64,000 nucleotides of DNA from positions 1 to 64,000 of the forward strand of contig JAJQGB010000017.1 in the NCBI GenBank assembly GCA_021200775.1, in the 5' to 3' direction. A program made the position numbers and the translations under genes. The DNA comes from Oscillospiraceae bacterium. Its GTDB lineage: Bacteria > Bacillota > Clostridia > Oscillospirales > Ruminococcaceae. The notes under the pieces were generated by a model, which was not told where the DNA came from, searched no databases, and saw only the letters and a program-made list of their open reading frames with translations. Within the stretch, counting starts at the first letter, position 1; each line of letters opens with the position of its first letter. Positions 1-64,000 of the stretch are shown piece by piece.

Positions 1-97
1 AACCGTCCTCGTAAATGCTTAGGCTGGAAAACTCCTTTGGAAGTCTTTTTAGAAATTTTTTTTAAGTTTAGTGTTGCACTTGCTTGACTTTGTGCCG

Positions 98-127
98 TGC
101 CGGCGTTAGCCGGCGGAGGGGTTTCCG
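98..127. repeat. Partial palindromic repeat (type B half)
   Basis: A GCCGGC-GTTA-GCCGGC hairpin is followed by GGAGGGGTTTCCGC. This matches the outer part of the type B half of the repeat family seen at 12826, 34376, 41729 and 63005. Here the GGGGAGG hairpin is missing. Read leftward, it encodes the last residues and the stop codon of glpK. Confidence 0.7.
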
Positions 128-1608
128 CAAGTGGCTCTAACCGCCTTTTTCCACCCCGCCAGCAATTCTTCTCTCTTATCTTCATTCATAGCAGGTTCAA
201 AAGTCTTTCCCTGCGAAGCGATTGCTTTGAGTTCTTCTCTATTCTTGAAGAATCCGACTGCAAGTCCTGCCAGGAACGCCGCACCGAGGGCTGTTGCTTC
301 GGTGGTGCCGGCTCGGGTTACCGTGATGTCGGAGATGTCCGACTGGAACTGCATCAGGAAATTGTTTGCGGAAGCTCCGCCGTCCACCTTCAGGCTCGAA
401 ATGTCGCCCATGTCGCTCTTCATCGCTTCCAGAAGGTCGTTTGACTGATATGCTATCGATTCGAGAGCTGCACGGATTATGTGATTCGTGTTTGCGCCAC
501 GGGTGAGACCGGTTATGACTCCCCGGGCGTTCATGTCCCAATAGGGAGCGCCGAGCCCGGAAAACGCCGGAACGAGATAGACTCCCGCACAGTCGGGAAC
601 CTTCTCGGCGAAATACTCACTGTCTTTAGCTTCCGCAATCAGCCGCATCTCGTCCCTGAGCCACTGGATAACAGCTCCGCCGACAAATACGCTTCCTTCA
701 AGGGCAAACTCTCTCGGTTTATCTTTCTCGGAAGCGGCGGCAGTGGTTACAAGCCCATGAGAGCTGGTGACACGACGGTTTCCGGTGTGCGACAGCAGGA
801 AGCAACCGGTGCCGTAGGTGTTCTTGGCGTCGCCTTCCTCGAAACAGCACTGCCCGAAGAGCGCCGCCTGCTGGTCTCCTGCAATTCCGCAGATGGGGAT
901 TTTCTCACCCATAATTTCCGTATATCCGTAAATTTCGCTTGACGAACGGATTTCGGGGAGCATCGAACGGGGAATTCCGAAAAGTTCGAGAAGCTTGTCG
1001 TCCCAGTCGTCGTTATCAATATTATAGAGCATAGTTCTCGAAGCGTTGGTGCGGTCTGTCACGTAGACCTTGCCGCCAGTCAGCTTCCAGACAAGCCATG
1101 TGTCGACCGTTCCGAATCTTAATTCGCCACGGTCGGCTTTTTCACGGGCGCCTTCGACGTTATCTAAGATCCACTTGATTTTCGTTGCGCTGAAATAGGC
1201 GTCGACCCTAAGCCCGGTGGTTTTCGCTATGTAATCGCCCTCGCCGGCTTCAAGAATTTTCTCGCAGATGTCGGAAGTCCTCCGGCACTGCCAGACGATG
1301 GCGTTGAAAATCGGTCTTGAAGTCTCTGCATCCCAGACAATCGTCGTTTCACGCTGGTTTGTGATGCCGATTCCGGCGATTTCCGACGGCGAAATGCCGC
1401 TTTTAAGGACGCACTCGGTCATTGCGGCGTACTGGCTGGCATAGATGTCCATCGGGTTCTGCTCGACCCATGCCGGGTGCGGGAAAATCTGCGGAATCTC
1501 CTGCTGAGAAATCCCGACAATCTTTGCATTTCTGTCGAAGAGAATTGCCCGGGCGCTGGTTGTGCCCTCGTCGAGAGCCAGAATATATTTTTTATCTACA
1601 GTGGTCAT
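106..1608 (-). CDS. glpK: Glycerol kinase
   Basis: A 500-residue FGGY-family sugar kinase that phosphorylates glycerol to sn-glycerol 3-phosphate with ATP in the cytoplasm. The N-terminal phosphate loop reads [10 protein letters not shown] (about residues 13-22). [29 protein letters not shown] and YGTGCF follow in the usual GlpK order, and the length is normal. The ATG at 1608 has GGAGGCGG as ribosome site and a good sigma-A promoter. No glycerol facilitator or glycerol-3-phosphate dehydrogenase lies next to it. The last residues (GNPSAG) and the TAA come from a palindromic repeat, so the native C-terminus has probably been replaced. The family call is very secure; the link to a glycerol regulon is not visible here. 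Confidence 0.96.
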
Positions 1609-1637
1609 AATCCCGCCTCCAAGCTTTTATTAACCTT

Positions 1638-1666
1638 ATTTTAGCATAAATTTCCCTGTGGCGCAA
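1638..1666 (-). promoter_or_regulatory. Sigma-A promoter of glpK
   Basis: On the minus strand, TTGCGC (1661-1666) and TAAAAT (1638-1643) are separated by 17 bp, 30 bp upstream of the glpK ATG. No CRE-like operator was recognised. Confidence 0.6.
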
Positions 1667-1769
1667 CTTGAAATGGGCACAGTTTTGAGAAATTGTCGGG
1701 GAATTTTATTGAAAGATGGCTTTCAATCTGTTATACTGTTTAAAAAAGAGCTTGAAATGGGGCATTTTT

Positions 1770-2462
1770 ATGTCAAAAACCTTTGAAATAAAACAGATTG
1801 CGCACATCGAGAACGACTTTACCTCGAAATTCGGAATCCCGAGGCAAAGCGGACTTCTTGAAAATATGCACTCGATTATAGTTTTCGAGCCGGAATTCCG
1901 GAACGAGCAGTCGCTACGTGAGATTGACGGATTCTCGCATCTCTGGCTTATCTGGCAGTTTTCGGAGTCGGTGCGGGACGGCTTCTCCCCGACGGTAAGA
2001 CCTCCGAGACTCGGCGGCAATAAGCGTGTCGGAGTATTCGCAACCCGGTCGCCGTTTCGTCCAAATTCTCTGGGGCTTTCGTCTGTGAAGCTCGTAGGTG
2101 TTAGGAAGACCCCCGACAAGGGCACAGTTCTTGAAGTCACCGGCGCCGACCTTATGAACCTGACGCCAATTTTCGACATCAAGCCCTATATCGCCTATTC
2201 TGACAGCCACCCCGACGCTAAGTGCGGCTTCTCCGACCAAGCCGACGCCGAGCACCATATGCTCAAAGTTACAATCCCGCCCGAAATAGAACGGGAAATT
2301 CCTGAAGATAAGCTTAAAAACCTGAAAGCCCTTCTGAGCCTCGACCCGAGACCCAGGTATCAGGACGACCCGGACAGGTTTTATAGTTTTGAATTTGCGG
2401 AGATGAAGGTGGGGTTCAGGGTTGATGGTGAAGAACTGAGAGTGGAGGAAGTGACGAAATGA
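1770..2462 (+). CDS. trmO: TrmO-type tRNA (t6A37) N6-methyltransferase
   Basis: A TsaA/TrmO-family protein, predicted to use S-adenosylmethionine to N6-methylate threonylcarbamoyladenosine 37 in tRNA. The N-terminal beta-barrel carries IAHIENDFTSKFGIPRQ, then IDGFSHLWLIW, and the family hallmark RPPRLGGNKRVGVFATRSPF with PNSLGLS. A C-terminal extension (about residues 150-230) is typical of full-length TrmO. The ATG at 1770 is preferred because homologues start just before this conserved block; an in-frame ATG at 1716 would add 18 unrelated residues. The stop overlaps the start of the next gene in ATGA, so the two are probably co-translated. The call is secure; activity on t6A is inferred from the family. 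Confidence 0.9.
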   Translation: MSKTFEIKQIAHIENDFTSKFGIPRQSGLLENMHSIIVFEPEFRNEQSLREIDGFSHLWLIWQFSESVRDGFSPTVRPPRLGGNKRVGVFATRSPFRPNSLGLSSVKLVGVRKTPDKGTVLEVTGADLMNLTPIFDIKPYIAYSDSHPDAKCGFSDQADAEHHMLKVTIPPEIEREIPEDKLKNLKALLSLDPRPRYQDDPDRFYSFEFAEMKVGFRVDGEELRVEEVTK

Positions 2463-3001
2463 TTGAAATCCGCAAAATAACCGCCGAAAACAAATCCGAC
2501 ATCAATCTTAAAAACGACCCGTTCAGGCTCATCGGCAGGCTGATTGTCGAACGCCGGGACGGCGAATGGAGCTATCGGGAGGAGATGCTCCCCGAGGCGG
2601 AAGTCTCCGAAATGGTCTTCCCCGACGAGAACTATGTTTACGAAGAGATGCCTGACTACGTCTTTCTCGGCGCTTACGATGGAGATGACTGCGTCGGCGT
2701 GGCGATTCTTTGCCCGCATTTCACCAGGCGGCTCTATCTCGAAGACCTGAAGGTCTCCCGAAAAGCCCGGGGCAAGGGCGTCGGCAGGCTTCTCGTCGGG
2801 GCTTGCAAGGCTTATGCCGCCGAACATGGCTTCAAGGGCGTCTGCACCGTCGGTCAGGACAACAACCTCATCGCCTGCCGCCTCTATCTCTCCACCGGCT
2901 TCAGAATTGGCGGTCTCGACACCGAAATCTACGAAGGCACGAAGCAAGCAGGGAAGGCGGATGTGTGGTTTTATTGGAAACCCCTCAGTCAGCTTCGCTG
3001 A
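2459..3001 (+). CDS. GNAT-family N-acetyltransferase
   Basis: A 180-residue acyl-CoA transferase of the GNAT fold. The acetyl-CoA pyrophosphate loop is RKARGKGVGRLLV (about residues 101-113), followed by the helix and NNLIACRLYLSTGFRIGG, the usual final strand-helix of the fold. The substrate cannot be predicted. It overlaps trmO by 4 bp. The last six residues (PLSQLR) and the TGA lie inside the palindromic repeat at 2977, so the repeat has set the end of this protein. The fold is confident, the role unknown. Confidence 0.85.
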   Translation: MIEIRKITAENKSDINLKNDPFRLIGRLIVERRDGEWSYREEMLPEAEVSEMVFPDENYVYEEMPDYVFLGAYDGDDCVGVAILCPHFTRRLYLEDLKVSRKARGKGVGRLLVGACKAYAAEHGFKGVCTVGQDNNLIACRLYLSTGFRIGGLDTEIYEGTKQAGKADVWFYWKPLSQLR

Positions 3002-3131
3002 CATCTCCCCTTTCAGGGGAGCCTTTTTATGATGGGCACTACTGGCTCCCCTTACTAAGGGGAGCTGGCGCCGAAGGCGACTGAGAGGTGCGCCGACCAG
3101 CGGGAGGCGCGTCGCCGCCGTAGGTGGCGAC
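2977..3131. repeat. Modular palindromic repeat, copy 2 (A+A type)
   Basis: Left half: CCCCTCAGTCAGC-TTCG-GCTGAC followed by CTCCCCTTTCAGGGGAG and CCTTTTT. Right half in inverted orientation: GGCTCCCC..GGGGAGC, a variant arm with loop CCGAAG, then CTGAGAGGT. Two extra mini-hairpins follow to 3131. The left GGGGAG hairpin followed by T5 can act as a terminator for the acetyltransferase gene. Confidence 0.85.
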
Positions 3132-3146
3132 AAATTGCAAATTGGC

Positions 3147-3178
3147 TGTAGTTTCCGCCTTAAAAACCGTAGTATACA
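3147..3178 (+). promoter_or_regulatory. Putative ECF-type promoter of the 3208 sigma gene
   Basis: TGTAGT (3147-3152), nine bases, then AAAAACCG (3162-3169) and TAGTATACA. The same layout (TGTAAC, nine bases, AAAAACCG, TGTCTATA) precedes the second sigma factor at 58521-58551. This suggests one autoregulated ECF promoter class. Confidence 0.5.
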
Positions 3179-3207
3179 GTTGAAGCCCAAAAGAAGGAGG
3201 AGAAAAT

Positions 3208-3786
3208 ATGGAAGACAGCATGATTATCGACCTGTTTTTTGACCGGTCGGAGACGGCGATACGGGAGCTTGATCTGAAGTACAGCGAGATTTGCCGGGGA
3301 TTTTCGAACAACATTTTAGGGAGCAGGCAGGATGCGGAGGAGTGCGTCAACGACGCTTACCTGGGCGTGTGGAACTCCATCCCACCGGAGAGACCCGAGC
3401 CGCTTCTGTCGTTCGTGATAAAAATCGTCCGCAACATCTCCATCAACGCCTACCGCAAAAAAGAAGCCGCCAAGCGGCGGAGCTCCTACACGGTTGCGAT
3501 GGAGGAGATTGAGGGTTGCCTTGCGAGCAGTGGCAGTGTTGAGGGCGAAATTGAGGCAAAAGAGCTTGCTGGGATTATCGGGAGCTTTTTCGACACACTC
3601 TCCCAAGAAAACCGAGCCATCTTTATGCGGCGGTACTGGCTTTCGGAAAGTTGCGACAAAATCGCAGAGGCGGTGGGCTTACGTGAAGAAATTGTACCGA
3701 TAGAAGACGTGCAAAGCGACGTCCGGGCAGGCTTAAAAGTCCTCACCCTCGCCGAAAGAGAAGCAAAGTTAGCGGAAATATCCTGA
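3208..3786 (+). CDS. ECF-type RNA polymerase sigma factor with abnormal C-terminus
   Basis: A 192-residue sigma-70 family protein. Region 2 is clear: IIDLFFDRSETAIRELD, then DAEECVNDAYLGVWNSIPPERPE and a basic helix NISINAYRKKEAAKRR. Region 4 starts normally (FFDTLSQENRAIFMRRYWLSES, then CDKIAEAVGL). The recognition helix normally reads like KVKTTLFRIRKKL, as in the paralogue at 57942. Here it is replaced by an acidic tail (IEDVQSDVRAGLKVL, then EREAKLAEIS). No anti-sigma gene follows. It may be a decaying gene or a sigma factor that reads the -35 box differently. GGAGGAG precedes the ATG. The family is secure, function uncertain. Confidence 0.8.
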   Translation: MEDSMIIDLFFDRSETAIRELDLKYSEICRGFSNNILGSRQDAEECVNDAYLGVWNSIPPERPEPLLSFVIKIVRNISINAYRKKEAAKRRSSYTVAMEEIEGCLASSGSVEGEIEAKELAGIIGSFFDTLSQENRAIFMRRYWLSESCDKIAEAVGLREEIVPIEDVQSDVRAGLKVLTLAEREAKLAEIS

Positions 3787-3805
3787 CGGAAAAGAAAAAA
3801 GCATA

Positions 3806-3840
3806 AAAATTCAGCCCTGCCGGGATTCGGTGGGGCTGAA
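3806..3840 (-). terminator. Rho-independent terminator (leftward)
   Basis: On the minus strand a TTCAGCCC stem pairs with GGGCTGAA and is followed by TTTTT. It sits just downstream of the 47-residue ORF at 3853 and ends that leftward transcript. Confidence 0.65.
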
Positions 3841-3852
3841 GTATTACTGAGA

Positions 3853-3996
3853 CTATTTTGCCAACTCCTCATATGCCTGCTTATTCTTTGTTATCAGACT
3901 TTTGGAGACGGCGGAGACGTCTTCGTCTCTGGCGAGCTGTTCGCCTTCGGCAGTGGAAAATTTTATAGGTTGGTCACGAGAATTTGTTTTAATCAT
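3853..3996 (-). CDS. Small coupled ORF, 47 residues, unknown function
   Basis: A short frame starting MIKTNSRDQPIKFST and ending SKSLITKNKQAYEELAK. Its ATG overlaps the TGA of the upstream membrane-protein gene in ATGA, and a leftward terminator follows its stop, so it sits as the last gene of a two-gene operon. It is hydrophilic with a helical C-terminal half and no membrane segment. The C-terminus resembles tails of some small antitoxin-like proteins, but no toxin is paired with it, so no function is assigned. Support comes from the overlap and the terminator, not from a recognised family. Confidence 0.55.
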   Translation of the reverse strand: MIKTNSRDQPIKFSTAEGEQLARDEDVSAVSKSLITKNKQAYEELAK

Positions 3997-4607
3997 TGGT
4001 TTGCAGAATTTTGAGCGTTTTGGGTTTTGATGATGTTGAGTATAGAAATGATTTTTTGGGCGTTTTCGAGTTCAGTCTGGTACACTAGCGAAGACTTACT
4101 GACTTCTGAATCTATCAGTTTTATGAGAGCCATAGGGTCATGCACATTGTTGAACATAATACGCACATGAAGGCGGCTACAGGTTTGACTTTGTTTACCT
4201 TTTATTTCACCCAGCAAGGCACCTACTTTTCCGAAAAGCAGACCACCCGTAACCAATCCGCTTAATGAAATTCCTGAAACGGTGTTGCCGTCTTCAATTA
4301 ATTCGAAATCGAGTATGTCAGAGTAGTTATAAATTTTGTATCTGTGTTCGCTACTGGGAAGTCGGAATTTTTTGCGTTTGTCATCAACCCACAGATACCG
4401 TTTAACTTTTTTAGTTGGAAAGAATCTAAACCAGAAGAATGAAGAGTGTTCTGACGAATTGCCATTTTGATTTTTGTAAGAGATAAAGTAGAGCAACGCA
4501 ATGATAATAGGGATAACAGCAAGCGGTGGAAATAATAAAATGAGTACGATTACAATCACCAAAAATACTATTACAGCCGCTAAAGCCCTAGAACTATCTT
4601 GTTTCAT
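3993..4607 (-). CDS. Membrane protein with C-terminal PH-like domain
   Basis: A 204-residue protein with two close N-terminal membrane segments (about residues 8-27 and 29-44). A soluble domain follows with the pattern YSDILDFELIEDGNTVSG, a glycine-rich stretch (LVTGGLLFGKVGALLGEIKG), and ALIKLIDSEVSKSSLVYQT. This domain resembles the C-terminal part of Clostridia proteins that carry an N-terminal zinc ribbon (DUF4428/SHOCT-like); the zinc ribbon is replaced by membrane helices here. The ATG at 4607 has AGGA nine bases upstream. A TTG at 4625 would add six residues without a ribosome site. The role is unknown. Confidence 0.7.
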   Translation of the reverse strand: MKQDSSRALAAVIVFLVIVIVLILLFPPLAVIPIIIALLYFISYKNQNGNSSEHSSFFWFRFFPTKKVKRYLWVDDKRKKFRLPSSEHRYKIYNYSDILDFELIEDGNTVSGISLSGLVTGGLLFGKVGALLGEIKGKQSQTCSRLHVRIMFNNVHDPMALIKLIDSEVSKSSLVYQTELENAQKIISILNIIKTQNAQNSANQ

Positions 4608-4699
4608 CCCTACACATCCTGTCAAGTATTTATCGTTAAAGTCATTGTATCATTTATACAAGAGACTTGTCAAGGGAAAACTAAAGATTTTGCAGGAAT

Positions 4700-5179
4700 C
4701 TAAAATATCGCCTTAACTCCATACGACACCAGCAGCATAATCACGCCTGCCGTGATGACTCCGGCGAAGATAATCGGGAACGCCTTTTTCTTGTCGATGC
4801 CGAGGACTACGGCTACGAGCGAGCCGGTCCAGGCGCCGGTGCCGGGAAGCGGGACGGCTACGAGGACGAAGAGACCGAAGGCTTTGAACTTTTCAATAGT
4901 GCCTTGCTTGCTGTAGGCTTTTTTCTCCAGCCAGTTGGCGGCACGACCTAAGAAGTTCTCCTGCTTCTTCATCCATTGGAGGACTTTTTCAAGAAGCAGC
5001 AGAATAAACGGCACGGGGAGCATATTCCCGAGGACAGCGACGATAAAAGCCTCATAGGGTTTAAGCCCGAACCCGACGCCATAGGGAATCCCTCCCCGAA
5101 GCTCGACAATCGGGAGCATGGAAATCAAAAACGTGGCAATAAGCTTGCCGATGTGGGTTGATGTTAGCCAGGAAAACAT
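4700..5179 (-). CDS. Small multidrug export family membrane protein
   Basis: A 159-residue integral membrane protein of the COG2426 / small multi-drug export family. The family signature near the N-terminus is MLPIVELRGGIPYGVGFGLKP. The repeat-like second half has VPLPGTGAWTGSLVAVVLGI. Four to five hydrophobic segments are visible. The family name comes from one early report; real substrates are poorly known, so transport of drugs should not be assumed. It sits downstream of the WYL regulator, separated by a heptamer repeat. Confidence 0.85.
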   Translation of the reverse strand: MFSWLTSTHIGKLIATFLISMLPIVELRGGIPYGVGFGLKPYEAFIVAVLGNMLPVPFILLLLEKVLQWMKKQENFLGRAANWLEKKAYSKQGTIEKFKAFGLFVLVAVPLPGTGAWTGSLVAVVLGIDKKKAFPIIFAGVITAGVIMLLVSYGVKAIF

Positions 5180-5192
5180 GGAAATCCTTTCT

Positions 5193-5220
5193 CATTGTAC
5201 ATTGTACATTATACATTGTA
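5193..5220. repeat. Heptamer repeat (4 x CATTGTA), 28 bp
   Basis: Four 7-bp units: CATTGTA, CATTGTA, CATTATA, CATTGTA. The reverse complement matches a 28-bp block at 49328-49360 with one mismatch, so this is a dispersed repeat. It supplies the last codons and the TAA of the WYL regulator gene. Confidence 0.8.
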
Positions 5221-6201
5221 ATTTGCCGCCATCTTCTCAATCTTCTCTTTCGCCTCATTGCGGACCCATTCTGGTTCGAGAACTTCGGCGTCATCTCCGA
5301 ACGAGAAGAGCCAGGTGTAGAATGCCGGACTTATCTGGGCTTCGATGCGGACGGTGAATTTGTCCTCAGAAATGCGGTTTGGGTGGAGACTAGAGCCGTA
5401 TTTGTCGACAAGGACGCCGAAAACATAAGGCTTAGAGCTCATTCTGAGGGTGACGGTCGTTTTCTCTCTTGCAAAGGCGCCGAACATCGAGCGCACTTCT
5501 TTCGCTCTTTCCTGCTGTTCAGGTGTCAGTTCCAGCCTCGGCTCTTCAGAAATACTTACATCCGCCATGCGGTCGATTCTGAAGTTCGAGATGTCGTCGT
5601 GACCGGGGTTGTAGGCGGTGAGGTAGTAGTAATCGCTGTCGGAAATAAGGTAAAACGGGGAGACGGTGTAGAGCTGTCCGCCGTGGCGATACTTTTTCTT
5701 TAAGTTGATGTCGTACTCGGTGTAGTGGAAGGACACCTGCCGGTTCTTGACAATCGCCTCGTGAATCGCATTTATAGAGTAGTATATACGCTCGTTATTG
5801 GACTTAGACCGTCCGTCGACATAGATTGTTCTTGAAAGACTCTGCGCCTGATACTTGCTCGTGAGTGTTTTTAGCTTTGAGATGAGCTCGTCCGACTTCT
5901 TTTTCGTTAAGAACTTTGAGGACGCAACCGTGTTTACAAGAATCATCAGCTCTTCGTCCTGGAAGGTTCTCGAATTTACATAGTAATAGTTCGCATGACC
6001 CCGGCGCTCGGTGACAATGTCCATCCCCGACTGGATGAGTGTGTCGATGTCGTCATAGACCGACTTTCTCTCGACGTTTATGCCATAGTCGCCGAGAAGC
6101 CGGATAATGTCGTTTCCGGACAGCTGGTGCTCCGGGTCGGTGTTTTCAAGAAGTATCTTCTGAAGCATCAGAAGCTTGATTTTCGGTCTTGGTTCAAACA
6201 T
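5209..6201 (-). CDS. WYL-domain transcriptional regulator
   Basis: A 330-residue regulator. The N-terminal winged helix (KIKLLMLQKILLENTDPEH, IIRLLGDYGI, VYDDIDTL) is DeoR-like. The WYL domain has SPFYLISDSDYYYLTAYN and FRIDRM, and a C-terminal extension is present. WYL domains sense nucleic acids or small ligands in several repressors and phage-defence regulators; the target here is unknown. The ATG at 6201 is chosen because AAAGGTGG lies just upstream, inside the end of the DUF896 gene. An ATG at 6246 would overlap that gene by 44 bp. The last residues (YNV) come from the heptamer repeat. Confidence 0.88.
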   Translation of the reverse strand: MFEPRPKIKLLMLQKILLENTDPEHQLSGNDIIRLLGDYGINVERKSVYDDIDTLIQSGMDIVTERRGHANYYYVNSRTFQDEELMILVNTVASSKFLTKKKSDELISKLKTLTSKYQAQSLSRTIYVDGRSKSNNERIYYSINAIHEAIVKNRQVSFHYTEYDINLKKKYRHGGQLYTVSPFYLISDSDYYYLTAYNPGHDDISNFRIDRMADVSISEEPRLELTPEQQERAKEVRSMFGAFAREKTTVTLRMSSKPYVFGVLVDKYGSSLHPNRISEDKFTVRIEAQISPAFYTWLFSFGDDAEVLEPEWVRNEAKEKIEKMAANYNV

Positions 6202-6202
6202 T

Positions 6203-6418
6203 CTAGCATCCACCTTTCGGATTAAGCGATTCTTTGTACTCTTCAAACTCTATATTGTCGAGTGTCGCCGTGAGACTCGCCCTGATTGCGGCTCGGTACT
6301 CGTTTCTGAGAAGCTGTTGCTCCTGCTTCTCGTCATCAGTCAAGCCCTCTTCACGGGACTTTTTTGCTAAGGCATTTATTCTAGCTATCTTTTCTTGATT
6401 CGTAATAATCAGCTCCAA
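6203..6418 (-). CDS. DUF896 (UPF0291, YnzC-like) small protein
   Basis: A small DUF896 protein with the conserved core KIARINALAKKSREEGLTD and a following KQEQQLLRNEYRAAIRASL. In Bacillus the family is partly under SOS control, with unknown function. The start is unusual. The upstream in-frame GTG at 6445 lies inside the -10 region of the promoter and cannot be used. No ATG is available. A TTG at 6418, or an ATT at 6406 with GGAG six bases before it, are the remaining options; homologues start close to the second. It is cotranscribed with the WYL regulator, whose ATG follows after one base. Confidence 0.75.
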   Translation of the reverse strand: MELIITNQEKIARINALAKKSREEGLTDDEKQEQQLLRNEYRAAIRASLTATLDNIEFEEYKESLNPKGGC

Positions 6419-6435
6419 CTTTACGCAATAGAAAA

Positions 6436-6464
6436 AGTATATCACGCCATGAGCCCAATTTCAA
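6436..6464 (-). promoter_or_regulatory. Sigma-A promoter of DUF896-WYL operon
   Basis: TTGAAA (6459-6464), 17 bp, TATACT (6436-6441) on the minus strand. The predicted start of transcription near 6429 rules out the GTG at 6445 as start codon of the DUF896 gene. Confidence 0.7.
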
Positions 6465-6525
6465 TCAGAAATTGCGAAGTTTCAAAAATTTTTCGTGACC
6501 TGTCCGAATTCTTACCCTATAATCA

Positions 6526-6554
6526 CTTGACAAAAACAAATTTTCTGCTATCAT
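6526..6554 (+). promoter_or_regulatory. Sigma-A promoter of the 6603 small gene
   Basis: TTGACA (6526-6531), 17 bp, TATCAT (6549-6554). It is divergent from the DUF896-WYL promoter. The LexA-type box lies just downstream of the expected start of transcription. Confidence 0.75.
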
Positions 6555-6566
6555 TGATATTGAAAC

Positions 6567-6580
6567 GGAACAATCGTTCC
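6567..6580. promoter_or_regulatory. LexA/DinR-type SOS box
   Basis: GGAAC-AATC-GTTCC fits the Gram-positive SOS box core GAAC-N4-GTTC. It lies about +7 to +20 of the promoter at 6526, where a bound repressor would block transcription. This is the only such box I noticed in the window. Confidence 0.6.
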
Positions 6581-6602
6581 AAAATTAATGGAGGTAGAAT
6601 AT

Positions 6603-6794
6603 TTGAAAGATCTGATTGAGAGTTATGAAAAAGAAGCAGTGAAGATGGCAGAGTATATGGAGCGGCTGAAGAGTCAGCTCGAAACGGAAAGGGACGTGAA
6701 CGAGAGAAAGTCTTTGCAGAGGAGAATCTACGCCGCAGAAGTCGAAAGATTCGAAATTCTGGAGGACATCATCGCAATGCGAAAATATCTTTGA
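6603..6794 (+). CDS. Small helical protein behind an SOS box
   Basis: A 63-residue, highly charged protein, predicted almost wholly helical (KDLIESYEKEAVKMAEY, MERLKSQLETERDVNERKS, AEVERFEILEDII). Spaced Leu/Ile/Met residues suggest a short coiled coil. There is no membrane segment. The start is TTG at 6603: GGAGG lies eight bases before it, and the ATG at 6588 is part of that ribosome site. Promoter and SOS box suggest induction on DNA damage. Small LexA-controlled proteins elsewhere (YneA, SidA) block division, but those have membrane anchors, so the comparison is only about regulation. The family is not recognised. Confidence 0.65.
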   Translation: MKDLIESYEKEAVKMAEYMERLKSQLETERDVNERKSLQRRIYAAEVERFEILEDIIAMRKYL

Positions 6795-6823
6795 TGTGTT
6801 ATTTTAAAAACCGGGGCAAATCG

Positions 6824-6852
6824 TTGCATTTTTTCAAGCGCTGTGTTATAAT
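6824..6852 (+). promoter_or_regulatory. Sigma-A promoter of darA-holB-ricT
   Basis: TTGCAT (6824-6829), 17 bp, TATAAT (6847-6852). A short hairpin (AGGCA-TTT-TGCCT) follows in the leader before the AAGGAG ribosome site. Confidence 0.7.
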
Positions 6853-6909
6853 AAAACTATTAATAGGCATTTTGCCTGTCAAATTGCCGTATCTAAGGAG
6901 CCTGATTAC

Positions 6910-7227
6910 ATGAAGCTGATATTTGCTGTTATAAATGATGACGATTTCAGAGGCGTTTCGGATGCCTTGAACTCTGCGGGACATCAGTCGACAAGGCTCT
7001 CGTCCACCGGCGGATTCCTCCGTTCCGGAAACTCGACGCTTTTAATCTGCGTTGAGGATGAACAGCTTGACGACTGCATCGAAATAATCAAGCACAACTG
7101 CCGCAAGCGCAAGCAGTACGTCCCGACAACGGCTGTCCGGGGTAACTTCGCCGCAAAGCCGCTTGAAGTAACAATCGGCGGTGCGACAATCTTCGTCACC
7201 GACGTCGACCGGTTCGAGAAATTCTGA
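6910..7227 (+). CDS. darA: Cyclic-di-AMP receptor DarA/PstA (YaaQ)
   Basis: A 105-residue PII-like protein that binds the second messenger c-di-AMP as a trimer. The family signature is MKLIFAVINDDD at the start and TRLSSTGGFLRSGNSTLLI around residues 36-54, which forms the nucleotide pocket. TIGGATIFVTDVDRF follows near the end. Gene order darA-holB-ricT matches the yaaQ-holB-yaaT cluster of Bacillus. The downstream target of DarA is unknown in most species. The stop overlaps the holB ATG (TGATG). Confidence 0.95.
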   Translation: MKLIFAVINDDDFRGVSDALNSAGHQSTRLSSTGGFLRSGNSTLLICVEDEQLDDCIEIIKHNCRKRKQYVPTTAVRGNFAAKPLEVTIGGATIFVTDVDRFEKF

Positions 7228-8186
7228 TGCTACGGCTCTATTCAAAGGACAATATCGCTGATTTGGTTCTCTCTATGAGAAGCCGCAACCGCCTCTGCCA
7301 CTCGTTTCTTTTGGTGGGAGACAAGGGTGTCGGCAAGAAGACTGCGGCGAAATACATGGCGCTTGAAATTCTCTGCCGGAGCACAGATACAATCCCTTGC
7401 GGAGTGTGCAAAGACTGCCGGATGATTTCAAACGACGCCCACCCGGACGTGATAACCGTTTCGGCAAGCGGAAAGTCGGGGAATTACCGTGCCGACGATT
7501 TGAGACCGCTGATAAGCGACGCCTATATCGCATCAAACGAGGGCGGATACAAGATTTATATCCTGCCGGACATTGATAAAGCTCTCCCTGCGGCGCAGAA
7601 TACTCTTTTAAAGATTTTTGAGGAGCCGCCCGACCACGTCATAATCATCATGACTGCCGAGAAGCAGGAGAATGTCCTTCCGACAGTCCGTTCGAGGGCG
7701 ATTGTCATCAACATCCCGGAAGCGACGCATGAAGACACCATTGCGGCTCTGACTGAGAGAAGAATCAGTGAATCGGACGCCGAGCGAGCCTATCAGCACT
7801 TTGGTGGCAACATCGGCGCCTGTATCGAGTACCTGAGTGGCGGAAGCGACGAGTTTTATATGAGAGTGAAATCCGCTTCGGAAGCGCTTGCAAAGTCGGA
7901 CGAGTATGTACTTCTGAAAACCCTGAACGAAACCGACCGTGCGACGGCAGTTGAGCTGACCGGTGAGCTTTCAAAAGTGATTTCCGAAGCTTTAAAGCGC
8001 AAGCAAGGCTATGAGGACAAGAGCTTCTATTCAACCGAAACCCAGAAGCTGAGCGAAACCACCGGGCAAAAAGCCCTGATAACCATGTACGACCGAATCA
8101 TAGAAGCCTCCCAGAAGCTCCGTGGCAACGCCAGCGTGAGTCTCACAATGGCGGATTTGTGTGGGAAGTTGATTGGGAGATTGTAA
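7227..8186 (+). CDS. holB: DNA polymerase III delta-prime subunit
   Basis: A 319-residue clamp-loader AAA+ subunit. Walker A is GDKGVGKKTAAK (about residues 29-40). The zinc site is CRSTDTIPCGVCKDC (residues 50-64). NTLLKIFEEPPDHVIII marks Walker B/sensor 1, and VRSRA replaces the usual SRC motif. It is part of the clamp loader that places the beta clamp on DNA. It is translationally coupled to darA. The region after residue 210 is divergent, as is common for HolB. Confidence 0.94.
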   Translation: MLRLYSKDNIADLVLSMRSRNRLCHSFLLVGDKGVGKKTAAKYMALEILCRSTDTIPCGVCKDCRMISNDAHPDVITVSASGKSGNYRADDLRPLISDAYIASNEGGYKIYILPDIDKALPAAQNTLLKIFEEPPDHVIIIMTAEKQENVLPTVRSRAIVINIPEATHEDTIAALTERRISESDAERAYQHFGGNIGACIEYLSGGSDEFYMRVKSASEALAKSDEYVLLKTLNETDRATAVELTGELSKVISEALKRKQGYEDKSFYSTETQKLSETTGQKALITMYDRIIEASQKLRGNASVSLTMADLCGKLIGRL

Positions 8187-8228
8187 TTATATAAGAAAGG
8201 ACCCCGCCGATTGGCAGGGAAGATAAAA

Positions 8229-9089
8229 ATGACTGAAATAATCGGAGTAAGATTTAAGAGTGTCGGGAAGGTCTATTACTTCTCGCCGGACGGGGCGGAT
8301 ATCCCGGTCGGAACGAAGGTAATTGTCGAGACCGCCCGTGGAGTTGAGTGCGGAAACGTCGTGCTCGCCAACAAGATGGTCGAGGACAGTGAGATTGTTC
8401 CGCCTCTTAAAACAATTATAAGAATCGCCACTGAGGACGATTTCAAGCAGATTGAAAGAAACAGAATCAAGGAAGCCGACGCCGCCGACATCTGCGAGAG
8501 AAAAATCGCACACTACGGGCTCAAAATGAACCTTGTCGACGTCGAGTGCACCTTCGACAACTCGAAGCTTCTCTTCTACTTCACGGCTGAGAACCGTGTC
8601 GACTTCCGAGAGCTCGTAAAGGATTTGGCGTCCGTCTTCCACACGAGAATTGAGCTGAGGCAAATCGGTGTTCGTGACGAAGCAAAGATGATGGGAGGCT
8701 TGGGAGTCTGCGGAAGGCAGTTCTGCTGTGCAAGCTTCTTAGGAGAATTCCAGCCGGTTTCAATCAGGATGGCGAAGGAGCAGGGCTTGTCCCTCAACCC
8801 GACAAAGATTTCGGGAGCCTGTGGAAGGCTCATGTGTTGCTTGAAATACGAGCAGGACGGCTACGAGGAGCTATTAAAGATAACTCCGAAGGTCGGAGCA
8901 CTCGTCAACACGCCATCTGGCAAGGGAACCGTAACCGATGCGAACCTGATTTCCGGAAAAGTCACCGTCAAGCTTGACGGCGCCGAGGGCACAACCGTCT
9001 TCGAGAGAGACAAGCTCACCGTCATCAAGGATGCGGTTATAAAAGTCTCCCGTGAAGAGCTGAAGGCTCTTAAAGATTTAGAAAAGTAA
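8229..9089 (+). CDS. ricT: RicT/YaaT PSP1-domain protein
   Basis: A 286-residue PSP1-domain protein. In Bacillus RicT joins RicA and RicF in the Y-complex, which carries Fe-S clusters, assists RNase Y and promotes Spo0A activation. The family core reads DFRELVKDLASVFHTRIEL and RQIGVRDEAKMMGG. The cysteines are in GVCGRQFCCASF and GACGRLMCCLKYE. Start choice: the ATG at 8229 with AGGGA nine bases upstream matches homologue N-termini; a TTG at 8211 with AAAGGA upstream would add six residues. The holB-ricT order matches the Bacillus yaa cluster. Confidence 0.94.
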   Translation: MTEIIGVRFKSVGKVYYFSPDGADIPVGTKVIVETARGVECGNVVLANKMVEDSEIVPPLKTIIRIATEDDFKQIERNRIKEADAADICERKIAHYGLKMNLVDVECTFDNSKLLFYFTAENRVDFRELVKDLASVFHTRIELRQIGVRDEAKMMGGLGVCGRQFCCASFLGEFQPVSIRMAKEQGLSLNPTKISGACGRLMCCLKYEQDGYEELLKITPKVGALVNTPSGKGTVTDANLISGKVTVKLDGAEGTTVFERDKLTVIKDAVIKVSREELKALKDLEK

Positions 9090-9111
9090 GCCGTTCAGGC
9101 ACAAGCTTAGG

Positions 9112-9471
9112 TCAGGACATCATGCCCAAACTTACAGCGAGTGCCTGATTTATTTTGTTCATGGAAGTTGAATCGAGGACTCCCATGCGCTCTTTCAAGC
9201 GCTTTTTGTCTATTGTGCGAATCTGCTCCAGAAGAACAATGCTGTCTTTTGCGAGCCCGCAGGAGTTAGAGTCTATCTCGATGTGCGTTGGCAGGTGGGT
9301 CTTTTCCCGTTGACTTGTGATGGCGGCGGCGATGACCGTCGGCGAATGACGGTTCCCGACGTCGTTCTGAACTATAAGTACGGGACGGATTCCGCCTTGC
9401 TCTGACCCGACCACAGGGCTCAAATCCGCATAATAAATCTCTCCTCTGTATACCGGCACCGGCATTGACAT
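9112..9471 (-). CDS. MazF/PemK-type endoribonuclease toxin
   Basis: A 119-residue MazF-fold RNase, predicted to cut mRNA at short sequences. The family start VYRGEIYYADLSPVVGSEQGG is followed by RPVLIVQND with the catalytic Arg, the segment PTVIAAAITSQ, and the C-terminal dimer part LEQIRTIDKKRL. Sequence is close to Bacillus EndoA (NdoA). No antitoxin gene lies upstream: 174 bp separate it from the next gene. It is probably controlled by an antitoxin elsewhere, or the antitoxin has been lost. AAAGGA precedes the ATG at 9471. Confidence 0.92.
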   Translation of the reverse strand: MSMPVPVYRGEIYYADLSPVVGSEQGGIRPVLIVQNDVGNRHSPTVIAAAITSQREKTHLPTHIEIDSNSCGLAKDSIVLLEQIRTIDKKRLKERMGVLDSTSMNKINQALAVSLGMMS

Positions 9472-9610
9472 AAAATCACCATTCCTTTCGAGGTTAATAA
9501 ACGCTTTTGTACTCCTATTGTTGACGATATCAAAGCCGTTTATTCAGCCCCGCCGGGGAGAAAGCATAGGGCTTGGTTTAGTTTATGCGGAGAATAGGGA
9601 AGATGACAAA

Positions 9611-9640
9611 GCCGGCGAAGCTACCTCCGCCGGCATTTTT
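9611..9640 (+). terminator. Rho-independent terminator (rightward)
   Basis: GCCGGCG and CGCCGGC form a 7-bp stem followed by ATTTTTG. It points rightward, into the 3' end of the convergent 9646 gene, and no rightward gene ends just before it. It could stop read-through from ricT or antisense transcription. Confidence 0.55.
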
Positions 9641-9645
9641 GTTGA

Positions 9646-11136
9646 CTATGATTTTATATATTTTTGATTAGGACTGCTTATTTTATCCGGCAAAGTTCTT
9701 TTCAGGCTTCCACTTTCCAGTAATACAGACAAGTAAAGCTTTTGGAATGTAGAACGGCTTGACATTCCTAAAAACTGTTGCATTTCTGTTCGAGTTCTTG
9801 GCACGCTACAGTATTCTAACAGCTTCGTTATGTTGTTATTATAACCTTCAGCCTGCCTTCCAGCCTGCCTTCCAGCCTGCCTTCCAGCCTGCCCTTCGTC
9901 TTGACTCCTATCTTGCTCTCCAGTCTGCCCTCCATCCTGCTCCTCGAACAAGCTTTCATCAAACTCGCCGTTTTGAATGGCTTGGTAGTTAAGATTCCAG
10001 AGAGTTACGATAAAGGAAGACCTGTTGGAGAAGAATGTTGGTGCGAGCTCCGGGGTATAATTTGCCGCATTTTCGTACGCTAAGCATATCTTTTCAAGAC
10101 CACTGCCTTTACGCTCCATATATCCGAGCCGGTTGAAAATATCAGCCAGAACAGGATTGCGCCTGATTGACGGAATGTCCGTGATGTTCCAGTCCTGGAC
10201 TAAGGTGCCGTCCGGCATTCCGCCGGGAGAGAAAATAGTCAGGCGATTATCATAAATATCGATATGAACTTCGCTTCCCGTTACAAGATAATCGCGGTGA
10301 ATAAGAGCATTCACAAGACTTTCCAGAACACTGCGTTCGCAGTAGTCCGGCATCTCAATTCTTGAATCAGCCGTTTTCTTCCACATTGTCCGCATATTAC
10401 GCTTGACAAAGCTGAGTCCTTCGTTCAGAAGAATAATCAGGCTTCCTGAAAATTCGGCGCTGTCGAGTGCATCCACACCGCCGCCACTCTTGTCAAGACC
10501 ATTCCATCTGGTACAGAAAAGGCGTGAATGGCGGACAGGTCCATCATCAGCCAATAATGCTCCTGCGTTCGTGAGCTGACCGTCAGAATTGCGGATTCCG
10601 AATGAATCCATCATTTTCTCAGTCATGCTGTTGCCGGTCCACGACTTATACCGTTCACGAAGTTTGCTGAAGGCGTAGTCGTCATAGTTGTATGGTGACA
10701 TGAGTGTGTCGTATGAGGTGCCACGTCCTCTGAGAATCAAACGCTTCTGTTCTGTTGCATCAGCAAGCACACTTTCGTTACCGATGCGGATGTACGCTTC
10801 GGTAACTCCTTCGGCAGAATAATAGTAAGGAGTTTCAGAGCCTTCCGGAACATACACAGTCAGGACTTCTTTATCATCGACTGATTGAACTCGGAGGACA
10901 GCATTTGGAAATGGAGAAATGCGTTCTTTTATTTTCTGACTGACATATTCCGATGCAACTTTAATGTCATCTATCCCGACAACTTCATCGTCATCAGTGA
11001 TGCCAAAGACAAGAACACCTCCGACTGTGTTAGCAAAGGCACTGACGCTTTTTAACCAGCTTTTCGGCTTTTTCATTTCTACAGCTTGTTTTTTGTCGTA
11101 CTCTGTAGCTTCTCCAAGAAGTTGTCTTAAATCCAT
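9646..11136 (-). CDS. AlbA_2-domain ATP-binding regulator (COG2865-like)
   Basis: A 496-residue protein with an N-terminal AlbA_2/Schlafen-like domain (KKPKSWLKSVSAFANTVGG, VLVFGITDDDEVVGIDD). A central part has LESLVNALIHRDYLVTGSEV, and a GHKL-like ATPase signature GYMERKGSGLEKICLAYENA lies near residue 380. A C-terminal winged helix follows. Proteins of this layout are called putative transcriptional regulators or RecG-related; the real role is unclear. GGAGG precedes the ATG at 11136; an in-frame ATG at 11178 lacks a ribosome site. Residues about 415-430 are repeats of GRQA encoded by a 12-bp tandem repeat at 9849-9893. Confidence 0.88.
   Translation of the reverse strand: MDLRQLLGEATEYDKKQAVEMKKPKSWLKSVSAFANTVGGVLVFGITDDDEVVGIDDIKVASEYVSQKIKERISPFPNAVLRVQSVDDKEVLTVYVPEGSETPYYYSAEGVTEAYIRIGNESVLADATEQKRLILRGRGTSYDTLMSPYNYDDYAFSKLRERYKSWTGNSMTEKMMDSFGIRNSDGQLTNAGALLADDGPVRHSRLFCTRWNGLDKSGGGVDALDSAEFSGSLIILLNEGLSFVKRNMRTMWKKTADSRIEMPDYCERSVLESLVNALIHRDYLVTGSEVHIDIYDNRLTIFSPGGMPDGTLVQDWNITDIPSIRRNPVLADIFNRLGYMERKGSGLEKICLAYENAANYTPELAPTFFSNRSSFIVTLWNLNYQAIQNGEFDESLFEEQDGGQTGEQDRSQDEGQAGRQAGRQAGRQAEGYNNNITKLLEYCSVPRTRTEMQQFLGMSSRSTFQKLYLSVLLESGSLKRTLPDKISSPNQKYIKS
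9849..9893. repeat. 12-bp tandem repeat, 3.75 units, inside a gene
   Basis: Units of CAGCCTGCCTTC at 9849, 9861 and 9873 plus a partial fourth. The unit length is a multiple of three, so gain or loss of units keeps the frame of the AlbA_2 gene and changes the number of GRQA blocks between its ATPase part and its C-terminal winged helix. Confidence 0.9.
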
Positions 11137-11197
11137 AAAAGTGCCCTCCTGACAAAAATCTTTACTATAGCTTACCACAAAATCTTCATTTAATCAA

Positions 11198-11223
11198 GCC
11201 CCGCCTGCCAAAACAGACGGGGC
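11198..11223 (-). terminator. Terminator of xylB
   Basis: On the minus strand GCCCCGTCTG pairs with CAGGCGGGGC around a TTTTGG loop, followed by a TTGATT stretch. It lies 32 bp after the xylB stop and before the next leftward gene. Confidence 0.6.
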
Positions 11224-11254
11224 GATTTCAATTTCTGATTTGATTCAGCCTGAA

Positions 11255-12778
11255 TCACAGACTAGCCAATTTCTTGAACTCCGCTTTGAGTGCCGGGTAA
11301 ATCTCGGTATAGAGCTGGTAGAACTCCTCGTACTTCGGGACGTCCTCTGCAATGGGCTCCTGGACCTTGTCGGTCTTGATGATTGCGTGGCAGGCTTCAG
11401 GGACGCTCGAATAGAGTCCTGCGCCGACACCGGCGAGGATTGCAACGCCGAGTGCGGGACCTTCCTTCGAGGAAGCGGTCTTGACAGGGCAGTTATAGAG
11501 GTCTGCTAGCATCTGTCTCCAGATGGGGCTGGTGCCTCCGCCTCCGCAAGCCATCATGTCGGAAACGTTGATATTCATCTGTCTGAACACTTCGACGCAG
11601 TCACGGAGCGAGTAGGAAACGCCTTCCATAACGGCTCTGAGCATGTCCTTCTTCGTGTGCATAGCGGAAAGACCGAAGAAGACTCCTCTTGCATCAGGGT
11701 CGAGGTGCGGGGTTCTCTCACCCATAAGATACGGGAGATAGAGAAGTCTGTTCGCACCAATCGGGACGGTTGCGGTCTCCTTGTCCATGAGATAATATGC
11801 GTCGACATCCATCAGCTTTGCGGTTTCCTTCTCAGCGTTGCAGAAGTTGTCTCTGAACCATTTTAGAGACAGACCTGCGCCCTGGGTAACGCCCATTACG
11901 TGCCAGCTGTTCGGAACAGCCGCACAGCAGGTGTGGACTCTTCCCAATTTGTCTATAGAAATGTTTGAGGTGTGTGCGAATACAACGCCGGAGGTTCCGA
12001 TTGTAGTGAACGCCTTGCCGTCCTCAACGACTCCGGTTCCTACTGCCGCTGCGGCATTGTCTCCGGCACCGCCGACAACCGGTGTGCCCTCGCAAAGTCC
12101 GACAGTTTCGGCGATTTCTTTCGTTAAGCCGCCAGTAACTTCGCAGGATTCATAGACGTTAGCGAACATAGAACGGTCAAATCCCAATGCTGAGATAACC
12201 TCTTCCGACCAGTTTCTCTTCGGAACATCGAGTAACTGCATACCGGAAGCGTCGGATACTTCAGTAGCGTACTCGTGGGTGAGAACGAATCTTATGTAGT
12301 CCTTCGGGAGAAGGATGTGGCGGCAACGCTCGTAATTCTCCGGTTCGTTGTTCTTGACCCAGAGAATCTTTGCGGCTGTCCAGCCGGTGAGTGCGGGGTT
12401 CGCAGTGATTTCGATGAGCTTGTCTCTGCCGAGGATGCGGTTCATCTCGTCGACTTCGTTTGCGGTTCTCTGGTCGCACCAGATGATTGAGCGGCGGATG
12501 ACCTCGTTGTCCTTGTCGAGCATGACAAGACCGTGCATCTGACCGGAAAGTCCGATGCCCTTGACGTCCTCCTTCTTGACGCCGCTTTCTGCAACGACAG
12601 CCTTGATAGTGCCGATTGCGGCATTAGCCCAGTCAGCGGGATCCTGCTCCGCATAGCCGTTCTTCGGCTGATACATCGGGTATTCTATCGTCTTTGAAGC
12701 GATAACCGTACCCATTTCGTCAAACAGAACCGTTTTCGTTCCGCTTGTGCCAATGTCTACACCTATAATGTAAGCCAT
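11255..12778 (-). CDS. xylB: Xylulokinase
   Basis: A 507-residue FGGY kinase that phosphorylates D-xylulose for the pentose phosphate pathway. The ATP loop is GVDIGTSGTKTVLFDE at the N-terminus. GLSGQMHGLVMLD (about residue 75) is the xylulokinase version of the substrate motif. AGDNAAAAVGTG and FTTIGTSGVVF follow. No xylose isomerase or transporter gene is adjacent. The ATG at 12778 has GGAGG eight bases before it. A repeat lies just upstream (12826), so its promoter may be inside or beyond that repeat. Confidence in XylB over other FGGY kinases is high from the QMHG motif. Confidence 0.93.
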   Translation of the reverse strand: MAYIIGVDIGTSGTKTVLFDEMGTVIASKTIEYPMYQPKNGYAEQDPADWANAAIGTIKAVVAESGVKKEDVKGIGLSGQMHGLVMLDKDNEVIRRSIIWCDQRTANEVDEMNRILGRDKLIEITANPALTGWTAAKILWVKNNEPENYERCRHILLPKDYIRFVLTHEYATEVSDASGMQLLDVPKRNWSEEVISALGFDRSMFANVYESCEVTGGLTKEIAETVGLCEGTPVVGGAGDNAAAAVGTGVVEDGKAFTTIGTSGVVFAHTSNISIDKLGRVHTCCAAVPNSWHVMGVTQGAGLSLKWFRDNFCNAEKETAKLMDVDAYYLMDKETATVPIGANRLLYLPYLMGERTPHLDPDARGVFFGLSAMHTKKDMLRAVMEGVSYSLRDCVEVFRQMNINVSDMMACGGGGTSPIWRQMLADLYNCPVKTASSKEGPALGVAILAGVGAGLYSSVPEACHAIIKTDKVQEPIAEDVPKYEEFYQLYTEIYPALKAEFKKLASL

Positions 12779-12825
12779 AAATGATTCCTCCAATATGTTT
12801 CCGGTTGAACCGGTAGTGTACTTGC

Positions 12826-12967
12826 GGAAACCCCTCCACCACCGGCTTCGCCGGCGGTCCCCCTCCCCTTTCAGGGGAGGCTTTTTTGCTTCTATCAGAA
12901 GCTTGTGAAGAGGCAGTTATAGGCTCCCCTGAAAGGGGAGCTGTCAGCGAAGCTGACTGAGGGGTTT
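12826..12967. repeat. Modular palindromic repeat, copy 3 (B+A type)
   Basis: The type B half (ACCCCTCCACC, CCGGCTTCGCCGG, CCCCTCCCCTTTCAGGGGAGG, T6) comes first. A 30-40 bp spacer follows, then an inverted type A half (GGCTCCCCTGAAAGGGGAGC, GTCAGCGAAGCTGAC, TGAGGGGTTT). Its right end abuts the TAA of the leftward gene ending at 12966. Confidence 0.85.
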
Positions 12968-13508
12968 ACTCCTGATATAGCCCCACCTCGCTCAGATTCT
13001 CTATAATATCCTCAAATCCCTCATCATCCACTTCGACACATTCCCTCATGCCAGGATTACTATCACTGAGTACATCCCAGATTGTAAGGGCTTCCGGATT
13101 ATTTTTGTAGCCGAGGGACTTTACAATCGGCTCGAATTTTGATAAACTGTTAGAGTAGATGTCGAGGCGCTGGAATTCCTGCATGTAGAGCTCGTCGCCG
13201 GCGTCGCTTCCGAAGCCGAACTTTATCACGCCGTCGGTGAACAGGATTCCGCCGTAGCGCTTTAAGATAGCCTTTGCAACGGGAACGGTGCAGTTCAGGT
13301 AATACGTCAGATACTCTTCGGAATCCCCGTCGGGAACTTCGATAAAGAAGAACATCGGCTCGGTGAATCTCGCCACCGCCCGACTCCAGAAGCCCTTGTA
13401 GTCTTCGGCGGAAAGGGTGAGAGTGAGCCTGCCGTCTTCTATCTTATATTCTTTTCTGACGGAATCGGCGTTCACGCTGACTCCCGCAATCAGTTTTATT
13501 TCAGACAA
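12966..13508 (-). CDS. Hypothetical protein, 180 residues
   Basis: A soluble acidic protein without a recognised family. It has an N-terminal beta-rich part (RLTLTLSAEDYKGFWSRAV, FFFIEVPDGDSEEYL) and a C-terminal part containing LDIYSNSLSKFEPIVKSLG. No signal peptide or membrane helix is present. The start is TTG at 13508 with GGGAG upstream; an ATG five codons before it is in another frame and ends at once. The TAA touches the palindromic repeat. It stands alone, divergent from the small membrane-protein gene at 13649. Confidence 0.7.
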   Translation of the reverse strand: MSEIKLIAGVSVNADSVRKEYKIEDGRLTLTLSAEDYKGFWSRAVARFTEPMFFFIEVPDGDSEEYLTYYLNCTVPVAKAILKRYGGILFTDGVIKFGFGSDAGDELYMQEFQRLDIYSNSLSKFEPIVKSLGYKNNPEALTIWDVLSDSNPGMRECVEVDDEGFEDIIENLSEVGLYQE

Positions 13509-13582
13509 ATCTGCTCATCTCCCGCAAAAATATCTATAAAGTACGAAAAATAGTACTAAAAATCGAATAAAGTCGTGCTATA

Positions 13583-13615
13583 GTCCGAATAAACGGACAA
13601 GCCATATAGTATAAT
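13583..13615 (+). promoter_or_regulatory. Promoter with overlapping inverted repeat
   Basis: A TATAAT (13610-13615) lies 33 bp before the ATG at 13649. No good -35 is present. Instead GTCCG-AATAAA-CGGAC (13583-13598) occupies the -35 and spacer region, which suggests an activator or repressor site. The protein that would bind is unknown. Confidence 0.45.
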
Positions 13616-13648
13616 GGTGTCAGAAACTTAAAGAAAGGCGGCATCATT

Positions 13649-13837
13649 ATGCTTACATACTTAGCAGCACTAGCGTTAGGAATTATCGGAGTCTATAAAC
13701 TCAGGGAGGGTCTTCTCATCATCCAGAACTACAACGATGCAAAAGAAGCACAGCTTCTGAGAGCTCAGATTGAATCCGATACAGACATTATATCAAAAAA
13801 CAGCGAGCAATGCAAGACATTTAAGCAAGCTAGTTAG
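13649..13837 (+). CDS. Small membrane protein, 62 residues
   Basis: One N-terminal hydrophobic segment (LTYLAALALGIIGVYKL) is followed by a charged, probably helical tail (YNDAKEAQLLRAQIESDTD). AAAGGCGG precedes the ATG. It lies 27 bp before rmuC and probably shares its transcript. The family is not recognised. A role as a small partner of the RmuC membrane protein is possible but only inferred from position. Confidence 0.6.
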   Translation: MLTYLAALALGIIGVYKLREGLLIIQNYNDAKEAQLLRAQIESDTDIISKNSEQCKTFKQAS

Positions 13838-13864
13838 AATCATTCTTGAAAGGAAGTTCAAAAT

Positions 13865-15136
13865 ATGCAAATTTTGACGATAGTTTTACTCGTCCTGGCT
13901 ATAATTCTTCTTGGAGCCGTTCTCGGAGTGGTGATTTATTTCGGAAAAAAGAACGTCCCGGGGGATAATTCCCAGGAAAACGAGAAAATCTTGTCTGAAA
14001 TCAGGGAGACCGGAAAGCCGATTGGCGAGATAAAAGCCCAGCTCGATACCCTCCAGAACTCCCAGCTCACGTCCGACCAGATTCTCCGGCAGGAGCTCTC
14101 GAAGTCGCTATCTGACAATAGGGAAGAGCTCTCGAAGTCTATTGAAGCCTCCCGGAAGTCTCAGTCAGAGGCGATGGACAGCGGCTTCAACAGCGTCCGA
14201 AACATCATGAACGAGAAGCTCGGCGAAATCAAGGGCGTTGTCGACGAGAAGATGCAGAAGACCCTCAACGAGCGCCTCGACTCGAACTTCAAGCAGATTG
14301 GCGAACAGCTTTCGGAGCTCTACAAGACTCTGGGCGAATTAAACCAGCTTTCCGGCGGAGTTCAGGATTTGAACAGGACTTTATCAAACGTCAAGACACG
14401 TGGCATCTGGGGCGAGCAACAGCTTGCCGCCATCTTAGAGGACACCATGTCCTCCTCCCAGTACGAGAAGAACGTCGCCACAAAGCGTGGCTCTTCCGAC
14501 AGGGTCGAGTTCGCCGTAAAGCTTCCTTCGAGCACCGGCGACAAGAAGTCGTTTACATATCTTCCTATCGACTCGAAGATGCCTTCGGACATCTATAATA
14601 AGATTCTCGACGCCTCCGAAGCCGGTGACCCAGCGGGAGTTGCCGCCGGAGTCAAGGAGCTCGAACAGCGAATCAAGGCAGAAGCGAAGAGCATTTCCTC
14701 AAAATACATCGACCCGCCGTACACAACCGACTTCGCAATCATGTTCCTTCCGACCGAAGGTCTTTATGCCGAAGTTCTCCGGATTGACGGTCTCTCCGAA
14801 TGGTGCCAGTCCAGCGAAAAGATTATGATTGCCGGTCCGACGACGATTACAGCACTCTTAAACAGCCTCAGAGTCGGATTTGCAAACGTCGCCCTCAATG
14901 AAAAGAGCGCCGAAGTCCTGAAGCTCCTGATGGCAGTAAAGGCTCAGTACCAGAAATTCGGCACCCAGATTGACAAGGTTATGAAGCAGTTAGATTCTGC
15001 CCGCAGTGGCGTCGACGAACTGAAGCACCGTTCTGACATCATCCAGAAAAAGATGGGCTCGGTAGGCGAGCTTGACTCGGACGAAGCGGAAAGAGTGCTG
15101 GGGCAGGTCGGAGTGCTGACGGTGTCTGACGATTAA
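13865..15136 (+). CDS. rmuC: RmuC-type DNA recombination protein
   Basis: A 423-residue protein with an N-terminal membrane anchor (residues 4-26), then about 130 residues of heptad-rich coiled coil (QSEAMDSGFNSVRNIMNEK, GEIKGVVDEKMQKTLNERL). The RmuC nuclease-like domain follows: TRGIWGEQQLAAILED, FAVKLPSSTGD, PIDSKMPSDIY and FLPTEGLYAEVL. The PIDSK and ILED motifs match the PD-(D/E)xK-like core. RmuC limits rearrangements between short inverted repeats in E. coli, which is of interest in a genome so rich in palindromes. Confidence 0.93.
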   Translation: MQILTIVLLVLAIILLGAVLGVVIYFGKKNVPGDNSQENEKILSEIRETGKPIGEIKAQLDTLQNSQLTSDQILRQELSKSLSDNREELSKSIEASRKSQSEAMDSGFNSVRNIMNEKLGEIKGVVDEKMQKTLNERLDSNFKQIGEQLSELYKTLGELNQLSGGVQDLNRTLSNVKTRGIWGEQQLAAILEDTMSSSQYEKNVATKRGSSDRVEFAVKLPSSTGDKKSFTYLPIDSKMPSDIYNKILDASEAGDPAGVAAGVKELEQRIKAEAKSISSKYIDPPYTTDFAIMFLPTEGLYAEVLRIDGLSEWCQSSEKIMIAGPTTITALLNSLRVGFANVALNEKSAEVLKLLMAVKAQYQKFGTQIDKVMKQLDSARSGVDELKHRSDIIQKKMGSVGELDSDEAERVLGQVGVLTVSDD

Positions 15137-15139
15137 GGC

Positions 15140-15168
15140 TTGAAATACGAGCACGAATATGCTACAAT
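15140..15168 (+). promoter_or_regulatory. Sigma-A promoter of desulfoferrodoxin gene
   Basis: TTGAAA (15140-15145), 17 bp, TACAAT (15163-15168), with a short leader and AGGAGG before the ATG. It starts only a few bases after the rmuC stop. Confidence 0.7.
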
Positions 15169-15201
15169 ATACACATGATTACTTACAGGAGGTAAAACCC
15201 C

Positions 15202-15576
15202 ATGAAATTAAAATTCTACATCTGCACCCACTGCGGGCAGATTGTTGCAAAAATCAAGGACAAGGGTGTGCCGGTTATGTGCTGTGGCGAGCCGATGAAG
15301 GAGCTCGTTCCCGGAACCACCGAAGCCGCCCACGAAAAGCATATTCCGGTCTACACTGTTGAGAACGGCGTCGTAAACGTCACCGTCGGCGAAGTTCTGC
15401 ACCCGATGACCGAGGCTCACTACATAGAGTGGATTCTCCTGGAGACCAAGAACGGTAACCAGAGAAAGGTTCTCACTCCGACAGATGCCCCAAAGGCAAG
15501 CTTTGCACTTCTTCCGGGTGACGAGGTTGTTGCAGTCTATGCTTATTGCAATCTGCATGGACTGTGGCAGGGATGA
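15202..15576 (+). CDS. dfx: Desulfoferrodoxin (class I superoxide reductase)
   Basis: A 124-residue enzyme that reduces superoxide to hydrogen peroxide in the cytoplasm of anaerobes. The N-terminal desulforedoxin-like iron site has Cys8, Cys11, Cys27 and Cys28. The catalytic iron site has EKHIP (Glu45, Lys46, His47), the His residues in VLHPMTEAHYIEW, and the C-terminal CNLHGLW. All metal ligands of both centres appear present, so it is class I and probably active. AGGAGG precedes the ATG. A palindromic repeat starts directly after its stop. Confidence 0.95.
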   Translation: MKLKFYICTHCGQIVAKIKDKGVPVMCCGEPMKELVPGTTEAAHEKHIPVYTVENGVVNVTVGEVLHPMTEAHYIEWILLETKNGNQRKVLTPTDAPKASFALLPGDEVVAVYAYCNLHGLWQG

Positions 15577-15577
15577 T

Positions 15578-15806
15578 GCGCTCGCCCTTCGGGCTCGCAA
15601 ACCTCTCAGTCGGAGTTTGCGAAGCAAATCTCTCTAAGTTCGCTTGCGAACTTATGCGCTCCCCTTAAAAAGGGGAGCCTTTTTGCGCTTTAATGCAAAC
15701 TATCATGAGGATAAAAATGGCTCCCCTGTCAAGGGGAGCTGTCAGCGTAGCTGACTGAGAGGTGCGCCGACCAAAGGGAGGCGCGTCGGTGCCAAAGGCG
15801 CCGACA
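15578..15806. repeat. Modular palindromic repeat, copy 4, with mini-hairpin array
   Basis: The A+A core (GCTCCCCTTAAAAAGGGGAGCC..GGCTCCCCTGTCAAGGGGAGC, GTCAGCGTAGCTGAC, TGAGAGGT) is flanked by several small hairpins of different sequence. Examples are GCTCGCCC-TTC-GGGCTCGC, AAGTTCGC-TTG-CGAACTT and GTCGG..CCGAC. It lies between the convergent dfx and solute-binding protein genes and can terminate both. Confidence 0.85.
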
Positions 15807-17252
15807 TCAATTTGCCGCATTGTAAGTGTCAACATCCTCATTCAGCAGCCCGACATAGTAATCCAGCTTATCCGAATAGGATTCCTTGACCTGTGCCCAG
15901 GTGGTGGCGGTGGCGAGACGTCCGAGTTCCTTACAGCTGTTGACGGCGCCGTCGACCTTGTCGCCGAGACCTGCGTCGTAGACTACGACGGTGTAGTCGC
16001 CGTTTGCGAGGTCGTGGATGTGGTCGTACATTTCGAGCATTTCGTCAGTCCAGAGATAAATCTCTTCGAGCTGTTTGCGGTCTACGGAAACGACTGTCGG
16101 GTCTAGGATCTTGAATCTGTCGCAGGAAGCTAGAAGTGCAACGCCTTCGGGATTCTGAGCGCCCGAAACGATAACGTATCCGGAGGTTTTGACAGTGACA
16201 TAGTAGTTACCGTCGCCGTCATCGTCTCTCGGAAGCGGGCAGAACATGAGCTCGCCTTCGGAGATGTCGCCCCAAATCTGGCTCATTTCTTCAACGGTTC
16301 CGGTGAACGCCCAGGTGCCACGGAGCCAGAATAAAGTCAAGCCTTCCTTGATTCCGACGCCTTCGATTTCCTGACCGCCACGGAGTTGCCAGCCGTTGTT
16401 CCAGACGGGATAGATGCAGTCATTCTTCTTCAGTTCATAAATGAGGTTTGCCGCACGTTCGAGTCTCGGGTCGTCGAGATTTGTGACGAATTCTCCCAGA
16501 TCAACGTCATATGTAACGACGTCGGTGCCGCTTGATTCCATAAGTGCGTTGTCATAAGCCCAGCCGTCGAGTGCATATCTGTCGTCATCGGCGTCAGAGA
16601 AATCGATGCACATATCTAAGAATACATCCCAAGTCCACTCGTTGTTCCAATAGAGCTCGGCAGGGTCGTCATAGCCGTATTCGTCGATGACTCTGCGGTT
16701 GTAGGCGACAACATGCTCGGTTGTGATGTCGGTGATAATCATGTAGACATGGTCGCCGAGTGCGAATCTTGAATATGCAAAGTCTGCTGTGCCCTCCCAA
16801 AGCGGGTCGGTGTAGTCGATATACGGGTCGACAGCCTGGAACATTCCCTTGATGCAGTTGTCGGGATATGTTTCAACGTCTCCAGGGTAGCAGTCGGGCG
16901 AGTTTGAAGAAAGAACCAGGTTTGCCAAATCGTCAAATCTTTGGTCCCATGTGCACTCAATCCACTGTACCTCACAGCCGTATTTTTCGGTGAAGGTGTA
17001 GTAACCGGTGTTGACAACTTCGTCCTCCGAGTAGTTGTGGAAGTCGTCGTACCATGCGTACCACTTGACGGTGGTTCCGGAAGCGGCGGTTTCCTCAGCG
17101 TCGGGAAGCCGGATTCCTGCGGCGGCTAAGATTGCCTGAGAGTCCTCCGACGACAGGGTTATCTGCACAATCTGCCTCGTCGAGCTCCCGCAACCTACGA
17201 GCGCCATAATCATTATCAGCGCCAGTACCAGCGCTATAATTCGTCTCTTCAT
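15807..17252 (-). CDS. Extracellular solute-binding lipoprotein (paralogue 1)
   Basis: A 481-residue lipoprotein. The signal peptide has lipobox ALVGC (Cys about 21), followed by a family 1 (sugar-type) binding fold. Recognisable stretches are KWYAWYDDFHNYSEDE, FDDLANLVLSSNSPDCYPG, HVVAYNRRVIDEYGYDDPAELYW and the Ca-like loop PLPRDDDGDGNYY. It aligns along its full length with the protein at 38725, and roughly half the residues are identical by eye. No permease or ATPase gene is near either copy, so the ligand and the partner transporter are unknown; a sensory or scaffold role is possible. Confidence 0.85.
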   Translation of the reverse strand: MKRRIIALVLALIMIMALVGCGSSTRQIVQITLSSEDSQAILAAAGIRLPDAEETAASGTTVKWYAWYDDFHNYSEDEVVNTGYYTFTEKYGCEVQWIECTWDQRFDDLANLVLSSNSPDCYPGDVETYPDNCIKGMFQAVDPYIDYTDPLWEGTADFAYSRFALGDHVYMIITDITTEHVVAYNRRVIDEYGYDDPAELYWNNEWTWDVFLDMCIDFSDADDDRYALDGWAYDNALMESSGTDVVTYDVDLGEFVTNLDDPRLERAANLIYELKKNDCIYPVWNNGWQLRGGQEIEGVGIKEGLTLFWLRGTWAFTGTVEEMSQIWGDISEGELMFCPLPRDDDGDGNYYVTVKTSGYVIVSGAQNPEGVALLASCDRFKILDPTVVSVDRKQLEEIYLWTDEMLEMYDHIHDLANGDYTVVVYDAGLGDKVDGAVNSCKELGRLATATTWAQVKESYSDKLDYYVGLLNEDVDTYNAAN

Positions 17253-17297
17253 TTCAGTATGTTCCTTTCAAAAGTAGTAGGATATGCTCCTGATGCC

Positions 17298-17326
17298 ATT
17301 ATAACAATTTTAACATAAAGTTGCAA
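17298..17326 (-). promoter_or_regulatory. Sigma-A promoter of solute-binding protein 1
   Basis: TTGCAA (17321-17326), 17 bp, TATAAT (17298-17303) on the minus strand. The same hexamer pair drives the paralogue at 38725. Confidence 0.7.
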
Positions 17327-17338
17327 TAATAAGTTTTT

Positions 17339-17362
17339 GTGCAGTTTTGACGAAAACCGCAC
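17339..17362. promoter_or_regulatory. Inverted repeat upstream of solute-binding protein 1
   Basis: GTGC-x-GTTTT-gacg-AAAAC-x-GCAC, 24 bp, placed 12 bp upstream of the -35 box. It is a candidate activator site. The half-site TGTGCA also occurs in the operators of the paralogue at 38604. Confidence 0.4.
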
Positions 17363-17437
17363 TAATCTGTGAAATAAACTTGCAGAAAATTGAACCTGCT
17401 GATAATAAATTTGTTCCCGCAAAATCCCGATAATTCC

Positions 17438-17466
17438 TTGACGATTTCGGTTTTATAGAGTATAAT
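17438..17466 (+). promoter_or_regulatory. Sigma-A promoter of tepA-ylzJ
   Basis: TTGACG (17438-17443), 17 bp, TATAAT (17461-17466). Confidence 0.7.
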
Positions 17467-17552
17467 TGAAGATGAATAATCAGGCATAGTCTTCCTGCAT
17501 AATTTCGTTCGCCCGGCACATGCTAATCAAAAACCAATCGGGAGTTGATTAC

Positions 17553-18254
17553 ATGAGCGATGAAATGGGAAGTAATACGGAAGTTACCGAGGAGCAGGCT
17601 GAGTTTTCGGAGCAGTTCAGGGATATTGCGATTCAGAATTCCCGGCACCTCATCCATTGCCTGAGCGTTATCGGGCAGATTGAAGGGCACTACATCCTTC
17701 CACCGCAGAATAAAACCACAAAATATGAACACATCATGCCCGCACTGGTTGCCATCGAGCAGGACGCAACCATCGAAGGGCTTATCATTATAATAAACAC
17801 CGTCGGCGGAGACGTCGAAGCAGGGCTGGCTCTTGCGGAGCTCATCTCTTCGATGAAGACCCCGACCGTTTCAATAGTTGTCGGTGGAGGACATTCAATC
17901 GGCGTGCCATTGGCAGTCAGTGCAAGACACTCGTTTATCGTAAAATCCGCAACCATGACGATTCACCCGGTGCGGCTTACGGGACTGGTATTGGGAGTTC
18001 CGCAGACACTATCCTATTTTGAGAAAATGCAGGAACGAATCGTCCGGTTCGTCGCAGACAATTCTGGCATCACGGCTGAACGATTCAAAGAACTTATGCT
18101 GAGAACCGGAGAGCTCGTTATGGACGTCGGAAGCGTCCTGACAGGCGAGGACGCCGTTGCAGAAGGGATAATCGATTCAGTCGGAGGACTTAGCGAAGCA
18201 ATCGAGTGCTTGTATCGGATGATAGAAGGTGACGAAGAGTGCTCTACACAATAA
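17553..18254 (+). CDS. tepA: TepA (YmfB) ClpP-like serine protease
   Basis: A 233-residue ClpP/crotonase-fold peptidase of the TepA family. The core reads [23 protein letters not shown]. The nucleophile Ser is in [14 protein letters not shown], and His is in [10 protein letters not shown]. The protein is cytoplasmic. In Bacillus TepA was linked to degradation of signal peptides and to dormancy proteins. Gene order tepA-ylzJ then ftsK/spoIIIE is the same as in Bacillus. The ATG at 17553 has GGGAG upstream; an ATG at 17520 has no ribosome site. Confidence 0.92.
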
Positions 18255-18430
18255 TCTCCGAGTACGACATCTTCACAAAAGGCGAAAAGCCGACACGATT
18301 TATGGACATCCGGAACGGAAAAGTAGAATATACCGTCTCCGGCAAAAATAAAGTAATAAAGAGCCTGTTCTCAACGAACCCGAGGCTCTATCTTGACAAA
18401 AAGTATACACCAGGAACGCACTTACAATAG
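18239..18430 (+). CDS. ylzJ: YlzJ-like protein
   Basis: A 63-residue protein of the YlzJ family, recognised from its start [11 protein letters not shown] and its place between tepA and ftsK. The GTG start at 18239 overlaps the end of tepA by 16 bp, with AGGTGA upstream. Function is unknown in all species; it may be a small TepA partner. Confidence 0.8.
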
Positions 18431-18445
18431 AAAGGACTTGAGCGT

Positions 18446-19312
18446 ATGTCGATATTATCAGCAATCTGGCAAGGAATCATTCAGGGGTTGACGGAGTTTC
18501 TGCCGGTCTCGTCGTCGGGGCACCTTTCGCTGTTCCAGCATTTTTCGGGGAATAGCGGCGAAGAGGGACTTGTCCTGACTGCTGTTTTGCACCTGGGCAC
18601 CCTGGTCGCCGTCTGCACTGTCTACTACAAAGAAATCTGGAAGCTGATAAAAGAGTTCGTCTCGATGATAAAGGATATATTTACGAGAAAGTTCTCTGTC
18701 GACAACGCCTCACCCGAGAGACGGCTTCTCTTCATGTTCATTATTTCGACTGCAATGCTAATCCCGTTCGCAATCTTCAAGGGCTTCTTTGAGAGCTTTG
18801 CGGAGGACGATTCAATCCTGATGGAAGGAATCTGCTTCCTCTACACTGCCGCAATCCTCTTCATGGCGGATATGCAGGCAAAGGGCTCGAAGAAGATGAC
18901 CGATTTGAAATACTCTGACTCTGTGAAGATAGGCTTCTTCCAGGGTGTTGCACTTCTCCCCGGCGTTTCCCGTTCCGGTTCCACAATTTCGGCAGGACTT
19001 TTCTGCGGACTTTCAAGAGACGCCGCAGTCAGCTATTCGTTTATTTTGGGAATTCCCGCAATCATCGCCGGTTGCATAACCGAAATCGGCGGAGCGATAG
19101 GAAGTGAAAGCTCGGTAGGCTTCTTCCCATGCCTTGTAGGCTTCATAGTAGCCGCAGTGGTAGGCTTCCTCGCAATCAGGCTGATTCAGTACATAATCAA
19201 GACGGATAAGTTCAAAATTTTCTGGATTTACACCGGTATCTTAGGAATAGTGGTAATCTTCATCGCAATTCTGGAAGCAATCGTAGGGCATCCGTTTGTG
19301 ATTGGGGGATGA
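18446..19312 (+). CDS. uppP: Undecaprenyl-diphosphate phosphatase
   Basis: A 288-residue membrane enzyme (BacA/UppP) that dephosphorylates undecaprenyl diphosphate to recycle the lipid carrier of peptidoglycan synthesis. Both catalytic motifs are present: GLTEFLPVSSSGHL (residues 12-25), containing Glu and the SSSGH box, and GVSRSGSTISAGLFCGLSRDAA with the catalytic Arg. About eight membrane segments are visible. High levels give bacitracin tolerance. It is inserted between ylzJ and ftsK, which are adjacent in Bacillus. Confidence 0.96.
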   Translation: MSILSAIWQGIIQGLTEFLPVSSSGHLSLFQHFSGNSGEEGLVLTAVLHLGTLVAVCTVYYKEIWKLIKEFVSMIKDIFTRKFSVDNASPERRLLFMFIISTAMLIPFAIFKGFFESFAEDDSILMEGICFLYTAAILFMADMQAKGSKKMTDLKYSDSVKIGFFQGVALLPGVSRSGSTISAGLFCGLSRDAAVSYSFILGIPAIIAGCITEIGGAIGSESSVGFFPCLVGFIVAAVVGFLAIRLIQYIIKTDKFKIFWIYTGILGIVVIFIAILEAIVGHPFVIGG

Positions 19313-19321
19313 TTTTAAGGA

Positions 19322-19374
19322 GAACCCCTCAGTCACGCTTCGCGTGACAGCTCCCCTTGACAGGGGAGCCTTTA
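19322..19374. repeat. Modular palindromic repeat, copy 5 (single A half)
   Basis: ACCCCTCAGTCACGC-TTC-GCGTGACAGCTCCCC-TTGACA-GGGGAGCCTTT. The TCAGTCAGC arm has changed to CAGTCACGC, and its partner arm has changed in step to GCGTGAC, so the hairpin is kept by compensating changes. Only one half is present. Confidence 0.8.
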
Positions 19375-19398
19375 AGTGATTCTAATTAAGGTGATATA

Positions 19399-21966
19399 AT
19401 GGCGCAAGCAAAGAAAAGAACAACAACGACTCGCAAGCGCACCTCGGCTTCGGCTAAGGCTTCGGAGGCTCAGCGGCTGAGGCGGAACCGGGTTTACTCG
19501 ATAGTATTCTCGGTGGTGGGGATATTCCTCCTCTTCCTTACGTGGGTGGAGGGAGAATCCCTCTGGAAAATCATGCACAATGTCATGTGGGGACTCTTCG
19601 GAATCTCCGCGGCTTTTGTTGCGCCCATAATTATCTACGTCGCATGTATGCTCGCAATCGACAAGTCGAGCAGTGCGGCGGTCATCAAAACCGTTCAGGG
19701 AACGGTGCTAATCTTCCTTGTCAGCCCGATGTTCGAGATTATCAACGGCTTCATATCCAAAACTCCTGCATTTTCGGGCGACAGCTTCGGAACAATCATC
19801 AGCGCTCTTTATAAAAACGGCGTCGAAAACCACAGGGGCGGCGGAGCTCTCTCCATCTTCATTGGTGGCGGACTCCATGTTCTCTGCGGCAATGTCGGCG
19901 CACTTATTATTATAATTCTTCTGACACTTTTATTTGTGATGTTACTTACTAACATCACTATTGTTGATATGGGAAGATTTATCGCCGGTCTTTTCGGCAA
20001 GGCAAAAACGGCTTGGTCGGATTCGGCTGATGAAAGAGAAGCCCAGCGGCTTGAACGTGAAGCCGAGAATGAAGAAAAGCGCAAGAAGCAGGAAGCCGAG
20101 GCTAAAGAGAAGGAAAAGCAGAAAAAGGCGAATGAGCCGAGAATCGACGTCGCCAAGTTTTTGGAGGACGACGAGCAGGAAGCCATCAAGAATCTTCCCG
20201 TGAAGAAATCCACGAAGAAGCGTGAAAAGATGCCTGCCGACTTCATTTCGGACGACGATATCACGATAAAGGCAAGCGAAGAAATCTTCCCGAAGGAAGA
20301 AGAAAAGCCGGTTGAAGAAAAAGCTCCCGAAGTCAAGGCTGAGCCGGTTGTCGAAGAAAAGAAGCCGGAGCCCGAGCCGGAAAACAAGCTCTATGTCACC
20401 GAAGGCGGTCAGACGGCACTTATCGAAATGGAGAACAGCACCGTTTCCGCCTACAATGCGCCTCCGATTGATTTACTGAATCCGGTTGAGAGAAAAGCCT
20501 CCGCCGAGGACAATGCAATGGAGTCGGAGAAGAACTCGCAGACTCTTGTCGAGACTCTTCGGAGCTTCGGCGTCGCAACCAGAATTGTCGGCATCAGCCG
20601 TGGACCGTCCGTTACAAGATACGAACTCCAGCCTGCGGCGGGCGTCAAGGTCTCGAAGATTACGAGCCTTGCGGACGACATCGCCCTCAACCTTGCGGCA
20701 AGCGGCGTCAGAATCGAAGCTCCTATCCCCGGAAAAGCCGCAGTCGGCATTGAACTTGCAAACAAACAGCGTGAAACCGTCTACATAAGGGAGCTCATCG
20801 ACAGCGACGAGTTCCGAAACGCCAAGGGCAAGCTCTGCTTCCCCGTAGGGCGTGACATCGACGGCAAGATTATCATCGGCGACATCTCGAAAATGCCGCA
20901 CCTTCTCATCGCCGGCACCACCGGTTCCGGTAAATCGGTCTTCACCAACTCAATTATAATGAGTATTCTCTATAACGCTTCCCCTGAGGAGGTCAAGCTC
21001 ATCCTGGTCGACCCGAAGCAGGTCGAGTTCCCGGTCTATAACGGGATTCCGCATTTGCTTATACCCGTTGTAACTGATGCAAAGAAAGCCGCCGGAGCAC
21101 TCGGCTGGGCTGTCACAGAAATGCTGAAGCGATACAGCATCTTTGCCGAGAACAGTGTCAGAGATATTAAAGACTACAATAAACTCGCAGAAGAGAGCGA
21201 GAACCTGAAACCGCTTCCGCAGATGGTTATCGTCGTGGACGAATTGGCAGACCTCATGATGGCGGCTCCGAAGGACGTTGAAGAGTCGATTTGCAGACTT
21301 GCCCAGCTCGCCCGAGCCGCAGGTATGCATTTAATCGTTGCGACCCAGAGCCCGAGAGTCGACATCGTTACCGGTCTTATCAAGGCGAACATCCCTTCAC
21401 GTGTTGCCCTTAAAGTTTCAAACCAGATTGATTCAAGAGTAATTCTCGATGAAGGCGGCGCCGAAGACCTCCTCGGAAACGGCGACCTTCTCTATAAGCC
21501 CGTAGGGCAGTCGAAGCCGACGAGAATCCAGGGCGGATTTGTCGCCACAAACGAAATCAAGCGAGTTGTCGAGTATCTGAAATCCCAGACCGCAGAACAG
21601 CAGTACGACGAAAAGATTGAAAGCGAAATTGAGAAGCACATCCCCGTCTCAAAGGGCGAGAAGGCTTCTTCCGATACGGGAGAGAGCACGAGCAGTGGCA
21701 TCGACGACATGACCGAGCGTGCCATAGAAGCGGTCGTCGAAGCCGGACAAGCCTCCACGAGCTTCCTTCAGCGCCGTTTAAAGCTCGGTTACGCCCGAGC
21801 CGCCCGCACGATGGACGAGCTCGAATCGATGGGCATCGTCGGTCCCGCCGACGGAGCAAAGCCGAGGCAGGTGCTGATGACCAAGGCACAGTGGCTAGAG
21901 AGAAGAGCGATGATTGGCGGAGCGGCGCAGGCGCCTCAAACACCCACTGATAATAGCGAAGAATGA
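19399..21966 (+). CDS. ftsK: FtsK/SpoIIIE DNA translocase
   Basis: An 855-residue hexameric DNA pump. It has four N-terminal membrane segments (residues 35-175) and a charged linker to about residue 350, rich in EEKPVEEKAPE-type acidic/Lys repeats. The motor domain follows with Walker A AGTTGSGKSVFT (about 505-516) and Walker B MVIVVDELADLM. A gamma winged helix (about 770-840) reads DNA polarity sequences. It moves chromosomes at division and into the forespore. The gamma domain protein sequence is repeated without change in the next gene. It ends 27 bp before that gene. Confidence 0.96.
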   Translation: MAQAKKRTTTTRKRTSASAKASEAQRLRRNRVYSIVFSVVGIFLLFLTWVEGESLWKIMHNVMWGLFGISAAFVAPIIIYVACMLAIDKSSSAAVIKTVQGTVLIFLVSPMFEIINGFISKTPAFSGDSFGTIISALYKNGVENHRGGGALSIFIGGGLHVLCGNVGALIIIILLTLLFVMLLTNITIVDMGRFIAGLFGKAKTAWSDSADEREAQRLEREAENEEKRKKQEAEAKEKEKQKKANEPRIDVAKFLEDDEQEAIKNLPVKKSTKKREKMPADFISDDDITIKASEEIFPKEEEKPVEEKAPEVKAEPVVEEKKPEPEPENKLYVTEGGQTALIEMENSTVSAYNAPPIDLLNPVERKASAEDNAMESEKNSQTLVETLRSFGVATRIVGISRGPSVTRYELQPAAGVKVSKITSLADDIALNLAASGVRIEAPIPGKAAVGIELANKQRETVYIRELIDSDEFRNAKGKLCFPVGRDIDGKIIIGDISKMPHLLIAGTTGSGKSVFTNSIIMSILYNASPEEVKLILVDPKQVEFPVYNGIPHLLIPVVTDAKKAAGALGWAVTEMLKRYSIFAENSVRDIKDYNKLAEESENLKPLPQMVIVVDELADLMMAAPKDVEESICRLAQLARAAGMHLIVATQSPRVDIVTGLIKANIPSRVALKVSNQIDSRVILDEGGAEDLLGNGDLLYKPVGQSKPTRIQGGFVATNEIKRVVEYLKSQTAEQQYDEKIESEIEKHIPVSKGEKASSDTGESTSSGIDDMTERAIEAVVEAGQASTSFLQRRLKLGYARAARTMDELESMGIVGPADGAKPRQVLMTKAQWLERRAMIGGAAQAPQTPTDNSEE

Positions 21967-21993
21967 TAGTTTATCTTAGGGAAGTGAAAGGCT

Positions 21994-23259
21994 ATGGCGA
22001 AAAAGCGAAGAAGAAAAGGAAGAACCAATCCAGTTGGCTTTGCTATTTTGTTAGTTGTATTATTAGTTGCGGTCTTCTATTCAGATGTTTCAGCTTTTAT
22101 CGATAGTCATATAGAGCTGAGCTTATTCTTTCTTGCAGTTCTTATACTAGTTGCTGTAATTTTAATGGTTACCAGACGTAAGTCCCCAATGGGAACCATT
22201 GACCAAGTGGACAATATGGACGGTCATGACTTTGAGTATTGGTGTGCTACATTACTCAGGAAAACAGGTTACAGTAATGTTGTGGTTACCCGTGGAAGTG
22301 GAGACCAAGGTGTTGACATTACCGCCTACAAAGACGGAATCAAGTATGCTTTTCAGTGCAAGAGATATTCTTCCAAGTTGAGTAACAAGCCTGTGCAAGA
22401 AGTATATGCAGGAAAAGCAATGTACGGGTGCCAAGTCGGCGTTGTAATGACGAATAATTACTTTACAGAAGGAGCACAGCAGTTGGCTAAGAGGACGCAC
22501 GTCTTGCTGTGGGATAGAAACACATTAAGACGTATGTTAGCAAGTATTCGCCCGGAAAAACAGCCAAAGAAAAAAGCTAAAGCTGCTCCTGTTTTGCCTG
22601 CGGCGCAAGAGCTACCTGTAAATGAGCCACAAGCTAAAACTATAGCGAGTACACCGCAAATTGATGAAAAAGTGCTTACTACATATCAGGGTGAACTTAT
22701 TGAAAAAGCAATTGATGTGGTTGTTGAAGCTGGTTATGCCCGGACATCCCAACTTCAAAGACATCTGGGATTGGGATATGCAAGAAGTGCGAGAACAATG
22801 GATGAACTTGAAAATCTGGGTATCATAGAATATGGTGATAATATAAATCCACGGAAAGTTATAATGACGAGGCAACAATGGCTTGATAGGAAAAAGTATC
22901 TTGAAAATTGCAATACAAAGCCATCGGAAAGCATCGAGGCTTACAACAGCGATTCGGGTTACTCAGGTGACATAAGCCTTGAAGAGCACGACAGTTATCC
23001 TGATGATATCGTAGAACGTGCCATAGAAGCCGTAGTCGAAGCCGGACAAGCCTCAACAAGCTTCCTTCAGCGCCGTTTAAAGCTCGGTTACGCCCGAGCC
23101 GCCCGCACGATGGACGAGCTCGAATCGATGGGCATCGTCGGTCCCGCCGACGGAGCAAAACCGAGGCAGGTCTTAATGACCAAGGCACAGTGGCTCGAAA
23201 GACGGGCGATGATTGGCGGGACTCCGCAGGGACAAACGGACGACTCCGAAGGGGACTAA
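21994..23259 (+). CDS. Membrane-anchored Mrr-type nuclease fused to two FtsK gamma domains
   Basis: A 421-residue protein. Two membrane segments (about 13-31 and 38-58) are followed by a restriction-endonuclease (Mrr_cat) domain: NMDGHDFEYWCATLLRKTGY, GSGDQGVDITA with the catalytic Asp, and FQCKRY with the Gln/Lys of the PD-(D/E)xK core. After a Pro/Lys linker come two FtsK gamma winged helices. Gamma 1 (about 228-297) is divergent; gamma 2 (about 340-408) is identical in protein sequence to that of the FtsK just upstream. The first two thirds are clearly AT-richer than the neighbours, while gamma 2 has host-like codons. Inferred role: membrane-bound DNA cleavage guided by FtsK polarity sequences, perhaps against foreign DNA. 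The architecture is new to me. Confidence 0.85.
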   Translation: MAKKRRRKGRTNPVGFAILLVVLLVAVFYSDVSAFIDSHIELSLFFLAVLILVAVILMVTRRKSPMGTIDQVDNMDGHDFEYWCATLLRKTGYSNVVVTRGSGDQGVDITAYKDGIKYAFQCKRYSSKLSNKPVQEVYAGKAMYGCQVGVVMTNNYFTEGAQQLAKRTHVLLWDRNTLRRMLASIRPEKQPKKKAKAAPVLPAAQELPVNEPQAKTIASTPQIDEKVLTTYQGELIEKAIDVVVEAGYARTSQLQRHLGLGYARSARTMDELENLGIIEYGDNINPRKVIMTRQQWLDRKKYLENCNTKPSESIEAYNSDSGYSGDISLEEHDSYPDDIVERAIEAVVEAGQASTSFLQRRLKLGYARAARTMDELESMGIVGPADGAKPRQVLMTKAQWLERRAMIGGTPQGQTDDSEGD

Positions 23260-23308
23260 GTTTTCAAGCCGGATGGCTTTAAATAAAATTTGAAAGGGAA
23301 AGTTGAAT

Positions 23309-24049
23309 ATGGCAATGAGCAGAGATGCGGCGTTGATACGCTATGGAGTAGTTTACGATTACCTTCGCAGGGTGCTTGTAAAAGATTGCGGCTTGGACGA
23401 AAATGAAGATTTGAACCTCAGTCAGACCTTCGAGGAGCTTCAGGTGGGCGACATCAAGAAAAAGGTAATTTACATGCACCTGAAAGAGACTTTAGTCATG
23501 TTGCCACCTATTGACGAGGTTTACATCTCCGATTTTGTGACACTCAGAGACATGTACAGATTCGCTTATCAGTACTATGAGAAAAATCTTAAATTTGATG
23601 AAATGGATGAAATCTGGAAGTATTTTGCACGGAAGCTCGTGAAGTACTCACACCCCGAAAAGACGGAATATAAGCTCGCCTTTACTCCCGAAGAGGTAAG
23701 GTGGGACACGAAGCTTTCATATGCCTTCGGCATCGGACAGGTGGAAATCGATAAGCTTAGACAGGATTTGAAGAGTGCAACCGGAGTGACAGTGCCTCCA
23801 ATCGAGGTTTACTCATCGTTCCTGATGCTCATAGAGAACACAGTGGGTACTATTCCTGAGAGTGAACACAGCCAGTTCAACAAGAAGTGTAAAGAAGCCA
23901 ACCAGAAAGAACCGGCATACGAGGCGCCGGTGGTTGTAGAAAGCAAGGAGAAGCCATCCTGCTGGGCAGGACTTCTGTATCTCTTCCTTCTGCTTCTGCC
24001 ATTCCTGGCTATCGGCGGAATTGTGGCACTGATTTTGAACAATGTTTGA
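23309..24049 (+). CDS. Hypothetical tail-anchored membrane protein
   Basis: A 246-residue protein. A soluble, mostly helical N-terminal region (MSRDAALIRYGVVYDYLRR, TLRDMYRFAYQYYEKNLKF, EVRWDTKLSYAFGIGQVEI) is followed by one strongly hydrophobic C-terminal segment (AGLLYLFLLLLPFLAIGGIV). It is probably tail-anchored with the bulk in the cytoplasm. No family recognised. It follows the Mrr-gamma gene at 49 bp and could be its partner, but this is only position. The ATG at 23309 is preferred; GAAAGGGAAA lies upstream. Confidence 0.65.
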   Translation: MAMSRDAALIRYGVVYDYLRRVLVKDCGLDENEDLNLSQTFEELQVGDIKKKVIYMHLKETLVMLPPIDEVYISDFVTLRDMYRFAYQYYEKNLKFDEMDEIWKYFARKLVKYSHPEKTEYKLAFTPEEVRWDTKLSYAFGIGQVEIDKLRQDLKSATGVTVPPIEVYSSFLMLIENTVGTIPESEHSQFNKKCKEANQKEPAYEAPVVVESKEKPSCWAGLLYLFLLLLPFLAIGGIVALILNNV

Positions 24050-24064
24050 TTAGAAGAGGTCCCC

Positions 24065-25048
24065 ATGCCCAAAACCCACCGCAGGCGCCCGCCTGCAAGA
24101 AGAAAGAAAAAACAATACAGGTTAAGTCTCCCGGCGGCGCTGGTGCTTATTTGTGCGCTGTTTATCATTTACGCCGGGGTCGAGCACTTTTTTGTGGAGG
24201 AGCCTGAAGTTTTGGCGGACGAGCCGTCCACTACTACGGCGTCTACCGACGAAGAGGTTGAACCGACTGACGATGGAAATTCTGCCACGGTGCACTTTAT
24301 CAACGTCGGGCAGGGCGACGGCGAGCTCATCATCGCTGACGATGGGACAACCATGCTGATTGACTCGGGCGAGGCGGAGTACGGCGAGACGGTGATTGAG
24401 TACTTAAACGAACTCGGCATCACTCGGCTTGACTACGTCGTGGCGACCCACCCTCACTCCGACCATATCGGAGGGCTAAGGAAAGTTATCGCTTCGGATA
24501 TCGAAATCGGCGAGGTCATCATGCCGGAAATCCCGGACGAATATGTCCCGACGACAAATTCCTATGAAAAGCTCCTTGACGCCATCGAGGAAAAGGGCTG
24601 TCCCGTGTATGCCGCAGAGAATGAAACCATCCAGTTCGGAAGCGGAACCTTGCGGATAATCGTCCCAGAATATTCTTCAGACAACCTCAACAACTATTCA
24701 ATCGTCGTAAGATTTGACTGCGAGGGAAGCTCGTTCCTGTTTACAGGAGATATAGAGAAGGCTATCGAGACACAGCTTGTGGAAAGTGGAATCGACCTGG
24801 ACGTCGACGTTCTGAAGGTCGCCCACCATGGGAGCTCGACATCCTCTTCCTATGCTTTCTTAGACGCCGTCACGCCGGAATACTGCGTAATCGAGTGTGG
24901 CGACAACAGCTATAACCACCCGAATTCGGACGTCGTCACTCGGCTGGAACAGTACACCGAAAACATCTACAGAACCGATATCGACGGGACGGTAGTCTTC
25001 ACAATTACAGGTTCTGGGCTGAGTATCACGACAGAGAACGGAGAGTAG
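24065..25048 (+). CDS. ComEC-like metallo-beta-lactamase-fold hydrolase
   Basis: A 327-residue exported protein. After a basic N-terminus and one membrane segment (about 21-40) and an acidic Thr/Glu linker, the MBL domain begins with HFINVGQGDGELI. It carries ATHPHSDHIGGL (the HxHxDH metal motif) and KVAHHGSSTSSS. This matches the C-terminal domain of the DNA-uptake protein ComEC and stand-alone relatives, which are candidate nucleases or phosphodiesterases outside the membrane. It is followed one base later by a DUF3006 gene, a common pairing. Confidence 0.9.
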   Translation: MPKTHRRRPPARRKKKQYRLSLPAALVLICALFIIYAGVEHFFVEEPEVLADEPSTTTASTDEEVEPTDDGNSATVHFINVGQGDGELIIADDGTTMLIDSGEAEYGETVIEYLNELGITRLDYVVATHPHSDHIGGLRKVIASDIEIGEVIMPEIPDEYVPTTNSYEKLLDAIEEKGCPVYAAENETIQFGSGTLRIIVPEYSSDNLNNYSIVVRFDCEGSSFLFTGDIEKAIETQLVESGIDLDVDVLKVAHHGSSTSSSYAFLDAVTPEYCVIECGDNSYNHPNSDVVTRLEQYTENIYRTDIDGTVVFTITGSGLSITTENGE

Positions 25049-25049
25049 A

Positions 25050-25286
25050 ATGGGAAAGCTCTATATCATAGACAGATTTGAAGGCGAATCCGCCGTCCTC
25101 GAAGAAGATGGCGGCGGTCACATAGATGTGCCGAAGGGACAGCTTCCCGAAGGCATACATGAGGGCGACGTTCTGGAGCAGGCTGAAACCGGATTCATAA
25201 TCCGGGAAGACTTGACACATGAACGCCGGGAAAGAATCACAGGGAAGCAAAAAAGGCTTTTCAGACATAGGAGTGAAGAGACGTGA
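25050..25286 (+). CDS. DUF3006 protein
   Basis: A 78-residue protein with the DUF3006 pattern IIDRFEGESAVLEED and LPEGIHEGDVLE, a small beta-barrel-like fold. Members often sit next to ComEC-like MBL hydrolases, as here, and are assumed to work with them. The ATG is 4 bp after the upstream stop, and the TGA overlaps the GTG of the next gene. Confidence 0.85.
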   Translation: MGKLYIIDRFEGESAVLEEDGGGHIDVPKGQLPEGIHEGDVLEQAETGFIIREDLTHERRERITGKQKRLFRHRSEET

Positions 25287-26161
25287 ACAATTCTACAGAC
25301 CTTTTCGACCTGATTCGTGAAAGGGAAAAGACCGCTTCAAAGGGTCACAGAAAGATTGCCGAGTATATTTTGGACCACTACGACAAGGCGGAATATCTCA
25401 CTGCGGCAAAGCTGGGAGAGTGCGTCGGCGTGAGTGAATCGACGGTTGTCCGGTTCGCTTCCGATCTGGGATTTTCGGGATATCCGGAATTTCAGCGGTC
25501 TTTAAGAGAAGCCGCCAGAAACAAACTCACAGCCGTTCAGAGAATCGAGCAGTCAAGGCTGAAGCCGGAGGACGTTTTCAACAAGGTCTTGAAAAACGAC
25601 ATCGAGCACATCCGCCAGACTCTTGAAGAGACGGACGAGCAGAATTTCAACGCCGCTGTCGACAGCATAATAAATGCAAAGCACATCTACATATTGGGTG
25701 TCAGGAGCTCGGCGGCTCTGGCTTCGTTCATGGGCTACTATTTCCAGCTTATGCGCCCGGACGTCGTGACGCTTCGTCAGGGAAGCAGGAGTGAGCTTTT
25801 TGAACAGCTGATGCGGCTTGGCGAAGGAGATTTGCTTATCGGAATCTCATTCCCATGGTATTCCCGCCAGACGGTTCAGGCTCTTGCCTATGCCAGAAAG
25901 AAGGGAGCCGGAACTCTCGCAATCACCGACAGCCTCGATTCTCCGATTGCCGAAAATTCGGGAAACGTGCTTCTTGCACGGTCGGATATGGTTTCGTTTG
26001 TAGACTCTCTGGTCGCCCCGATGAGTTTAATCAACGCCCTTATTGCGGCGGTTTCGCTGAAGAATCACGAGGAAGTCGAGAAGAGCTTTGCGACTCTCGA
26101 AGAAATCTGGGACGAATACGACGTCTACCAGAAGAACGAGGATGGCAACCGTGGCGTCTGA
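25283..26161 (+). CDS. MurR/RpiR-family transcriptional regulator
   Basis: A 292-residue regulator. The N-terminal HTH_6 domain reads HRKIAEYILDHYDKAEYLT and GVSESTVVRFASDLGFSGY. The C-terminal SIS domain has IYILGVRSSAALASFMGYYF and DLLIGISFPWYSRQTV, which binds a phosphosugar. No sugar catabolic genes are next to it, so the effector is unknown. The start is GTG at 25283. It may regulate the following genes or a distant locus. Confidence 0.9.
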   Translation: MNNSTDLFDLIREREKTASKGHRKIAEYILDHYDKAEYLTAAKLGECVGVSESTVVRFASDLGFSGYPEFQRSLREAARNKLTAVQRIEQSRLKPEDVFNKVLKNDIEHIRQTLEETDEQNFNAAVDSIINAKHIYILGVRSSAALASFMGYYFQLMRPDVVTLRQGSRSELFEQLMRLGEGDLLIGISFPWYSRQTVQALAYARKKGAGTLAITDSLDSPIAENSGNVLLARSDMVSFVDSLVAPMSLINALIAAVSLKNHEEVEKSFATLEEIWDEYDVYQKNEDGNRGV

Positions 26162-27392
26162 TGTAATCATAATCGGCGGCGGTTCAGCCGGGATGTTCGC
26201 CGGAGCAAGACTCAAAGAAATGGGACTTGAACCTATAGTTATGGAACCTTCTGGGCAGACCCTCAGAAAGCTCAGAATTTCCGGCAAGGGAAGATGCAAC
26301 CTGACAAATAACTGCACCGTCACTCAGGTCATGAAAAACGTAATCCGGAACCCGAAGTTTCTCTACAGCGCACTTGACAACCTGTCCCCGCAGGACACGA
26401 TGGAATGGTTCGAGAATCATGGCGTGCCACTTAAAACCGAGCGTGGCGGGAGAGTGTTCCCGGTGAGCGACAAAGCTTCTGACGTTGCGGCGGCTCTCGA
26501 AAACAGAGGCGTCAGAGTCGTGAAGGACAGGGCAGTTAAGATTTTAACCGAAAACGGCGGAGTTACGGGCGTTCAGGGCGAGCACGGAGAGTATAAAGCA
26601 ACAGCTGTGATTCTCGCCACCGGCGGCAAAAGCTACCCGAAAACCGGTTCGACCGGGGATGGATATTCACTTGCCAGAAAGTGTGGGCACACTATCTCAG
26701 AACCGATGGCATCTTTAGTCCCGATTGAGACCAAAGAAAGATTTTCGGATGAACTCTACAGCCTCACAATAAAGAATGTGACTCTTTCACTTTACGGAGT
26801 CAAGAAAAAGCCAATTTATTCAGAACTCGGCGAGATGAGTTTTACAAGATACGGCATTGCGGGACCGCTGAGTCTGTCTGCGTCCTGCTTTATCGACGAT
26901 AAACAAGACTACAAAATAGTGATAGATTTAAAGCCTGGGCTCAGCATGGAACAGCTTACGAAGCGCATCCAGAGGGACTTCGACGAAACGCCGAACACGC
27001 CTTTTTCGGAATCTCTCGGCAAGCTCTTCCCAAGAGAACTGCGAGCTGATATGGTCAGGCTTTCCGGAATAGATAGGGACAAGCCCTGCAATCAGATTAC
27101 CCGGGAAGAAAAAGAGAATCTTGCAAAAGTTACGAAGGCTCTGACTCTTACAGTAACCGGTCTTCGACCAATCGAAGAGGGCATCGTCACCCGGGGCGGA
27201 GTCAATGTGAAAGAGATAAATCCAGCCACGATGGAGTCAAAAATCGTTTCCGGGCTCTATTTTGCGGGAGAGATAATCGACTGCGACGGGATGACAGGCG
27301 GATATAACCTGCAAATAGCCTTTGCGACAGCAGAAACGGCAGTCAGAGCAATTTCAAATACAACACAGGATGGTGAAGCTACATGGGAATAA
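26151..27392 (+). CDS. HI0933-like NAD(P)/FAD-dependent oxidoreductase
   Basis: A 413-residue flavoprotein of the HI0933/BaiN-like family. The FAD dinucleotide motif is IIIGGGSAGMFAGARL at the N-terminus. SGKGRCNLTNNC and the second glycine motif ATGGKSYPKTGSTGDGY follow, with GLYFAGEIIDCDGMTGGYN near the end. The substrate is unknown for most members; one relative acts on bile-acid intermediates. GTG at 26151 with GAGG nine bases before is favoured; an ATG at 26142 sits too close to that GAGG. It overlaps the regulator before it and Cmk-PlsC after it. Confidence 0.9.
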   Translation: MASDVIIIGGGSAGMFAGARLKEMGLEPIVMEPSGQTLRKLRISGKGRCNLTNNCTVTQVMKNVIRNPKFLYSALDNLSPQDTMEWFENHGVPLKTERGGRVFPVSDKASDVAAALENRGVRVVKDRAVKILTENGGVTGVQGEHGEYKATAVILATGGKSYPKTGSTGDGYSLARKCGHTISEPMASLVPIETKERFSDELYSLTIKNVTLSLYGVKKKPIYSELGEMSFTRYGIAGPLSLSASCFIDDKQDYKIVIDLKPGLSMEQLTKRIQRDFDETPNTPFSESLGKLFPRELRADMVRLSGIDRDKPCNQITREEKENLAKVTKALTLTVTGLRPIEEGIVTRGGVNVKEINPATMESKIVSGLYFAGEIIDCDGMTGGYNLQIAFATAETAVRAISNTTQDGEATWE

Positions 27393-28675
27393 GCATTGCA
27401 CTCGACGGACCGAGTGGTGCCGGAAAATCGACAATAGCTAAGGAGGTTGCAAGAACTCTGGGATATGTCTATGTCGACACCGGCGCACTATACCGTTCAA
27501 TCGGGCTCTATGCATACAGGCTTGGAAAAAAGACAAATGATGCAAGCGAGGTAGTTCCGCTTTTGAGCGAAATCAAGCTTGAACTTAAATATATCGACGG
27601 CACACAGCGTGTCATCATGAACGGCGAGGACGTCTCCGAAGCGATAAGAGCTCCCGAAATTGCGATGGCGGCATCAGGAGTCTCTGCAATCCCCGAAGTC
27701 AGAGAATTTCTGCTTGAATTACAGAGAAACATGGCGGAAAAGCACAACATCGTCATGGACGGACGGGACATCGGCACCGTAATCCTCCCGAACGCACAGG
27801 TCAAAATCTTTATGACGGCTTCCGCCGAAGAGAGAGCCAACAGGCGCTTGAAAGAGCACCTTGCGAAAGGTCAGGAAATCTCTTACGAGGAGATTCTGAA
27901 AGAAATCAACGAGCGCGACTACAACGACTCCCACCGTGCGGCGGCACCGCTTAAAAAAGCCGACGACGCAGTGGAGCTCGACACTTCAAATCTCGACATA
28001 AACGGCGCAGTTTCGGCGGTTTTAGGGATAATCGACCGGAAATTGAACGCCTTAAGACCCGCACGTGGAATGGCTCCGGCAGTAAACCGCTTTTTTTACG
28101 GATTCTTCCGCGGATTCGCACTCTTTCTTTTGAGAATAGTGATGAAGGTACGGTATGAAGGGCTTGAGAATATCCCGAAGTCCGGTTCATACGTCATCGC
28201 ACCGAATCATCACACAGTTTTCGACCCGGTTGCCGTCGGAGCGAAGATTAATAACATCTCAGCATATATGGCGAAAGAGGACATCTTCGATTATAAGATT
28301 GCCCATGCCTTAAAGATTTTCCATGCATTCCCCGTAAAGCGTGGCAAGAGCGACAAGTCGGCAATCAGAACCGCCATAAAATGGCTTGACAAAGGCTACA
28401 ATCTTACCATATTCCCCGAGGGAACACGCTCGAAGGACGGAAAATTGGGAACCTTCAAAAGCGGAGTCTCATTTGTCGCAAGCGAGGCGAACGCAGACGT
28501 TCTGCCTGTAGGAATCACGAGACGCAAAACCAGATTCGGAAGAACCTTCTTAACCGTCAGATATGGCAAGCTGATTCCCTACTATAAACTCAAAGTCAAC
28601 TCGCTGAGTTCATCCGAGCTCAGACATTCGAGGGACATAATTTTGAACGAAGTCAAGGGACTTATAGATGAATAA
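27383..28675 (+). CDS. Cytidylate kinase - acyltransferase (Cmk-PlsC) fusion
   Basis: A 430-residue two-domain protein. Residues 1-220 are cytidylate kinase, which makes CDP from CMP: P-loop DGPSGAGKSTIAKEVA, VDTGALYRS, and MDGRDIGTVILP. Residues 235-430 are a 1-acylglycerol-3-phosphate acyltransferase: NHHTVFDP (the HX4D motif) and FPEGTRSKDG, which makes phosphatidic acid. In many Clostridia these are neighbouring separate genes; here no stop separates them. Both domains look complete. The fusion links nucleotide and membrane-lipid supply. Confidence 0.93.
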   Translation: MGISIALDGPSGAGKSTIAKEVARTLGYVYVDTGALYRSIGLYAYRLGKKTNDASEVVPLLSEIKLELKYIDGTQRVIMNGEDVSEAIRAPEIAMAASGVSAIPEVREFLLELQRNMAEKHNIVMDGRDIGTVILPNAQVKIFMTASAEERANRRLKEHLAKGQEISYEEILKEINERDYNDSHRAAAPLKKADDAVELDTSNLDINGAVSAVLGIIDRKLNALRPARGMAPAVNRFFYGFFRGFALFLLRIVMKVRYEGLENIPKSGSYVIAPNHHTVFDPVAVGAKINNISAYMAKEDIFDYKIAHALKIFHAFPVKRGKSDKSAIRTAIKWLDKGYNLTIFPEGTRSKDGKLGTFKSGVSFVASEANADVLPVGITRRKTRFGRTFLTVRYGKLIPYYKLKVNSLSSSELRHSRDIILNEVKGLIDE

Positions 28676-30686
28676 GAGCATTACAGTTGCAAAAACCGCC
28701 GGCTTCTGCTTCGGAGTCGACAGGGCGGTGAAGATAGCTTACGAGACGGCGGAGAAGGGCACAGACAAGAAAATCTACACTCTGGGTCCTCTTATCCACA
28801 ACCCATCTGTGGTAGCAGATTTGGAGAAGCACGGTATCAGAGTTATAGATTCGCCATCAGAAGCTGAGGCGGGAGATACTGTTATTATACGTTCCCACGG
28901 AGTCGGAAAAGCTGTTTTCGACGAGCTCGAAAGCCGGGGAGTCAATATAGTTGACGCTACATGTCCGTTCGTCACGAAGATTCATAAGCTCGTTAAAGAG
29001 AGAACCGGCAAGGGCGAGCTTGTACTCATAGCAGGTGATGAGAATCACCCGGAGGTTCAGGGAATACTCGGATGGACAGAAAGCTCCGCTGTCTGCGACA
29101 AATCGGGCGAAGGTTGTGCCAAAGTCTTCCCGAATTGCGTTGAGCTTGTTAAGCTTCTTAGAAAGAATTGTGAAAAATCAAAAAAAGGTGTTGCAATTCT
29201 TTCGCAAACAACTTATAATATAGTAATGTGGAATCAGTGTATAGGGGCAGTCTCGGATTTTGAAGACGTCACTGTGTATGACACCATCTGCACGGCTACC
29301 GAAAAACGGCAGTCGGAAGCGAGGGAGTTATCCCGTGGGTGTGATACAATGCTGATTATAGGCGGGCGGAACAGCTCAAACACAAAGAAGCTGTACGACA
29401 TTTGCTCCGCCAATTGCAGGTGCTATCTCATTGAAGATTCGCGCGAGCTTAAAGACATTGATTTTTCTACAGCGAAATCCGTTGGGATTTCAGCCGGCGC
29501 ATCAACCCCGGCATATATCATTGAGGAGGTAAAAAAAGACATGACTGAGATTTTGTCAAACGAGGAGGAGTTCAATTTTGAAGAAGCAATTGAACAGAGC
29601 CTCAAGAAAATATATACCGGAAAGAGAGTAAGCGGCGTAGTAACAGCTGTCAACAGCACTGAAGTTATAGTTGATATTGGCACCAAGCATACCGGATATA
29701 TTCCTGCATCCGAGATTTCGAGCGACCCTAACGCTAAGCCTGAGGACGTAGTCAAGGTCGGCGACACCATCGACGTAATCGTCACAAAATTGAACGACGC
29801 AGAGGGCATCGCAACTCTGTCGAAGAAGCAGGTTGACGCTCAGAAGGGCTATGACGATGTAAAGAAGGCTTATGAGAACGGCGAAGTTCTCACAGGTACC
29901 GTCACCAACATCATCAAGGGTGGCGTTATCGTCACCGCAAACGGAATGAGAGTATTCGTTCCTGCATCCCAGACCGGCGTCAGAGCGGCAGACTCTATGG
30001 ACACACTTCTTAAGAAGGAAGTCAGATTCAAGATTATTGAACTCAACGAGCAGAGAAAGAGAGCTGTCGGCTCCATCAGAAAAGTAACTGCCGAAGAGAG
30101 AGCACAGCGCAAGGAAGCATTCTTTGAGAACGCTGAGGTCGGACAGACTGTTATGGGCGAAGTCAAGTCCATCACCGACTACGGAGTATTCGTAGATGTC
30201 GGCGGAGTTGACGGTCTTATCAGAAGAATGGATCTCACCTGGGCAAGAATCAAGCATCCTTCGGACGTTGTTTCCGTTGGCGACCACATCGAAGTTACCA
30301 TCAAGGACATCGACAAGGAAACCGGCAAGGTATCTCTCGTATACAAGAAGACCGAGGACAATCCGTGGGTCATCTTCGAGAAGAACTATTCTGTCGGACA
30401 GGTTGTTGAAGTCAAGATTGTTTCCATCACCGGCTTCGGAGCATTCGCTCAGATTATCCCCGGCATCGATGGTCTTATCCATATTTCCCAGATTGCCAAC
30501 CAGAGAGTTGCAAATGTTGCAGACTTCCTTTCCGTTGGCGACGTTGTAAACGCAAAGATTACCGATTGCGACATCGCTAACAAGAGAGTAAGCCTTTCCA
30601 TCAGAGCTCTTCTCCCCGAGGGTGAGTACAAGCACACAAAGGAGACTGCTCCTGCAGAGGACGAGACTCCTGAGGCTGAGGAATAA
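28668..30686 (+). CDS. ispH: IspH - ribosomal protein S1 fusion
   Basis: A 672-residue bifunctional protein. Residues 1-285 are 4-hydroxy-3-methylbut-2-enyl diphosphate reductase, the last step of the MEP isoprenoid pathway. The three cluster cysteines lie in TAGFCFGVDRAV, DATCPFVTKIH and TICTATEKRQ. After a short acidic linker (NEEEFNFEEAIE), four S1 RNA-binding repeats follow, including TVMGEVKSITDYGVFVDVGGVDGL and VVEVKIVSITGFGAFAQI. This fusion is known in Clostridia. The ATG overlaps the end of Cmk-PlsC. A strong terminator follows. Confidence 0.96.
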   Translation: MNKSITVAKTAGFCFGVDRAVKIAYETAEKGTDKKIYTLGPLIHNPSVVADLEKHGIRVIDSPSEAEAGDTVIIRSHGVGKAVFDELESRGVNIVDATCPFVTKIHKLVKERTGKGELVLIAGDENHPEVQGILGWTESSAVCDKSGEGCAKVFPNCVELVKLLRKNCEKSKKGVAILSQTTYNIVMWNQCIGAVSDFEDVTVYDTICTATEKRQSEARELSRGCDTMLIIGGRNSSNTKKLYDICSANCRCYLIEDSRELKDIDFSTAKSVGISAGASTPAYIIEEVKKDMTEILSNEEEFNFEEAIEQSLKKIYTGKRVSGVVTAVNSTEVIVDIGTKHTGYIPASEISSDPNAKPEDVVKVGDTIDVIVTKLNDAEGIATLSKKQVDAQKGYDDVKKAYENGEVLTGTVTNIIKGGVIVTANGMRVFVPASQTGVRAADSMDTLLKKEVRFKIIELNEQRKRAVGSIRKVTAEERAQRKEAFFENAEVGQTVMGEVKSITDYGVFVDVGGVDGLIRRMDLTWARIKHPSDVVSVGDHIEVTIKDIDKETGKVSLVYKKTEDNPWVIFEKNYSVGQVVEVKIVSITGFGAFAQIIPGIDGLIHISQIANQRVANVADFLSVGDVVNAKITDCDIANKRVSLSIRALLPEGEYKHTKETAPAEDETPEAEE

Positions 30687-30715
30687 TCTGATATTCCGGT
30701 TTACGTTGTACATTC

Positions 30716-30745
30716 AACAGGCGGCGTTCTTGCCGCCTGTTTTTT
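30716..30745 (+). terminator. Terminator after ispH-S1
   Basis: AACAGGCGGC-gttctt-GCCGCCTGTT followed by a T tract: a 10-bp stem and a classic intrinsic terminator for the upstream operon. Confidence 0.9.
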
Positions 30746-30801
30746 GTACATGCAGTACCTGCGCAAAAGATTAAAAATCCATTACAATTTCCCTTTCCCT
30801 C

Positions 30802-30830
30802 TTAACATCCGCCGAGATTTGTGCTATAAT
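30802..30830 (+). promoter_or_regulatory. Sigma-A promoter of the PBP gene
   Basis: TTAACA (30802-30807), 17 bp, TATAAT (30825-30830). The leader to the ATG at 30889 is about 50 bases. Confidence 0.65.
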
Positions 30831-30888
30831 AGCATGTAACAGCTTCACAATACCACCCATTGTTAGGTTTCAAGAGAGGAGAAGTGCT

Positions 30889-33243
30889 GTGAAGAAAACT
30901 TCCAACCTGAAAAAAGTCAAAAGAGGAGTCAAAATGGCGACCAAGCCGTTCGTTGTAGTTCTTAAAATGATAGGAACGGTTATTTTGTGCGCCCTCATGA
31001 TAGCGATTATAACAGTTATGATTGTCGGCTGTGCGGCGACCGTCTTTGTTGTCAACCTTATGGAGGACACCAGTGAAATAAGTCTTGAAGACATCTCTTC
31101 GAGCTATACTACTTATATCTATGCCCAATCGGGCGACGAATGGATTGTCTATGACACGCTTACGAGCGAAGGCGAAAAGCGTATCTGGGCGGACCTGGAG
31201 GAGATTCCCCAGTACGTAAGAGACGCTTTCGTCTATTCCGAGGACGAGAGATTTTATAGCCACGACGGCGTCGATTTCTATGGAACCGCAACGGCAGTTC
31301 TCGAAATATTCTTCACAGATAATGTAAGAGGCGGTTCGTCTATCACTCAGCAGACGGTTAAGCAGATAACCGGCGACGACGAAGCAGACGGCATCGAGGG
31401 CGTCCAGAGAAAGCTCCGCGAAATCTATCGTGCAATTCAGCTTGAGAAGAATTATTCAAAAGATGATATCCTGGAAGCATATCTGAACTTGGTTCCACTT
31501 AATAACAATATCTACGGCGTTCAGGCGGCGGCGAACTACTATTTCAATAAGGACGTTAGCCAGCTGACGCTTGCTGAGTCGGCGTGTATAGCGGCAATCA
31601 CCAAGAGCCCGTACAATAACGACCCGATAAACTTCCCTGAGAAAAACTACGAAAGACGTGTTTATATCTTAGGTCAGATGCTCGAAAACGGTGCTATCTC
31701 AACCGAAGAGTACGAGGAAGCATTGAACGAAGAGCTTAACTTAGTCGGAAGCATGGACTACAATTCCTCTTCGACGGAAGAAGTAGATACATCGACCCTT
31801 TCGGCTTATGACAATTTCGACGACGTCTCCTCCTACTATGTCGATGCCGTAATCTATCAGGCGGTCGACTACTTCATGAGCTACTATGGCTATGAGACAT
31901 GGGCTGAGGCGTATGAAGAGCTATGCTCGGGCGGCTACAAGATTTATACCTGCGTCGACCTGGACATCCAGATTGAGCTGGAAGAGAAGTATCTCGATTT
32001 GTACACATTTTCGGAGGATGGTAACGAGGACATTCCTCAAAGTGCCTTCATCTGCATGGACTATAGCGGACGAATTCTGGCTGTTGTCGGAGGCGTCGGC
32101 GAGAAGGAGAGCCCACTGGGACTTAACCGTGCCACAATGTCAACACGACAGCCCGGTTCTTCGATAAAGCCACTTGCGTCCTATTCGCTTGCTATTGAAA
32201 ACGATTTGGTGACATGGTCGACACTTCTTCTCGACGTTCCTCTTCTTATTGAGGACCAGAGCTCGGAAAATGGCTATCTCATCTGGCCCAGAAACTACTC
32301 GACGAGTGGCGCCTACACGTCCTCGTGGTCGAAGGAATATAACACGGTTGCAAATAACCTTCAGCGTTCGCTGAATACCGGTGCGGCACAGCTTGTGGAG
32401 CTTCTCAGTCCTAGCACCAGCTTCGAGTTCCTATATTACAGGCTCCACCTCGGCACTCTTGTCCTCTATGACGGAGGACTCACCGACGTTGCACGTTCGC
32501 CTATGGCGGTAGGAGCTCTTACCGAAGGCGTAACTCTTCAGGACATCACCACCGCATACCAGATTTTCGGCAACGGCGGAAAGTACTATGAGTCGACATT
32601 TATAACCCGAATCCTCGACAGCACCGGCGAAGCTATCTATACCCATTCGCTTGTCGGCGAGCAGGTCATCGACGAGTCGACGGCATATGTCATGAACAGA
32701 ATGCTCGAATCGGTTGTCTCTTCTTCAAGAGGAACTGCCCGCAATGCGAAGCTTGACAATGTCGAACTCATTGCAAAAACCGGTACCACTCAGGACTGGT
32801 GCGACCTTTGGTTCATCGGTTGCACTCCCGAATATGTAACCGGTCTCTGGATTGGTCACGACACTCCGGAGGAGATTGACACCGACAACTGTTATGGCTC
32901 GGCTGTCATGTGGAAAAACATTTTCGGAGACATTGCCGACGCAGGAGAAGTCACGACGTTTGACACCTGCTCGTCGGTCGTAACCCGTGAATACTGCACC
33001 GAAACCGGTCTCATCGCCGGAAGCAACTGCACCAGCACCGCCACCGGCTACTACAAGAAGACCAACATCCCGGCGACATGTTCCGGTGTCCACGAGGTAA
33101 CCGAGCTTGACGAGACACTCTCTGCACTCTCTTCCAGCGCCACCGCCTGCATCGTCACCGACGGCGTCGATTTGAACGACTACATCGAACTTACCGGCAA
33201 CAACTACACGTATATTACTGAAATATTAAGAGAATTTTACTAA
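30889..33243 (+). CDS. Class A penicillin-binding protein (PBP1A-like)
   Basis: A 784-residue bifunctional peptidoglycan synthase. A basic N-terminal tail and one membrane helix (about 24-55) lead to the GT51 glycosyltransferase: YSEDERFYSHDGVD with the catalytic Glu, and RGGSSITQQTVKQ. The transpeptidase has SxxK in RQPGSSIKPLASY, SxN in LQRSLNTGAAQL and KTGT in LIAKTGTTQDW. Start GTG or an internal ATG are both possible; GAGAGGAGAAG lies upstream of 30889. It stands in its own transcription unit. Confidence 0.95.
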   Translation: MKKTSNLKKVKRGVKMATKPFVVVLKMIGTVILCALMIAIITVMIVGCAATVFVVNLMEDTSEISLEDISSSYTTYIYAQSGDEWIVYDTLTSEGEKRIWADLEEIPQYVRDAFVYSEDERFYSHDGVDFYGTATAVLEIFFTDNVRGGSSITQQTVKQITGDDEADGIEGVQRKLREIYRAIQLEKNYSKDDILEAYLNLVPLNNNIYGVQAAANYYFNKDVSQLTLAESACIAAITKSPYNNDPINFPEKNYERRVYILGQMLENGAISTEEYEEALNEELNLVGSMDYNSSSTEEVDTSTLSAYDNFDDVSSYYVDAVIYQAVDYFMSYYGYETWAEAYEELCSGGYKIYTCVDLDIQIELEEKYLDLYTFSEDGNEDIPQSAFICMDYSGRILAVVGGVGEKESPLGLNRATMSTRQPGSSIKPLASYSLAIENDLVTWSTLLLDVPLLIEDQSSENGYLIWPRNYSTSGAYTSSWSKEYNTVANNLQRSLNTGAAQLVELLSPSTSFEFLYYRLHLGTLVLYDGGLTDVARSPMAVGALTEGVTLQDITTAYQIFGNGGKYYESTFITRILDSTGEAIYTHSLVGEQVIDESTAYVMNRMLESVVSSSRGTARNAKLDNVELIAKTGTTQDWCDLWFIGCTPEYVTGLWIGHDTPEEIDTDNCYGSAVMWKNIFGDIADAGEVTTFDTCSSVVTREYCTETGLIAGSNCTSTATGYYKKTNIPATCSGVHEVTELDETLSALSSSATACIVTDGVDLNDYIELTGNNYTYITEILREFY

Positions 33244-33258
33244 AGCATTTGAGGTGTT

Positions 33259-34377
33259 TTGATGGATGGGATTAGATACTGCTGTCCTTGCCTTTTCGGC
33301 GTGGAAAGCGTGTTGTCCTTTGAGATTAAGAGAATTGGGGGAGAGAATCTCGCCGTTTCCGACGGCAGAATCTCCTTCGACGGCGACATAAACATGCTTG
33401 CAAGAGCTAACATAAAACTGTCGACCGCCGAGCGAGTGATGATTGAGCTCGGAAGCTTTGAGGCGAAGACCTTTGAACAGCTCTTCCAGGGAGTGAAAGC
33501 CCTGCCGTTCGAGAACTTCATCGGAAAGTTCGACCGGTTCCCTGTCAAGGGAAGCTCGCTCAATTCCCAGCTTCACAGCATCCCCGATTGCCAGTCGATA
33601 ATAAAAAAAGCGGCAGTCACAAGGCTGTCTAAAAAATACGGCATCGAGCGCTTCGAGGAAACGGGCGCCCTCCACCAGATTCAGTTCAATATCTATAAGG
33701 ACAGGTGCACGGTTTATCTCGACACCTCCGGCGCAGGTCTTCACAAGCGTGGATATCGAAAAGACGCCAACGAAGCTCCGATAAAGGAGACACTTGCCGC
33801 CGCAATCGCCGACTTTGCCCGTGTCAAAACCGGCAGTCAGGTAGTCGACCCGATGTGCGGAAGCGGAACGCTTCTTATCGAATCGGCATATAAATCGATG
33901 AGAATCGCCCCGGGGCTCATGCGCCATTTCTCCGCCGAAAGCTGGGAAAGTGTCCCCAAAAGCATATGGAAGACGGAAAGAGACTTAGCGAGAGAGCAGG
34001 CAAATCTCGCCGGCGGCTTCACCGGCACCGGTTCCGACATTGACGAGAGAGCAGTTGCCCTCACACTTCAGAACTCGAAGCTTGCCGGAGTGGGCGACTA
34101 TATTAAAGCCGCAAAGGCTGATATCAGGACTTTCAAGCCGAAGGACGGCACCATCACCGTCTGCAATCCGCCATATGGCGAGCGCCTTCTCGAACTGAAG
34201 GAAGCCGAGGAGCTCTATAAAGTGATGGGACAGGTTCTCGCCCCGTCAAAAGACCATCCCTGCTACATCATCTCCCCGCACGAGGAGTTCGAGCGCCTCT
34301 TCGGCAAAAAAGCCGATAAGCGCCGGAAGCTGTATAACGGGATGATTAGGTGCTGGTTGTATCAATATTATTTGTAA
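33259..34377 (+). CDS. THUMP-domain RNA methyltransferase (RlmL/YpsC-like)
   Basis: A 372-residue class I SAM-dependent methyltransferase. The N-terminal part includes a THUMP RNA-binding domain (about 45-155). The Rossmann domain has VVDPMCGSGTLLIESAY as SAM motif, GSDIDERAVALT, and the catalytic NPPYGERL typical of N-type guanine methyltransferases. Likely target: N2 of a 23S rRNA guanine, by analogy with RlmL and YpsC. It starts 15 bp after the PBP stop. Its TAA runs directly into a palindromic repeat. Confidence 0.92.
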   Translation: MMDGIRYCCPCLFGVESVLSFEIKRIGGENLAVSDGRISFDGDINMLARANIKLSTAERVMIELGSFEAKTFEQLFQGVKALPFENFIGKFDRFPVKGSSLNSQLHSIPDCQSIIKKAAVTRLSKKYGIERFEETGALHQIQFNIYKDRCTVYLDTSGAGLHKRGYRKDANEAPIKETLAAAIADFARVKTGSQVVDPMCGSGTLLIESAYKSMRIAPGLMRHFSAESWESVPKSIWKTERDLAREQANLAGGFTGTGSDIDERAVALTLQNSKLAGVGDYIKAAKADIRTFKPKDGTITVCNPPYGERLLELKEAEELYKVMGQVLAPSKDHPCYIISPHEEFERLFGKKADKRRKLYNGMIRCWLYQYYL

Positions 34378-34530
34378 ACCCCTCAGTCAGCTTCGCTGAC
34401 AGCTCCCCTTTCAGGGGAGCCTTTTTCTGCTTTTTCAAAAAGTTAGTTAGAATAGTAAAGAGCCTCCCCTGCCAAGGGGAGGGGGACCGGCGAAGCCGGT
34501 GGAGGGGTGTGCGAGCCCTAGGGCGAGCAC
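34376..34530. repeat. Modular palindromic repeat, copy 6 (A+B type)
   Basis: The A half (ACCCCTCAG, TCAGCTTCGCTGA, CTCCCCTTTCAGGGGAG, T5) and an inverted B half (CCTCCCCTGCCAAGGGGAGG, ACCGGCGAAGCCGGT, GGAGGGGT) are joined by a 40-bp AT-rich spacer. The mini-hairpin GTGCgaGCCCtaGGGCgaGCAC follows. It terminates two converging operons. Confidence 0.85.
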
Positions 34531-34544
34531 ATTTAGCGCAGTAT

Positions 34545-36383
34545 TTACTCCACCGTCACACTTTTCGCCAGATTCCTCGGCTTATCCACATCCAAGCCTT
34601 TGGCTAGGGATACATAGTAGCTCATGAGTTGCAGTGGCACCACTGCCAGCGATGCGGCAAAGTGGGAGTCCGTCTCGGGAATATAGACGGTGAAGTCGGC
34701 AATGTCTTCGGTGTTATAGTTGCCTTCAGTCGTCACCGCCATGAGATATGCCCCACGGCTCTGGCACTCAACCATGTTGCTGACCGTCTTCTCGTAGAGC
34801 TCGCTTTGCGTCAGGCATCCGACAACCAGGGTTCCGTTCTCAATAAGGCTTATAGCTCCGTGCTTCAGCTCGCCGGCGGCGTAGGATTCCGAATGGATGT
34901 AGGAAATCTCCTTCATCTTCAGGCTTCCTTCAAGGCTGATGGCATAGTCGATTCCTCGCCCAATGAAGAATATATCGGTCGAAGAGGATTGCTTTGCGGC
35001 GAACCACTGTAGCCGTTCCTTGTCTTCGAGAATCTTCTCAATCTTTTCGGGGAGAGTCTGAAGCTCGGCAATCAGGTCTTCATACTTTGTCTCGTCAATC
35101 CTGCCTGAGACATAGGCAAGCTGAACTGCAAAGGTGTACCCGGCGACCAACTGTGCCGAATAAGCTTTGGTAGTTGCAACGGCGATTTCCGGACCGGCAA
35201 GAGTGTAGAAGACGTTGTCGGCTTCCCTTGCAATCGAGCTTCCGACGACGTTTACTATGGCAAGAGTCCGAAGCCCACGGCTCTTTGCTTCACGGAGTGC
35301 CGCCAGACTGTCGGCAGTTTCGCCCGACTGGCTGATGATTATGCAGAGCCCGTTCCTGTCAAGAACCGGTTTACGATATCTGAATTCGGAAGCGAGCTCG
35401 ACTCTTACAGGGATTCCTGCAAGGTCTTCTATCACATACTGCATGACTGCCCCGACGTGGTAAGCCGAGCCGCAGGCGACTATGTAAATCTGGGAGATGG
35501 ACTTAAGCTCTTCGTCCGAAATTCCAACAGAACTCAAATCGATTTTTCCGTCGTGAATTACCGAGGAAAGCGTGTTTTTGACAGCTTCCGGCTGTTCGTG
35601 GATTTCCTTAATCATGAAGTGCTCATAACCGGCTTTTTCGGCGGTTGCGGCATCCCATTTTATCTCGCTCGGCTCCTTCTCAATCTTCTCGCCGTCGATG
35701 TTGTAGAAGTCGACGCTTCCGCCCGAAAGGTGCGCAATCTCGTAGTTCCCGATGTAATAGACGCTTCGGGTGTACTTCAGAATTGCCGGAACATCCGACG
35801 CAAGATAGGATTCGCCGTCGCCGACTCCGACGATAATCGGGCTGTCTTTTCTGGCGGCAAAAATCTCGTCGGGATAGTCCTTGAACATGACAGCAAAGGC
35901 GTATGAACCGGAAATTCTCGTCATTGCCCGTGTCAGAGCGTCAATCGGGCACCCTGAGCCCTTTTTATAATAGTAGTCGATGAGCTTGATGGCGACTTCA
36001 GTGTCGGTCGAGGAATAGAAGCTGTAGCCGTTCTTTTCCAAGAGCTCCTTCAGCTCTTTATAATTTTCGATGATTCCGTTGTGGATTCCGACCACGTTGC
36101 CGTCGTCCGAACGGTGAGGGTGGGCGTTTATCTCGGAAGGTGCACCGTGCGTCGCCCACCTTGTGTGCCCGACTCCGCATGTGCCGGAAAGACTTTTTCC
36201 CGAATCTGTCTTCTCTATGAGGACACTCAGCCTGCCCTTCGCCTTGACGACATTAATTTCGCCGTCGCCATCCCGGACAGCAATTCCGGCTGAGTCATAC
36301 CCACGGTACTCCAGCCTTGAAAGCCCATCCAGAAGTATCGGCGCCGCCTGCTTCATTCCCGAATATCCGACTATTCCACACAT
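34545..36383 (-). CDS. glmS: Glutamine-fructose-6-phosphate aminotransferase
   Basis: A 612-residue enzyme that makes glucosamine 6-phosphate, the first step to UDP-GlcNAc for the cell wall. Class II glutamine amidotransferase with nucleophile Cys2 (MCGIVGYSG), RWATHG and NGIIENYKEL. Two SIS sugar-isomerase domains follow, with SQSGETADSLAALREAK in the first and the C-terminal DKPRNLAKSVTVE. It is translated from the same leftward mRNA as glmM, only 3 bp apart, so there is no room for a glmS ribozyme between them. Confidence 0.97.
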   Translation of the reverse strand: MCGIVGYSGMKQAAPILLDGLSRLEYRGYDSAGIAVRDGDGEINVVKAKGRLSVLIEKTDSGKSLSGTCGVGHTRWATHGAPSEINAHPHRSDDGNVVGIHNGIIENYKELKELLEKNGYSFYSSTDTEVAIKLIDYYYKKGSGCPIDALTRAMTRISGSYAFAVMFKDYPDEIFAARKDSPIIVGVGDGESYLASDVPAILKYTRSVYYIGNYEIAHLSGGSVDFYNIDGEKIEKEPSEIKWDAATAEKAGYEHFMIKEIHEQPEAVKNTLSSVIHDGKIDLSSVGISDEELKSISQIYIVACGSAYHVGAVMQYVIEDLAGIPVRVELASEFRYRKPVLDRNGLCIIISQSGETADSLAALREAKSRGLRTLAIVNVVGSSIAREADNVFYTLAGPEIAVATTKAYSAQLVAGYTFAVQLAYVSGRIDETKYEDLIAELQTLPEKIEKILEDKERLQWFAAKQSSSTDIFFIGRGIDYAISLEGSLKMKEISYIHSESYAAGELKHGAISLIENGTLVVGCLTQSELYEKTVSNMVECQSRGAYLMAVTTEGNYNTEDIADFTVYIPETDSHFAASLAVVPLQLMSYYVSLAKGLDVDKPRNLAKSVTVE

Positions 36384-36386
36384 AAT

Positions 36387-37760
36387 TTAGCCTCCCTCAA
36401 TAACCGACACAATGCTATCGGTATACTTTTTACAAAGCTCCTCCGTTTCGGCTTCCGCCATAACCCTGACAAGTGGCTCGGTGCCGGAAGCTCTTACCAA
36501 AATTCTTCCCGAATCGCCGAGAGCTTCGGAAGCCTTGTCAATAGCTTCTTTCACTTTTGGATTATTCAGAGTCGCTTCTTTATCAGCTACTTTTACATTT
36601 ACCAGAACCTGCGGGTAGATGAGAAGTCCCTCGCAGAGCTGTGAAAGCGTCTTCTTCTCTGAAAGCATGACTTCCATAAGCTTTAAGCTCGTCAGGATTC
36701 CGTCGCCGGTGCCGGCGTATTTTGAGAAGATGATGTGCCCTGACTGCTCGCCGCCGAGCCTGCAACCGTTACTACTCATGTATTCATATACATATTTGTC
36801 GCCGACGGCGGTCTTGGCGTAGTCGATACCCTCACGGTCGAACGCCTTGTAGAGCCCGATGTTCGACATAACCGTCGTGACAACCGTGTTGTTCGTGAGC
36901 TCCCCACGAGAGCGCATGTATTTGCCGCAGATATAGAGGATATGGTCGCCGGTGACGACGTTTCCTTTTTCGTCGACGGCAATGCACCTGTCAGCGTCGC
37001 CGTCATAGGCAAAACCGGCGTCAAGGTGGTTCTCCAGAACATGCTCCTGCAAGACTTCAATGTGCGTTGAACCCGCCTTATCGTTAATGTTAAACCCGTT
37101 CGGCTCAGTGTTGATGGCGTAAGTCTTTGCTCCGAGGGCGTCGAAAACAGCCTTTGCAATCTGCCAGCTCGCACCGTTTGCGCAGTCGAGCCCGACCTTC
37201 ACTCCTCTGAATGAGAACATCCCGAGCGAGATGAGATACCCTATGTACCGGTTCCTGCCCTCGACATAGTCGACAGTTCTTCCTATTTTTTCTTTATGTG
37301 CAAACGGGATTTCGGAAAAGTCCTCCCCAAAAACGTGAAGCTTGCCGTCGAGATAGTCTTCGACTAAGCTGATGACTTCCTCGTCCATCTTCTCGCCGTT
37401 TGTGCCGATAAGCTTGATTCCGTTGTCATAATAGGGATTGTGGCTTGCGGAAATCATGATTCCGCAGTCGAAATCTTCCGTTGCTACTACGTGCGCCACT
37501 GACGGAGTTGTCGTGACGTGGAGTAGATATGCATCCGCCCCGGAAGCGGTCAAGCCTCCTCCCAAGGAATATTCAAACATATAGCTAGAACGCCGAGTGT
37601 CTTTTCCTATGACTATTTTAGCGGGAGAGTTATCCCCGGAACGCTTGCGAAGCTCCGAATAATACCATCCCAAAAATCTTCCTACTTTAAAAGCGTGCTC
37701 CGCCGTAAGACCGACGTTAGCCTCCCCCCGAAACCCATCGGTTCCGAAATACTTAGACAT
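36387..37760 (-). CDS. glmM: Phosphoglucosamine mutase
   Basis: A 457-residue enzyme that converts glucosamine 6-phosphate to glucosamine 1-phosphate. The phosphoserine loop is MISASHNPYYDNGIK (about 105), the metal loop FAYDGDADRCIAV, the sugar loop GGEQSGHIIF, and the phosphate-binding loop VRASGTEPLVRVM. FGTDGFRGEAN is at the N-terminus. The ATG at 37760 has AGGAGA upstream. It is the first gene of a glmM-glmS operon that makes cell-wall amino sugar. Confidence 0.97.
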   Translation of the reverse strand: MSKYFGTDGFRGEANVGLTAEHAFKVGRFLGWYYSELRKRSGDNSPAKIVIGKDTRRSSYMFEYSLGGGLTASGADAYLLHVTTTPSVAHVVATEDFDCGIMISASHNPYYDNGIKLIGTNGEKMDEEVISLVEDYLDGKLHVFGEDFSEIPFAHKEKIGRTVDYVEGRNRYIGYLISLGMFSFRGVKVGLDCANGASWQIAKAVFDALGAKTYAINTEPNGFNINDKAGSTHIEVLQEHVLENHLDAGFAYDGDADRCIAVDEKGNVVTGDHILYICGKYMRSRGELTNNTVVTTVMSNIGLYKAFDREGIDYAKTAVGDKYVYEYMSSNGCRLGGEQSGHIIFSKYAGTGDGILTSLKLMEVMLSEKKTLSQLCEGLLIYPQVLVNVKVADKEATLNNPKVKEAIDKASEALGDSGRILVRASGTEPLVRVMAEAETEELCKKYTDSIVSVIEGG

Positions 37761-37793
37761 ATCAAGTCTCCTTCAAAAGAAATCTATTATAAT

Positions 37794-37822
37794 ATATTAC
37801 TCTACAGACACGAAATTGTCAA
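37794..37822 (-). promoter_or_regulatory. Sigma-A promoter of glmM-glmS
   Basis: TTGACA (37817-37822), 17 bp, TAATAT (37794-37799) on the minus strand. The predicted leader is under 30 bases, so no riboswitch fits. Confidence 0.65.
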
Positions 37823-37872
37823 GTTACGATGGGGTTACAGTTTCACTTCATCACTCAGCATCGAAATAGAAG

Positions 37873-37901
37873 TTGACAATGTCGGATATATTGTGTATAA
37901 T
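37873..37901 (+). promoter_or_regulatory. Perfect consensus promoter of higBA
   Basis: TTGACA (37873-37878), 17 bp, TATAAT (37896-37901). Both hexamers match consensus fully. The expected start near 37908 leaves a leader of about 20 bases before the toxin gene. Confidence 0.8.
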
Positions 37902-37928
37902 AACAATATAGAGCGAGTGGGGATGCGT

Positions 37929-38300
37929 ATGGGAAAGATAACAGTTGAGTTTTATGAGTTGCCGGACGGAACAAAGCCTGTTGAAGATTTCCTTTCCGGG
38001 TTGGATGATAAGATGAGAGCTAAAATGTCCCGTCGTATTCAACTTTTGCAGGAATTCGGAAGCGACGTCAGAGAGCCTTATTCAAAACATCTGGGAGATG
38101 GAATTTTTGAATTACGTGCGCAGTTCGGGAATAATATAACCAGAGTACTGTATTTTTTCTTTGTAGGAAACAAGGCGGTTCTGACTAATGGGTTTGTCAA
38201 GAAGACGCAGAAAACTCCGGCAGCGGAGATTGACAAAGCCAAGCAATATAGAGCAAGTTATATGAGTAGGGAGGGTAATAGCAATGACAAACTTCGATGA
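37929..38300 (+). CDS. HigB/RelE-type toxin (phage Gp49-like)
   Basis: A 123-residue RelE-superfamily protein of the Gp49/HigB group: VEFYELPDGTKPVEDFLSGL, KMSRRIQLLQEFG, GDGIFELRAQFGNNITRVLYFF, and ALTNGFVKKTQKTPAAEI-like C-terminus with the catalytic Lys/Arg pattern. It is predicted to cut mRNA on ribosomes. The start at 37929 is chosen because transcription begins near 37908; an open frame extends back to 37695 but lies upstream of the promoter. The toxin gene comes first, as in HigBA. The stop overlaps the antitoxin ATG by 17 bp. Confidence 0.88.
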   Translation: MGKITVEFYELPDGTKPVEDFLSGLDDKMRAKMSRRIQLLQEFGSDVREPYSKHLGDGIFELRAQFGNNITRVLYFFFVGNKAVLTNGFVKKTQKTPAAEIDKAKQYRASYMSREGNSNDKLR

Positions 38301-38556
38301 TTATTTGAACGAACAGCTCAAAAATCCTAAATTCAAAGCAGAATATGAAGCGCTTGAAGAAGAATATGCTTCGATGAAAGCTGATGTCGAAGCACAGCGG
38401 AAGAGCAGAACAATTCAGTATAATATTCCGGAAATTGCTGTTAAGCCTGGATATCGGGTAAGCTATAGCCTTGATGTGAGAGAAAGCAGACCGAGCCGGA
38501 ATGAACTGAGAAGGCACTCAAAGGAAGAACGGCAAAAATTAAAACTTGCCAAGTGA
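38284..38556 (+). CDS. HigA-like antitoxin with degraded DNA-binding part
   Basis: A 90-residue protein. The first 40 residues (NFDDYLNEQLKNPKFKAEY, EALEEEYASMKADVEAQRK) match the N-terminus of HigA-type antitoxins that accompany this toxin family. After RKS, a Cro/C1 helix-turn-helix is expected, but the sequence turns to IPEIAVKPGYRVSYSLDV and a very basic tail. No HTH is recognisable. Either the C-terminus has diverged or frameshifts have scrambled it. It could still neutralise the toxin but lose self-repression. Confidence 0.7.
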   Translation: MTNFDDYLNEQLKNPKFKAEYEALEEEYASMKADVEAQRKSRTIQYNIPEIAVKPGYRVSYSLDVRESRPSRNELRRHSKEERQKLKLAK

Positions 38557-38603
38557 CTCTAGAGCCAGCATTGTAGATTGACAACCCCGCTTCGGTGGGG
38601 TTG

Positions 38604-38650
38604 TGTGCATTATGCACAAAACTAGCCTTCATATCTTGTGCATTATGTCA
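38604..38650. promoter_or_regulatory. Tandem operators upstream of solute-binding protein 2
   Basis: TGTGCAT-T-ATGCACA (38604-38618) is a perfect 15-bp palindrome. A second copy, TGTGCAT-T-ATGTCA (38637-38650), is imperfect. Centres are 33 bp apart, about three helix turns, and the second ends 2 bp before the -35 box. This fits an activator acting on the same face of DNA. Confidence 0.6.
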
Positions 38651-38652
38651 TG

Positions 38653-38681
38653 TTGCAAAGTTTTGTGAAAAGGTGTATAAT
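38653..38681 (+). promoter_or_regulatory. Sigma-A promoter of solute-binding protein 2
   Basis: TTGCAA (38653-38658), 17 bp, TATAAT (38676-38681). The hexamers are the same as for paralogue 1. Confidence 0.75.
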
Positions 38682-38724
38682 AAAAAGCAAGCTTTTTAGC
38701 AAAATTCTTTTAGGAGGTGCTGTA

Positions 38725-40167
38725 ATGAAGAAGGTGATTGCACTTCTTCTTGCCGGAATTCTGATTATTTCCCTTGTCGGATGCGGCAGTTCAAGTAGAG
38801 ATATTGTTCAGCTTACTTTCGCTACCCAGGATGCTGAGGCTATACTTAATGCGGCGGGCGTTTATCTTCCCACTGTTGAGGAAACCGAGGCGGCAGGAAC
38901 GACCATCACATGGTTCTGCTGGTACGACGATATGCAGAACTACTCTGAAGACGAAATCATCAATTCAGGTTATTGGACATTCCAGGAGAAATACGGTTGC
39001 TCTATCGAGTGGTATGAGTGCTCCTGGGAAACACGTTTTGACGACTTAGCAAATCTTATCCTGGCTTCAAATTCACCCGACTTCTACCCGGGCGGCAACG
39101 AAATCTTCCCGACAAGTTGCATAAAGGGTATGTTCCAGCCGGTTGACAATTACATAGACTATGACGACCCGCTTTGGGCAGGCGAAAAGGAATTCGCCTA
39201 TGACTACTATTCTCTGAAGGACAGACCGTACGTCATCGTTTATGATAACGCTTTCGGTCACGTTGTAGTTTACAACAGAAGAGTTGTTGAGGAGTTCGGC
39301 TTTGATGACCCTGCCGAGCTCTATTGGAATGACGAGTGGACTTGGGATGCGTTCTATGAAATGTGCGAGGACTTCAGCGACGTCGACGATGACAGATATG
39401 CTCTTGACGGCTGGTACTACAGTGCGGCTCTCATGCATTCCTGCGGCGAGATGATAATCCAGTACAACACCGAAACACAGCAGTTTGAGAGTAATATCGA
39501 TTCACCTGCTGTTGAGCGTGCGGCAAACCTTCTTTACAACCTCGGCAAAAACGATTGCGTATATCCGCTCTGGAACAAGGAGTGGTCTATCCGTAACGGC
39601 GTTTCCGGCGGCGGTATCAAGGAAGGACTCCAGCTCTTCTGCATTGCAGAGACTTCTGAGTTCACCGACACTGTTGAGACTGTCAACTCCATCTGGGGCG
39701 ACATCGAAGAGGGCGAAGTCATGTTCGTTCCGCTTCCCAGAGATGATGACGGCGACGGCGTCTACTACATGGAATCGACAGCCGACGGCTACTGCATTGT
39801 AAACGGTGCTTCAAACCCGGAGGGCGTTGCTCTCTTAGCGGCTTGCATGAGATTCAAGGTGTTAGATCCGACTGTTGTCGACATCGACAGAGTCCAGTTA
39901 GAGGAGACATATCTCTGGACGGAAGAGATGCTTGAAATGTGGGATGAGTGCTACGACCTCACAACCCAGATTGACAAGGTTGTCATCACCTATTACGAAG
40001 GTTACGGCGACAAGCTCTATGCTGTAATTTACAACTACGAAGGCATTGCCTATGCCGAAGAACCGACCACTTGGGCACAGCTGAAGGAGACGTATAACGA
40101 ACAGCTTGACTATTACATCAACGCTCTGAACGAATCCATCGCGGCATACGACCCCGATGCGGAATAA
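38725..40167 (+). CDS. Extracellular solute-binding lipoprotein (paralogue 2)
   Basis: A 480-residue lipoprotein with lipobox SLVGC (Cys about 21), collinear with the protein at 15807: WFCWYDDMQNYSEDE, FDDLANLILASNSPDFYPGG, HVVVYNRRVVEEFGFDDPA and PLPRDDDGDGVYYM all have direct counterparts. The ATG at 38725 has TAGGAGGTG before it; an upstream ATG at 38638 precedes the promoter and is not used. No permease genes are near. The strong promoter and operator pair suggest a highly expressed, regulated protein. The ligand is unknown; a sugar is likely from the fold. Confidence 0.86.
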   Translation: MKKVIALLLAGILIISLVGCGSSSRDIVQLTFATQDAEAILNAAGVYLPTVEETEAAGTTITWFCWYDDMQNYSEDEIINSGYWTFQEKYGCSIEWYECSWETRFDDLANLILASNSPDFYPGGNEIFPTSCIKGMFQPVDNYIDYDDPLWAGEKEFAYDYYSLKDRPYVIVYDNAFGHVVVYNRRVVEEFGFDDPAELYWNDEWTWDAFYEMCEDFSDVDDDRYALDGWYYSAALMHSCGEMIIQYNTETQQFESNIDSPAVERAANLLYNLGKNDCVYPLWNKEWSIRNGVSGGGIKEGLQLFCIAETSEFTDTVETVNSIWGDIEEGEVMFVPLPRDDDGDGVYYMESTADGYCIVNGASNPEGVALLAACMRFKVLDPTVVDIDRVQLEETYLWTEEMLEMWDECYDLTTQIDKVVITYYEGYGDKLYAVIYNYEGIAYAEEPTTWAQLKETYNEQLDYYINALNESIAAYDPDAE

Positions 40168-40174
40168 ACATTCG

Positions 40175-40322
40175 GAAACCCCTCAGTCGGAGTTTGCGAA
40201 GCAAATCTCCCGAAGTTCGCTTGCGAACTTCTGCGCTCCCCTTGACAGGGGAGCCTTTTTGTGAGTAGCACCACCGGCTCCCCTTACTAAGGGGAGCTGT
40301 CAGCGCAGCTGACTGAGAGGTT
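40175..40322. repeat. Modular palindromic repeat, copy 7 (A+A type)
   Basis: ACCCCTCAGTCGGA, mini-hairpins (GGAGTTTGC-GAA-GCAAATCTCC, AAGTTCGC-TTG-CGAACTT), then CTCCCCTTGACAGGGGAGCCTTTTT. A spacer and the inverted A half (GGCTCCCC..GGGGAGC, GTCAGCGCAGCTGAC, TGAGAGGT) follow. The right end abuts the TAA of gpr. It serves as terminator for two convergent genes. Confidence 0.85.
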
Positions 40323-41146
40323 TACGCCGTCAGAAGTCTCAATTCCCCCAAGCTCAGTCCTGTATGCAAACACTTATTAATTCCGCCCGAGATAATCATT
40401 GCCGAGGTTGAAATCAGCTTGTCGATGTTTTTGGGGGTCACCATCAGTGGCTCGTCGCCTGTTCCGGCGTCGGCTACTGTCGGGACGCCGATGGCTATGC
40501 AGGGGATGCCTAAGGTCCGCTTCGAGACTTCGCTACGTGAATTCATAACGCCGCTTCCCGGGGAGATTCCGGCGTCGGTGAGCTGGATGGTGCGTCCCAG
40601 GTGCCGGGGATTCTGGCAGGCGAGAGCATCTATTACGATAACTGCCTCCGGCGTAATTTTCTCGATAAGTGAGCCAAGAAACTCCGACGTCTCGATTCCC
40701 GTCTGCCCCATGACACCGGGTGCGGCACAGGAGACGAGCCCGAGACCTTCCGTGTCAATTTCGGGCGCATCGGTCGGAATGTGCCGGGTGGCGAAGATGT
40801 GTGAGACAACCCGAGGTCCTAAGCTGTCTGGAGTGATGCACTCGTTTCCGAGCCCGGCGACGAAGACCGACTTCACATCCCCGAGAAGCTCCCGGAGCTT
40901 CTGAGAAAGCCCAATTGAGTACTCGTCCGCATTTGATGGAATCATCTCGAAGCTGTCATGTGGCTCCAGAGTCAGGTATCGCCCGACCGATTTTCCGACT
41001 GAGCGTGCGGCGGAATCACTTTTCAGGTAAATATCAGTGACGGCGAAGTCTCCGAGACTGCTGTTTTTGACTTCTACTCCGTCGGGCAGATTCTCAGAAA
41101 GCTCCATTGCCAGGTCGGTTCTGGGGCGTTTGGTCTCAAAAATCAT
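40322..41146 (-). CDS. gpr: Germination protease GPR
   Basis: A 274-residue A25-family endopeptidase that starts degradation of small acid-soluble spore proteins at germination. The N-terminus RPRTDLAMEL resembles the propeptide cleavage zone. Core motifs are VFVAGLGNECITPDSLGPRVV, ETSEFLGSLIEKITPEAVIV-IDALA, and GIPCIAIGVPTVADAG. The ATG at 41146 has GAGG upstream; 41191 would add 15 residues without a ribosome site. It is divergent from rpsT, which is its neighbour in Bacillus as well. It is direct evidence of spore formation. Confidence 0.95.
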   Translation of the reverse strand: MIFETKRPRTDLAMELSENLPDGVEVKNSSLGDFAVTDIYLKSDSAARSVGKSVGRYLTLEPHDSFEMIPSNADEYSIGLSQKLRELLGDVKSVFVAGLGNECITPDSLGPRVVSHIFATRHIPTDAPEIDTEGLGLVSCAAPGVMGQTGIETSEFLGSLIEKITPEAVIVIDALACQNPRHLGRTIQLTDAGISPGSGVMNSRSEVSKRTLGIPCIAIGVPTVADAGTGDEPLMVTPKNIDKLISTSAMIISGGINKCLHTGLSLGELRLLTA

Positions 41147-41185
41147 AAAAAATCCTCTTTTCCAAAGAAAAATCGAAAAAAACAC

Positions 41186-41214
41186 TTGCATTTTTGCGCA
41201 AGTAATGGTATATT
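41186..41214 (+). promoter_or_regulatory. Sigma-A promoter of rpsT
   Basis: TTGCAT (41186-41191), 17 bp, TATATT (41209-41214). The start near 41221 gives rpsT an untranslated leader of about 170 bases. Confidence 0.6.
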
Positions 41215-41333
41215 AATCAGTGTGGCATTATGCGAGTAACAGGAAGCCACGAAAACTTGTTGAATAGTGGGGAGTCATTAACCCCGGGGTCGCACTTTCT
41301 CTCAGTCGTGCACCGATATCCAATAAGGTTGAA

Positions 41334-41370
41334 TCTGCGGGCATGTCCCGCTTGCGGAAGCTCCCGCAGA
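41334..41370 (+). promoter_or_regulatory. Structured leader of rpsT with alternative hairpins
   Basis: GCGGG at 41337-41341 can pair with CCCGC at 41346-41350 in a small hairpin. It can also pair with CCCGC at 41363-41367 in a longer TCTGCGGG..CCCGCAGA stem, which encloses GCTT-GCGG-AAGC. The structure ends 22 bases before the start codon. Autoregulation by S20 is a reasonable guess; no known leader family was recognised. Confidence 0.4.
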
Positions 41371-41392
41371 ATATTAACTAAGGAGGTGTCTT

Positions 41393-41638
41393 ATGGCAAA
41401 TATCAAGTCTGCCAAGAAGAGAGTTCTCGTCAACGAGAAGAAGGCGGCTCAGAACAAGGCTACAAAGAGCGCACTCAAGACCGCTATCAAGAAGGCTGAA
41501 AATGCAGAGGGTGAGGAGAAGCTCGCCGCAGTAAAGGCTGCAACCAAGAAGGTTGACCAGGCTGCTGCAAAGGGAATCATCCACAAGAACAAGGCGGCAA
41601 GAAAGAAGTCCCAGCTCGCCAAGAAGCTTAATGGCTGA
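41393..41638 (+). CDS. rpsT: 30S ribosomal protein S20
   Basis: An 81-residue, very basic protein that binds the 5' domain and helix 44 of 16S rRNA. The start is [20 protein letters not shown]. The end [21 protein letters not shown] matches the S20 family ([19 protein letters not shown] type). AAGGAGGTG is the ribosome site. It is monocistronic with its own promoter, a long leader and a terminator. Confidence 0.97.
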
Positions 41639-41654
41639 TTAAAACGCTTTGATT

Positions 41655-41690
41655 GCGCTCCGCTTAAAACCCAAAGCGGGGCGCATTATG
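41655..41690 (+). terminator. Terminator of rpsT
   Basis: GCGCTCCGCTT (41655-41665) and AAGCGGGGCGC (41674-41684) form an 11-bp stem with one G-T pair. The tail ATTATGTTT is only moderately T-rich. Confidence 0.6.
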
Positions 41691-41728
41691 TTTAAATAGT
41701 ATTCCGGATTCGGAATGAAATATACGCA

Positions 41729-41870
41729 GAAACCCCTCAGTCAGCCTTTGGCTGACAGCTCCCCTTTCAGGGGAGCCTTTAACTGCTTCTATCGAGGCTT
41801 TTGAGAGAAGGATAAAATAGCCTCCCCTGAAAGGGGAGGGGGACCGGCGAAGCCGGTGGAGGGGTTTCCG
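41729..41870. repeat. Modular palindromic repeat, copy 8 (A+B type)
   Basis: The A half (ACCCCTCAGTCAGCC-TTT-GGCTGACAGCTCCCC..GGGGAGCC) and the inverted B half (CCTCCCC..GGGGAGG, ACCGGCGAAGCCGGT, GGAGGGGTTTCCG) are joined by a spacer. The end lies directly beside the ribosome site of the lipoprotein gene at 41884. Confidence 0.85.
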
Positions 41871-41883
41871 AGGAGGAGATAAC

Positions 41884-42357
41884 ATGAAAAAAGCACTATT
41901 ACTTGTTCTCACTTTAATGATGGCGATTTGCTTCACCGCTTGCGGCGGGAATGGCGATGCTGTCACTACCGGTGACGCCAGTGAAGACCTGACACCTGCC
42001 GAATTGCCGGTGACTGTTGTTTCGGAAGACGTGACCGACGTAATTCCCGACGAAACCGAGGTTACCGAGGAGACCGACGAGCCGGCTGTCACTACTGCTC
42101 CCGAATCGGATGAGTCGGAAGCCACAACTACCACCGAAACGACGACAGCAGCGACCACTACCACCGTCACCACCACAACCCAGGCGACCACCACCAAGTC
42201 GACTACAACTGCCGCAACCACTACTCAGGCTACGACAACTGTTGATGAGGACGAGGAAGAAGTCGAAATCCTCTGGGAGGACGGAATCGACAGGGACGAG
42301 TTTGAAGCTATGTTCGGAATCGACTCCAGCGGCGATGAAATCGATGTCAACGGCTGA
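41884..42357 (+). CDS. Thr-rich lipoprotein
   Basis: A 157-residue secreted lipoprotein. The signal peptide ends in lipobox CFTAC. A Glu/Asp/Val/Thr-rich stretch is followed by a low-complexity Thr/Ala region (residues 75-118) of the kind found in cell-surface linkers. A short acidic C-terminus (EEVEILWEDGIDRDEFEAMF) ends it. No folded domain is recognised, so it may be a spacer or a surface coat protein. GAGGAGGAG precedes the ATG, 14 bp after the palindromic repeat. Confidence 0.75.
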   Translation: MKKALLLVLTLMMAICFTACGGNGDAVTTGDASEDLTPAELPVTVVSEDVTDVIPDETEVTEETDEPAVTTAPESDESEATTTTETTTAATTTTVTTTTQATTTKSTTTAATTTQATTTVDEDEEEVEILWEDGIDRDEFEAMFGIDSSGDEIDVNG

Positions 42358-42390
42358 TTGACGCAAAAAAAGGCTGAAAACATCTCAATT

Positions 42391-42477
42391 TTGGCTTTGA
42401 CTCTGAAATGCGGTATAATATTTAACCAAAATATTACGTCAAAAGTGATTGACTTTTTGGGCATAATGTGATATGCT
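42391..42477 (+). promoter_or_regulatory. Two promoters of mgsA
   Basis: P1: TTGGCT (42391-42396), 17 bp, TATAAT (42414-42419). P2: TTGACT (42449-42454), 17 bp, TATGCT (42472-42477). Both point to mgsA. Confidence 0.55.
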
Positions 42478-42520
42478 ATAAGAAGCGGTTTTTGCCGTAA
42501 TATTTTTAAGGGGGTAGCCT

Positions 42521-42910
42521 ATGAATATCGCTCTCATAGCTCACGACGCCAAAAAAGAACTCATGATTCAGTTCTGCACTGCATACAGCGGAATTTTGGG
42601 TAAACACAACCTCTGTGCTACCGGCACTACCGGAAAACAGGTCGCCGAAGCAACAGGTTTGAAGATTGAAAAATACCTCGCCGGTTCCCAGGGCGGTTGT
42701 CAACAGATAAGCGCAAGGATTTCCTGCAACGAAATCGACCTGCTTCTGTTCTTCAGAGACCCCATTAACCGTAAAACAAGCGAGCCGGACGAAAGAGATA
42801 TTCTCAGGCTCTGCGATGTATATAACATTCCAGTGGCAACCAATATCGCCACAGCCGATGCTTTAATCATGGCTTTAGATAGGGGAGACCTTGACTACAG
42901 AATCCCTTGA
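42521..42910 (+). CDS. mgsA: Methylglyoxal synthase family, catalytic Asp replaced by Cys
   Basis: A 129-residue MgsA-fold protein. The family makes methylglyoxal from dihydroxyacetone phosphate. NIALIAHDAKK has the first conserved His-Asp pair, CATGTTGKQVAEATGL the phosphate loop, FFRDPIN the second Asp, and IPVATNIATADALI the C-terminal motif. In E. coli the catalytic base is Asp71 in GGDQQ. Here the motif reads GSQGGCQQISARI, with Cys in that place. Activity is therefore doubtful; it may have another substrate or a binding role. Confidence 0.88.
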   Translation: MNIALIAHDAKKELMIQFCTAYSGILGKHNLCATGTTGKQVAEATGLKIEKYLAGSQGGCQQISARISCNEIDLLLFFRDPINRKTSEPDERDILRLCDVYNIPVATNIATADALIMALDRGDLDYRIP

Positions 42911-42937
42911 TAGAAGCTCGTGAAAAGGGTACGTAAC

Positions 42938-42976
42938 GACGGTAGTCGTCCTTTACCGGGCAATGCCGTCTTTTTT
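42938..42976 (+). terminator. Terminator or attenuator before hisS
   Basis: GACGG (42938-42942) pairs with CCGTC (42966-42970), followed by T6. The same bases can form two other hairpins, ACGAC-GGTA-GTCGT and CGGTA..TACCG, so it could switch. It may simply end mgsA. Confidence 0.5.
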
Positions 42977-43024
42977 ATGAAAAGTAGTTTGCGGATTTTA
43001 TTCGCAGACTGAGGAGGAAAGACT

Positions 43025-44326
43025 ATGGCACTTTCTGTGCAAAGACCAAAGGGAACCCAGGATATGGTTCCTTCCGAATCGAACAAGTGGCGCACAGTTG
43101 AGCAGGCGGCTCGTGACTGCGCCGAGAGATTCGGTTTCCGGGAGATAAGGACTCCTGCGTTTGAAGAGACCGGACTTTTCGTCCGTTCAGTCGGGGATAC
43201 CTCCGACGTCGTCACAAAGGAGATGTACACTGTCTCCTCAAAAGGCGAGCACACATTTACTCTTAAACCTGAGGGAACCGCCGGCGTCGTCAGAGCTATG
43301 CTCGAAAACGGCATCATGAACGAGGGCTTCCCGCAAAAGGTTTACTATATCACTCCCTGCTTCCGCCACGAAAAGCCTCAGGCGGGAAGATTAAGAGAAT
43401 TCCACCAGTTCGGAGTTGAGATGTTCGGCACTTCTTCACCATATGCTGACGCCGACGTCATTATGCTTGCAAGGGAAGTACTTTCGACCTGCGGAATCGA
43501 CAGCGTCAGGCTCAATATAAACTCAATCGGCTGTCCCGAGTGCCGAAAAAAGTATCAGGAAGCGCTTGTTGAGTACTTCTCGGCACGTAAAGACGACCTC
43601 TGCGAAACCTGCCAGGAGCGACTCGTCAAGAACCCGATGAGACTTCTTGACTGCAAGGTGCCTTCGTGCGCTGAAATTGCAAAAGATGCGCCTGTGATTC
43701 TAGATTATCTCTGCGACGAATGCCGGGAGCACTTTGAGAAATTACAGTCAATTTTAGATTCATATAAAATAGAGTACACCGTCAACCCGAAGATTGTCCG
43801 TGGGCTTGACTACTACACGAAAACCGTTTTCGAGTTCATCTATGACGGAATCGGGGCTCAGGGAACTGTCTGCGGCGGAGGAAGATATGACGGTCTTGTC
43901 TCTTCGTTAGGAGGACAGCCGACTCCGGCTCTCGGCTTCGGAATGGGACTTGAACGTCTGATTATGACGATGGAGGGCGAAGGAGTCGAGTTTTTAGATC
44001 CGAATACCCCCGACATCTATTTTGCTCCGATGGGTGAGAACGCTTACGGAGTCGCTTCAAAGCTCTGCCAGGAGCTGAGAACGGAAGGCTATTCAGCCGA
44101 GTTCGACATAGTCGGACGTGGTTTGAAGCCCCAGATGAGGTATGCCAACAAGGTGGGCGCCAAGTTCGTCTGTGTACTCGGTGACAACGAAATCGAAACC
44201 GGCACAGCCAAGCTCAAAAACATGCGCACCGGCGACGAAACCCCGGTAAATCTTAAAGATTTCAAGAACGGCTTTGTGCCGACGTTACTCAACGATATGT
44301 TTGAATTAGAAGGAATTGAGGGATAA
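43025..44326 (+). CDS. hisS: Histidine-tRNA ligase
   Basis: A 433-residue class II aminoacyl-tRNA synthetase. QRPKGTQDMVPSES is at the start, LKPEGTAGVVRAM marks motif 2 entry, and CFRHEKPQAGRLREFHQFGVE is motif 2. Histidine-specific motifs are VRGLDYYTKTVFEF and CGGGRYDGL, and LGFGMGLERL is motif 3. The C-terminal anticodon domain is complete. GAGGAGG precedes the ATG. It is followed by aspS after 3 bp, a common Clostridia pair. Confidence 0.97.
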   Translation: MALSVQRPKGTQDMVPSESNKWRTVEQAARDCAERFGFREIRTPAFEETGLFVRSVGDTSDVVTKEMYTVSSKGEHTFTLKPEGTAGVVRAMLENGIMNEGFPQKVYYITPCFRHEKPQAGRLREFHQFGVEMFGTSSPYADADVIMLAREVLSTCGIDSVRLNINSIGCPECRKKYQEALVEYFSARKDDLCETCQERLVKNPMRLLDCKVPSCAEIAKDAPVILDYLCDECREHFEKLQSILDSYKIEYTVNPKIVRGLDYYTKTVFEFIYDGIGAQGTVCGGGRYDGLVSSLGGQPTPALGFGMGLERLIMTMEGEGVEFLDPNTPDIYFAPMGENAYGVASKLCQELRTEGYSAEFDIVGRGLKPQMRYANKVGAKFVCVLGDNEIETGTAKLKNMRTGDETPVNLKDFKNGFVPTLLNDMFELEGIEG

Positions 44327-44329
44327 TTT

Positions 44330-46099
44330 ATGGACACCATGGGAAATATGAGAAGAACCCACTATTGCGGCGAAATTCCGCTGGAAGGCGGAGTGGGAGT
44401 CGTTGTCGGCGGGTTCGTTCAGAGAGTAAGAAACTTAGGAAATCTTATTTTCATCGACCTTAGAGACAGAACCGGTCTCGTTCAGCTTGCTTTCGGGGAC
44501 GATTCACCTAAGGACGTTTTCGAGAAGGCTGAAACCCTCCGCAACGAGTACGTCGTTATGGCGAAGGGAGTTGTCACGCCGAGAGAAAGCGTCAATAAAG
44601 ACATCAAAACCGGCGCTTATGAGATTCGTGTTAATGAACTCAAACTCCTTTCAAAGGCTCAGACGCCGCCGTTTGAGGTCTCGAACTCGGACAAAGTCAA
44701 CGACGAGCTGAAGCTGAAGTATCGCTATTTGGATTTGAGAAGCGAGAAGCTAACCAAAAACCTTATCACCCGCCACGAAATTGCAAAGATTGCAAGGGAA
44801 TATTTCTATGAAAACGGCTTCATCGAGATTGAAACCCCGATGATGATTCGTTCAACTCCTGAGGGCGCAAGGGATTATCTCGTCCCGTCGAGAGTCCATA
44901 AGGGTTCGTTCTATGCCCTTCCGCAGTCGCCGCAGATTTACAAACAGCTTCTTATGATTGCCGGAATGGACAGATATATCCAGCTCGCCAGATGCTTCAG
45001 AGACGAGGACCTCCGTGCCGACAGACAGCCGGAGTTCACCCAGATTGACCTTGAAATGTCGTTTGTAGACGTCGACGACATTCTCGAAATTACTGAAGGC
45101 TTCATGGGAAGGCTCTTCAAGGAAGTCAAGGGAGTAGACATCGAAACTCCGCTTCCGAGGCTATCATACAAGGACGCCATGAACCGCTACGGCTCCGACA
45201 AGCCGGACACCAGATTCGGTATGGAGATTCAGGACTTGTCCGAAACCGTCAAGGATTGCGAATTCCCTGTCTTTAAGAACGCTCTTGAAATGGGCGGCTC
45301 AGTACGGGCAATTGTCGTCAAGAACGGTGCCACGGTCTATACAAGAAAAGAAATCGACAAGCTCACTGAGCACGCAAAAGGCATTGGTGCCAAGGGTCTT
45401 GCCTATATAAGATGGGTTGAGGACGCCCCGAATTGCTCGTTTGCGAAGTTCCTGCATGAGGGCGAGCTTGACAATATTCTCACTGCTTTGGGCGCCGAAA
45501 AGGGCGATGTCGTCCTTATCGTTGCGGATAAAGATAAAGTTGTCCTTCCGACTCTGGGAGCTCTCAGACTCATCTGCGCAAAGAAGCTCGACATCATCCC
45601 GAAGGACAAATACAATCTCCTCTGGATTGTCGAAATGCCCTTCTTTGAGTATAACGACGAAACCGGGCACTGGGACGCCATGCACCATCCGTTCACGATG
45701 CCGCTTGACGAGTGCCTTCCGTATCTCGACACAGACCCTGCCAACGTCAGGGCTAAGTGCTATGACCTCGTTATGAACGGCGTTGAGCTCTGTTCCGGCT
45801 CGATGAGAATCACCGACCGTGAGCTTCAGGAGCACATGTTCAGAGCCTTAGGCATGACGGATGAGGAGATAGCCGCCAAATTCGGCTTCCTGGTAGACGC
45901 CTACAAGTACGGCGCCCCGCCGCACGGAGGACTCGGCATGGGTCTTGATAGGCTTGCGATGCTCCTCTGCGACGCCGACAGCCTAAGAGACGTTGTAGCC
46001 TTCCCGAAGGTTCAGAATGCCAGTGAACTGATGAGCAACTGCCCGACCGAGGTCGACGAGGAACAACTCAGAGATTTGGGACTGGCAATTACGGAATAA
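44330..46099 (+). CDS. aspS: Aspartate-tRNA ligase
   Basis: A 589-residue bacterial-type AspRS. N-terminal OB anticodon domain (GGFVQRVRNLGNLIFIDLRD), class II core with RYLDLRSEKL, ARCFRDEDLRADRQPEFTQID (motif 2) and GLGMGLDRLAMLL (motif 3). The GAD insertion of about 100 residues spans roughly 290-400. It is cotranscribed with hisS. No T-box leader was found upstream of the pair. Confidence 0.97.
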   Translation: MDTMGNMRRTHYCGEIPLEGGVGVVVGGFVQRVRNLGNLIFIDLRDRTGLVQLAFGDDSPKDVFEKAETLRNEYVVMAKGVVTPRESVNKDIKTGAYEIRVNELKLLSKAQTPPFEVSNSDKVNDELKLKYRYLDLRSEKLTKNLITRHEIAKIAREYFYENGFIEIETPMMIRSTPEGARDYLVPSRVHKGSFYALPQSPQIYKQLLMIAGMDRYIQLARCFRDEDLRADRQPEFTQIDLEMSFVDVDDILEITEGFMGRLFKEVKGVDIETPLPRLSYKDAMNRYGSDKPDTRFGMEIQDLSETVKDCEFPVFKNALEMGGSVRAIVVKNGATVYTRKEIDKLTEHAKGIGAKGLAYIRWVEDAPNCSFAKFLHEGELDNILTALGAEKGDVVLIVADKDKVVLPTLGALRLICAKKLDIIPKDKYNLLWIVEMPFFEYNDETGHWDAMHHPFTMPLDECLPYLDTDPANVRAKCYDLVMNGVELCSGSMRITDRELQEHMFRALGMTDEEIAAKFGFLVDAYKYGAPPHGGLGMGLDRLAMLLCDADSLRDVVAFPKVQNASELMSNCPTEVDEEQLRDLGLAITE

Positions 46100-46108
46100 A
46101 CAGATAAA

Positions 46109-46177
46109 TGTAGGGGCGGATATCATCCGCCCGAAACCCTGCGGATTGAATAGCGGGCGGATAATATCCGCCCCTAC
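46109..46177. repeat. 69-bp MITE-like element with 25-bp inverted ends
   Basis: The ends (46109-46133 and 46153-46177) are inverted copies with one mismatch, starting TGTAGGGGCGGATA. Each end is itself near-palindromic (GGGCGGATAT-ATCCGCCC). A 19-bp unique centre separates them. It lies between convergent aspS and the MATE gene, and supplies the TAG of the latter. Confidence 0.85.
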
Positions 46178-47532
46178 AATTCCGCTTTTTTTATTAACCG
46201 TCCAAGCACCACCGCCGCCGCAATCGCAAGGATAAATTCGGTAATCGGCTGGGCGTAGGCGAGACCATACAAGGGATAAACTGTGTTTAAGATAAACAGC
46301 GCCGGTATCTCCAAAACCACTTTTCTTGCGAGAGCAAAGCCGAGGCTGATGTGTCCCTTGCCGCACGCCTGATAGACGCCGACGCCGAGGAAATCGAAGC
46401 CTAAGAATGGAATTCCCAGGCACATTCCCCGCAGGAATCTTGTGCCATATTCAATGACCGACTCGTTATTCATAAACATCGAGATGAGCCCGGGCGCAAA
46501 CCCGAAGCAGAGAACAGCCATCACGAGAAGAACCGCAATCGTAATCTTCGCAGTGAAGTAGATGCACTCCTTCATGCGCTTGATGTTTTTGCTGGCGAAT
46601 GTATACCCGACCAGCGGCATAATTCCCTGGCTGATTCCCATGCCGATGTACATCGGAATCATGTTGATTTTGTAGGCGATGCCCATTGCGGCGACCGGTT
46701 CGGTGCCGAAGGCGGCGGTGAAGTTGTTAAGAACCGTCATTCCGGTGACGTTGAGTAAATTCTGAATCCCGGCTGGAATTCCGACAGTGAAAACTTCTTT
46801 TGCAATCGCTTTTGTCGGCTTCGCCATTCTGGGACTTATGCAGACATAGGTCTTCCCACGTCTTATGAACAGCAGGACGAAGAAATAGAGGCAGGCAAAG
46901 CAGTTCGAGATGAATGTCGCCAATCCCGCACCGGCGGCTCCCATGTTGAAGCCGAACGGGAGTATGAATATCGGGTCGAGAATTATGTTGAGGACGCACC
47001 CACTCATCGTCCCGATACTTGCGTGAAGCGTCGAGCCCTCCGCCCGGACGAAGTTCGCAAGGACTACGTTCAAAATAGCCGGAATAGCTCCGCAGGTGGT
47101 CGTATAGAAGAGATAGCTCCGTGTTGCGTCAATCGTTGTTGAATCGGCACCCAAAATTCCCATAAGCGGAGTTCTGAAGAGAGTGCAAAGAAGCGAAAAC
47201 ATCGCCGCACAGAAAAGCGCCGCATAGAACCCAAACGAGCTCGCACGCCTTACGCCGTCATAGTCCTTTCGCCCGAGACCTCTGCTCATTGCCGACCCAG
47301 CACCGACTCCGAACAGGTTATTGACGGCGTTGAACGCCAGAAGCACCGGAGCCGCCAAGGTTACGGCGGCGTTCTGAATCGGGTCGTTCAAGTACCCGAC
47401 GAAATATGTATCAGCGAGGTTATAGATGACCATAACGAGGCTCGACAGCACCGTCGGCACCGCCATAGTCAGGACGGCTTTAGGTATCGGCGTCCGCTCG
47501 AAAAGTTCTGTTTTTGCGTTTTCTTGGGGCAT
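46174..47532 (-). CDS. MATE-family efflux transporter
   Basis: A 452-residue membrane protein with 12 hydrophobic segments in two halves. The family start PIPKAVLTMAVPTVLSSLVMVIYNLADTYFVG-type segment is clear (F/Y-VG motif), with ASFGFYAALFC and the second-half repeat EVFTVGIPAGIQNLLNVTG. It probably exports cationic compounds using Na+ or H+; the substrate is not predictable. The TAG stop lies inside the inverted repeat at 46109. Confidence 0.92.
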   Translation of the reverse strand: MPQENAKTELFERTPIPKAVLTMAVPTVLSSLVMVIYNLADTYFVGYLNDPIQNAAVTLAAPVLLAFNAVNNLFGVGAGSAMSRGLGRKDYDGVRRASSFGFYAALFCAAMFSLLCTLFRTPLMGILGADSTTIDATRSYLFYTTTCGAIPAILNVVLANFVRAEGSTLHASIGTMSGCVLNIILDPIFILPFGFNMGAAGAGLATFISNCFACLYFFVLLFIRRGKTYVCISPRMAKPTKAIAKEVFTVGIPAGIQNLLNVTGMTVLNNFTAAFGTEPVAAMGIAYKINMIPMYIGMGISQGIMPLVGYTFASKNIKRMKECIYFTAKITIAVLLVMAVLCFGFAPGLISMFMNNESVIEYGTRFLRGMCLGIPFLGFDFLGVGVYQACGKGHISLGFALARKVVLEIPALFILNTVYPLYGLAYAQPITEFILAIAAAVVLGRLIKKAEL

Positions 47533-47550
47533 TTTCAGGCTTCCTTTACA

Positions 47551-48384
47551 TTATCTTCCGCAACAATGCTTATATTTTTTGCCACTTCCGCAAGGGCAAG
47601 GGTCGTTTCTGCCGACCTTCTTCGGCTTGGGAGCGAACATTTTACGAATCTCCATTGGTGTATGCCCACGGTTGCATTGCATTCTTGAATTGTTGCTGAA
47701 ATTGGTGAAGAGAAGAAGGAAGTCCTGGACATCTTTTAAAGACTTGTTTATTTCGACGTCGTAAGCTTCTTTCATAAACGCAGTAATATCATTGAAATCC
47801 TGCATATCAGTATTAACCAGCCCGGAAAGATCCCACATAGCTTCCTCAGCATCAGGTAACGCCATGCCGAAGCGATTTATGAGAAGTGCTTTGAGCTTTT
47901 CCGACTGTTCGGTATGTTCATAGAACCCAAAATCGTTGTACTGTAGAAAGACATTCTTTTTGGGTATGTAGAATGGTTTGCCTTCCTGACGCTGTTTGAC
48001 CGTCTCATAGTATGGTCTCCCATCTTCGTCGTCATCCCGAAGAAAAATCATGCTGTCGATAACTTCATATTCCATAAACGGCGTATCTCTGCCATCTATG
48101 TAAATGTCCTTCTCCCCGAGAATTCCATAGCCCTCAATCTCGTCTTTTGCAATTTCCGCAAATTTAAGAAACTCCTCCCGGGTGACTAGGTTCGGGCATT
48201 GGGAGAAAATAATCTCATAAAGCTTCTGGAGCTTTATTATGCCGTAGAGCTGCGCTGCTGAGGCAAAATATTTCCGAAGTGTCTGGGAGGTAGTGTCTTT
48301 GAGCGGAATTGCGCAATACCGCTTGTCGAGCTCGATGCGCTCTTCTTTTTCATCAGGGAAATCATAAATGTTTTCGTCTGCCAT
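47551..48384 (-). CDS. SEC-C motif protein
   Basis: A 277-residue cytoplasmic protein. A large N-terminal region without recognised family (ITFRKYF-like helices, NLVTREEFLKFAEIAKDEI) is followed by a C-terminal SEC-C zinc motif, GRNDPCPCGSGKKYKHCCG, with Cys-x-Cys and Cys-Cys ligands. SEC-C motifs occur in SecA and in many stress or chaperone-linked proteins and bind Zn and often partner proteins. The role is unknown. It lies 19 bp upstream of the MATE gene on the same strand. Confidence 0.85.
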   Translation of the reverse strand: MADENIYDFPDEKEERIELDKRYCAIPLKDTTSQTLRKYFASAAQLYGIIKLQKLYEIIFSQCPNLVTREEFLKFAEIAKDEIEGYGILGEKDIYIDGRDTPFMEYEVIDSMIFLRDDDEDGRPYYETVKQRQEGKPFYIPKKNVFLQYNDFGFYEHTEQSEKLKALLINRFGMALPDAEEAMWDLSGLVNTDMQDFNDITAFMKEAYDVEINKSLKDVQDFLLLFTNFSNNSRMQCNRGHTPMEIRKMFAPKPKKVGRNDPCPCGSGKKYKHCCGR

Positions 48385-48406
48385 AGTAAAGCTCCTTTAC
48401 AAAATA

Positions 48407-48916
48407 TTATTCGTCCGAAATTGTATACTCATAAATATAATCCCTATCCGTCTCCCTGACACGGGTGAAACCCAGTCGTTCGTGCATCTTCTGAGACGCC
48501 ACGTTCCACTTGTAGACGGTACTTCCGGTGATTTTCTTGTAGCCGAGGGACGACAGGCGGCTGATAACAATCTTCATCACCTTTGCGCCGATGCCGACAC
48601 CGCGATATTTCTCAACCCAGATTGCAATCGGCGGGTTCTCCGGCTTCACGGTGACATCTCCGACGGAAGTATATTCGCCGTTTTCGAGCACCTGAATAAA
48701 GTAAAGCTCGCCGGCACCGTCGAGGTAGCGGCACATGCTCTTTATATAACCCATGTCGGGAATCTTGTCTTCGTCGAAAATACCCTCAGAATTCTGATAG
48801 ACCACCGGGTCGTGGTAGCCTTCAAGCATTTTGTCGACATTCCAGTCAAATTTCTTAAGCCTGAGCCCCGGCTCGATTTCGATAATTTCGGGCTGGTCTA
48901 TGTTAGGGAATGGCAT
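48407..48916 (-). CDS. GNAT-family N-acetyltransferase
   Basis: A 169-residue GNAT protein. Core strands are YFIQVLENGEYTSVGDVTV and PIAIWVEKYRGVGIGAKVMKI, the latter with the acetyl-CoA loop RGVGIG. KWNVASQKMHERLGF is the terminal motif. It lies 22 bp before the SEC-C gene and probably shares its transcript. The substrate is unknown. Confidence 0.88.
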   Translation of the reverse strand: MPFPNIDQPEIIEIEPGLRLKKFDWNVDKMLEGYHDPVVYQNSEGIFDEDKIPDMGYIKSMCRYLDGAGELYFIQVLENGEYTSVGDVTVKPENPPIAIWVEKYRGVGIGAKVMKIVISRLSSLGYKKITGSTVYKWNVASQKMHERLGFTRVRETDRDYIYEYTISDE

Positions 48917-48935
48917 ATGTTTTAAGCTCCTATTT

Positions 48936-48957
48936 GAAAAAATCCCCGAATGGGGAC
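48936..48957 (-). terminator. Terminator of ssrA
   Basis: On the minus strand GTCCCC-ATTC-GGGGAT is followed by TTTTT. It lies just downstream of the mature tmRNA 3' end. Confidence 0.75.
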
Positions 48958-48969
48958 TTTCTCAGATTT

Positions 48970-49321
48970 TGGTGGAGGCGATGGGAATCGAACCCATGTC
49001 CGAAAACTCTTTGGGAGAACTTTCTACGAGTGTAGCTTATCTTTTGAGTTCCCGCTTCCATGCGCCGACAAGCAGGCTTATGGAAACAGTATCCGGTAAT
49101 TCATCCTGCGGCTACCGGAGTTACCGCAGAACGTTCACTGCTAATCGACGCCCAGACCGATGCCGCAGTACTCATCGGCAGGACGGGCTACTGTCAGGCA
49201 GCAGCCAATTCTAAACTATAATTGTCGTTTAAAATTGAAAATTTGCACAGGTTAAAGAGCTCAGTGCGTTCTCTACTCGCTTATTCGCCTTCAAAATCCC
49301 CGTCGAAACCTTTACGCCCCC
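48970..49321 (-). ncRNA. ssrA: Transfer-messenger RNA (tmRNA)
   Basis: About 352 nt. The 5' end GGGGGCGTAAAGGTTTCGAC pairs with the 3' end CGCCTCC-ACCA, with an encoded CCA, and the T arm GGTTCGATTCCC is present. The tag reading frame ends NDNYSLELAAA then TGA. The resume codon could not be fixed by eye; the usual GCA before AACGAC is absent. It rescues stalled ribosomes with SmpB, encoded just upstream on the same strand. Confidence 0.95.
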
Positions 49322-49327
49322 GTATTT

Positions 49328-49360
49328 CAATGTACAATGTAAAATGTACAATGTACAATG
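49328..49360. repeat. Heptamer repeat, 4.7 units
   Basis: Units CAATGTA, CAATGTA, AAATGTA, CAATGTA, CAATG, between smpB and ssrA. It matches the reverse complement of 5193-5220 with one mismatch over 28 bp; the variant unit sits at the same place in both. Confidence 0.8.
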
Positions 49361-49392
49361 GTCGGCAAAACCGACTAATTACAGATTCGTTT

Positions 49393-49860
49393 TTATTGAT
49401 TCCGCTCTTTGAGGACTCGCTCAATGTCTCTCTCGGTCTGGCGTTTTGCCATGTCGTCCCGCTTGTCGTAGAGCTTTTTGCCCTTGCAGAGACCGATTTC
49501 CATCTTGACACGGGAGCCCTTGTAGTAGAGCTTTAGAGGGACAATTGTCAAGCCTTCCTGACGAACCTTGTCGTAAAGCCGTCTTATTTCCGATTTGTGG
49601 ATGAGGAGCCGGCGCTCACGGCGGGGGTCCCTGTTAAAGATGTTGCCCTTTTCGTAGGGACTGATGTGCACGCCGATGGCGTAAATCTCGCCGTCCCGGA
49701 TTTCGCACCAGCTGTCTTTTAAGTTGACACCGCCCATGCGAATCGACTTGACCTCGGTGCCGACAAGCTCAATGCCGGCTTCCAAAGCCTCCAGGACAAA
49801 GTATTCGTGCCTAGCCTGCCGGTTCTCGGCAATAACTCTCTCGCCACTTGATTTAGCCAT
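49393..49860 (-). CDS. smpB: SsrA-binding protein
   Basis: A 155-residue OB-fold protein that carries tmRNA to stalled ribosomes. ENRQARHEYFVLEALEAGIEL, GTEVKSIRMGGVNLKDSW and LIHKSEIRRLYDKVRQEGLT are family hallmarks. The C-terminal basic tail (YDKRDDMAKRQTERDIERV) enters the mRNA channel. GAGGAGG precedes the ATG. It stands directly upstream of ssrA. Confidence 0.97.
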   Translation of the reverse strand: MAKSSGERVIAENRQARHEYFVLEALEAGIELVGTEVKSIRMGGVNLKDSWCEIRDGEIYAIGVHISPYEKGNIFNRDPRRERRLLIHKSEIRRLYDKVRQEGLTIVPLKLYYKGSRVKMEIGLCKGKKLYDKRDDMAKRQTERDIERVLKERNQ

Positions 49861-49884
49861 CCGTCCACCTCCTCACTCACTATC

Positions 49885-49913
49885 ATTATATATCAGTTTT
49901 GCCGAATTGTCAA
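49885..49913 (-). promoter_or_regulatory. Perfect consensus promoter of smpB-ssrA
   Basis: TTGACA (49908-49913), 17 bp, TATAAT (49885-49890) on the minus strand, with both hexamers matching consensus. Confidence 0.8.
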
Positions 49914-49961
49914 CGGGTTATGCATAGGAGACTTTTCTGACTCTTCCGAAGGAGTTTCACG

Positions 49962-50963
49962 CTAAGATAGTGTTTGCCTTATTGCAGTTGCGACTTCAAA
50001 TGCCAGATTTATAGGGACTGCATTGCCAATCATTTTGTATGCGTTATTTGTATCACTGTAGATGAACTGAAATGAGTCCGGAAATCCTTGAACACGGGCA
50101 ACTTCTCTTATAGTCATCCTCCTATAGAGATTTTCCTTGCCCGGCACAAAACGACAGTCGTCTTTGCCGTACTTCACCATTTTCGGTGCTTGCGGGTGAA
50201 GCTGGCACTGTCTGCCGGATGCCTGAACTGTAAATGCTTGCTCATCCCATGACTTAACCCGATTTCTGCTCATAAAGATAGGAGAATAGGCACCGACAAA
50301 GTATTCATTGTTGTTAATTGCCGCAGGGTTATGCTGATTATTTTTAAGAGCAGGTACTGCTGCTTTTTGCAAATCCCAAATAGTATCACGGAGGGTGATT
50401 TTGTCGCAGTCTTTCTCAGTAGACCCTTTCGGAAAAGCAAAATCTACGTTCAAGTCTTTTCTGAATCCTATGTAGAAGACACGCTTTCTTTCTTGTGCAA
50501 CGCCGTAATCTTTGGCGTTTACCAAAGTAAGAGAAACATTGTAACCTGCTTCGTCAAACATCTTTAATATGTTTTTAACAGCTTCGTTGTGTCTATTGGC
50601 AAGCATTCCACTGACATTTTCCGCCAAAAAGAATTTTGGCATAAATTCTTTCAATATCCGGATATAGTCATAAAACAGTTGACCTCTGGAATCTTCAATT
50701 CCTCGAAGAGCACCGGCTTCAGACCAGGATTGACATGGTGGTCCACCTATAATACCGTCGACTTCTTCCGTTAAAAACGGAGTAATGTCATCTCTTGTAA
50801 TCTGTCTTATATCGCCTTCGATGAGGTGAGTATTTACATGATTGACTTTGAAAGTTTCGTAGATTGTAGGGTCGTATTCATTGGCAACAGGAATGGAAAA
50901 CCCGGCTTTTTCAAAGCCAAGATCCAAGCCGCCACACCCGCTGAACAAGCTTATTACATTCAT
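49962..50963 (-). CDS. DNA cytosine-5 methyltransferase, probably GGCC-specific
   Basis: A 333-residue C5 methyltransferase. SAM motif [15 protein letters not shown] (I), catalytic [12 protein letters not shown] (IV), ENVSGML (VI), a target recognition region around [18 protein letters not shown], and GNAVPINLA (X). With the NgoPII-like nuclease encoded 12 bp upstream it forms a type II restriction-modification system. GGCC is inferred from the nuclease family and the M.HaeIII-like TRD. AT content is higher than in neighbours, which fits horizontal transfer. Confidence 0.93.
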
Positions 50964-50975
50964 TTCAAAACGTCC

Positions 50976-51821
50976 TTATAATCCAAAAGTGATAAGCTTA
51001 GCATCCCGAAGCTGTGCGGGATTATCAGGATTTTTAATCCTGACATCGGCAACTTTTAATGAAGCATTGTTTTGTGCAAGTGCAATCAATTCGCAGGTAT
51101 TATTGAAGGATTCCCATTTGGAGCTATTTATAATACACATGAAATCGAAATTATAAGATTGGTTTCGCGTATAAACATAATCAAACACGTTCCAAGGGTT
51201 TTCAATTCCCCACATTCCACGAACTCGCATATATGTAATTCCGAGTGGGTCAACCTTGTTGATATGCCCCAACTCGCGACTTTCCGCAAATTCGATTCCC
51301 GGAATCGCCTCAACACCGTTCTTTATTGTTGTCTTGATTCGGCTGTAGCATTCGTCTGAGGCGCAGTAGTCAAGACCATACACCATGCAAAGGCGTTTAA
51401 GGTCGTTTGTGTTTTTATCGACAACTCCGACGGTGTATATGATGTCCTTTTCCGTCCATTGCTCTGCCGATTTACATGCGCTTGAAATCATATGGCTGGA
51501 AGAAAGCACGGTGTGCTTCGGATAACTGCTGTTCAAAGCAAGCGCCGCACCTTCTGATTCAATTTTCTTTACCTCAATAGCATCTCCACCACGGAGCATC
51601 GCATCTGGTGGATTTGAATTGTTGCCAAGGTAAGAAAACTCCTGACTTATTTTTTCAAGTCTTTCCGCTTCCGGCAAATCGAAGGTTCCAGCAAATAAAT
51701 CTTTTGTATATTCCTCAAGCGCATCACCTGCATTGTTGGCTCTGTTTCTACCCTGATAATCGTGTACAAGATGCACAATAGGGTGATTGACTAGATTTAT
51801 TATGGCGTCTATTATATTCAT
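50976..51821 (-). CDS. NgoPII-family type II restriction endonuclease
   Basis: A 281-residue protein similar to R.NgoPII, a GGCC-cutting enzyme. Typical stretches are NRANNAGDALEEYTKDLFAG, FSYLGNNSNPPDAMLRGGDAIEVKKIE with the catalytic Asp and ExK, and ALALNSSYPKHTVL. The nuclease gene comes first and the methyltransferase second, 12 bp apart. No controller (C) protein gene is visible, so timing must come from the promoter or another factor. AAGGA precedes the ATG. Confidence 0.88.
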   Translation of the reverse strand: MNIIDAIINLVNHPIVHLVHDYQGRNRANNAGDALEEYTKDLFAGTFDLPEAERLEKISQEFSYLGNNSNPPDAMLRGGDAIEVKKIESEGAALALNSSYPKHTVLSSSHMISSACKSAEQWTEKDIIYTVGVVDKNTNDLKRLCMVYGLDYCASDECYSRIKTTIKNGVEAIPGIEFAESRELGHINKVDPLGITYMRVRGMWGIENPWNVFDYVYTRNQSYNFDFMCIINSSKWESFNNTCELIALAQNNASLKVADVRIKNPDNPAQLRDAKLITFGL

Positions 51822-51855
51822 CCGCAGTTCCTTCTTTCGTATAGCTTATACATCT

Positions 51856-51884
51856 ATTATAACAGATGAATTTCCGATTAGCAA
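51856..51884 (-). promoter_or_regulatory. Promoter of the restriction-modification pair
   Basis: TTGCTA (51879-51884), 17 bp, TATAAT (51856-51861) on the minus strand, about 35 bp before the nuclease ATG. Confidence 0.65.
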
Positions 51885-51900
51885 TGGAAGTGTGCAAAAT

Positions 51901-53265
51901 TTATTCCCTACTCGAAACAACCTCCACCCCCGTCAGCGGATTGACCTTCGTGCCGTTAATCTCGACCAGGATATACCAATACGCCTCGTCGTCGGTGTAG
52001 GCTTCGGGCTTGTCGTCGTTGATGCTGACGGTGTAGTTGCGGTTCTCGTCCCTTGTGACGTCCGTTACATACGGGCTGATACTGCCGCTGGGCTCGTAGA
52101 GGAGGACGACAACCAGGTCGTTACTCTTGAACCAGTCGTCAGAATATTTATACGTCAGAAGCTCCCAGGTGGTGTCGACAAAATCCGCAACCGCCAAATC
52201 CAGACTGTCGTGGAGCTCTTCGAGCTCACTTTGGGAACGGACAACGACCGACTGCGGGAAGGTCGAAAGCGCCCCGGAGTCTGCGGCGGGGACGGTGTAG
52301 TAGTCGTATTCTACCGTGCCGGTTGCGTACCACGGCTTCTCGCCGTCATAGTCATAGTCGGCGCCGGCGAACTGGTAGCCGTAAACCGAGGAAATTGCGT
52401 TAAGAAGCTCGCCCGTGCTGGAGCCGTACTCCACAATCACGTTGTCAAGCAGGAAGAAGTGCGTAGGACTTGCATAGTCGATTCCGATGGTGAAGCCGTC
52501 GCCTGAGTAGAAACTGGCATTTGCCGAATACCTCGAAGCTTCGTCAAGCGCTTCGTATTCGTCTTGATACTCAAAGAGATAGATAACCTCGCCGTTCGAG
52601 ACGACAAGCATACATTCGCTGACCGTTTCTTTCAGGTAGTCCTGACCGGTGCCGGTGGAAGTCTTATAGTCGACGTTATAGCCGGCGTCCCAGAGGGCAT
52701 AAACCAGTTCGTTTACATATGTGGGTCTGAAGTAGTCGCTTCCGGCACCGGCAAACTCGGTTCCCAAGATTGCGTTGAAGTCTTGCAGGAACTCGCCTGT
52801 TTCGGAGCAGTAGAAGATGATGTTAGAGCCGTTCTGCCAGAAGTGGACGGGGTAGACGTATTCATATTCGGTGACGGTGTCGTCACTGCCATAGAAGGTG
52901 GTTCCTGTGGCGTCGAACTGAGAAGCGGCTTGTGCGGCGGCTTCTTCCGAGTCGTACTCGTAGATGTCGACATACTGGTCGTTTTCGAGGACATAGTAGG
53001 TTCCGCCGTTCGACTCATAGGGACGGTTGTTGTACACATTCATTGTGTAGGAGTAAACTCCCTCAAACACCGCAACGATGTCTTCTTGCCCGACAATACC
53101 GGGCTCTGTTTCTTCGTTTTCTTCTGTTACGGAAGTAACGACTTCTATGTCTTCACTGACGACTGTAGCCTCAGTAGTAACCTCCGGCTCGTTCTCCTGT
53201 GAGCCGCAAGCAGTGAGGGATAAAAGCATGGTAAGCGCTAAAGTTATTGATAAGATTCTTTTCAT
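51901..53265 (-). CDS. Lipoprotein with internal domain duplication
   Basis: A 454-residue secreted lipoprotein (lipobox LTAC, Cys 20). After an acidic Thr/Glu linker, two repeats of about 100 residues can be aligned. The first runs from TYYVLENDQYVDIYEYDSEE to AILGTEFAGAGSDY, the second from MLVVSNGEVIYLFEYQDEYE to SVYGYQFAGADYDY; each has an EYDSEEAA/EYQDEYEA helix and a FAGA end. A separate C-terminal domain of about 130 residues follows (TFPQSVVVRSQSELEEL, VVVLLYEPSGSI), similar in style to protease-inhibitor-like folds. Function unknown. Confidence 0.78.
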   Translation of the reverse strand: MKRILSITLALTMLLSLTACGSQENEPEVTTEATVVSEDIEVVTSVTEENEETEPGIVGQEDIVAVFEGVYSYTMNVYNNRPYESNGGTYYVLENDQYVDIYEYDSEEAAAQAASQFDATGTTFYGSDDTVTEYEYVYPVHFWQNGSNIIFYCSETGEFLQDFNAILGTEFAGAGSDYFRPTYVNELVYALWDAGYNVDYKTSTGTGQDYLKETVSECMLVVSNGEVIYLFEYQDEYEALDEASRYSANASFYSGDGFTIGIDYASPTHFFLLDNVIVEYGSSTGELLNAISSVYGYQFAGADYDYDGEKPWYATGTVEYDYYTVPAADSGALSTFPQSVVVRSQSELEELHDSLDLAVADFVDTTWELLTYKYSDDWFKSNDLVVVLLYEPSGSISPYVTDVTRDENRNYTVSINDDKPEAYTDDEAYWYILVEINGTKVNPLTGVEVVSSRE

Positions 53266-53324
53266 GGTACAAGTCTCCTTTCATATATAATACAACTTTG
53301 CCCCCGAAATTATTGCATGGTTTT

Positions 53325-53358
53325 GAAAAAAATCTGTCCCACATATGTGAGACAGATG
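53325..53358 (-). terminator. Terminator of the P-type-ATPase-like gene
   Basis: On the minus strand ATCTGTCTCACA pairs with TGTGGGACAGAT, followed by T7. It ends the transcript of 53364. Confidence 0.85.
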
Positions 53359-53363
53359 AGGGT

Positions 53364-55910
53364 TTATGTTCTCGATATTGATTGCACAATGGCTGTAACT
53401 GCCGTCCAAATGAGGTTGTAGACCAGCACCACCGTCGCCGTCAGGGTTCCGCCGAAGGAGCCGACTATGGCGAAGATTACGGCTAAGATTACGCCGATTA
53501 CTGAGGCAAGAGCCTGAATCGTGACGCCGACTGCCGCTGAGCGCTGAAGCCGCTTGGTGCCGCAGAGGAGCATGGCGAGAGATGAGAACCTTCCCGAATA
53601 AATCATCGGCGAGGACATCGACGCTACATATGACGTCTGGGCGTCATAGTCGGAATGATATCTGAATGGCAGGAGCTTGAATATCGTCGGCTTTACGCCA
53701 AAGAGCTCCGAAAGCTTTGTGATGCTTAAAAGTGAATCGACAGAGCGAAGAATCACCGTGATTCCCTGCCTGTCGAGGTCTTTAAGAGCTCTCGAAACGG
53801 ACAGCGAAGCCTTCAGCTTGACGACGTAAATCATCGCAAGAGCTCCGCCAATCGACAGGTAAACGATGTTGTCGCCTTTTGCATAGGAAGCCTCTTTTTC
53901 AAGCGTCGGGAGACCTTCTATAGAATGGCTCTCCATTAGAGTTCTGTTTCCGAAGAGAACTCTCTGATTCTCAATCCAGCCGGAAAGCCCCAAGCCGTCT
54001 TCATAGATGTAGCTTTCAACCGGATAGAGCATTTCGGTTTTGCCCTTGATTGTCTTGTAGAAGGCAGGACGAAGAATACTCTCCGTCTGACAGCAAAGGG
54101 AAGCCGCATAGAGGATTCCGTCCTCAATCGGAGTTTTTCTGACGGGCTTGATGTTGACAATTTCGACCATTCCGTCGGGGAAGAGGTCAACAGCGTCGAT
54201 AAGCACCGAATTGGTGTCGGAGAACTTGTCAACCGCCGAGTAGCCGAGCATGACAGCCGACGACTGCAAGTACTTCTTCGAGCCCTTTGCAAGAGGAATG
54301 TTCGTTACAAGCATCATTCCCATAGCCGAGCAGAGCGCCATTGCGCCTGCGCCGCAGGAAAGTGCATAATAGATTCTTCCTGCCGTGTCGGTAATCGAAA
54401 CAGGATAGATGAACGCCGAGATAACCCCGACGATTATCGAAATAACGGTGACAATCGGGACGTAAATCTTGCAGAAGGAATCGGTAAGGTCGGCTGAATA
54501 GCTGTTCTTTATAAAATCTGTTACAAATTCGGTCTTACGTGAAGTCGAAAGGGAAGGGAAGTCGGTCAAAGCGCCCTTTGTGAACTTACTTGCGACTTCC
54601 TCGTCGTCAATGTGCATGGCGGCGTACTTTGAATATCCGCCGGAAATGTATCGGAAGTTTCTTTCGGTTCTCGTGACGATAAGGAGCTTTCCGATGGTGT
54701 TTATAAGAAGCCCGACAATCGAAACGCTGATATAGACGTTTGCAATCCTCATCTCGACGACCTGCGAGTCGGCAAGGAGTGCTACTCCTGAAATAAGGCT
54801 GAATATCATCGAAATTGCGGCAAGACTGTCGCTGTCCGCCTTCATCGTGAATAGCTTTCTGAGCCCGACGGAGATAACCGTGTAGGAAACGAAGCAGGCT
54901 ATGAGCCCTAAGATAACATTTGCGAACACATAAGATGTCGCCTGTGTGAGAATCGGGATGAGTGTCAAGCCCATGTCTGTAGCAATTGTTATGTAGGCTG
55001 AAAGAAGGGAAGTGATAACCAGCGCACACAGTCTCACTACAAGGCTTGATTTGAGGCTTGAAATACTCTTCGCCATCTCCTGAGCCTGGTCGAAGGACTC
55101 GAAGTCGTCGATTGTCTTCTTTTCCTTCTTCTCCTCTTCCTCCGATTCGGCGATGAACTGCTTTACCCTTTCACGGCGCTTGGCGTTGAGATATGCCAGC
55201 TTCTCCTCCTCGGTGGCGTTTTCGTCAAGACCAACTTCGGTGTTCGGGATAATCTTCTTCTCCATCCCGAGGTCTATATCGTCAATCGACGCACGGTTCA
55301 CCGGGTCGACATTCTGTCTTTTTGGCTTGGGAGTTCCACGCTCGCTTTTCAGTTTCAAGAGATCCTGCATTATCATCTCGTCGGCATTCTTGCCGGTTAT
55401 CGGATGAATTTCCGGCTCGCTTGATGATTTTCTGACATGTTCCGGTTCCGGCTCGGGCTCTGGTTCGGGAATCGGAGCGGGCTCCGGCTCTGAAACCGGT
55501 TCCGCCTTCTCCAAAACCTTCTCCATCTCGACTGTTCCACGGACGGTTTCGCTTCCGTGCCTCAGATTCAAGCCTTCGGAAAGGTCTTCGTGAGAATTAT
55601 TGGCTATCAGCTCTTCAGTCGATTCTGAGACCAGAGGCTGGGAATAGCGTGGCTTCGGGGCGTCGGTCGAAGCGACCGCTTCATCGAGCATAGATGGGTC
55701 GAAGACAAAGCTGTTGTCGCCGACTTCGAGAACATCCTCAATGACTTCAGTCTTCTGAGGAGTTGTCGGCTTCGAGGTGCCGTTCAGGATAGCATCGAGG
55801 TCAAAGCTATCATCTGAAAGTGCTGAAGCCGAGTCTTCGGTTGTCTTTCCGACCGTTTTATGTGCATATTCTTCGAGTATATCGTCGATAGAGTAATTTT
55901 TATCAGACAT
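53364..55910 (-). CDS. P-type-ATPase-like membrane pseudoenzyme
   Basis: An 848-residue protein. Residues 1-235 are acidic and disordered (MSDKNYSIDDILEEYAHK start; EPEPEPEP-rich later). A charged helix and about eight membrane segments follow. The soluble parts keep the order of a heavy-metal P-type ATPase: ENQRVLFGNRTLME for the N-domain, and KASLSVSRALKDLDRQGITVILRS for the P-domain helix. But the DKTGTLT loop reads DAVDLFP (about residue 565), TGDN is RSVD, and GDGxND is absent. It cannot form the usual phospho-Asp intermediate. A structural or signalling role is inferred. ATG 55910 with GGAGG; 56021 would add 37 residues. Confidence 0.75.
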   Translation of the reverse strand: MSDKNYSIDDILEEYAHKTVGKTTEDSASALSDDSFDLDAILNGTSKPTTPQKTEVIEDVLEVGDNSFVFDPSMLDEAVASTDAPKPRYSQPLVSESTEELIANNSHEDLSEGLNLRHGSETVRGTVEMEKVLEKAEPVSEPEPAPIPEPEPEPEPEHVRKSSSEPEIHPITGKNADEMIMQDLLKLKSERGTPKPKRQNVDPVNRASIDDIDLGMEKKIIPNTEVGLDENATEEEKLAYLNAKRRERVKQFIAESEEEEKKEKKTIDDFESFDQAQEMAKSISSLKSSLVVRLCALVITSLLSAYITIATDMGLTLIPILTQATSYVFANVILGLIACFVSYTVISVGLRKLFTMKADSDSLAAISMIFSLISGVALLADSQVVEMRIANVYISVSIVGLLINTIGKLLIVTRTERNFRYISGGYSKYAAMHIDDEEVASKFTKGALTDFPSLSTSRKTEFVTDFIKNSYSADLTDSFCKIYVPIVTVISIIVGVISAFIYPVSITDTAGRIYYALSCGAGAMALCSAMGMMLVTNIPLAKGSKKYLQSSAVMLGYSAVDKFSDTNSVLIDAVDLFPDGMVEIVNIKPVRKTPIEDGILYAASLCCQTESILRPAFYKTIKGKTEMLYPVESYIYEDGLGLSGWIENQRVLFGNRTLMESHSIEGLPTLEKEASYAKGDNIVYLSIGGALAMIYVVKLKASLSVSRALKDLDRQGITVILRSVDSLLSITKLSELFGVKPTIFKLLPFRYHSDYDAQTSYVASMSSPMIYSGRFSSLAMLLCGTKRLQRSAAVGVTIQALASVIGVILAVIFAIVGSFGGTLTATVVLVYNLIWTAVTAIVQSISRT

Positions 55911-55950
55911 TTTGACCTCCGGATTTTTATATAGAAAATAAGAATTTATA

Positions 55951-56826
55951 CTATTTCTTAGCTTGCTGTGCCCTTTGCCTGAGAACCTCGTACATGAAGA
56001 TTCCTGCGGCAACGGAAGCATTGAGGGAGTTTACCTTGCCCTTTAATGGCAGGCTGAGCATGAAGTCGCACTTTTCGCTGACAAGCCTTCCCATTCCTTC
56101 GCCCTCAGAGCCGATTACAAGCCCTATAGGACCGGTTAAATTCGCCTTGTCATACTGTTCGCCGCTTGCGTCCGTCCCGTAAATCCAGACGCCGTTCTCT
56201 TTTAGCTCGTCAATGGCGGCGGGAATATTGGGAACCCTTGCCACGGGAAGCCAGCTTGCGGCACCTGCCGAAGTCTTATAGACGGTTCCGCTGAGAGATG
56301 CCGACCGTCTTTTCGGAATGATAATTCCGTGAGCGCCCGAGCACTCCGCCGTTCTTATTATCGCACCCAGATTATGCGGATCGTTTATTTCGTCGCAGAT
56401 GATTATAAACGGGTCCTCGCCACGGGATTTTGCGAGCTCCAGTATGTCCGAAATCTCGGCATACTTGGCGCAGGCACCCATTGCGACAACGCCCTGATGG
56501 TTCGTCATCCGGGACATAGCCGTCAGCTTTTCGTGACTGACCTGCTTTGTGACGATGTCTCTTTCTTTCGCAAGTTTCACGATAACCGAAATGGAACCGG
56601 TAGCTTCTTTGTCGATATATATCGTGTCTATCGGCTTCTCAGCCTTCAGAGCCTCGATAACGGGATTTCTGCCGACAATCATCTCGACAGGGTAGTCCTC
56701 GTCTTCGTTTATTTCTTCACGTTTGTCACGCTTTTCGGGCTTCCTGTTATCAAACTTCTTGCTGTTGTTATATCTCTTATCGCCATTACGGCTGTTATTT
56801 CTCTTGTAATTGTTGTTTTTGTCCAT
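55951..56826 (-). CDS. rlmB: 23S rRNA 2'-O-methyltransferase, RlmB/TrmH family
   Basis: A 291-residue SPOUT methyltransferase. A basic, Asn/Lys-rich tail (1-48) is followed by the substrate-binding domain VGRNPVIEALKAEKPIDTIY. The SPOUT knot has DEINDPHNLGAIIRTAECSGAHGI, VIGSEGEGMGRLVSEKCD and LPLKGKVNSLNASVAAGIFMYE. Target by family: 2'-O of a 23S rRNA guanosine. The Asn-rich N-terminal extension is longer than usual. A -10 box (TATAAT, 56859-56864) lies upstream with a weak -35. Confidence 0.92.
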   Translation of the reverse strand: MDKNNNYKRNNSRNGDKRYNNSKKFDNRKPEKRDKREEINEDEDYPVEMIVGRNPVIEALKAEKPIDTIYIDKEATGSISVIVKLAKERDIVTKQVSHEKLTAMSRMTNHQGVVAMGACAKYAEISDILELAKSRGEDPFIIICDEINDPHNLGAIIRTAECSGAHGIIIPKRRSASLSGTVYKTSAGAASWLPVARVPNIPAAIDELKENGVWIYGTDASGEQYDKANLTGPIGLVIGSEGEGMGRLVSEKCDFMLSLPLKGKVNSLNASVAAGIFMYEVLRQRAQQAKK

Positions 56827-56864
56827 ATGCCAACCCCTGAATATATTTATACAAAGCTATTATA

Positions 56865-57333
56865 TCACATGTACGCCGTAAATAAAAGCGTTTTTTCAAA
56901 TATTTTTTGCATTTTTCGGGAAGTAAAAACACTTAAAAAAGAGTATGCATCCGGCTTGCATATTAGTCCCAAATTCAGCCCTCAAACAAAACAAAACCCG
57001 CAAAATTGCGGGTTCGGGATTTAAAGTTATTCAAAAACGGGACTTTTAAACGGGCTTCGCCAATCCGACAAAACCCGCTTAAAACCGACATCTTGAAAAA
57101 TCTGGAATGAAAACTCGCTGAAAGTGGCATGTATATCTTAAATATACGTAAAGTAAACCCAGGCTTTTATGTTCGGTTTAAAACCAAATCGCGATTTACC
57201 GCCGATTTCTCAACTTTTAAACGGAGTTTTCAACAGGAAAGCTTAATTAAGGTTCTGATTTTCAACACTTTCAACCGACTTTTCAACAGGAAAGTTGAAA
57301 ATTGGGGTATACTGAGGGTATAATTAGAACTCC
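56865..57333. other. AT-rich intergenic region with repeated motifs
   Basis: About 470 bp without a credible gene. It holds an inverted repeat TATGCA-N7-TGCATA (near 56943), a leftward terminator at 56982, and several TTTTAAAC and TTTTCAAC motifs. The block TTTTCAACAGGAAAG occurs twice (near 57227 and 57279), the second extended to an 8-bp inverted repeat TTTTCAAC..GTTGAAAA. It could be the 3' region of the sigma operon, an unknown small RNA, or a protein-binding region. Confidence 0.45.
56982..57014 (-). terminator. Leftward terminator in the intergenic region
   Basis: AACCCGCAA-TT-TTGCGGGTT followed on the minus strand by TTGTTTTGTTTG. It lies about 320 bp after the last gene of the sigma operon. 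Confidence 0.65.
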
Positions 57334-57945
57334 TCAGTAATCTTCATAGGAATCTTCGGCTTTACGACAGCCAACATGTCCTACTCCCGCTTCTTCAAAC
57401 AGTCCGAGATACTCTGCGCCCTCATACGAGTGGTTTCCGCTTGTATAGTACCAGACCCAGCAATCGTTTGCGGAATCATATTCCATATAAAACCATGCTG
57501 AGGCGTAGCCGTCATCTGTGAACGTCTTGGTGTGGTCATACACACTGTAAAATTCGGCATATACGACAATGAAGTTGTCTTCGTTCCATCCCCGTTCTTC
57601 CACAAGAGCTGTTTCTTCCGAAAGAACCTTTGCGGTCTTCTCCTCATCAATCATTGCTCCATAGATTTCCTGTTTGAGGTAGGAGTCTTCCTCGCTGAAG
57701 GCACCTTCAAGCAGATTGATTACCGATTCAACGGGGTCAGCCGTCGGCGTCTGATGAAGTTTGTCGTAACGGTAGGTCTTGGTCGAATAAACCGCAACCG
57801 CCGAAACGATTGCCACCACCACTATCACTGCCGCAATCAGAACTCGTCTTATGTTTACAACCCTCCTGCGGCTTGGGCTCATGGCGTGGAGGATATATTC
57901 ATCGTCCACGTCGTTCAGGGCGCAGATAACGTCAATCGGCTTCAT
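57334..57945 (-). CDS. Putative membrane anti-sigma factor
   Basis: A 203-residue protein with a short cytoplasmic N-terminus (MKPIDVICALNDVDDEYIL), one membrane helix (about 34-53, VLIAAVIVVVAIVSAVAVY), and an acidic extracytoplasmic domain rich in Tyr/Trp (WFYMEYDSANDCWVWYYTSG). It overlaps the sigma gene in an ATGA, the usual arrangement for an anti-sigma factor. The N-terminus carries the IxxALxxVDDEYI pattern seen in such Clostridia anti-sigma proteins. It has no zinc motif. The assignment rests mainly on context. Confidence 0.7.
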   Translation of the reverse strand: MKPIDVICALNDVDDEYILHAMSPSRRRVVNIRRVLIAAVIVVVAIVSAVAVYSTKTYRYDKLHQTPTADPVESVINLLEGAFSEEDSYLKQEIYGAMIDEEKTAKVLSEETALVEERGWNEDNFIVVYAEFYSVYDHTKTFTDDGYASAWFYMEYDSANDCWVWYYTSGNHSYEGAEYLGLFEEAGVGHVGCRKAEDSYEDY

Positions 57946-58499
57946 ATTAATCCCTCGCTTTCTATGGTTGCAAGCAGTTTTTTGCGGATGCGGAACAGGG
58001 TCGTTTTGACTTTACTTTCCCCGCAACCGAACATTTCGGCTATGTCTTTTACCGAATCCATATACCAGTACCGCCGCAGGAACATGTCTCTTTCCGTCTC
58101 TTTGAGGTTTCCCAAAAACTTGTTGAGTGTCTCGCCGAGAGCCTTGGCGTCGACCTCCTGCTCAACGGAAAATCCCGACGGGATGCTTTCGGAGAGTTCG
58201 TCCAGAACCAGATTAATCTCCCCACCGCCTCGCTTTTCGGCTCTTTGGTCTCTTCGCTTGTTGAGAGAAATCCGGCGGGTAATCTTCCCGAGGTATGCGG
58301 ATAAGATATTCGGTCTTTCAGGAGGCATGCTGTCCCATGCACGAAGATATGTATCGTTGACAGCCTCGGATGAATCTTCGTGACTGTAGAGAATGTTATA
58401 GGCAATCGTCCCGAGATAGGAACCATACTTTTTGTCCGTCTCGCCGATGGCGTCTTCCGACCTCGCCCAGTATAAATCAATAATCAGATTGTCGTCCAA
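57942..58499 (-). CDS. ECF-type RNA polymerase sigma factor
   Basis: A 185-residue sigma factor. Region 2: IIDLYWARSEDAIGETDKKYG and EAVNDTYLRAWDSMPPERPN. Region 4: LKETERDMFLRRYWYMDSVKD, then a complete recognition helix in CGESKVKTTLFRIRKKL. The start is TTG at 58499 with AAAGGG upstream. The GTG at 58517 lies at or before the predicted start of transcription. Its promoter matches the ECF promoter of the 3208 sigma gene, which implies autoregulation. It is paired with the anti-sigma gene downstream. The paralogue at 3208 has an altered region 4. Confidence 0.9.
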   Translation of the reverse strand: MDDNLIIDLYWARSEDAIGETDKKYGSYLGTIAYNILYSHEDSSEAVNDTYLRAWDSMPPERPNILSAYLGKITRRISLNKRRDQRAEKRGGGEINLVLDELSESIPSGFSVEQEVDAKALGETLNKFLGNLKETERDMFLRRYWYMDSVKDIAEMFGCGESKVKTTLFRIRKKLLATIESEGLI

Positions 58500-58520
58500 G
58501 CTCTCACGCCCTTTCACCTA

Positions 58521-58551
58521 TATAGACACGGTTTTTGTCCGGTGCGTTACA
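58521..58551 (-). promoter_or_regulatory. Putative ECF promoter of the sigma/anti-sigma operon
   Basis: TGTAAC (58546-58551), nine bases, AAAAACCG (58529-58536), TGTCTATA (58521-58528) on the minus strand. Layout and core are shared with 3147-3178. Confidence 0.6.
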
Positions 58552-58600
58552 TTTATTTTACTATGAATTTGGGGTGAGTGCAAGACCAGCAACTGCATTT

Positions 58601-58820
58601 GTCGTCTGCGGCGACTTGCGCCGCCTTGCCGAGCGCCTCCCTGCGGTCGGCGCACCTCTCAGTCAGCTTCGCTGACAGCTCCCCTTAAAAAGGGGAGCCA
58701 GTAGTGCTCTATACAAAAAGGCTCCCCTAATTTAGGGGAGCTGGCAGCCACGAAGTGGCTGACTGAGAGGTGCTATTTTCGGTGAAGCCGAAAATAGCAA
58801 GTTTGGCGTTAGCCAAACTT
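58601..58820. repeat. Modular palindromic repeat, copy 9, full symmetric form
   Basis: A+A core: ACCTCTCAGTCAGCTTCGCTGAC, GCTCCCCTTAAAAAGGGGAGCC, spacer, GGCTCCCC..GGGGAGC, CAGCCACGAAGTGGCTG, ACTGAGAGGT. On the left are GTCG..CGAC and GCGCC..GGCGC-type mini-hairpins. On the right are GCTATTTTCGG-TGAAG-CCGAAAATAGC and AAGTTTGGC-GTTA-GCCAAACTT. This is the clearest case of a core with mini-hairpins added on both sides. Confidence 0.88.
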
Positions 58821-58830
58821 CAATTACGCA

Positions 58831-58859
58831 TTGATTTTTCCCCGAAAATCTCTTATAAT
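58831..58859 (+). promoter_or_regulatory. Sigma-A promoter of the 58892 operon
   Basis: TTGATT (58831-58836), 17 bp, TATAAT (58854-58859). It starts 10 bp after the repeat. Confidence 0.7.
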
Positions 58860-58891
58860 AGAATCAAATACCCCCGAAAGAAGGAACCGCC

Positions 58892-59593
58892 ATGCGTGAA
58901 AGCATATTGACCATACCGATAAGTGAAATTTTCGAGCCGAAGTGCGGGTGCCCTATCTGCACCATGCGGGAAATGCTCGAACAGAGAACCATTGAATACA
59001 TAATGGGCGCCGCAATGATGGAGCCGGACGTGCGAATCGAGACAAACCGCCTCGGCTTCTGCCGGGAGCACTATAATATGATGCTGAAGCAGAAAAACCG
59101 ACTTTCATTGGCGCTTATGCTTCAGACGCACCTCGAAACCATCAACAACGACATCTTTGAGAAGAAGGGACTTTTCGGCTCGACATCGAAGAAGCAGAAA
59201 TCCATCAGTGAGTACGACCACTCCTGCTTCGTCTGCTCAAAGGTCGACTGGGGAATGGAGCGCCTGATGGTGACCGTTTTCGACATGTACGAAAATTCAG
59301 AAGATTTCAGAAGACTCTTCTCAGAACAGCCATATATCTGTATGCGCGACTGCGAGATACTCATCGAGAAAGCCCAGAGCGACCTCAATAAGAAGTATCA
59401 GTCCTCATTCATCTCGACCTGCATCGACCTCGCCGGGAAGTACTGCGGTGAGCTCTACGACGACGTCTCCCACTACTGCTCGATGTATGATTACAGAAAT
59501 TCCGGTCCCGACGCCGACTGGGGCAACTCACGTGACTCTATAGAGCGGGCAATCAAGTTTTTGACGGGGCGTGACGCACAACGTGAATTATGA
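58892..59593 (+). CDS. DUF6062 protein
   Basis: A 233-residue cytoplasmic protein of the DUF6062 type, recognised by CGCPICTMREMLEQRTIEYI at the start, GFCREHYNMML, and a second Cys pair SCFVCSKVDWGMERLM. The paired Cys-x2-Cys motifs suggest a metal site. Function is unknown. It overlaps the DNA glycosylase gene by 23 bp, so the two are cotranslated. Confidence 0.8.
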   Translation: MRESILTIPISEIFEPKCGCPICTMREMLEQRTIEYIMGAAMMEPDVRIETNRLGFCREHYNMMLKQKNRLSLALMLQTHLETINNDIFEKKGLFGSTSKKQKSISEYDHSCFVCSKVDWGMERLMVTVFDMYENSEDFRRLFSEQPYICMRDCEILIEKAQSDLNKKYQSSFISTCIDLAGKYCGELYDDVSHYCSMYDYRNSGPDADWGNSRDSIERAIKFLTGRDAQREL

Positions 59594-60380
59594 AATTACC
59601 GATGGCGGCGTTCTCCTGAAGGTCGACAACCTGAATCTCGGCAAAACCCTCGATTGCGGGCAGGCTTTTCGGTGGGAAGCGGTCGGCGAAGGACGATACC
59701 ACGGGTATTATGTCAACCGGGAGCTTTACATATCCGAGAGTGACGACGGGATTCTGTTTGAGAATACTTCGGAGGAGGATTTTAAAAACGTCTGGTACGA
59801 TTATTTTGATTTGGGAACCGATTGGGGAGAAATTCGGGCGAGATTGAGCACCGACCCTACTTTGAAGCTCGCCTGCGAAAAGTGCGAAGGACTCCGGATT
59901 CTCCGGCAGGATTCGTGGGAGGCACTGGTGTCGTTTATCATCTCGCAGAACAACAATATTCCGAGGATAAAGAGCATACTTGCAAGGCTCACGGAGCATT
60001 TTGGAGGCTTCCCGACGGCGGAGGAGCTGGCACTTGAAACTCCCGAGAGCCTTCAGTTCCTTCACTCCGGCTACAGAGCCCGATATCTTGTCGACGCCGG
60101 AAGGATGGTCTCGTCGGGAGAGATTTCCCTTGAAGCCGTCCGGAAGATGAGTTATCCCGACGCAAAAAAAGAGCTGATGCGAATCTGCGGTGTCGGCAGT
60201 AAAGTCGCCGACTGCACCCTTCTCTATGGGCTCGGCTTTATGGAGGCGTTCCCAGTCGACGTGTGGATAAAACGTGCTGTCGCAAAGTACTATCCCGACG
60301 GGCTTCCCGAGTGCACCAAGGGCATTGAGGGCATCGCCCAGCTTTTCTTATTTGACTTTATCAGGAGTGAGGAAGCGTGA
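59571..60380 (+). CDS. OGG1-like 8-oxoguanine DNA glycosylase
   Basis: A 269-residue bifunctional base-excision enzyme of the HhH-GPD family. LGKTLDCGQAFRW is the OGG-type N-terminal domain. SFIISQNNNIPRIKSIL begins the HhH part. The hairpin motif MRICGVGSKVADCTLLYG has the catalytic Lys, and AFPVDVWIKRAV has the catalytic Asp. It removes 8-oxoguanine and nicks the strand. It starts with GTG at 59571; a second GTG at 59583 is possible. It is coupled to tmcAL by a GTGA overlap. Confidence 0.92.
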   Translation: MTHNVNYEITDGGVLLKVDNLNLGKTLDCGQAFRWEAVGEGRYHGYYVNRELYISESDDGILFENTSEEDFKNVWYDYFDLGTDWGEIRARLSTDPTLKLACEKCEGLRILRQDSWEALVSFIISQNNNIPRIKSILARLTEHFGGFPTAEELALETPESLQFLHSGYRARYLVDAGRMVSSGEISLEAVRKMSYPDAKKELMRICGVGSKVADCTLLYGLGFMEAFPVDVWIKRAVAKYYPDGLPECTKGIEGIAQLFLFDFIRSEEA

Positions 60381-61456
60381 AAACAGCGGGCATCATCGCC
60401 GAATATAATCCCTTCCACAACGGGCATATCCGCCAGATTCAGGCGACCCGGGGAGCGGGCTATGACCGGATTATCGCCGTTATGAGCGGAAATGTCGTCC
60501 AGCGTGGCGACGTCGCCGTCTGCGATATGGGAAGTCGTGCAAGGACGGCAGTCGCAAACGGCGTCGATTTGGTTTTAGAGCTCCCGATGCCCTATTCGCT
60601 TTCAAGCGCCGAGGATTTCGCCCGGGCAGGAGTCAGTATACTTTCCCGGCTCGGCTGTGTGGATGCGCTTTCTTTCGGTTCAGAATGTGGGGATGTTCAG
60701 AAACTCCAAGCCTGTGCAGACGCCATTGATAATATAAATACCGCCGAGATTAAGAGCCTTATGTCCGACGGGCTCACATACCCGCAAGCGACCGCAAAGC
60801 TTCTCGGCAATGATATTCTCTCAGGCGCCAATAATACTCTCGCAATAGAATATATCCGCAAGCTTAAAAATACCGGCATATCGCCGTTTACCGTTCAGAG
60901 AAACGTCGCCCACGACAGTTCTGAGATATCAGACACTGTTTCGGCTATGAAAATCCGGGAGATGCTACGGAACGGCGAGGATATCACAGATTTCGTCCCC
61001 GAAGTGCCCACAGATTTAGCTTTCATAGAAAACGCAGAACAGCTTATTCTCAGCCTTGTGGCTTTCCAGGACAGCGAAAACCCGAGAATCAGAAAGTACG
61101 CCATGCAGGCGACTGATTTAAATGAGCTCTATTCTCTCGTAAAGACCCGAAACGTCACCCATGCAAGGGTGCGCAGAGAAATCCTGCAAGCGGCTCTCGG
61201 AATCAAAGCCGGCGAAACGGCAACCGAGCCGCCATACGCCAGAATCTTAGCCGCCAATGCGACCGGAATCGAAATCTTAGGCGAAATCAAGAAGAAGGGC
61301 ACTATTCCTGTTTCAACTTCACTTATGGAGTTGTCAAAGATTTTGGAACGCAATGCAGAGCTGACTGAGCGGGCTTCAAAGCTCTGGCATTTCGCAAAAG
61401 CGGAGCAGGGAAGCTATAAATCCGAATTTTCGAGGGAATTTAGCGTCTCCACTTGA
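60377..61456 (+). CDS. tmcAL: tRNA(Met) cytidine acetate ligase TmcAL
   Basis: A 359-residue nucleotidyltransferase-fold protein. TmcAL activates acetate with ATP and acetylates C34 of elongator tRNA-Met. IIAEYNPFHNGHIRQI is the HxGH motif, and VMSGNVVQRGDVAVCD, VDLVLELPMPYSLSSAEDFA and LSFGSECGD follow in family order. GTG start. It is placed directly before ackA, a link with acetate metabolism that may be chance. Slightly shorter than the Bacillus protein (about 400). Confidence 0.93.
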   Translation: MKTAGIIAEYNPFHNGHIRQIQATRGAGYDRIIAVMSGNVVQRGDVAVCDMGSRARTAVANGVDLVLELPMPYSLSSAEDFARAGVSILSRLGCVDALSFGSECGDVQKLQACADAIDNINTAEIKSLMSDGLTYPQATAKLLGNDILSGANNTLAIEYIRKLKNTGISPFTVQRNVAHDSSEISDTVSAMKIREMLRNGEDITDFVPEVPTDLAFIENAEQLILSLVAFQDSENPRIRKYAMQATDLNELYSLVKTRNVTHARVRREILQAALGIKAGETATEPPYARILAANATGIEILGEIKKKGTIPVSTSLMELSKILERNAELTERASKLWHFAKAEQGSYKSEFSREFSVST

Positions 61457-61481
61457 TTTTTCCCTCCTCATATTGTATAAT
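61453..61481 (+). promoter_or_regulatory. Sigma-A promoter of ackA
   Basis: TTGATT (61453-61458), 17 bp, TATAAT (61476-61481). The -35 box covers the tmcAL stop codon. Confidence 0.7.
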
Positions 61482-61521
61482 TTTTATGGAAATAATACTT
61501 CAAACCGAAAGGAAGTTATTT

Positions 61522-62733
61522 ATGAATTTAGTACTAGTTGTAAATGCGGGAAGCTCATCTTTGAAGTATCAGCTTCTCAATATGGACGACGAGTCGGTCT
61601 TGGCAAAGGGCAACTGCGACAGAATCGGCATTGATGGACACCTTTCCCACAAGGTTCCTTCAAAGGGAATTGAAATCAGCGAGGACGTCAGTTTCCCAAC
61701 CCACACCGAGGCTTTCGAGAAGCTTGTTGAGGTTCTCACCAGCGGCGAAGGCAAGGTTATCGACTCTATGAGCGAGATTTCTGCTGTAGGACACAGAGTT
61801 GTTCACGGCGGCGAGCTCTATAAGGAGACAACTCTTGTAACAGACAAGGTTATCGAGGATATCGACGCTTTGTCCGAGCTTGCACCTGTTCACAATCACC
61901 CGAATGCACTCGCACTTCGTGCGTGCAAGAAGGTTCTGGCGCCCGGCACTCCTCAGGTAGCAGTTTTTGACACCGCCTTCCACCAGACAATGCCGCCAAA
62001 GGCATACATGTTCGGTCTTCCGTATGAGGACTACAAGAACTATCAGGTGAGAAAGTACGGCTTCCACGGCACTTCTCACAGATTCGTAACAAAGAGTCTT
62101 GCCGATGCTATGGGCAAGCCCTTGTCGGAACTTAAAATAGTTTCCTGCCACTTAGGCAACGGCTCTTCAATCACCGCTGTTGACGGCGGCAAGTCGGTTG
62201 ACACCACCATGGGCTTCACTCCTTTGGACGGCGTTCTTATGGGAACAAGATGCGGAAGCGTCGACCCGTCGGCTGTCACCTATGTCATGGAGAAGCACGG
62301 CTTCTCGGCTCACGAGATGAGCGAGTATATGAACAAGAAGTCCGGATTCCTCGGCATGAGCGGAGTAGGTTCGGATAACAGAGAAGTCTGCGCAGCTGCC
62401 GCAGAGGGCAACGAAAGAGCTCAGATTACCCTTGATATTCTTACGTATCAGATTAAGAAGTACATCGGCGGATATGCCGCCGCTATGAATGGTCTCGACG
62501 CAATTCTCTTTACCGGCGGTATCGGCGAGAATTCTTCTGAAGTAAGAGGCGCAGTCTGCAAGGACATGAGCTTCATGGGAATCGAGATTGACGAAGAGCT
62601 CAATAATTCCACTCGTGGCAAGCTCGTGAAGATTTCTACAGAGAACTCGAAAGTAGAGGTCTGGATAGTTCCCACCAACGAGGAGCTCCTCATCGCCCGT
62701 GACACTCTTGCAGTAGTTGAGGCAAACAAGTAA
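61522..62733 (+). CDS. ackA: Acetate kinase
   Basis: A 403-residue ASKHA-fold enzyme that makes ATP and acetate from acetyl phosphate, a main fermentation step. LVVNAGSSSLKYQLL is the start motif; RKYGFHGTSHRFVTK, CHLGNGSSITAVDGGKSVDTT and LFTGGIGENSSEVRG are the other signatures. The ATG at 61522 has AAAGGAAG upstream; a longer frame from 61453 begins before the start of transcription. Phosphotransacetylase is not in the window. Confidence 0.97.
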   Translation: MNLVLVVNAGSSSLKYQLLNMDDESVLAKGNCDRIGIDGHLSHKVPSKGIEISEDVSFPTHTEAFEKLVEVLTSGEGKVIDSMSEISAVGHRVVHGGELYKETTLVTDKVIEDIDALSELAPVHNHPNALALRACKKVLAPGTPQVAVFDTAFHQTMPPKAYMFGLPYEDYKNYQVRKYGFHGTSHRFVTKSLADAMGKPLSELKIVSCHLGNGSSITAVDGGKSVDTTMGFTPLDGVLMGTRCGSVDPSAVTYVMEKHGFSAHEMSEYMNKKSGFLGMSGVGSDNREVCAAAAEGNERAQITLDILTYQIKKYIGGYAAAMNGLDAILFTGGIGENSSEVRGAVCKDMSFMGIEIDEELNNSTRGKLVKISTENSKVEVWIVPTNEELLIARDTLAVVEANK

Positions 62734-62734
62734 T

Positions 62735-63028
62735 ATGATTTATGAGGGCTTTTTCGTCTGGTTGTACCTGCTGTATTTACTTTTTATGAGCTTCGTCGTC
62801 TTCGTCATGTACGGCATCGACAAGCGCCGGGCAAAGAAGGGACAGTGGCGTATCAGCGAAAAGGCTCTTCTCACACTCGGCTTCATCGGAGGAGCCGCCG
62901 GCGCACTGCTCGGTATGCATCTCTTCCGGCATAAGACGAGACACTGGTATTTCTGGGCGATAAACATAATAGCGCTCGGTCTGCAATTAGCAGTATTGGT
63001 ATTGGCAGTTGCTCCGCAACTGCGCTGA
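62735..63028 (+). CDS. DUF1294 membrane protein
   Basis: A 97-residue membrane protein with DUF1294 features: three hydrophobic segments, MYGIDKRRAKKGQWRISEKALL, and GGAAGALLGMHLFRHKTRHWYF. Function unknown. It starts 1 bp after the ackA stop. Its last residues (AVAPQLR) and TGA are encoded by a mini-hairpin (GCAGTTGC-TCC-GCAACTGC) of the repeat array that follows, so the array has replaced the original 3' end. Confidence 0.85.
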   Translation: MIYEGFFVWLYLLYLLFMSFVVFVMYGIDKRRAKKGQWRISEKALLTLGFIGGAAGALLGMHLFRHKTRHWYFWAINIIALGLQLAVLVLAVAPQLR

Positions 63029-63222
63029 TTTCGCCTTCGGCAAAATCAGCACCCCTCAGTCAGCTGCTTCGCAGCTGCCAGCTCCCCTTGTCAGGGGAGC
63101 CATAATTGCGCTAACCTAAGCCTCCCCTGTCAAGGGGAGGGGGACCGCCGCCGAAGGCGGTGGTGGAGGGGTGCTATTTCCGTCGGAGGCGGAAATAGCG
63201 CAGTTTCCCGTAGGGAAACTGC
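63005..63222. repeat. Modular palindromic repeat, copy 10, with mini-hairpin array
   Basis: Left mini-hairpins: GCAGTTGC-TCC-GCAACTGC and GCTGATTTCGCC..GGCAAAATCAGC. Core: A half (ACCCCTCAG, TCAGCTGCTTCGCAGCTG, CTCCCC..GGGGAG) and inverted B half (CCTCCCC..GGGGAGG, ACCGCCGCCGAAGGCGGTGGT, GGAGGGGT). Right mini-hairpins: GCTATTTCCGTC..GGCGGAAATAGC and GCAGTTTCCC-GTA-GGGAAACTGC. Confidence 0.88.
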
Positions 63223-63265
63223 ATTTGCAGAAGGCTGGATTACTTTCAACAAAGGGGATTTTATC

Positions 63266-64000
63266 ATGTCATACACATTCACACCTTCAAAAGCGGCAGA
63301 AGCCTGCATCGATTGGATTCGTGACTGGTTCTCCCGAAACGGCAAGGACTGCAACGCAGTTTTGGGAATTTCGGGCGGAAAGGACAGCTCGGTCACGGCG
63401 GCGCTTTTAGTCAAGGCGCTTGGAAAAGAGAGAGTAATCGGAGTACTGATGCCTCAGGGCGAGCAGTTCGATATTGGATATTCCCGTGAGCTCTGCGAAA
63501 TCTTGGGTATCAGAAGCATTGAAGTCAACATCGGCGAGACTGTCGAGGCTCTCAAAAAGTCTTTGGGCTTCGAGCCGTCGGTCGCTACACTCACGAACAT
63601 CCCGCCGAGAGTCAGAATGACGGTGCTTTATGCAATCGCACAGAGTAACAACGGCAGAGTCGCAAACACCTGCAACCTGTCGGAGGACTGGGTCGGCTAT
63701 GCGACGCTCTATGGCGACGGAGCAGGCGACTTCGGACCGATTTCTAACTTCACCGTTCAGGAGGTCAAGGCTATCGGAAGATACCTGGGACTCCCTGAAA
63801 AGTTCGTCGAAAAGCCGCCGCTTGACGGTCTTTGCGGCAAGACGGACGAGGACAATTTAGGCTTCACCTACAAGGCTCTCGACGAATATATCCGTGAAGG
63901 GATAGAGCCGGAGCCGGAGATGAAGGCAAAAATCGACCGCCTCAATCGCCTCAATCAGTTCAAGCTAAAGCGCTTCGACACGTTTCTTTATACCGAATAA
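63266..64000 (+). CDS. nadE: Ammonia-dependent NAD+ synthetase
   Basis: A 244-residue enzyme that converts nicotinic acid adenine dinucleotide to NAD+ with ATP and ammonia. PP-loop LGISGGKDSSVTAALL (about residues 32-47), NTCNLSEDWVGYATLYGDGAGDF for the substrate site, and LPEKFVEKPPLDGL are typical. There is no glutaminase domain, so free ammonia is the nitrogen source. CAAAGGGG precedes the ATG. The TAA is the last codon of the window, so the gene is complete. Confidence 0.96.
   Translation: MSYTFTPSKAAEACIDWIRDWFSRNGKDCNAVLGISGGKDSSVTAALLVKALGKERVIGVLMPQGEQFDIGYSRELCEILGIRSIEVNIGETVEALKKSLGFEPSVATLTNIPPRVRMTVLYAIAQSNNGRVANTCNLSEDWVGYATLYGDGAGDFGPISNFTVQEVKAIGRYLGLPEKFVEKPPLDGLCGKTDEDNLGFTYKALDEYIREGIEPEPEMKAKIDRLNRLNQFKLKRFDTFLYTE

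Follow-up and report, generated by a model that had tools for sequence, protein, structure and literature searches.

An Mrr-type nuclease fused to FtsK gamma domains behind ftsK in an Oscillospiraceae genome, with relatives on viral contigs: a possible DNA-exclusion enzyme

The gene behind ftsK

The window, by which we mean the whole 64,000 nt stretch that was analysed of Oscillospiraceae contig JAJQGB010000017.1, from a relative of Ruminococcus, carries on its forward strand an ftsK gene (19399..21966) encoding an 855 aa protein with a motor and a gamma domain (the latter at 21703-21882). The next gene (21994..23259) starts 27 nt downstream of the ftsK stop codon on the same strand and encodes a protein of 421 aa; opposite it there are only shorter overlapping ORFs. 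Its product has two hydrophobic helices (residues 14-32, 22033..22089, and residues 42-60, 22117..22173), a nuclease domain of the PD-(D/E)xK type (Mrr_cat, residues 73-182, 22210..22539) and two FtsK_gamma domains, of which gamma 1 (residues 233-292, 22690..22869) is diverged and gamma 2 (residues 337-396, 23002..23181) is a near copy of the gamma domain of the upstream FtsK. The helices come from a simple hydropathy scan rather than a trained topology predictor. The original prediction, which was made from the letters alone, had claimed these parts in this order and a location directly behind ftsK, and both claims are borne out, with Mrr_cat and FtsK_gamma matching in the one protein above their curated cut-offs.

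The Mrr_cat match (PF04471) has an E-value of 2.1e-31 and a score of 108.8 bits against a cut-off of 21, and covers positions 2-115 of the 115 in the profile. FtsK_gamma (PF09397) matches in two stretches (63.1 bits for gamma 1 and 95.4 bits for gamma 2), the protein as a whole scoring 150.6 bits (E-value 9.2e-45) against a cut-off of 30.6, and Pfam finds no FtsK motor (FtsK_SpoIIIE) domain in it. When the structure database was searched, the gamma part found FtsK structures by sequence, and the nuclease part found 1y88 (7.9e-06) and LlaBIII 4xqk (0.0012) by profile. Residues E81, D108, Q121 and K123, which correspond to the active-site residues of the Mrr family, are kept in all 11 of the fused Mrr domains aligned; among the unfused rows of the same alignment D108, Q121 and K123 are present in 34 of 34 and E81 in 33. 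The genome contains three gamma domains by our search, one in FtsK and two in this protein.

Farther downstream on the same strand is a gene for a 248 aa protein (23303..24049) that has no Pfam, NCBIfam or PADLOC match. A prophage at this position was considered and rejected, as reading through the ORF list of the window, with six gene neighbours and a restriction-modification pair profiled, revealed no repressor or integrase. The pair in question (49962-51821, reverse strand) looks complete, with an NgoPII-type restriction endonuclease beside a C5 cytosine methylase.

Gamma 2 and the 3′ end of ftsK form a direct repeat of 217 nt whose two copies (21715..21931 in ftsK, and 23014..23230 in gamma 2 and the tail that follows it, both on the forward strand) are 92 % identical; the next-best ftsK among the relatives compared reaches 88 % DNA identity to gamma 2. 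Gamma 2 and the FtsK gamma are separated, across 76 codons, by 16 silent nucleotides and by 7 nucleotides in changed codons, a mostly silent pattern that suggests constraint. Gamma 1 differs from the FtsK gamma in 53 of 60 codons and forms a long branch amid the FtsKs of the genus in the gamma tree, and judging by this divergence it is either old or fast-evolving. A congener (L034) has a TM-Mrr-gamma gene at the same spot, with a long stretch separating the helices from the nuclease and an interruption by an in-frame TAG; Pfam matches gamma and Mrr on separate pieces, the Mrr part downstream of the stop being short and scoring below the cut-off. The L034 gamma is also closest to its own ftsK (87.3 % DNA identity, versus 86.0 % for the next among the relatives compared). 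Since both fused gammas are nearest to the ftsK next to them, they appear to have been copied from this neighbour or to be undergoing homogenization with it.

In this genus, just 2 of the 31 genomes (our own counted) have the fusion behind ftsK, one of the two copies being the stop-broken gene of L034, and other genes are found in the same spot, so that the link to ftsK is local. Linkage of the architecture to ftsK therefore stands for the window and for L034 but not as a general rule, which we reject, since the other members whose surroundings were read, including the viral ones, do not lie beside ftsK. Among ten close relatives (L010, L015 and L034-L041, L036 being the same genome as L011) the interval between ftsK and a gene of metallo-beta-lactamase type ranges from a few nucleotides (L036) to about 2.5 kb (L041), and its contents include a Fic gene (L037), a DUF285 repeat protein (L041) and the broken Mrr-gamma gene (L034). 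Relatives of the 248 aa protein, 24 to 80 % identical, occupy the ftsK spot in the absence of a nuclease in L010, L012-L015 and L038-L041 (L012-L014 are the genomes of L038-L040), and this protein may or may not be part of the system. We note that the Fic gene of L037 (PF02661; 6836-7611) is preceded by a small ORF, which may resemble a Fic antitoxin, and that a lone relative of this ORF is found in L035 (8379-8546).

Distribution and surroundings of gamma-Mrr proteins

Altogether 18 distinct proteins combine a gamma domain with Mrr: 4 are chromosomal, 1 (L046, TM-gamma-Mrr) is on a phage-labelled faecal contig and 13 are on IMG/VR contigs. The order is gamma-Mrr in 12 and Mrr-gamma in 6, and chromosomal members include L050 (genome G294, TM-gamma-Mrr) and L052 (genome G367, TM-x-Mrr-gamma). 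Both domains score above the Pfam cut-offs in L046, L050, L052, L083, L085, L215, L216, L226, L227, L233 and L236; the fusions of L087, L089, L091 and L097 were checked with PHROGs and custom profiles, and that of L269 with custom profiles only. The 13 fused proteins of IMG/VR are among 54 distinct Mrr proteins of the loci scanned, a biased rate, as these loci were fetched with fused queries.

At the level of the order (394 genomes), 17 Mrr loci were retrieved among the matches listed (L050-L066), and 3 of them, the window included, are fused. A class-wide search of 391 genomes with query A1 found matches in 12 at E≤1e-30, and the 12 Mrr loci retrieved besides our own all lack a gamma domain. 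Searched for by itself across the phylum, gamma matches in 290 of 299 genomes, mostly with one gamma per genome among the matches listed. Query P0001 had no match in viral_contigs, and tblastn found no record in which one place covered 80 % of the protein among the best 25 of 307 phage records (four matches inspected) or the best 25 of 431 plasmid records.

Phylogenetic trees were built for the Mrr domains and for the gamma domains (the latter from 84 rows, reduced to 69 after 15 near-duplicates were dropped); neither tree includes the viral loci L214-L277 and few of their branches are well supported. The fused label requires 11 changes for 11 rows on the Mrr tree, of which at least two are forced by well-supported branches, and it is forced to change at least three times on the gamma tree. 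The forced changes on the Mrr tree indicate that gamma probably joined Mrr more than once, and repeated fusion is thus likely, the trees leaving the number of events unfixed. As to the origin of the reader, several fused gammas group with host-type FtsK gammas, and in three of the four chromosomal cases (the window, L034 and G294) the reader is close to that of the cell's own FtsK. The fused gamma of G294 is 81 % identical at the amino acid level to the gamma of its own FtsK, more than to any other row compared, whereas that of G367 is 51 % identical to its own FtsK and 57 % to another row.

A membrane segment is seen in 11 of the 18 members (6 of 13 viral and all 5 others) by hydropathy, the viral start codons being unchecked. 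Some Mrr proteins with and without gamma (L087, L089, L092, L084 and L034) share an N-terminal helical region, which corresponds to phrog_7974 in L087 and L089 and was recognized by eye in the other three. One viral protein (L085 4551-6254, which is L092 5551-7254 on the same contig) contains gamma, a partial FtsK motor and the Mrr nuclease; it is the sole motor match by Pfam among ten relatives or pieces, covers positions 62-144 of the 221 in the FtsK_SpoIIIE profile and leaves the start of the profile unmatched.

Many of the viral genes lie in phage-type surroundings. An XRE-type repressor is near the gene in L087, L088, L089, L091, L092 and L097, an ImmA-like peptidase in all of these except L091, and an integrase or recombinase in all except L092. 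By seed search, a repressor or ImmA-like gene is within 5 kb of 8 of the 13 viral fused members and an integrase within 5 kb of 6, while in 5 of the 13 the seeds used found no repressor or ImmA relative within that distance. Six of these viral loci had themselves supplied the seeds; independent support is provided by PHROGs profiles run on one to three genes beside the member in each of those six, which identified repressors (L087 and L089), metallo-proteases (L087 and L088, and weakly L092) and integrases (L087, L088, L089, L091 and L097). Among 41 unfused viral Mrr proteins, 19 have an integrase nearby, 13 have a repressor or ImmA relative nearby and 27 have a membrane segment, so such places are favoured by the whole phage Mrr group and not just by its gamma-bearing part; gamma is an optional extra within a phage Mrr group. 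The interval of L097 with the repressor and integrase genes also contains a SIR2_2 gene, the L215 and L216 genes lie among other genes and their products have no membrane segment, and no phage genes were picked out near the chromosomal L050 and L052.

A candidate polarity motif and the DNA-contact residues

The gamma domain of FtsK is the reader that steers chromosome pumping, and the original prediction supposed that the fused copies would have a polarity script to read. The search for such a script covered 830 kb on contigs C2 and C6, which were selected once long co-directional runs had been noticed in them. Of the 46,434 one-gap octamers with enough copies to be ranked, GNAGGGAA comes first whether scored by its weakest stratum or by the combined score. 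These contigs were oriented by gene direction, leaving out C2 310-320 kb, in place of 10-kb GC skew, which was uninformative for orientation and disagrees with gene direction in places. Leading copies of GNAGGGAA outnumber lagging ones by 70:12 where genes are co-directional, by 17:4 where they are counter-directional and by 23:6 in intergenic DNA, and its skew thus tracks replication rather than coding. On C2 the counts turn from 41:4 before 310 kb to 2:13 after 320 kb, where gene direction converges; two contigs unused for discovery agree (C9 42:13 and C13 13:6), and on C15, the contig of the window, the motif is not polar (12:8).

The strongly skewed control octamers behave in several ways in counter-directional genes: five of seven flip, GACCCNGA for example to 2:14, AGAAAAAG shows no preference (5:6) and CCCGACNG stays on the same side (19:12). 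The last shows that a skew following replication is not unique to GNAGGGAA but merely strongest there. Two classical motifs were tried as the local one and rejected. The SRS sequence GAGAAGGG stands at 18:4 in the 830 kb but has too few copies in counter-directional genes (2:3) for a judgement, and KOPS, GGGNAGGG, is unskewed (40:48 in the 830 kb). The other top-ranked octamers are overlapping forms of GNAGGGAA or pieces of an apparent interspersed repeat, which the overlapping skewed octamers of C2 and C6 suggest to be centred around GGAGGGAGTGGATT.

KOPS of E. coli is given as GGGNAGGG and SRS of Bacillus subtilis as GAGAAGGG in PMC8190038, and both share the core GNAGGG with GNAGGGAA. Given this shared core, there is probably a sequence for gamma to read, and the supposed polarity script is supported to that extent. 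We regard GNAGGGAA as a candidate polarity motif for this genus, which its FtsK would presumably read.

In E. coli FtsK, residues 1289-1297 of gamma form a contact surface for both KOPS and XerD (PMC5052618). Across the aligned stretch gamma 2 retains the residues of its own FtsK. By eye, 16 of 19 fused gamma copies have the arginine corresponding to E. coli R1289, the exceptions being L215, L216 and L226, and 14 of 19 have the one corresponding to R1297; other surface positions vary. As these matches are not universal, some of the fused gammas may not read KOPS.

Possible function and relation to known systems

We give about an even chance to the reading that this is a DNA-exclusion nuclease of a restriction type, often anchored in the membrane, which has borrowed the FtsK gamma as a DNA-docking part. 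The Mrr domain would cut DNA, and the N-terminal helices would keep it at the membrane and apart from the bulk of the nucleoid, a location that may serve for self-protection. The gamma domains would grip octamers of the KOPS/SRS type, here probably GNAGGGAA, and phage or plasmid DNA that had come past the membrane would be caught at any such sites it offered and then cut. The carriers are mainly viral, largely temperate-phage-like elements, the gene often being near immunity genes, with an occasional single chromosomal gene, and at the window locus gamma 2 would have been copied or homogenized from the adjoining ftsK. Several findings speak against this exclusion reading: some members have no membrane segment, unfused viral Mrr proteins lie in phage-type surroundings as well, some fused gammas have lost a contact arginine, five viral members have no repressor or ImmA relative within 5 kb by the seeds used and the chromosomal L050 and L052 no phage genes picked out nearby, the G367 reader is not nearest to its own FtsK, no PADLOC match covers the architecture, GNAGGGAA is not polar on the contig of the window, and the host chromosome carries the same sites. 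More specifically, this could be a recurring class in which temperate phages and some chromosomes fuse the polarity reader of the host lineage to Mrr so that the KOPS-type script of the host decides where, or whether, DNA is cut. Cleavage by the window protein might then be guided by polarity, as was originally predicted, but we consider this bolder proposal doubtful. If it is true, self would be told from non-self by chromosome polarity and not by methylation or spacers. With 14 of the 18 gamma-nuclease fusions on viral or phage-labelled contigs, chromosome polarity motifs would become a possible basis of immunity.

Exclusion has to be weighed against other explanations, of which a by-product of insertion seems to us rather unlikely. 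Here a TM-Mrr gene would have recombined into the 3′ end of ftsK, and the gammas would be a scar, or would keep the locus excisable, instead of acting as a reader. The 217-nt direct repeat is what such an event might leave; the nearness of each fused gamma to the ftsK beside it is what duplication or gene conversion predicts, the spot accepts various genes, and the L034 copy is broken by a TAG. A scar would not, however, readily account for the retention of a second, diverged gamma or for the mostly silent changes in gamma 2, and fusions that lie away from ftsK or on viral contigs cannot be such scars. The proximity to ftsK, only 27 nt away on the same strand, and the near identity of gamma 2 to the FtsK gamma could also be taken to indicate a role with FtsK at the septum or in segregation, where the protein would cut trapped chromosome or dimer DNA through KOPS sites or through contact of gamma with XerD; a single surface of the E. 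coli gamma binds both (PMC5052618). We judge this unlikely, as the gene is behind ftsK in so few genomes of the genus, one of the copies being broken, the same spot in close relatives holds unrelated genes or nearly nothing, and neither the viral nor the other chromosomal members are beside ftsK where their surroundings were read. Many viral relatives also lie in surroundings of a lysogeny type, which speaks for keeping out other DNA rather than for a task at the septum.

A phage gamma could instead sit on the KOPS or XerD of the host and interfere with segregation, or direct damage to the host chromosome as in abortive infection. The grouping of several fused gammas with host-type FtsK gammas fits such a takeover of, or competition with, the host, as does the occurrence of gamma elsewhere among phage proteins, for instance in a small terminase (PMC8190038). 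The protein of L085 also has part of an FtsK-type motor. Many viral members are found, however, among repressor and integrase genes, a region of phage genomes that is usually expressed in lysogens, and chromosomal copies exist, so that we think takeover distinctly improbable.

The exclusion reading can be compared with several known systems. The full-length domain match and the active-site residues are those of Mrr restriction endonucleases (PF04471). E. coli Mrr is soluble and has its own N-terminal winged helix, whereas in the window protein the DNA reader is the FtsK gamma and two hydrophobic helices are added. Its two near-full-length gamma domains (PF09397), one of them nearly identical to that of the neighbouring FtsK, recall FtsK/SpoIIIE, from which it differs in carrying a nuclease and no motor domain match. 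The best PADLOC match to the nuclease part is Zorya ZorD (8.2e-21), described by PADLOC as a SWI2/SNF2 helicase with a nuclease; the similarity is limited to the nuclease part, no helicase match was found in the protein by Pfam, and there is no ZorA- or ZorB-like match among six neighbours. In a PADLOC run on the window protein and one neighbour, no match covered the whole architecture.

The closest parallel in mode of action may be SNIPE, a membrane-anchored nuclease that cleaves phage DNA as it is being injected and becomes toxic when the anchor is missing (PMC13190303; reviewed in PMC12904381). Like the window protein, in which hydropathy places two hydrophobic segments within residues 1-60, SNIPE as described in PMC13190303 combines a membrane anchor at the N-terminus with a DNA-binding module and a nuclease on a single polypeptide; its parts are GIY-YIG and DUF4041 in place of an Mrr PD-(D/E)xK domain and FtsK gamma, and neither GIY-YIG nor DUF4041 is among the eight Pfam matches of the window protein up to an E-value of 0.1. 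By this analogy, the protein might work like SNIPE without belonging to that family. The membrane PD-(D/E)XK proteins of COG4741 were earlier proposed to be a membrane-associated guardian against foreign DNA (PMC1189080), although their nuclease is related to YraN and the accessible text of that paper names no gamma domain. Our literature search, which included few subscription papers and no bioRxiv preprints, found no published description of the gamma-Mrr architecture, and the view that it comes from no described system is upheld to that extent. What is new is the architecture within membrane or Mrr-type exclusion nucleases, and it may represent an undescribed kind of DNA-exclusion enzyme.

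A precedent for gamma on a DNA-processing protein of phages is the small terminase of Sam46 and Sam112, with an N-terminal FtsK_gamma (PMC8190038). It is a DNA packaging protein with a Terminase_2 domain, and no Mrr-type nuclease or membrane anchor is named for it in the accessible part of that source. We also observed a gamma domain near the C-terminus of viral proteins of about 350 aa with no assigned function (L098-L107), and in the middle of a 486 aa viral protein that resembles the FtsK motor (L095).
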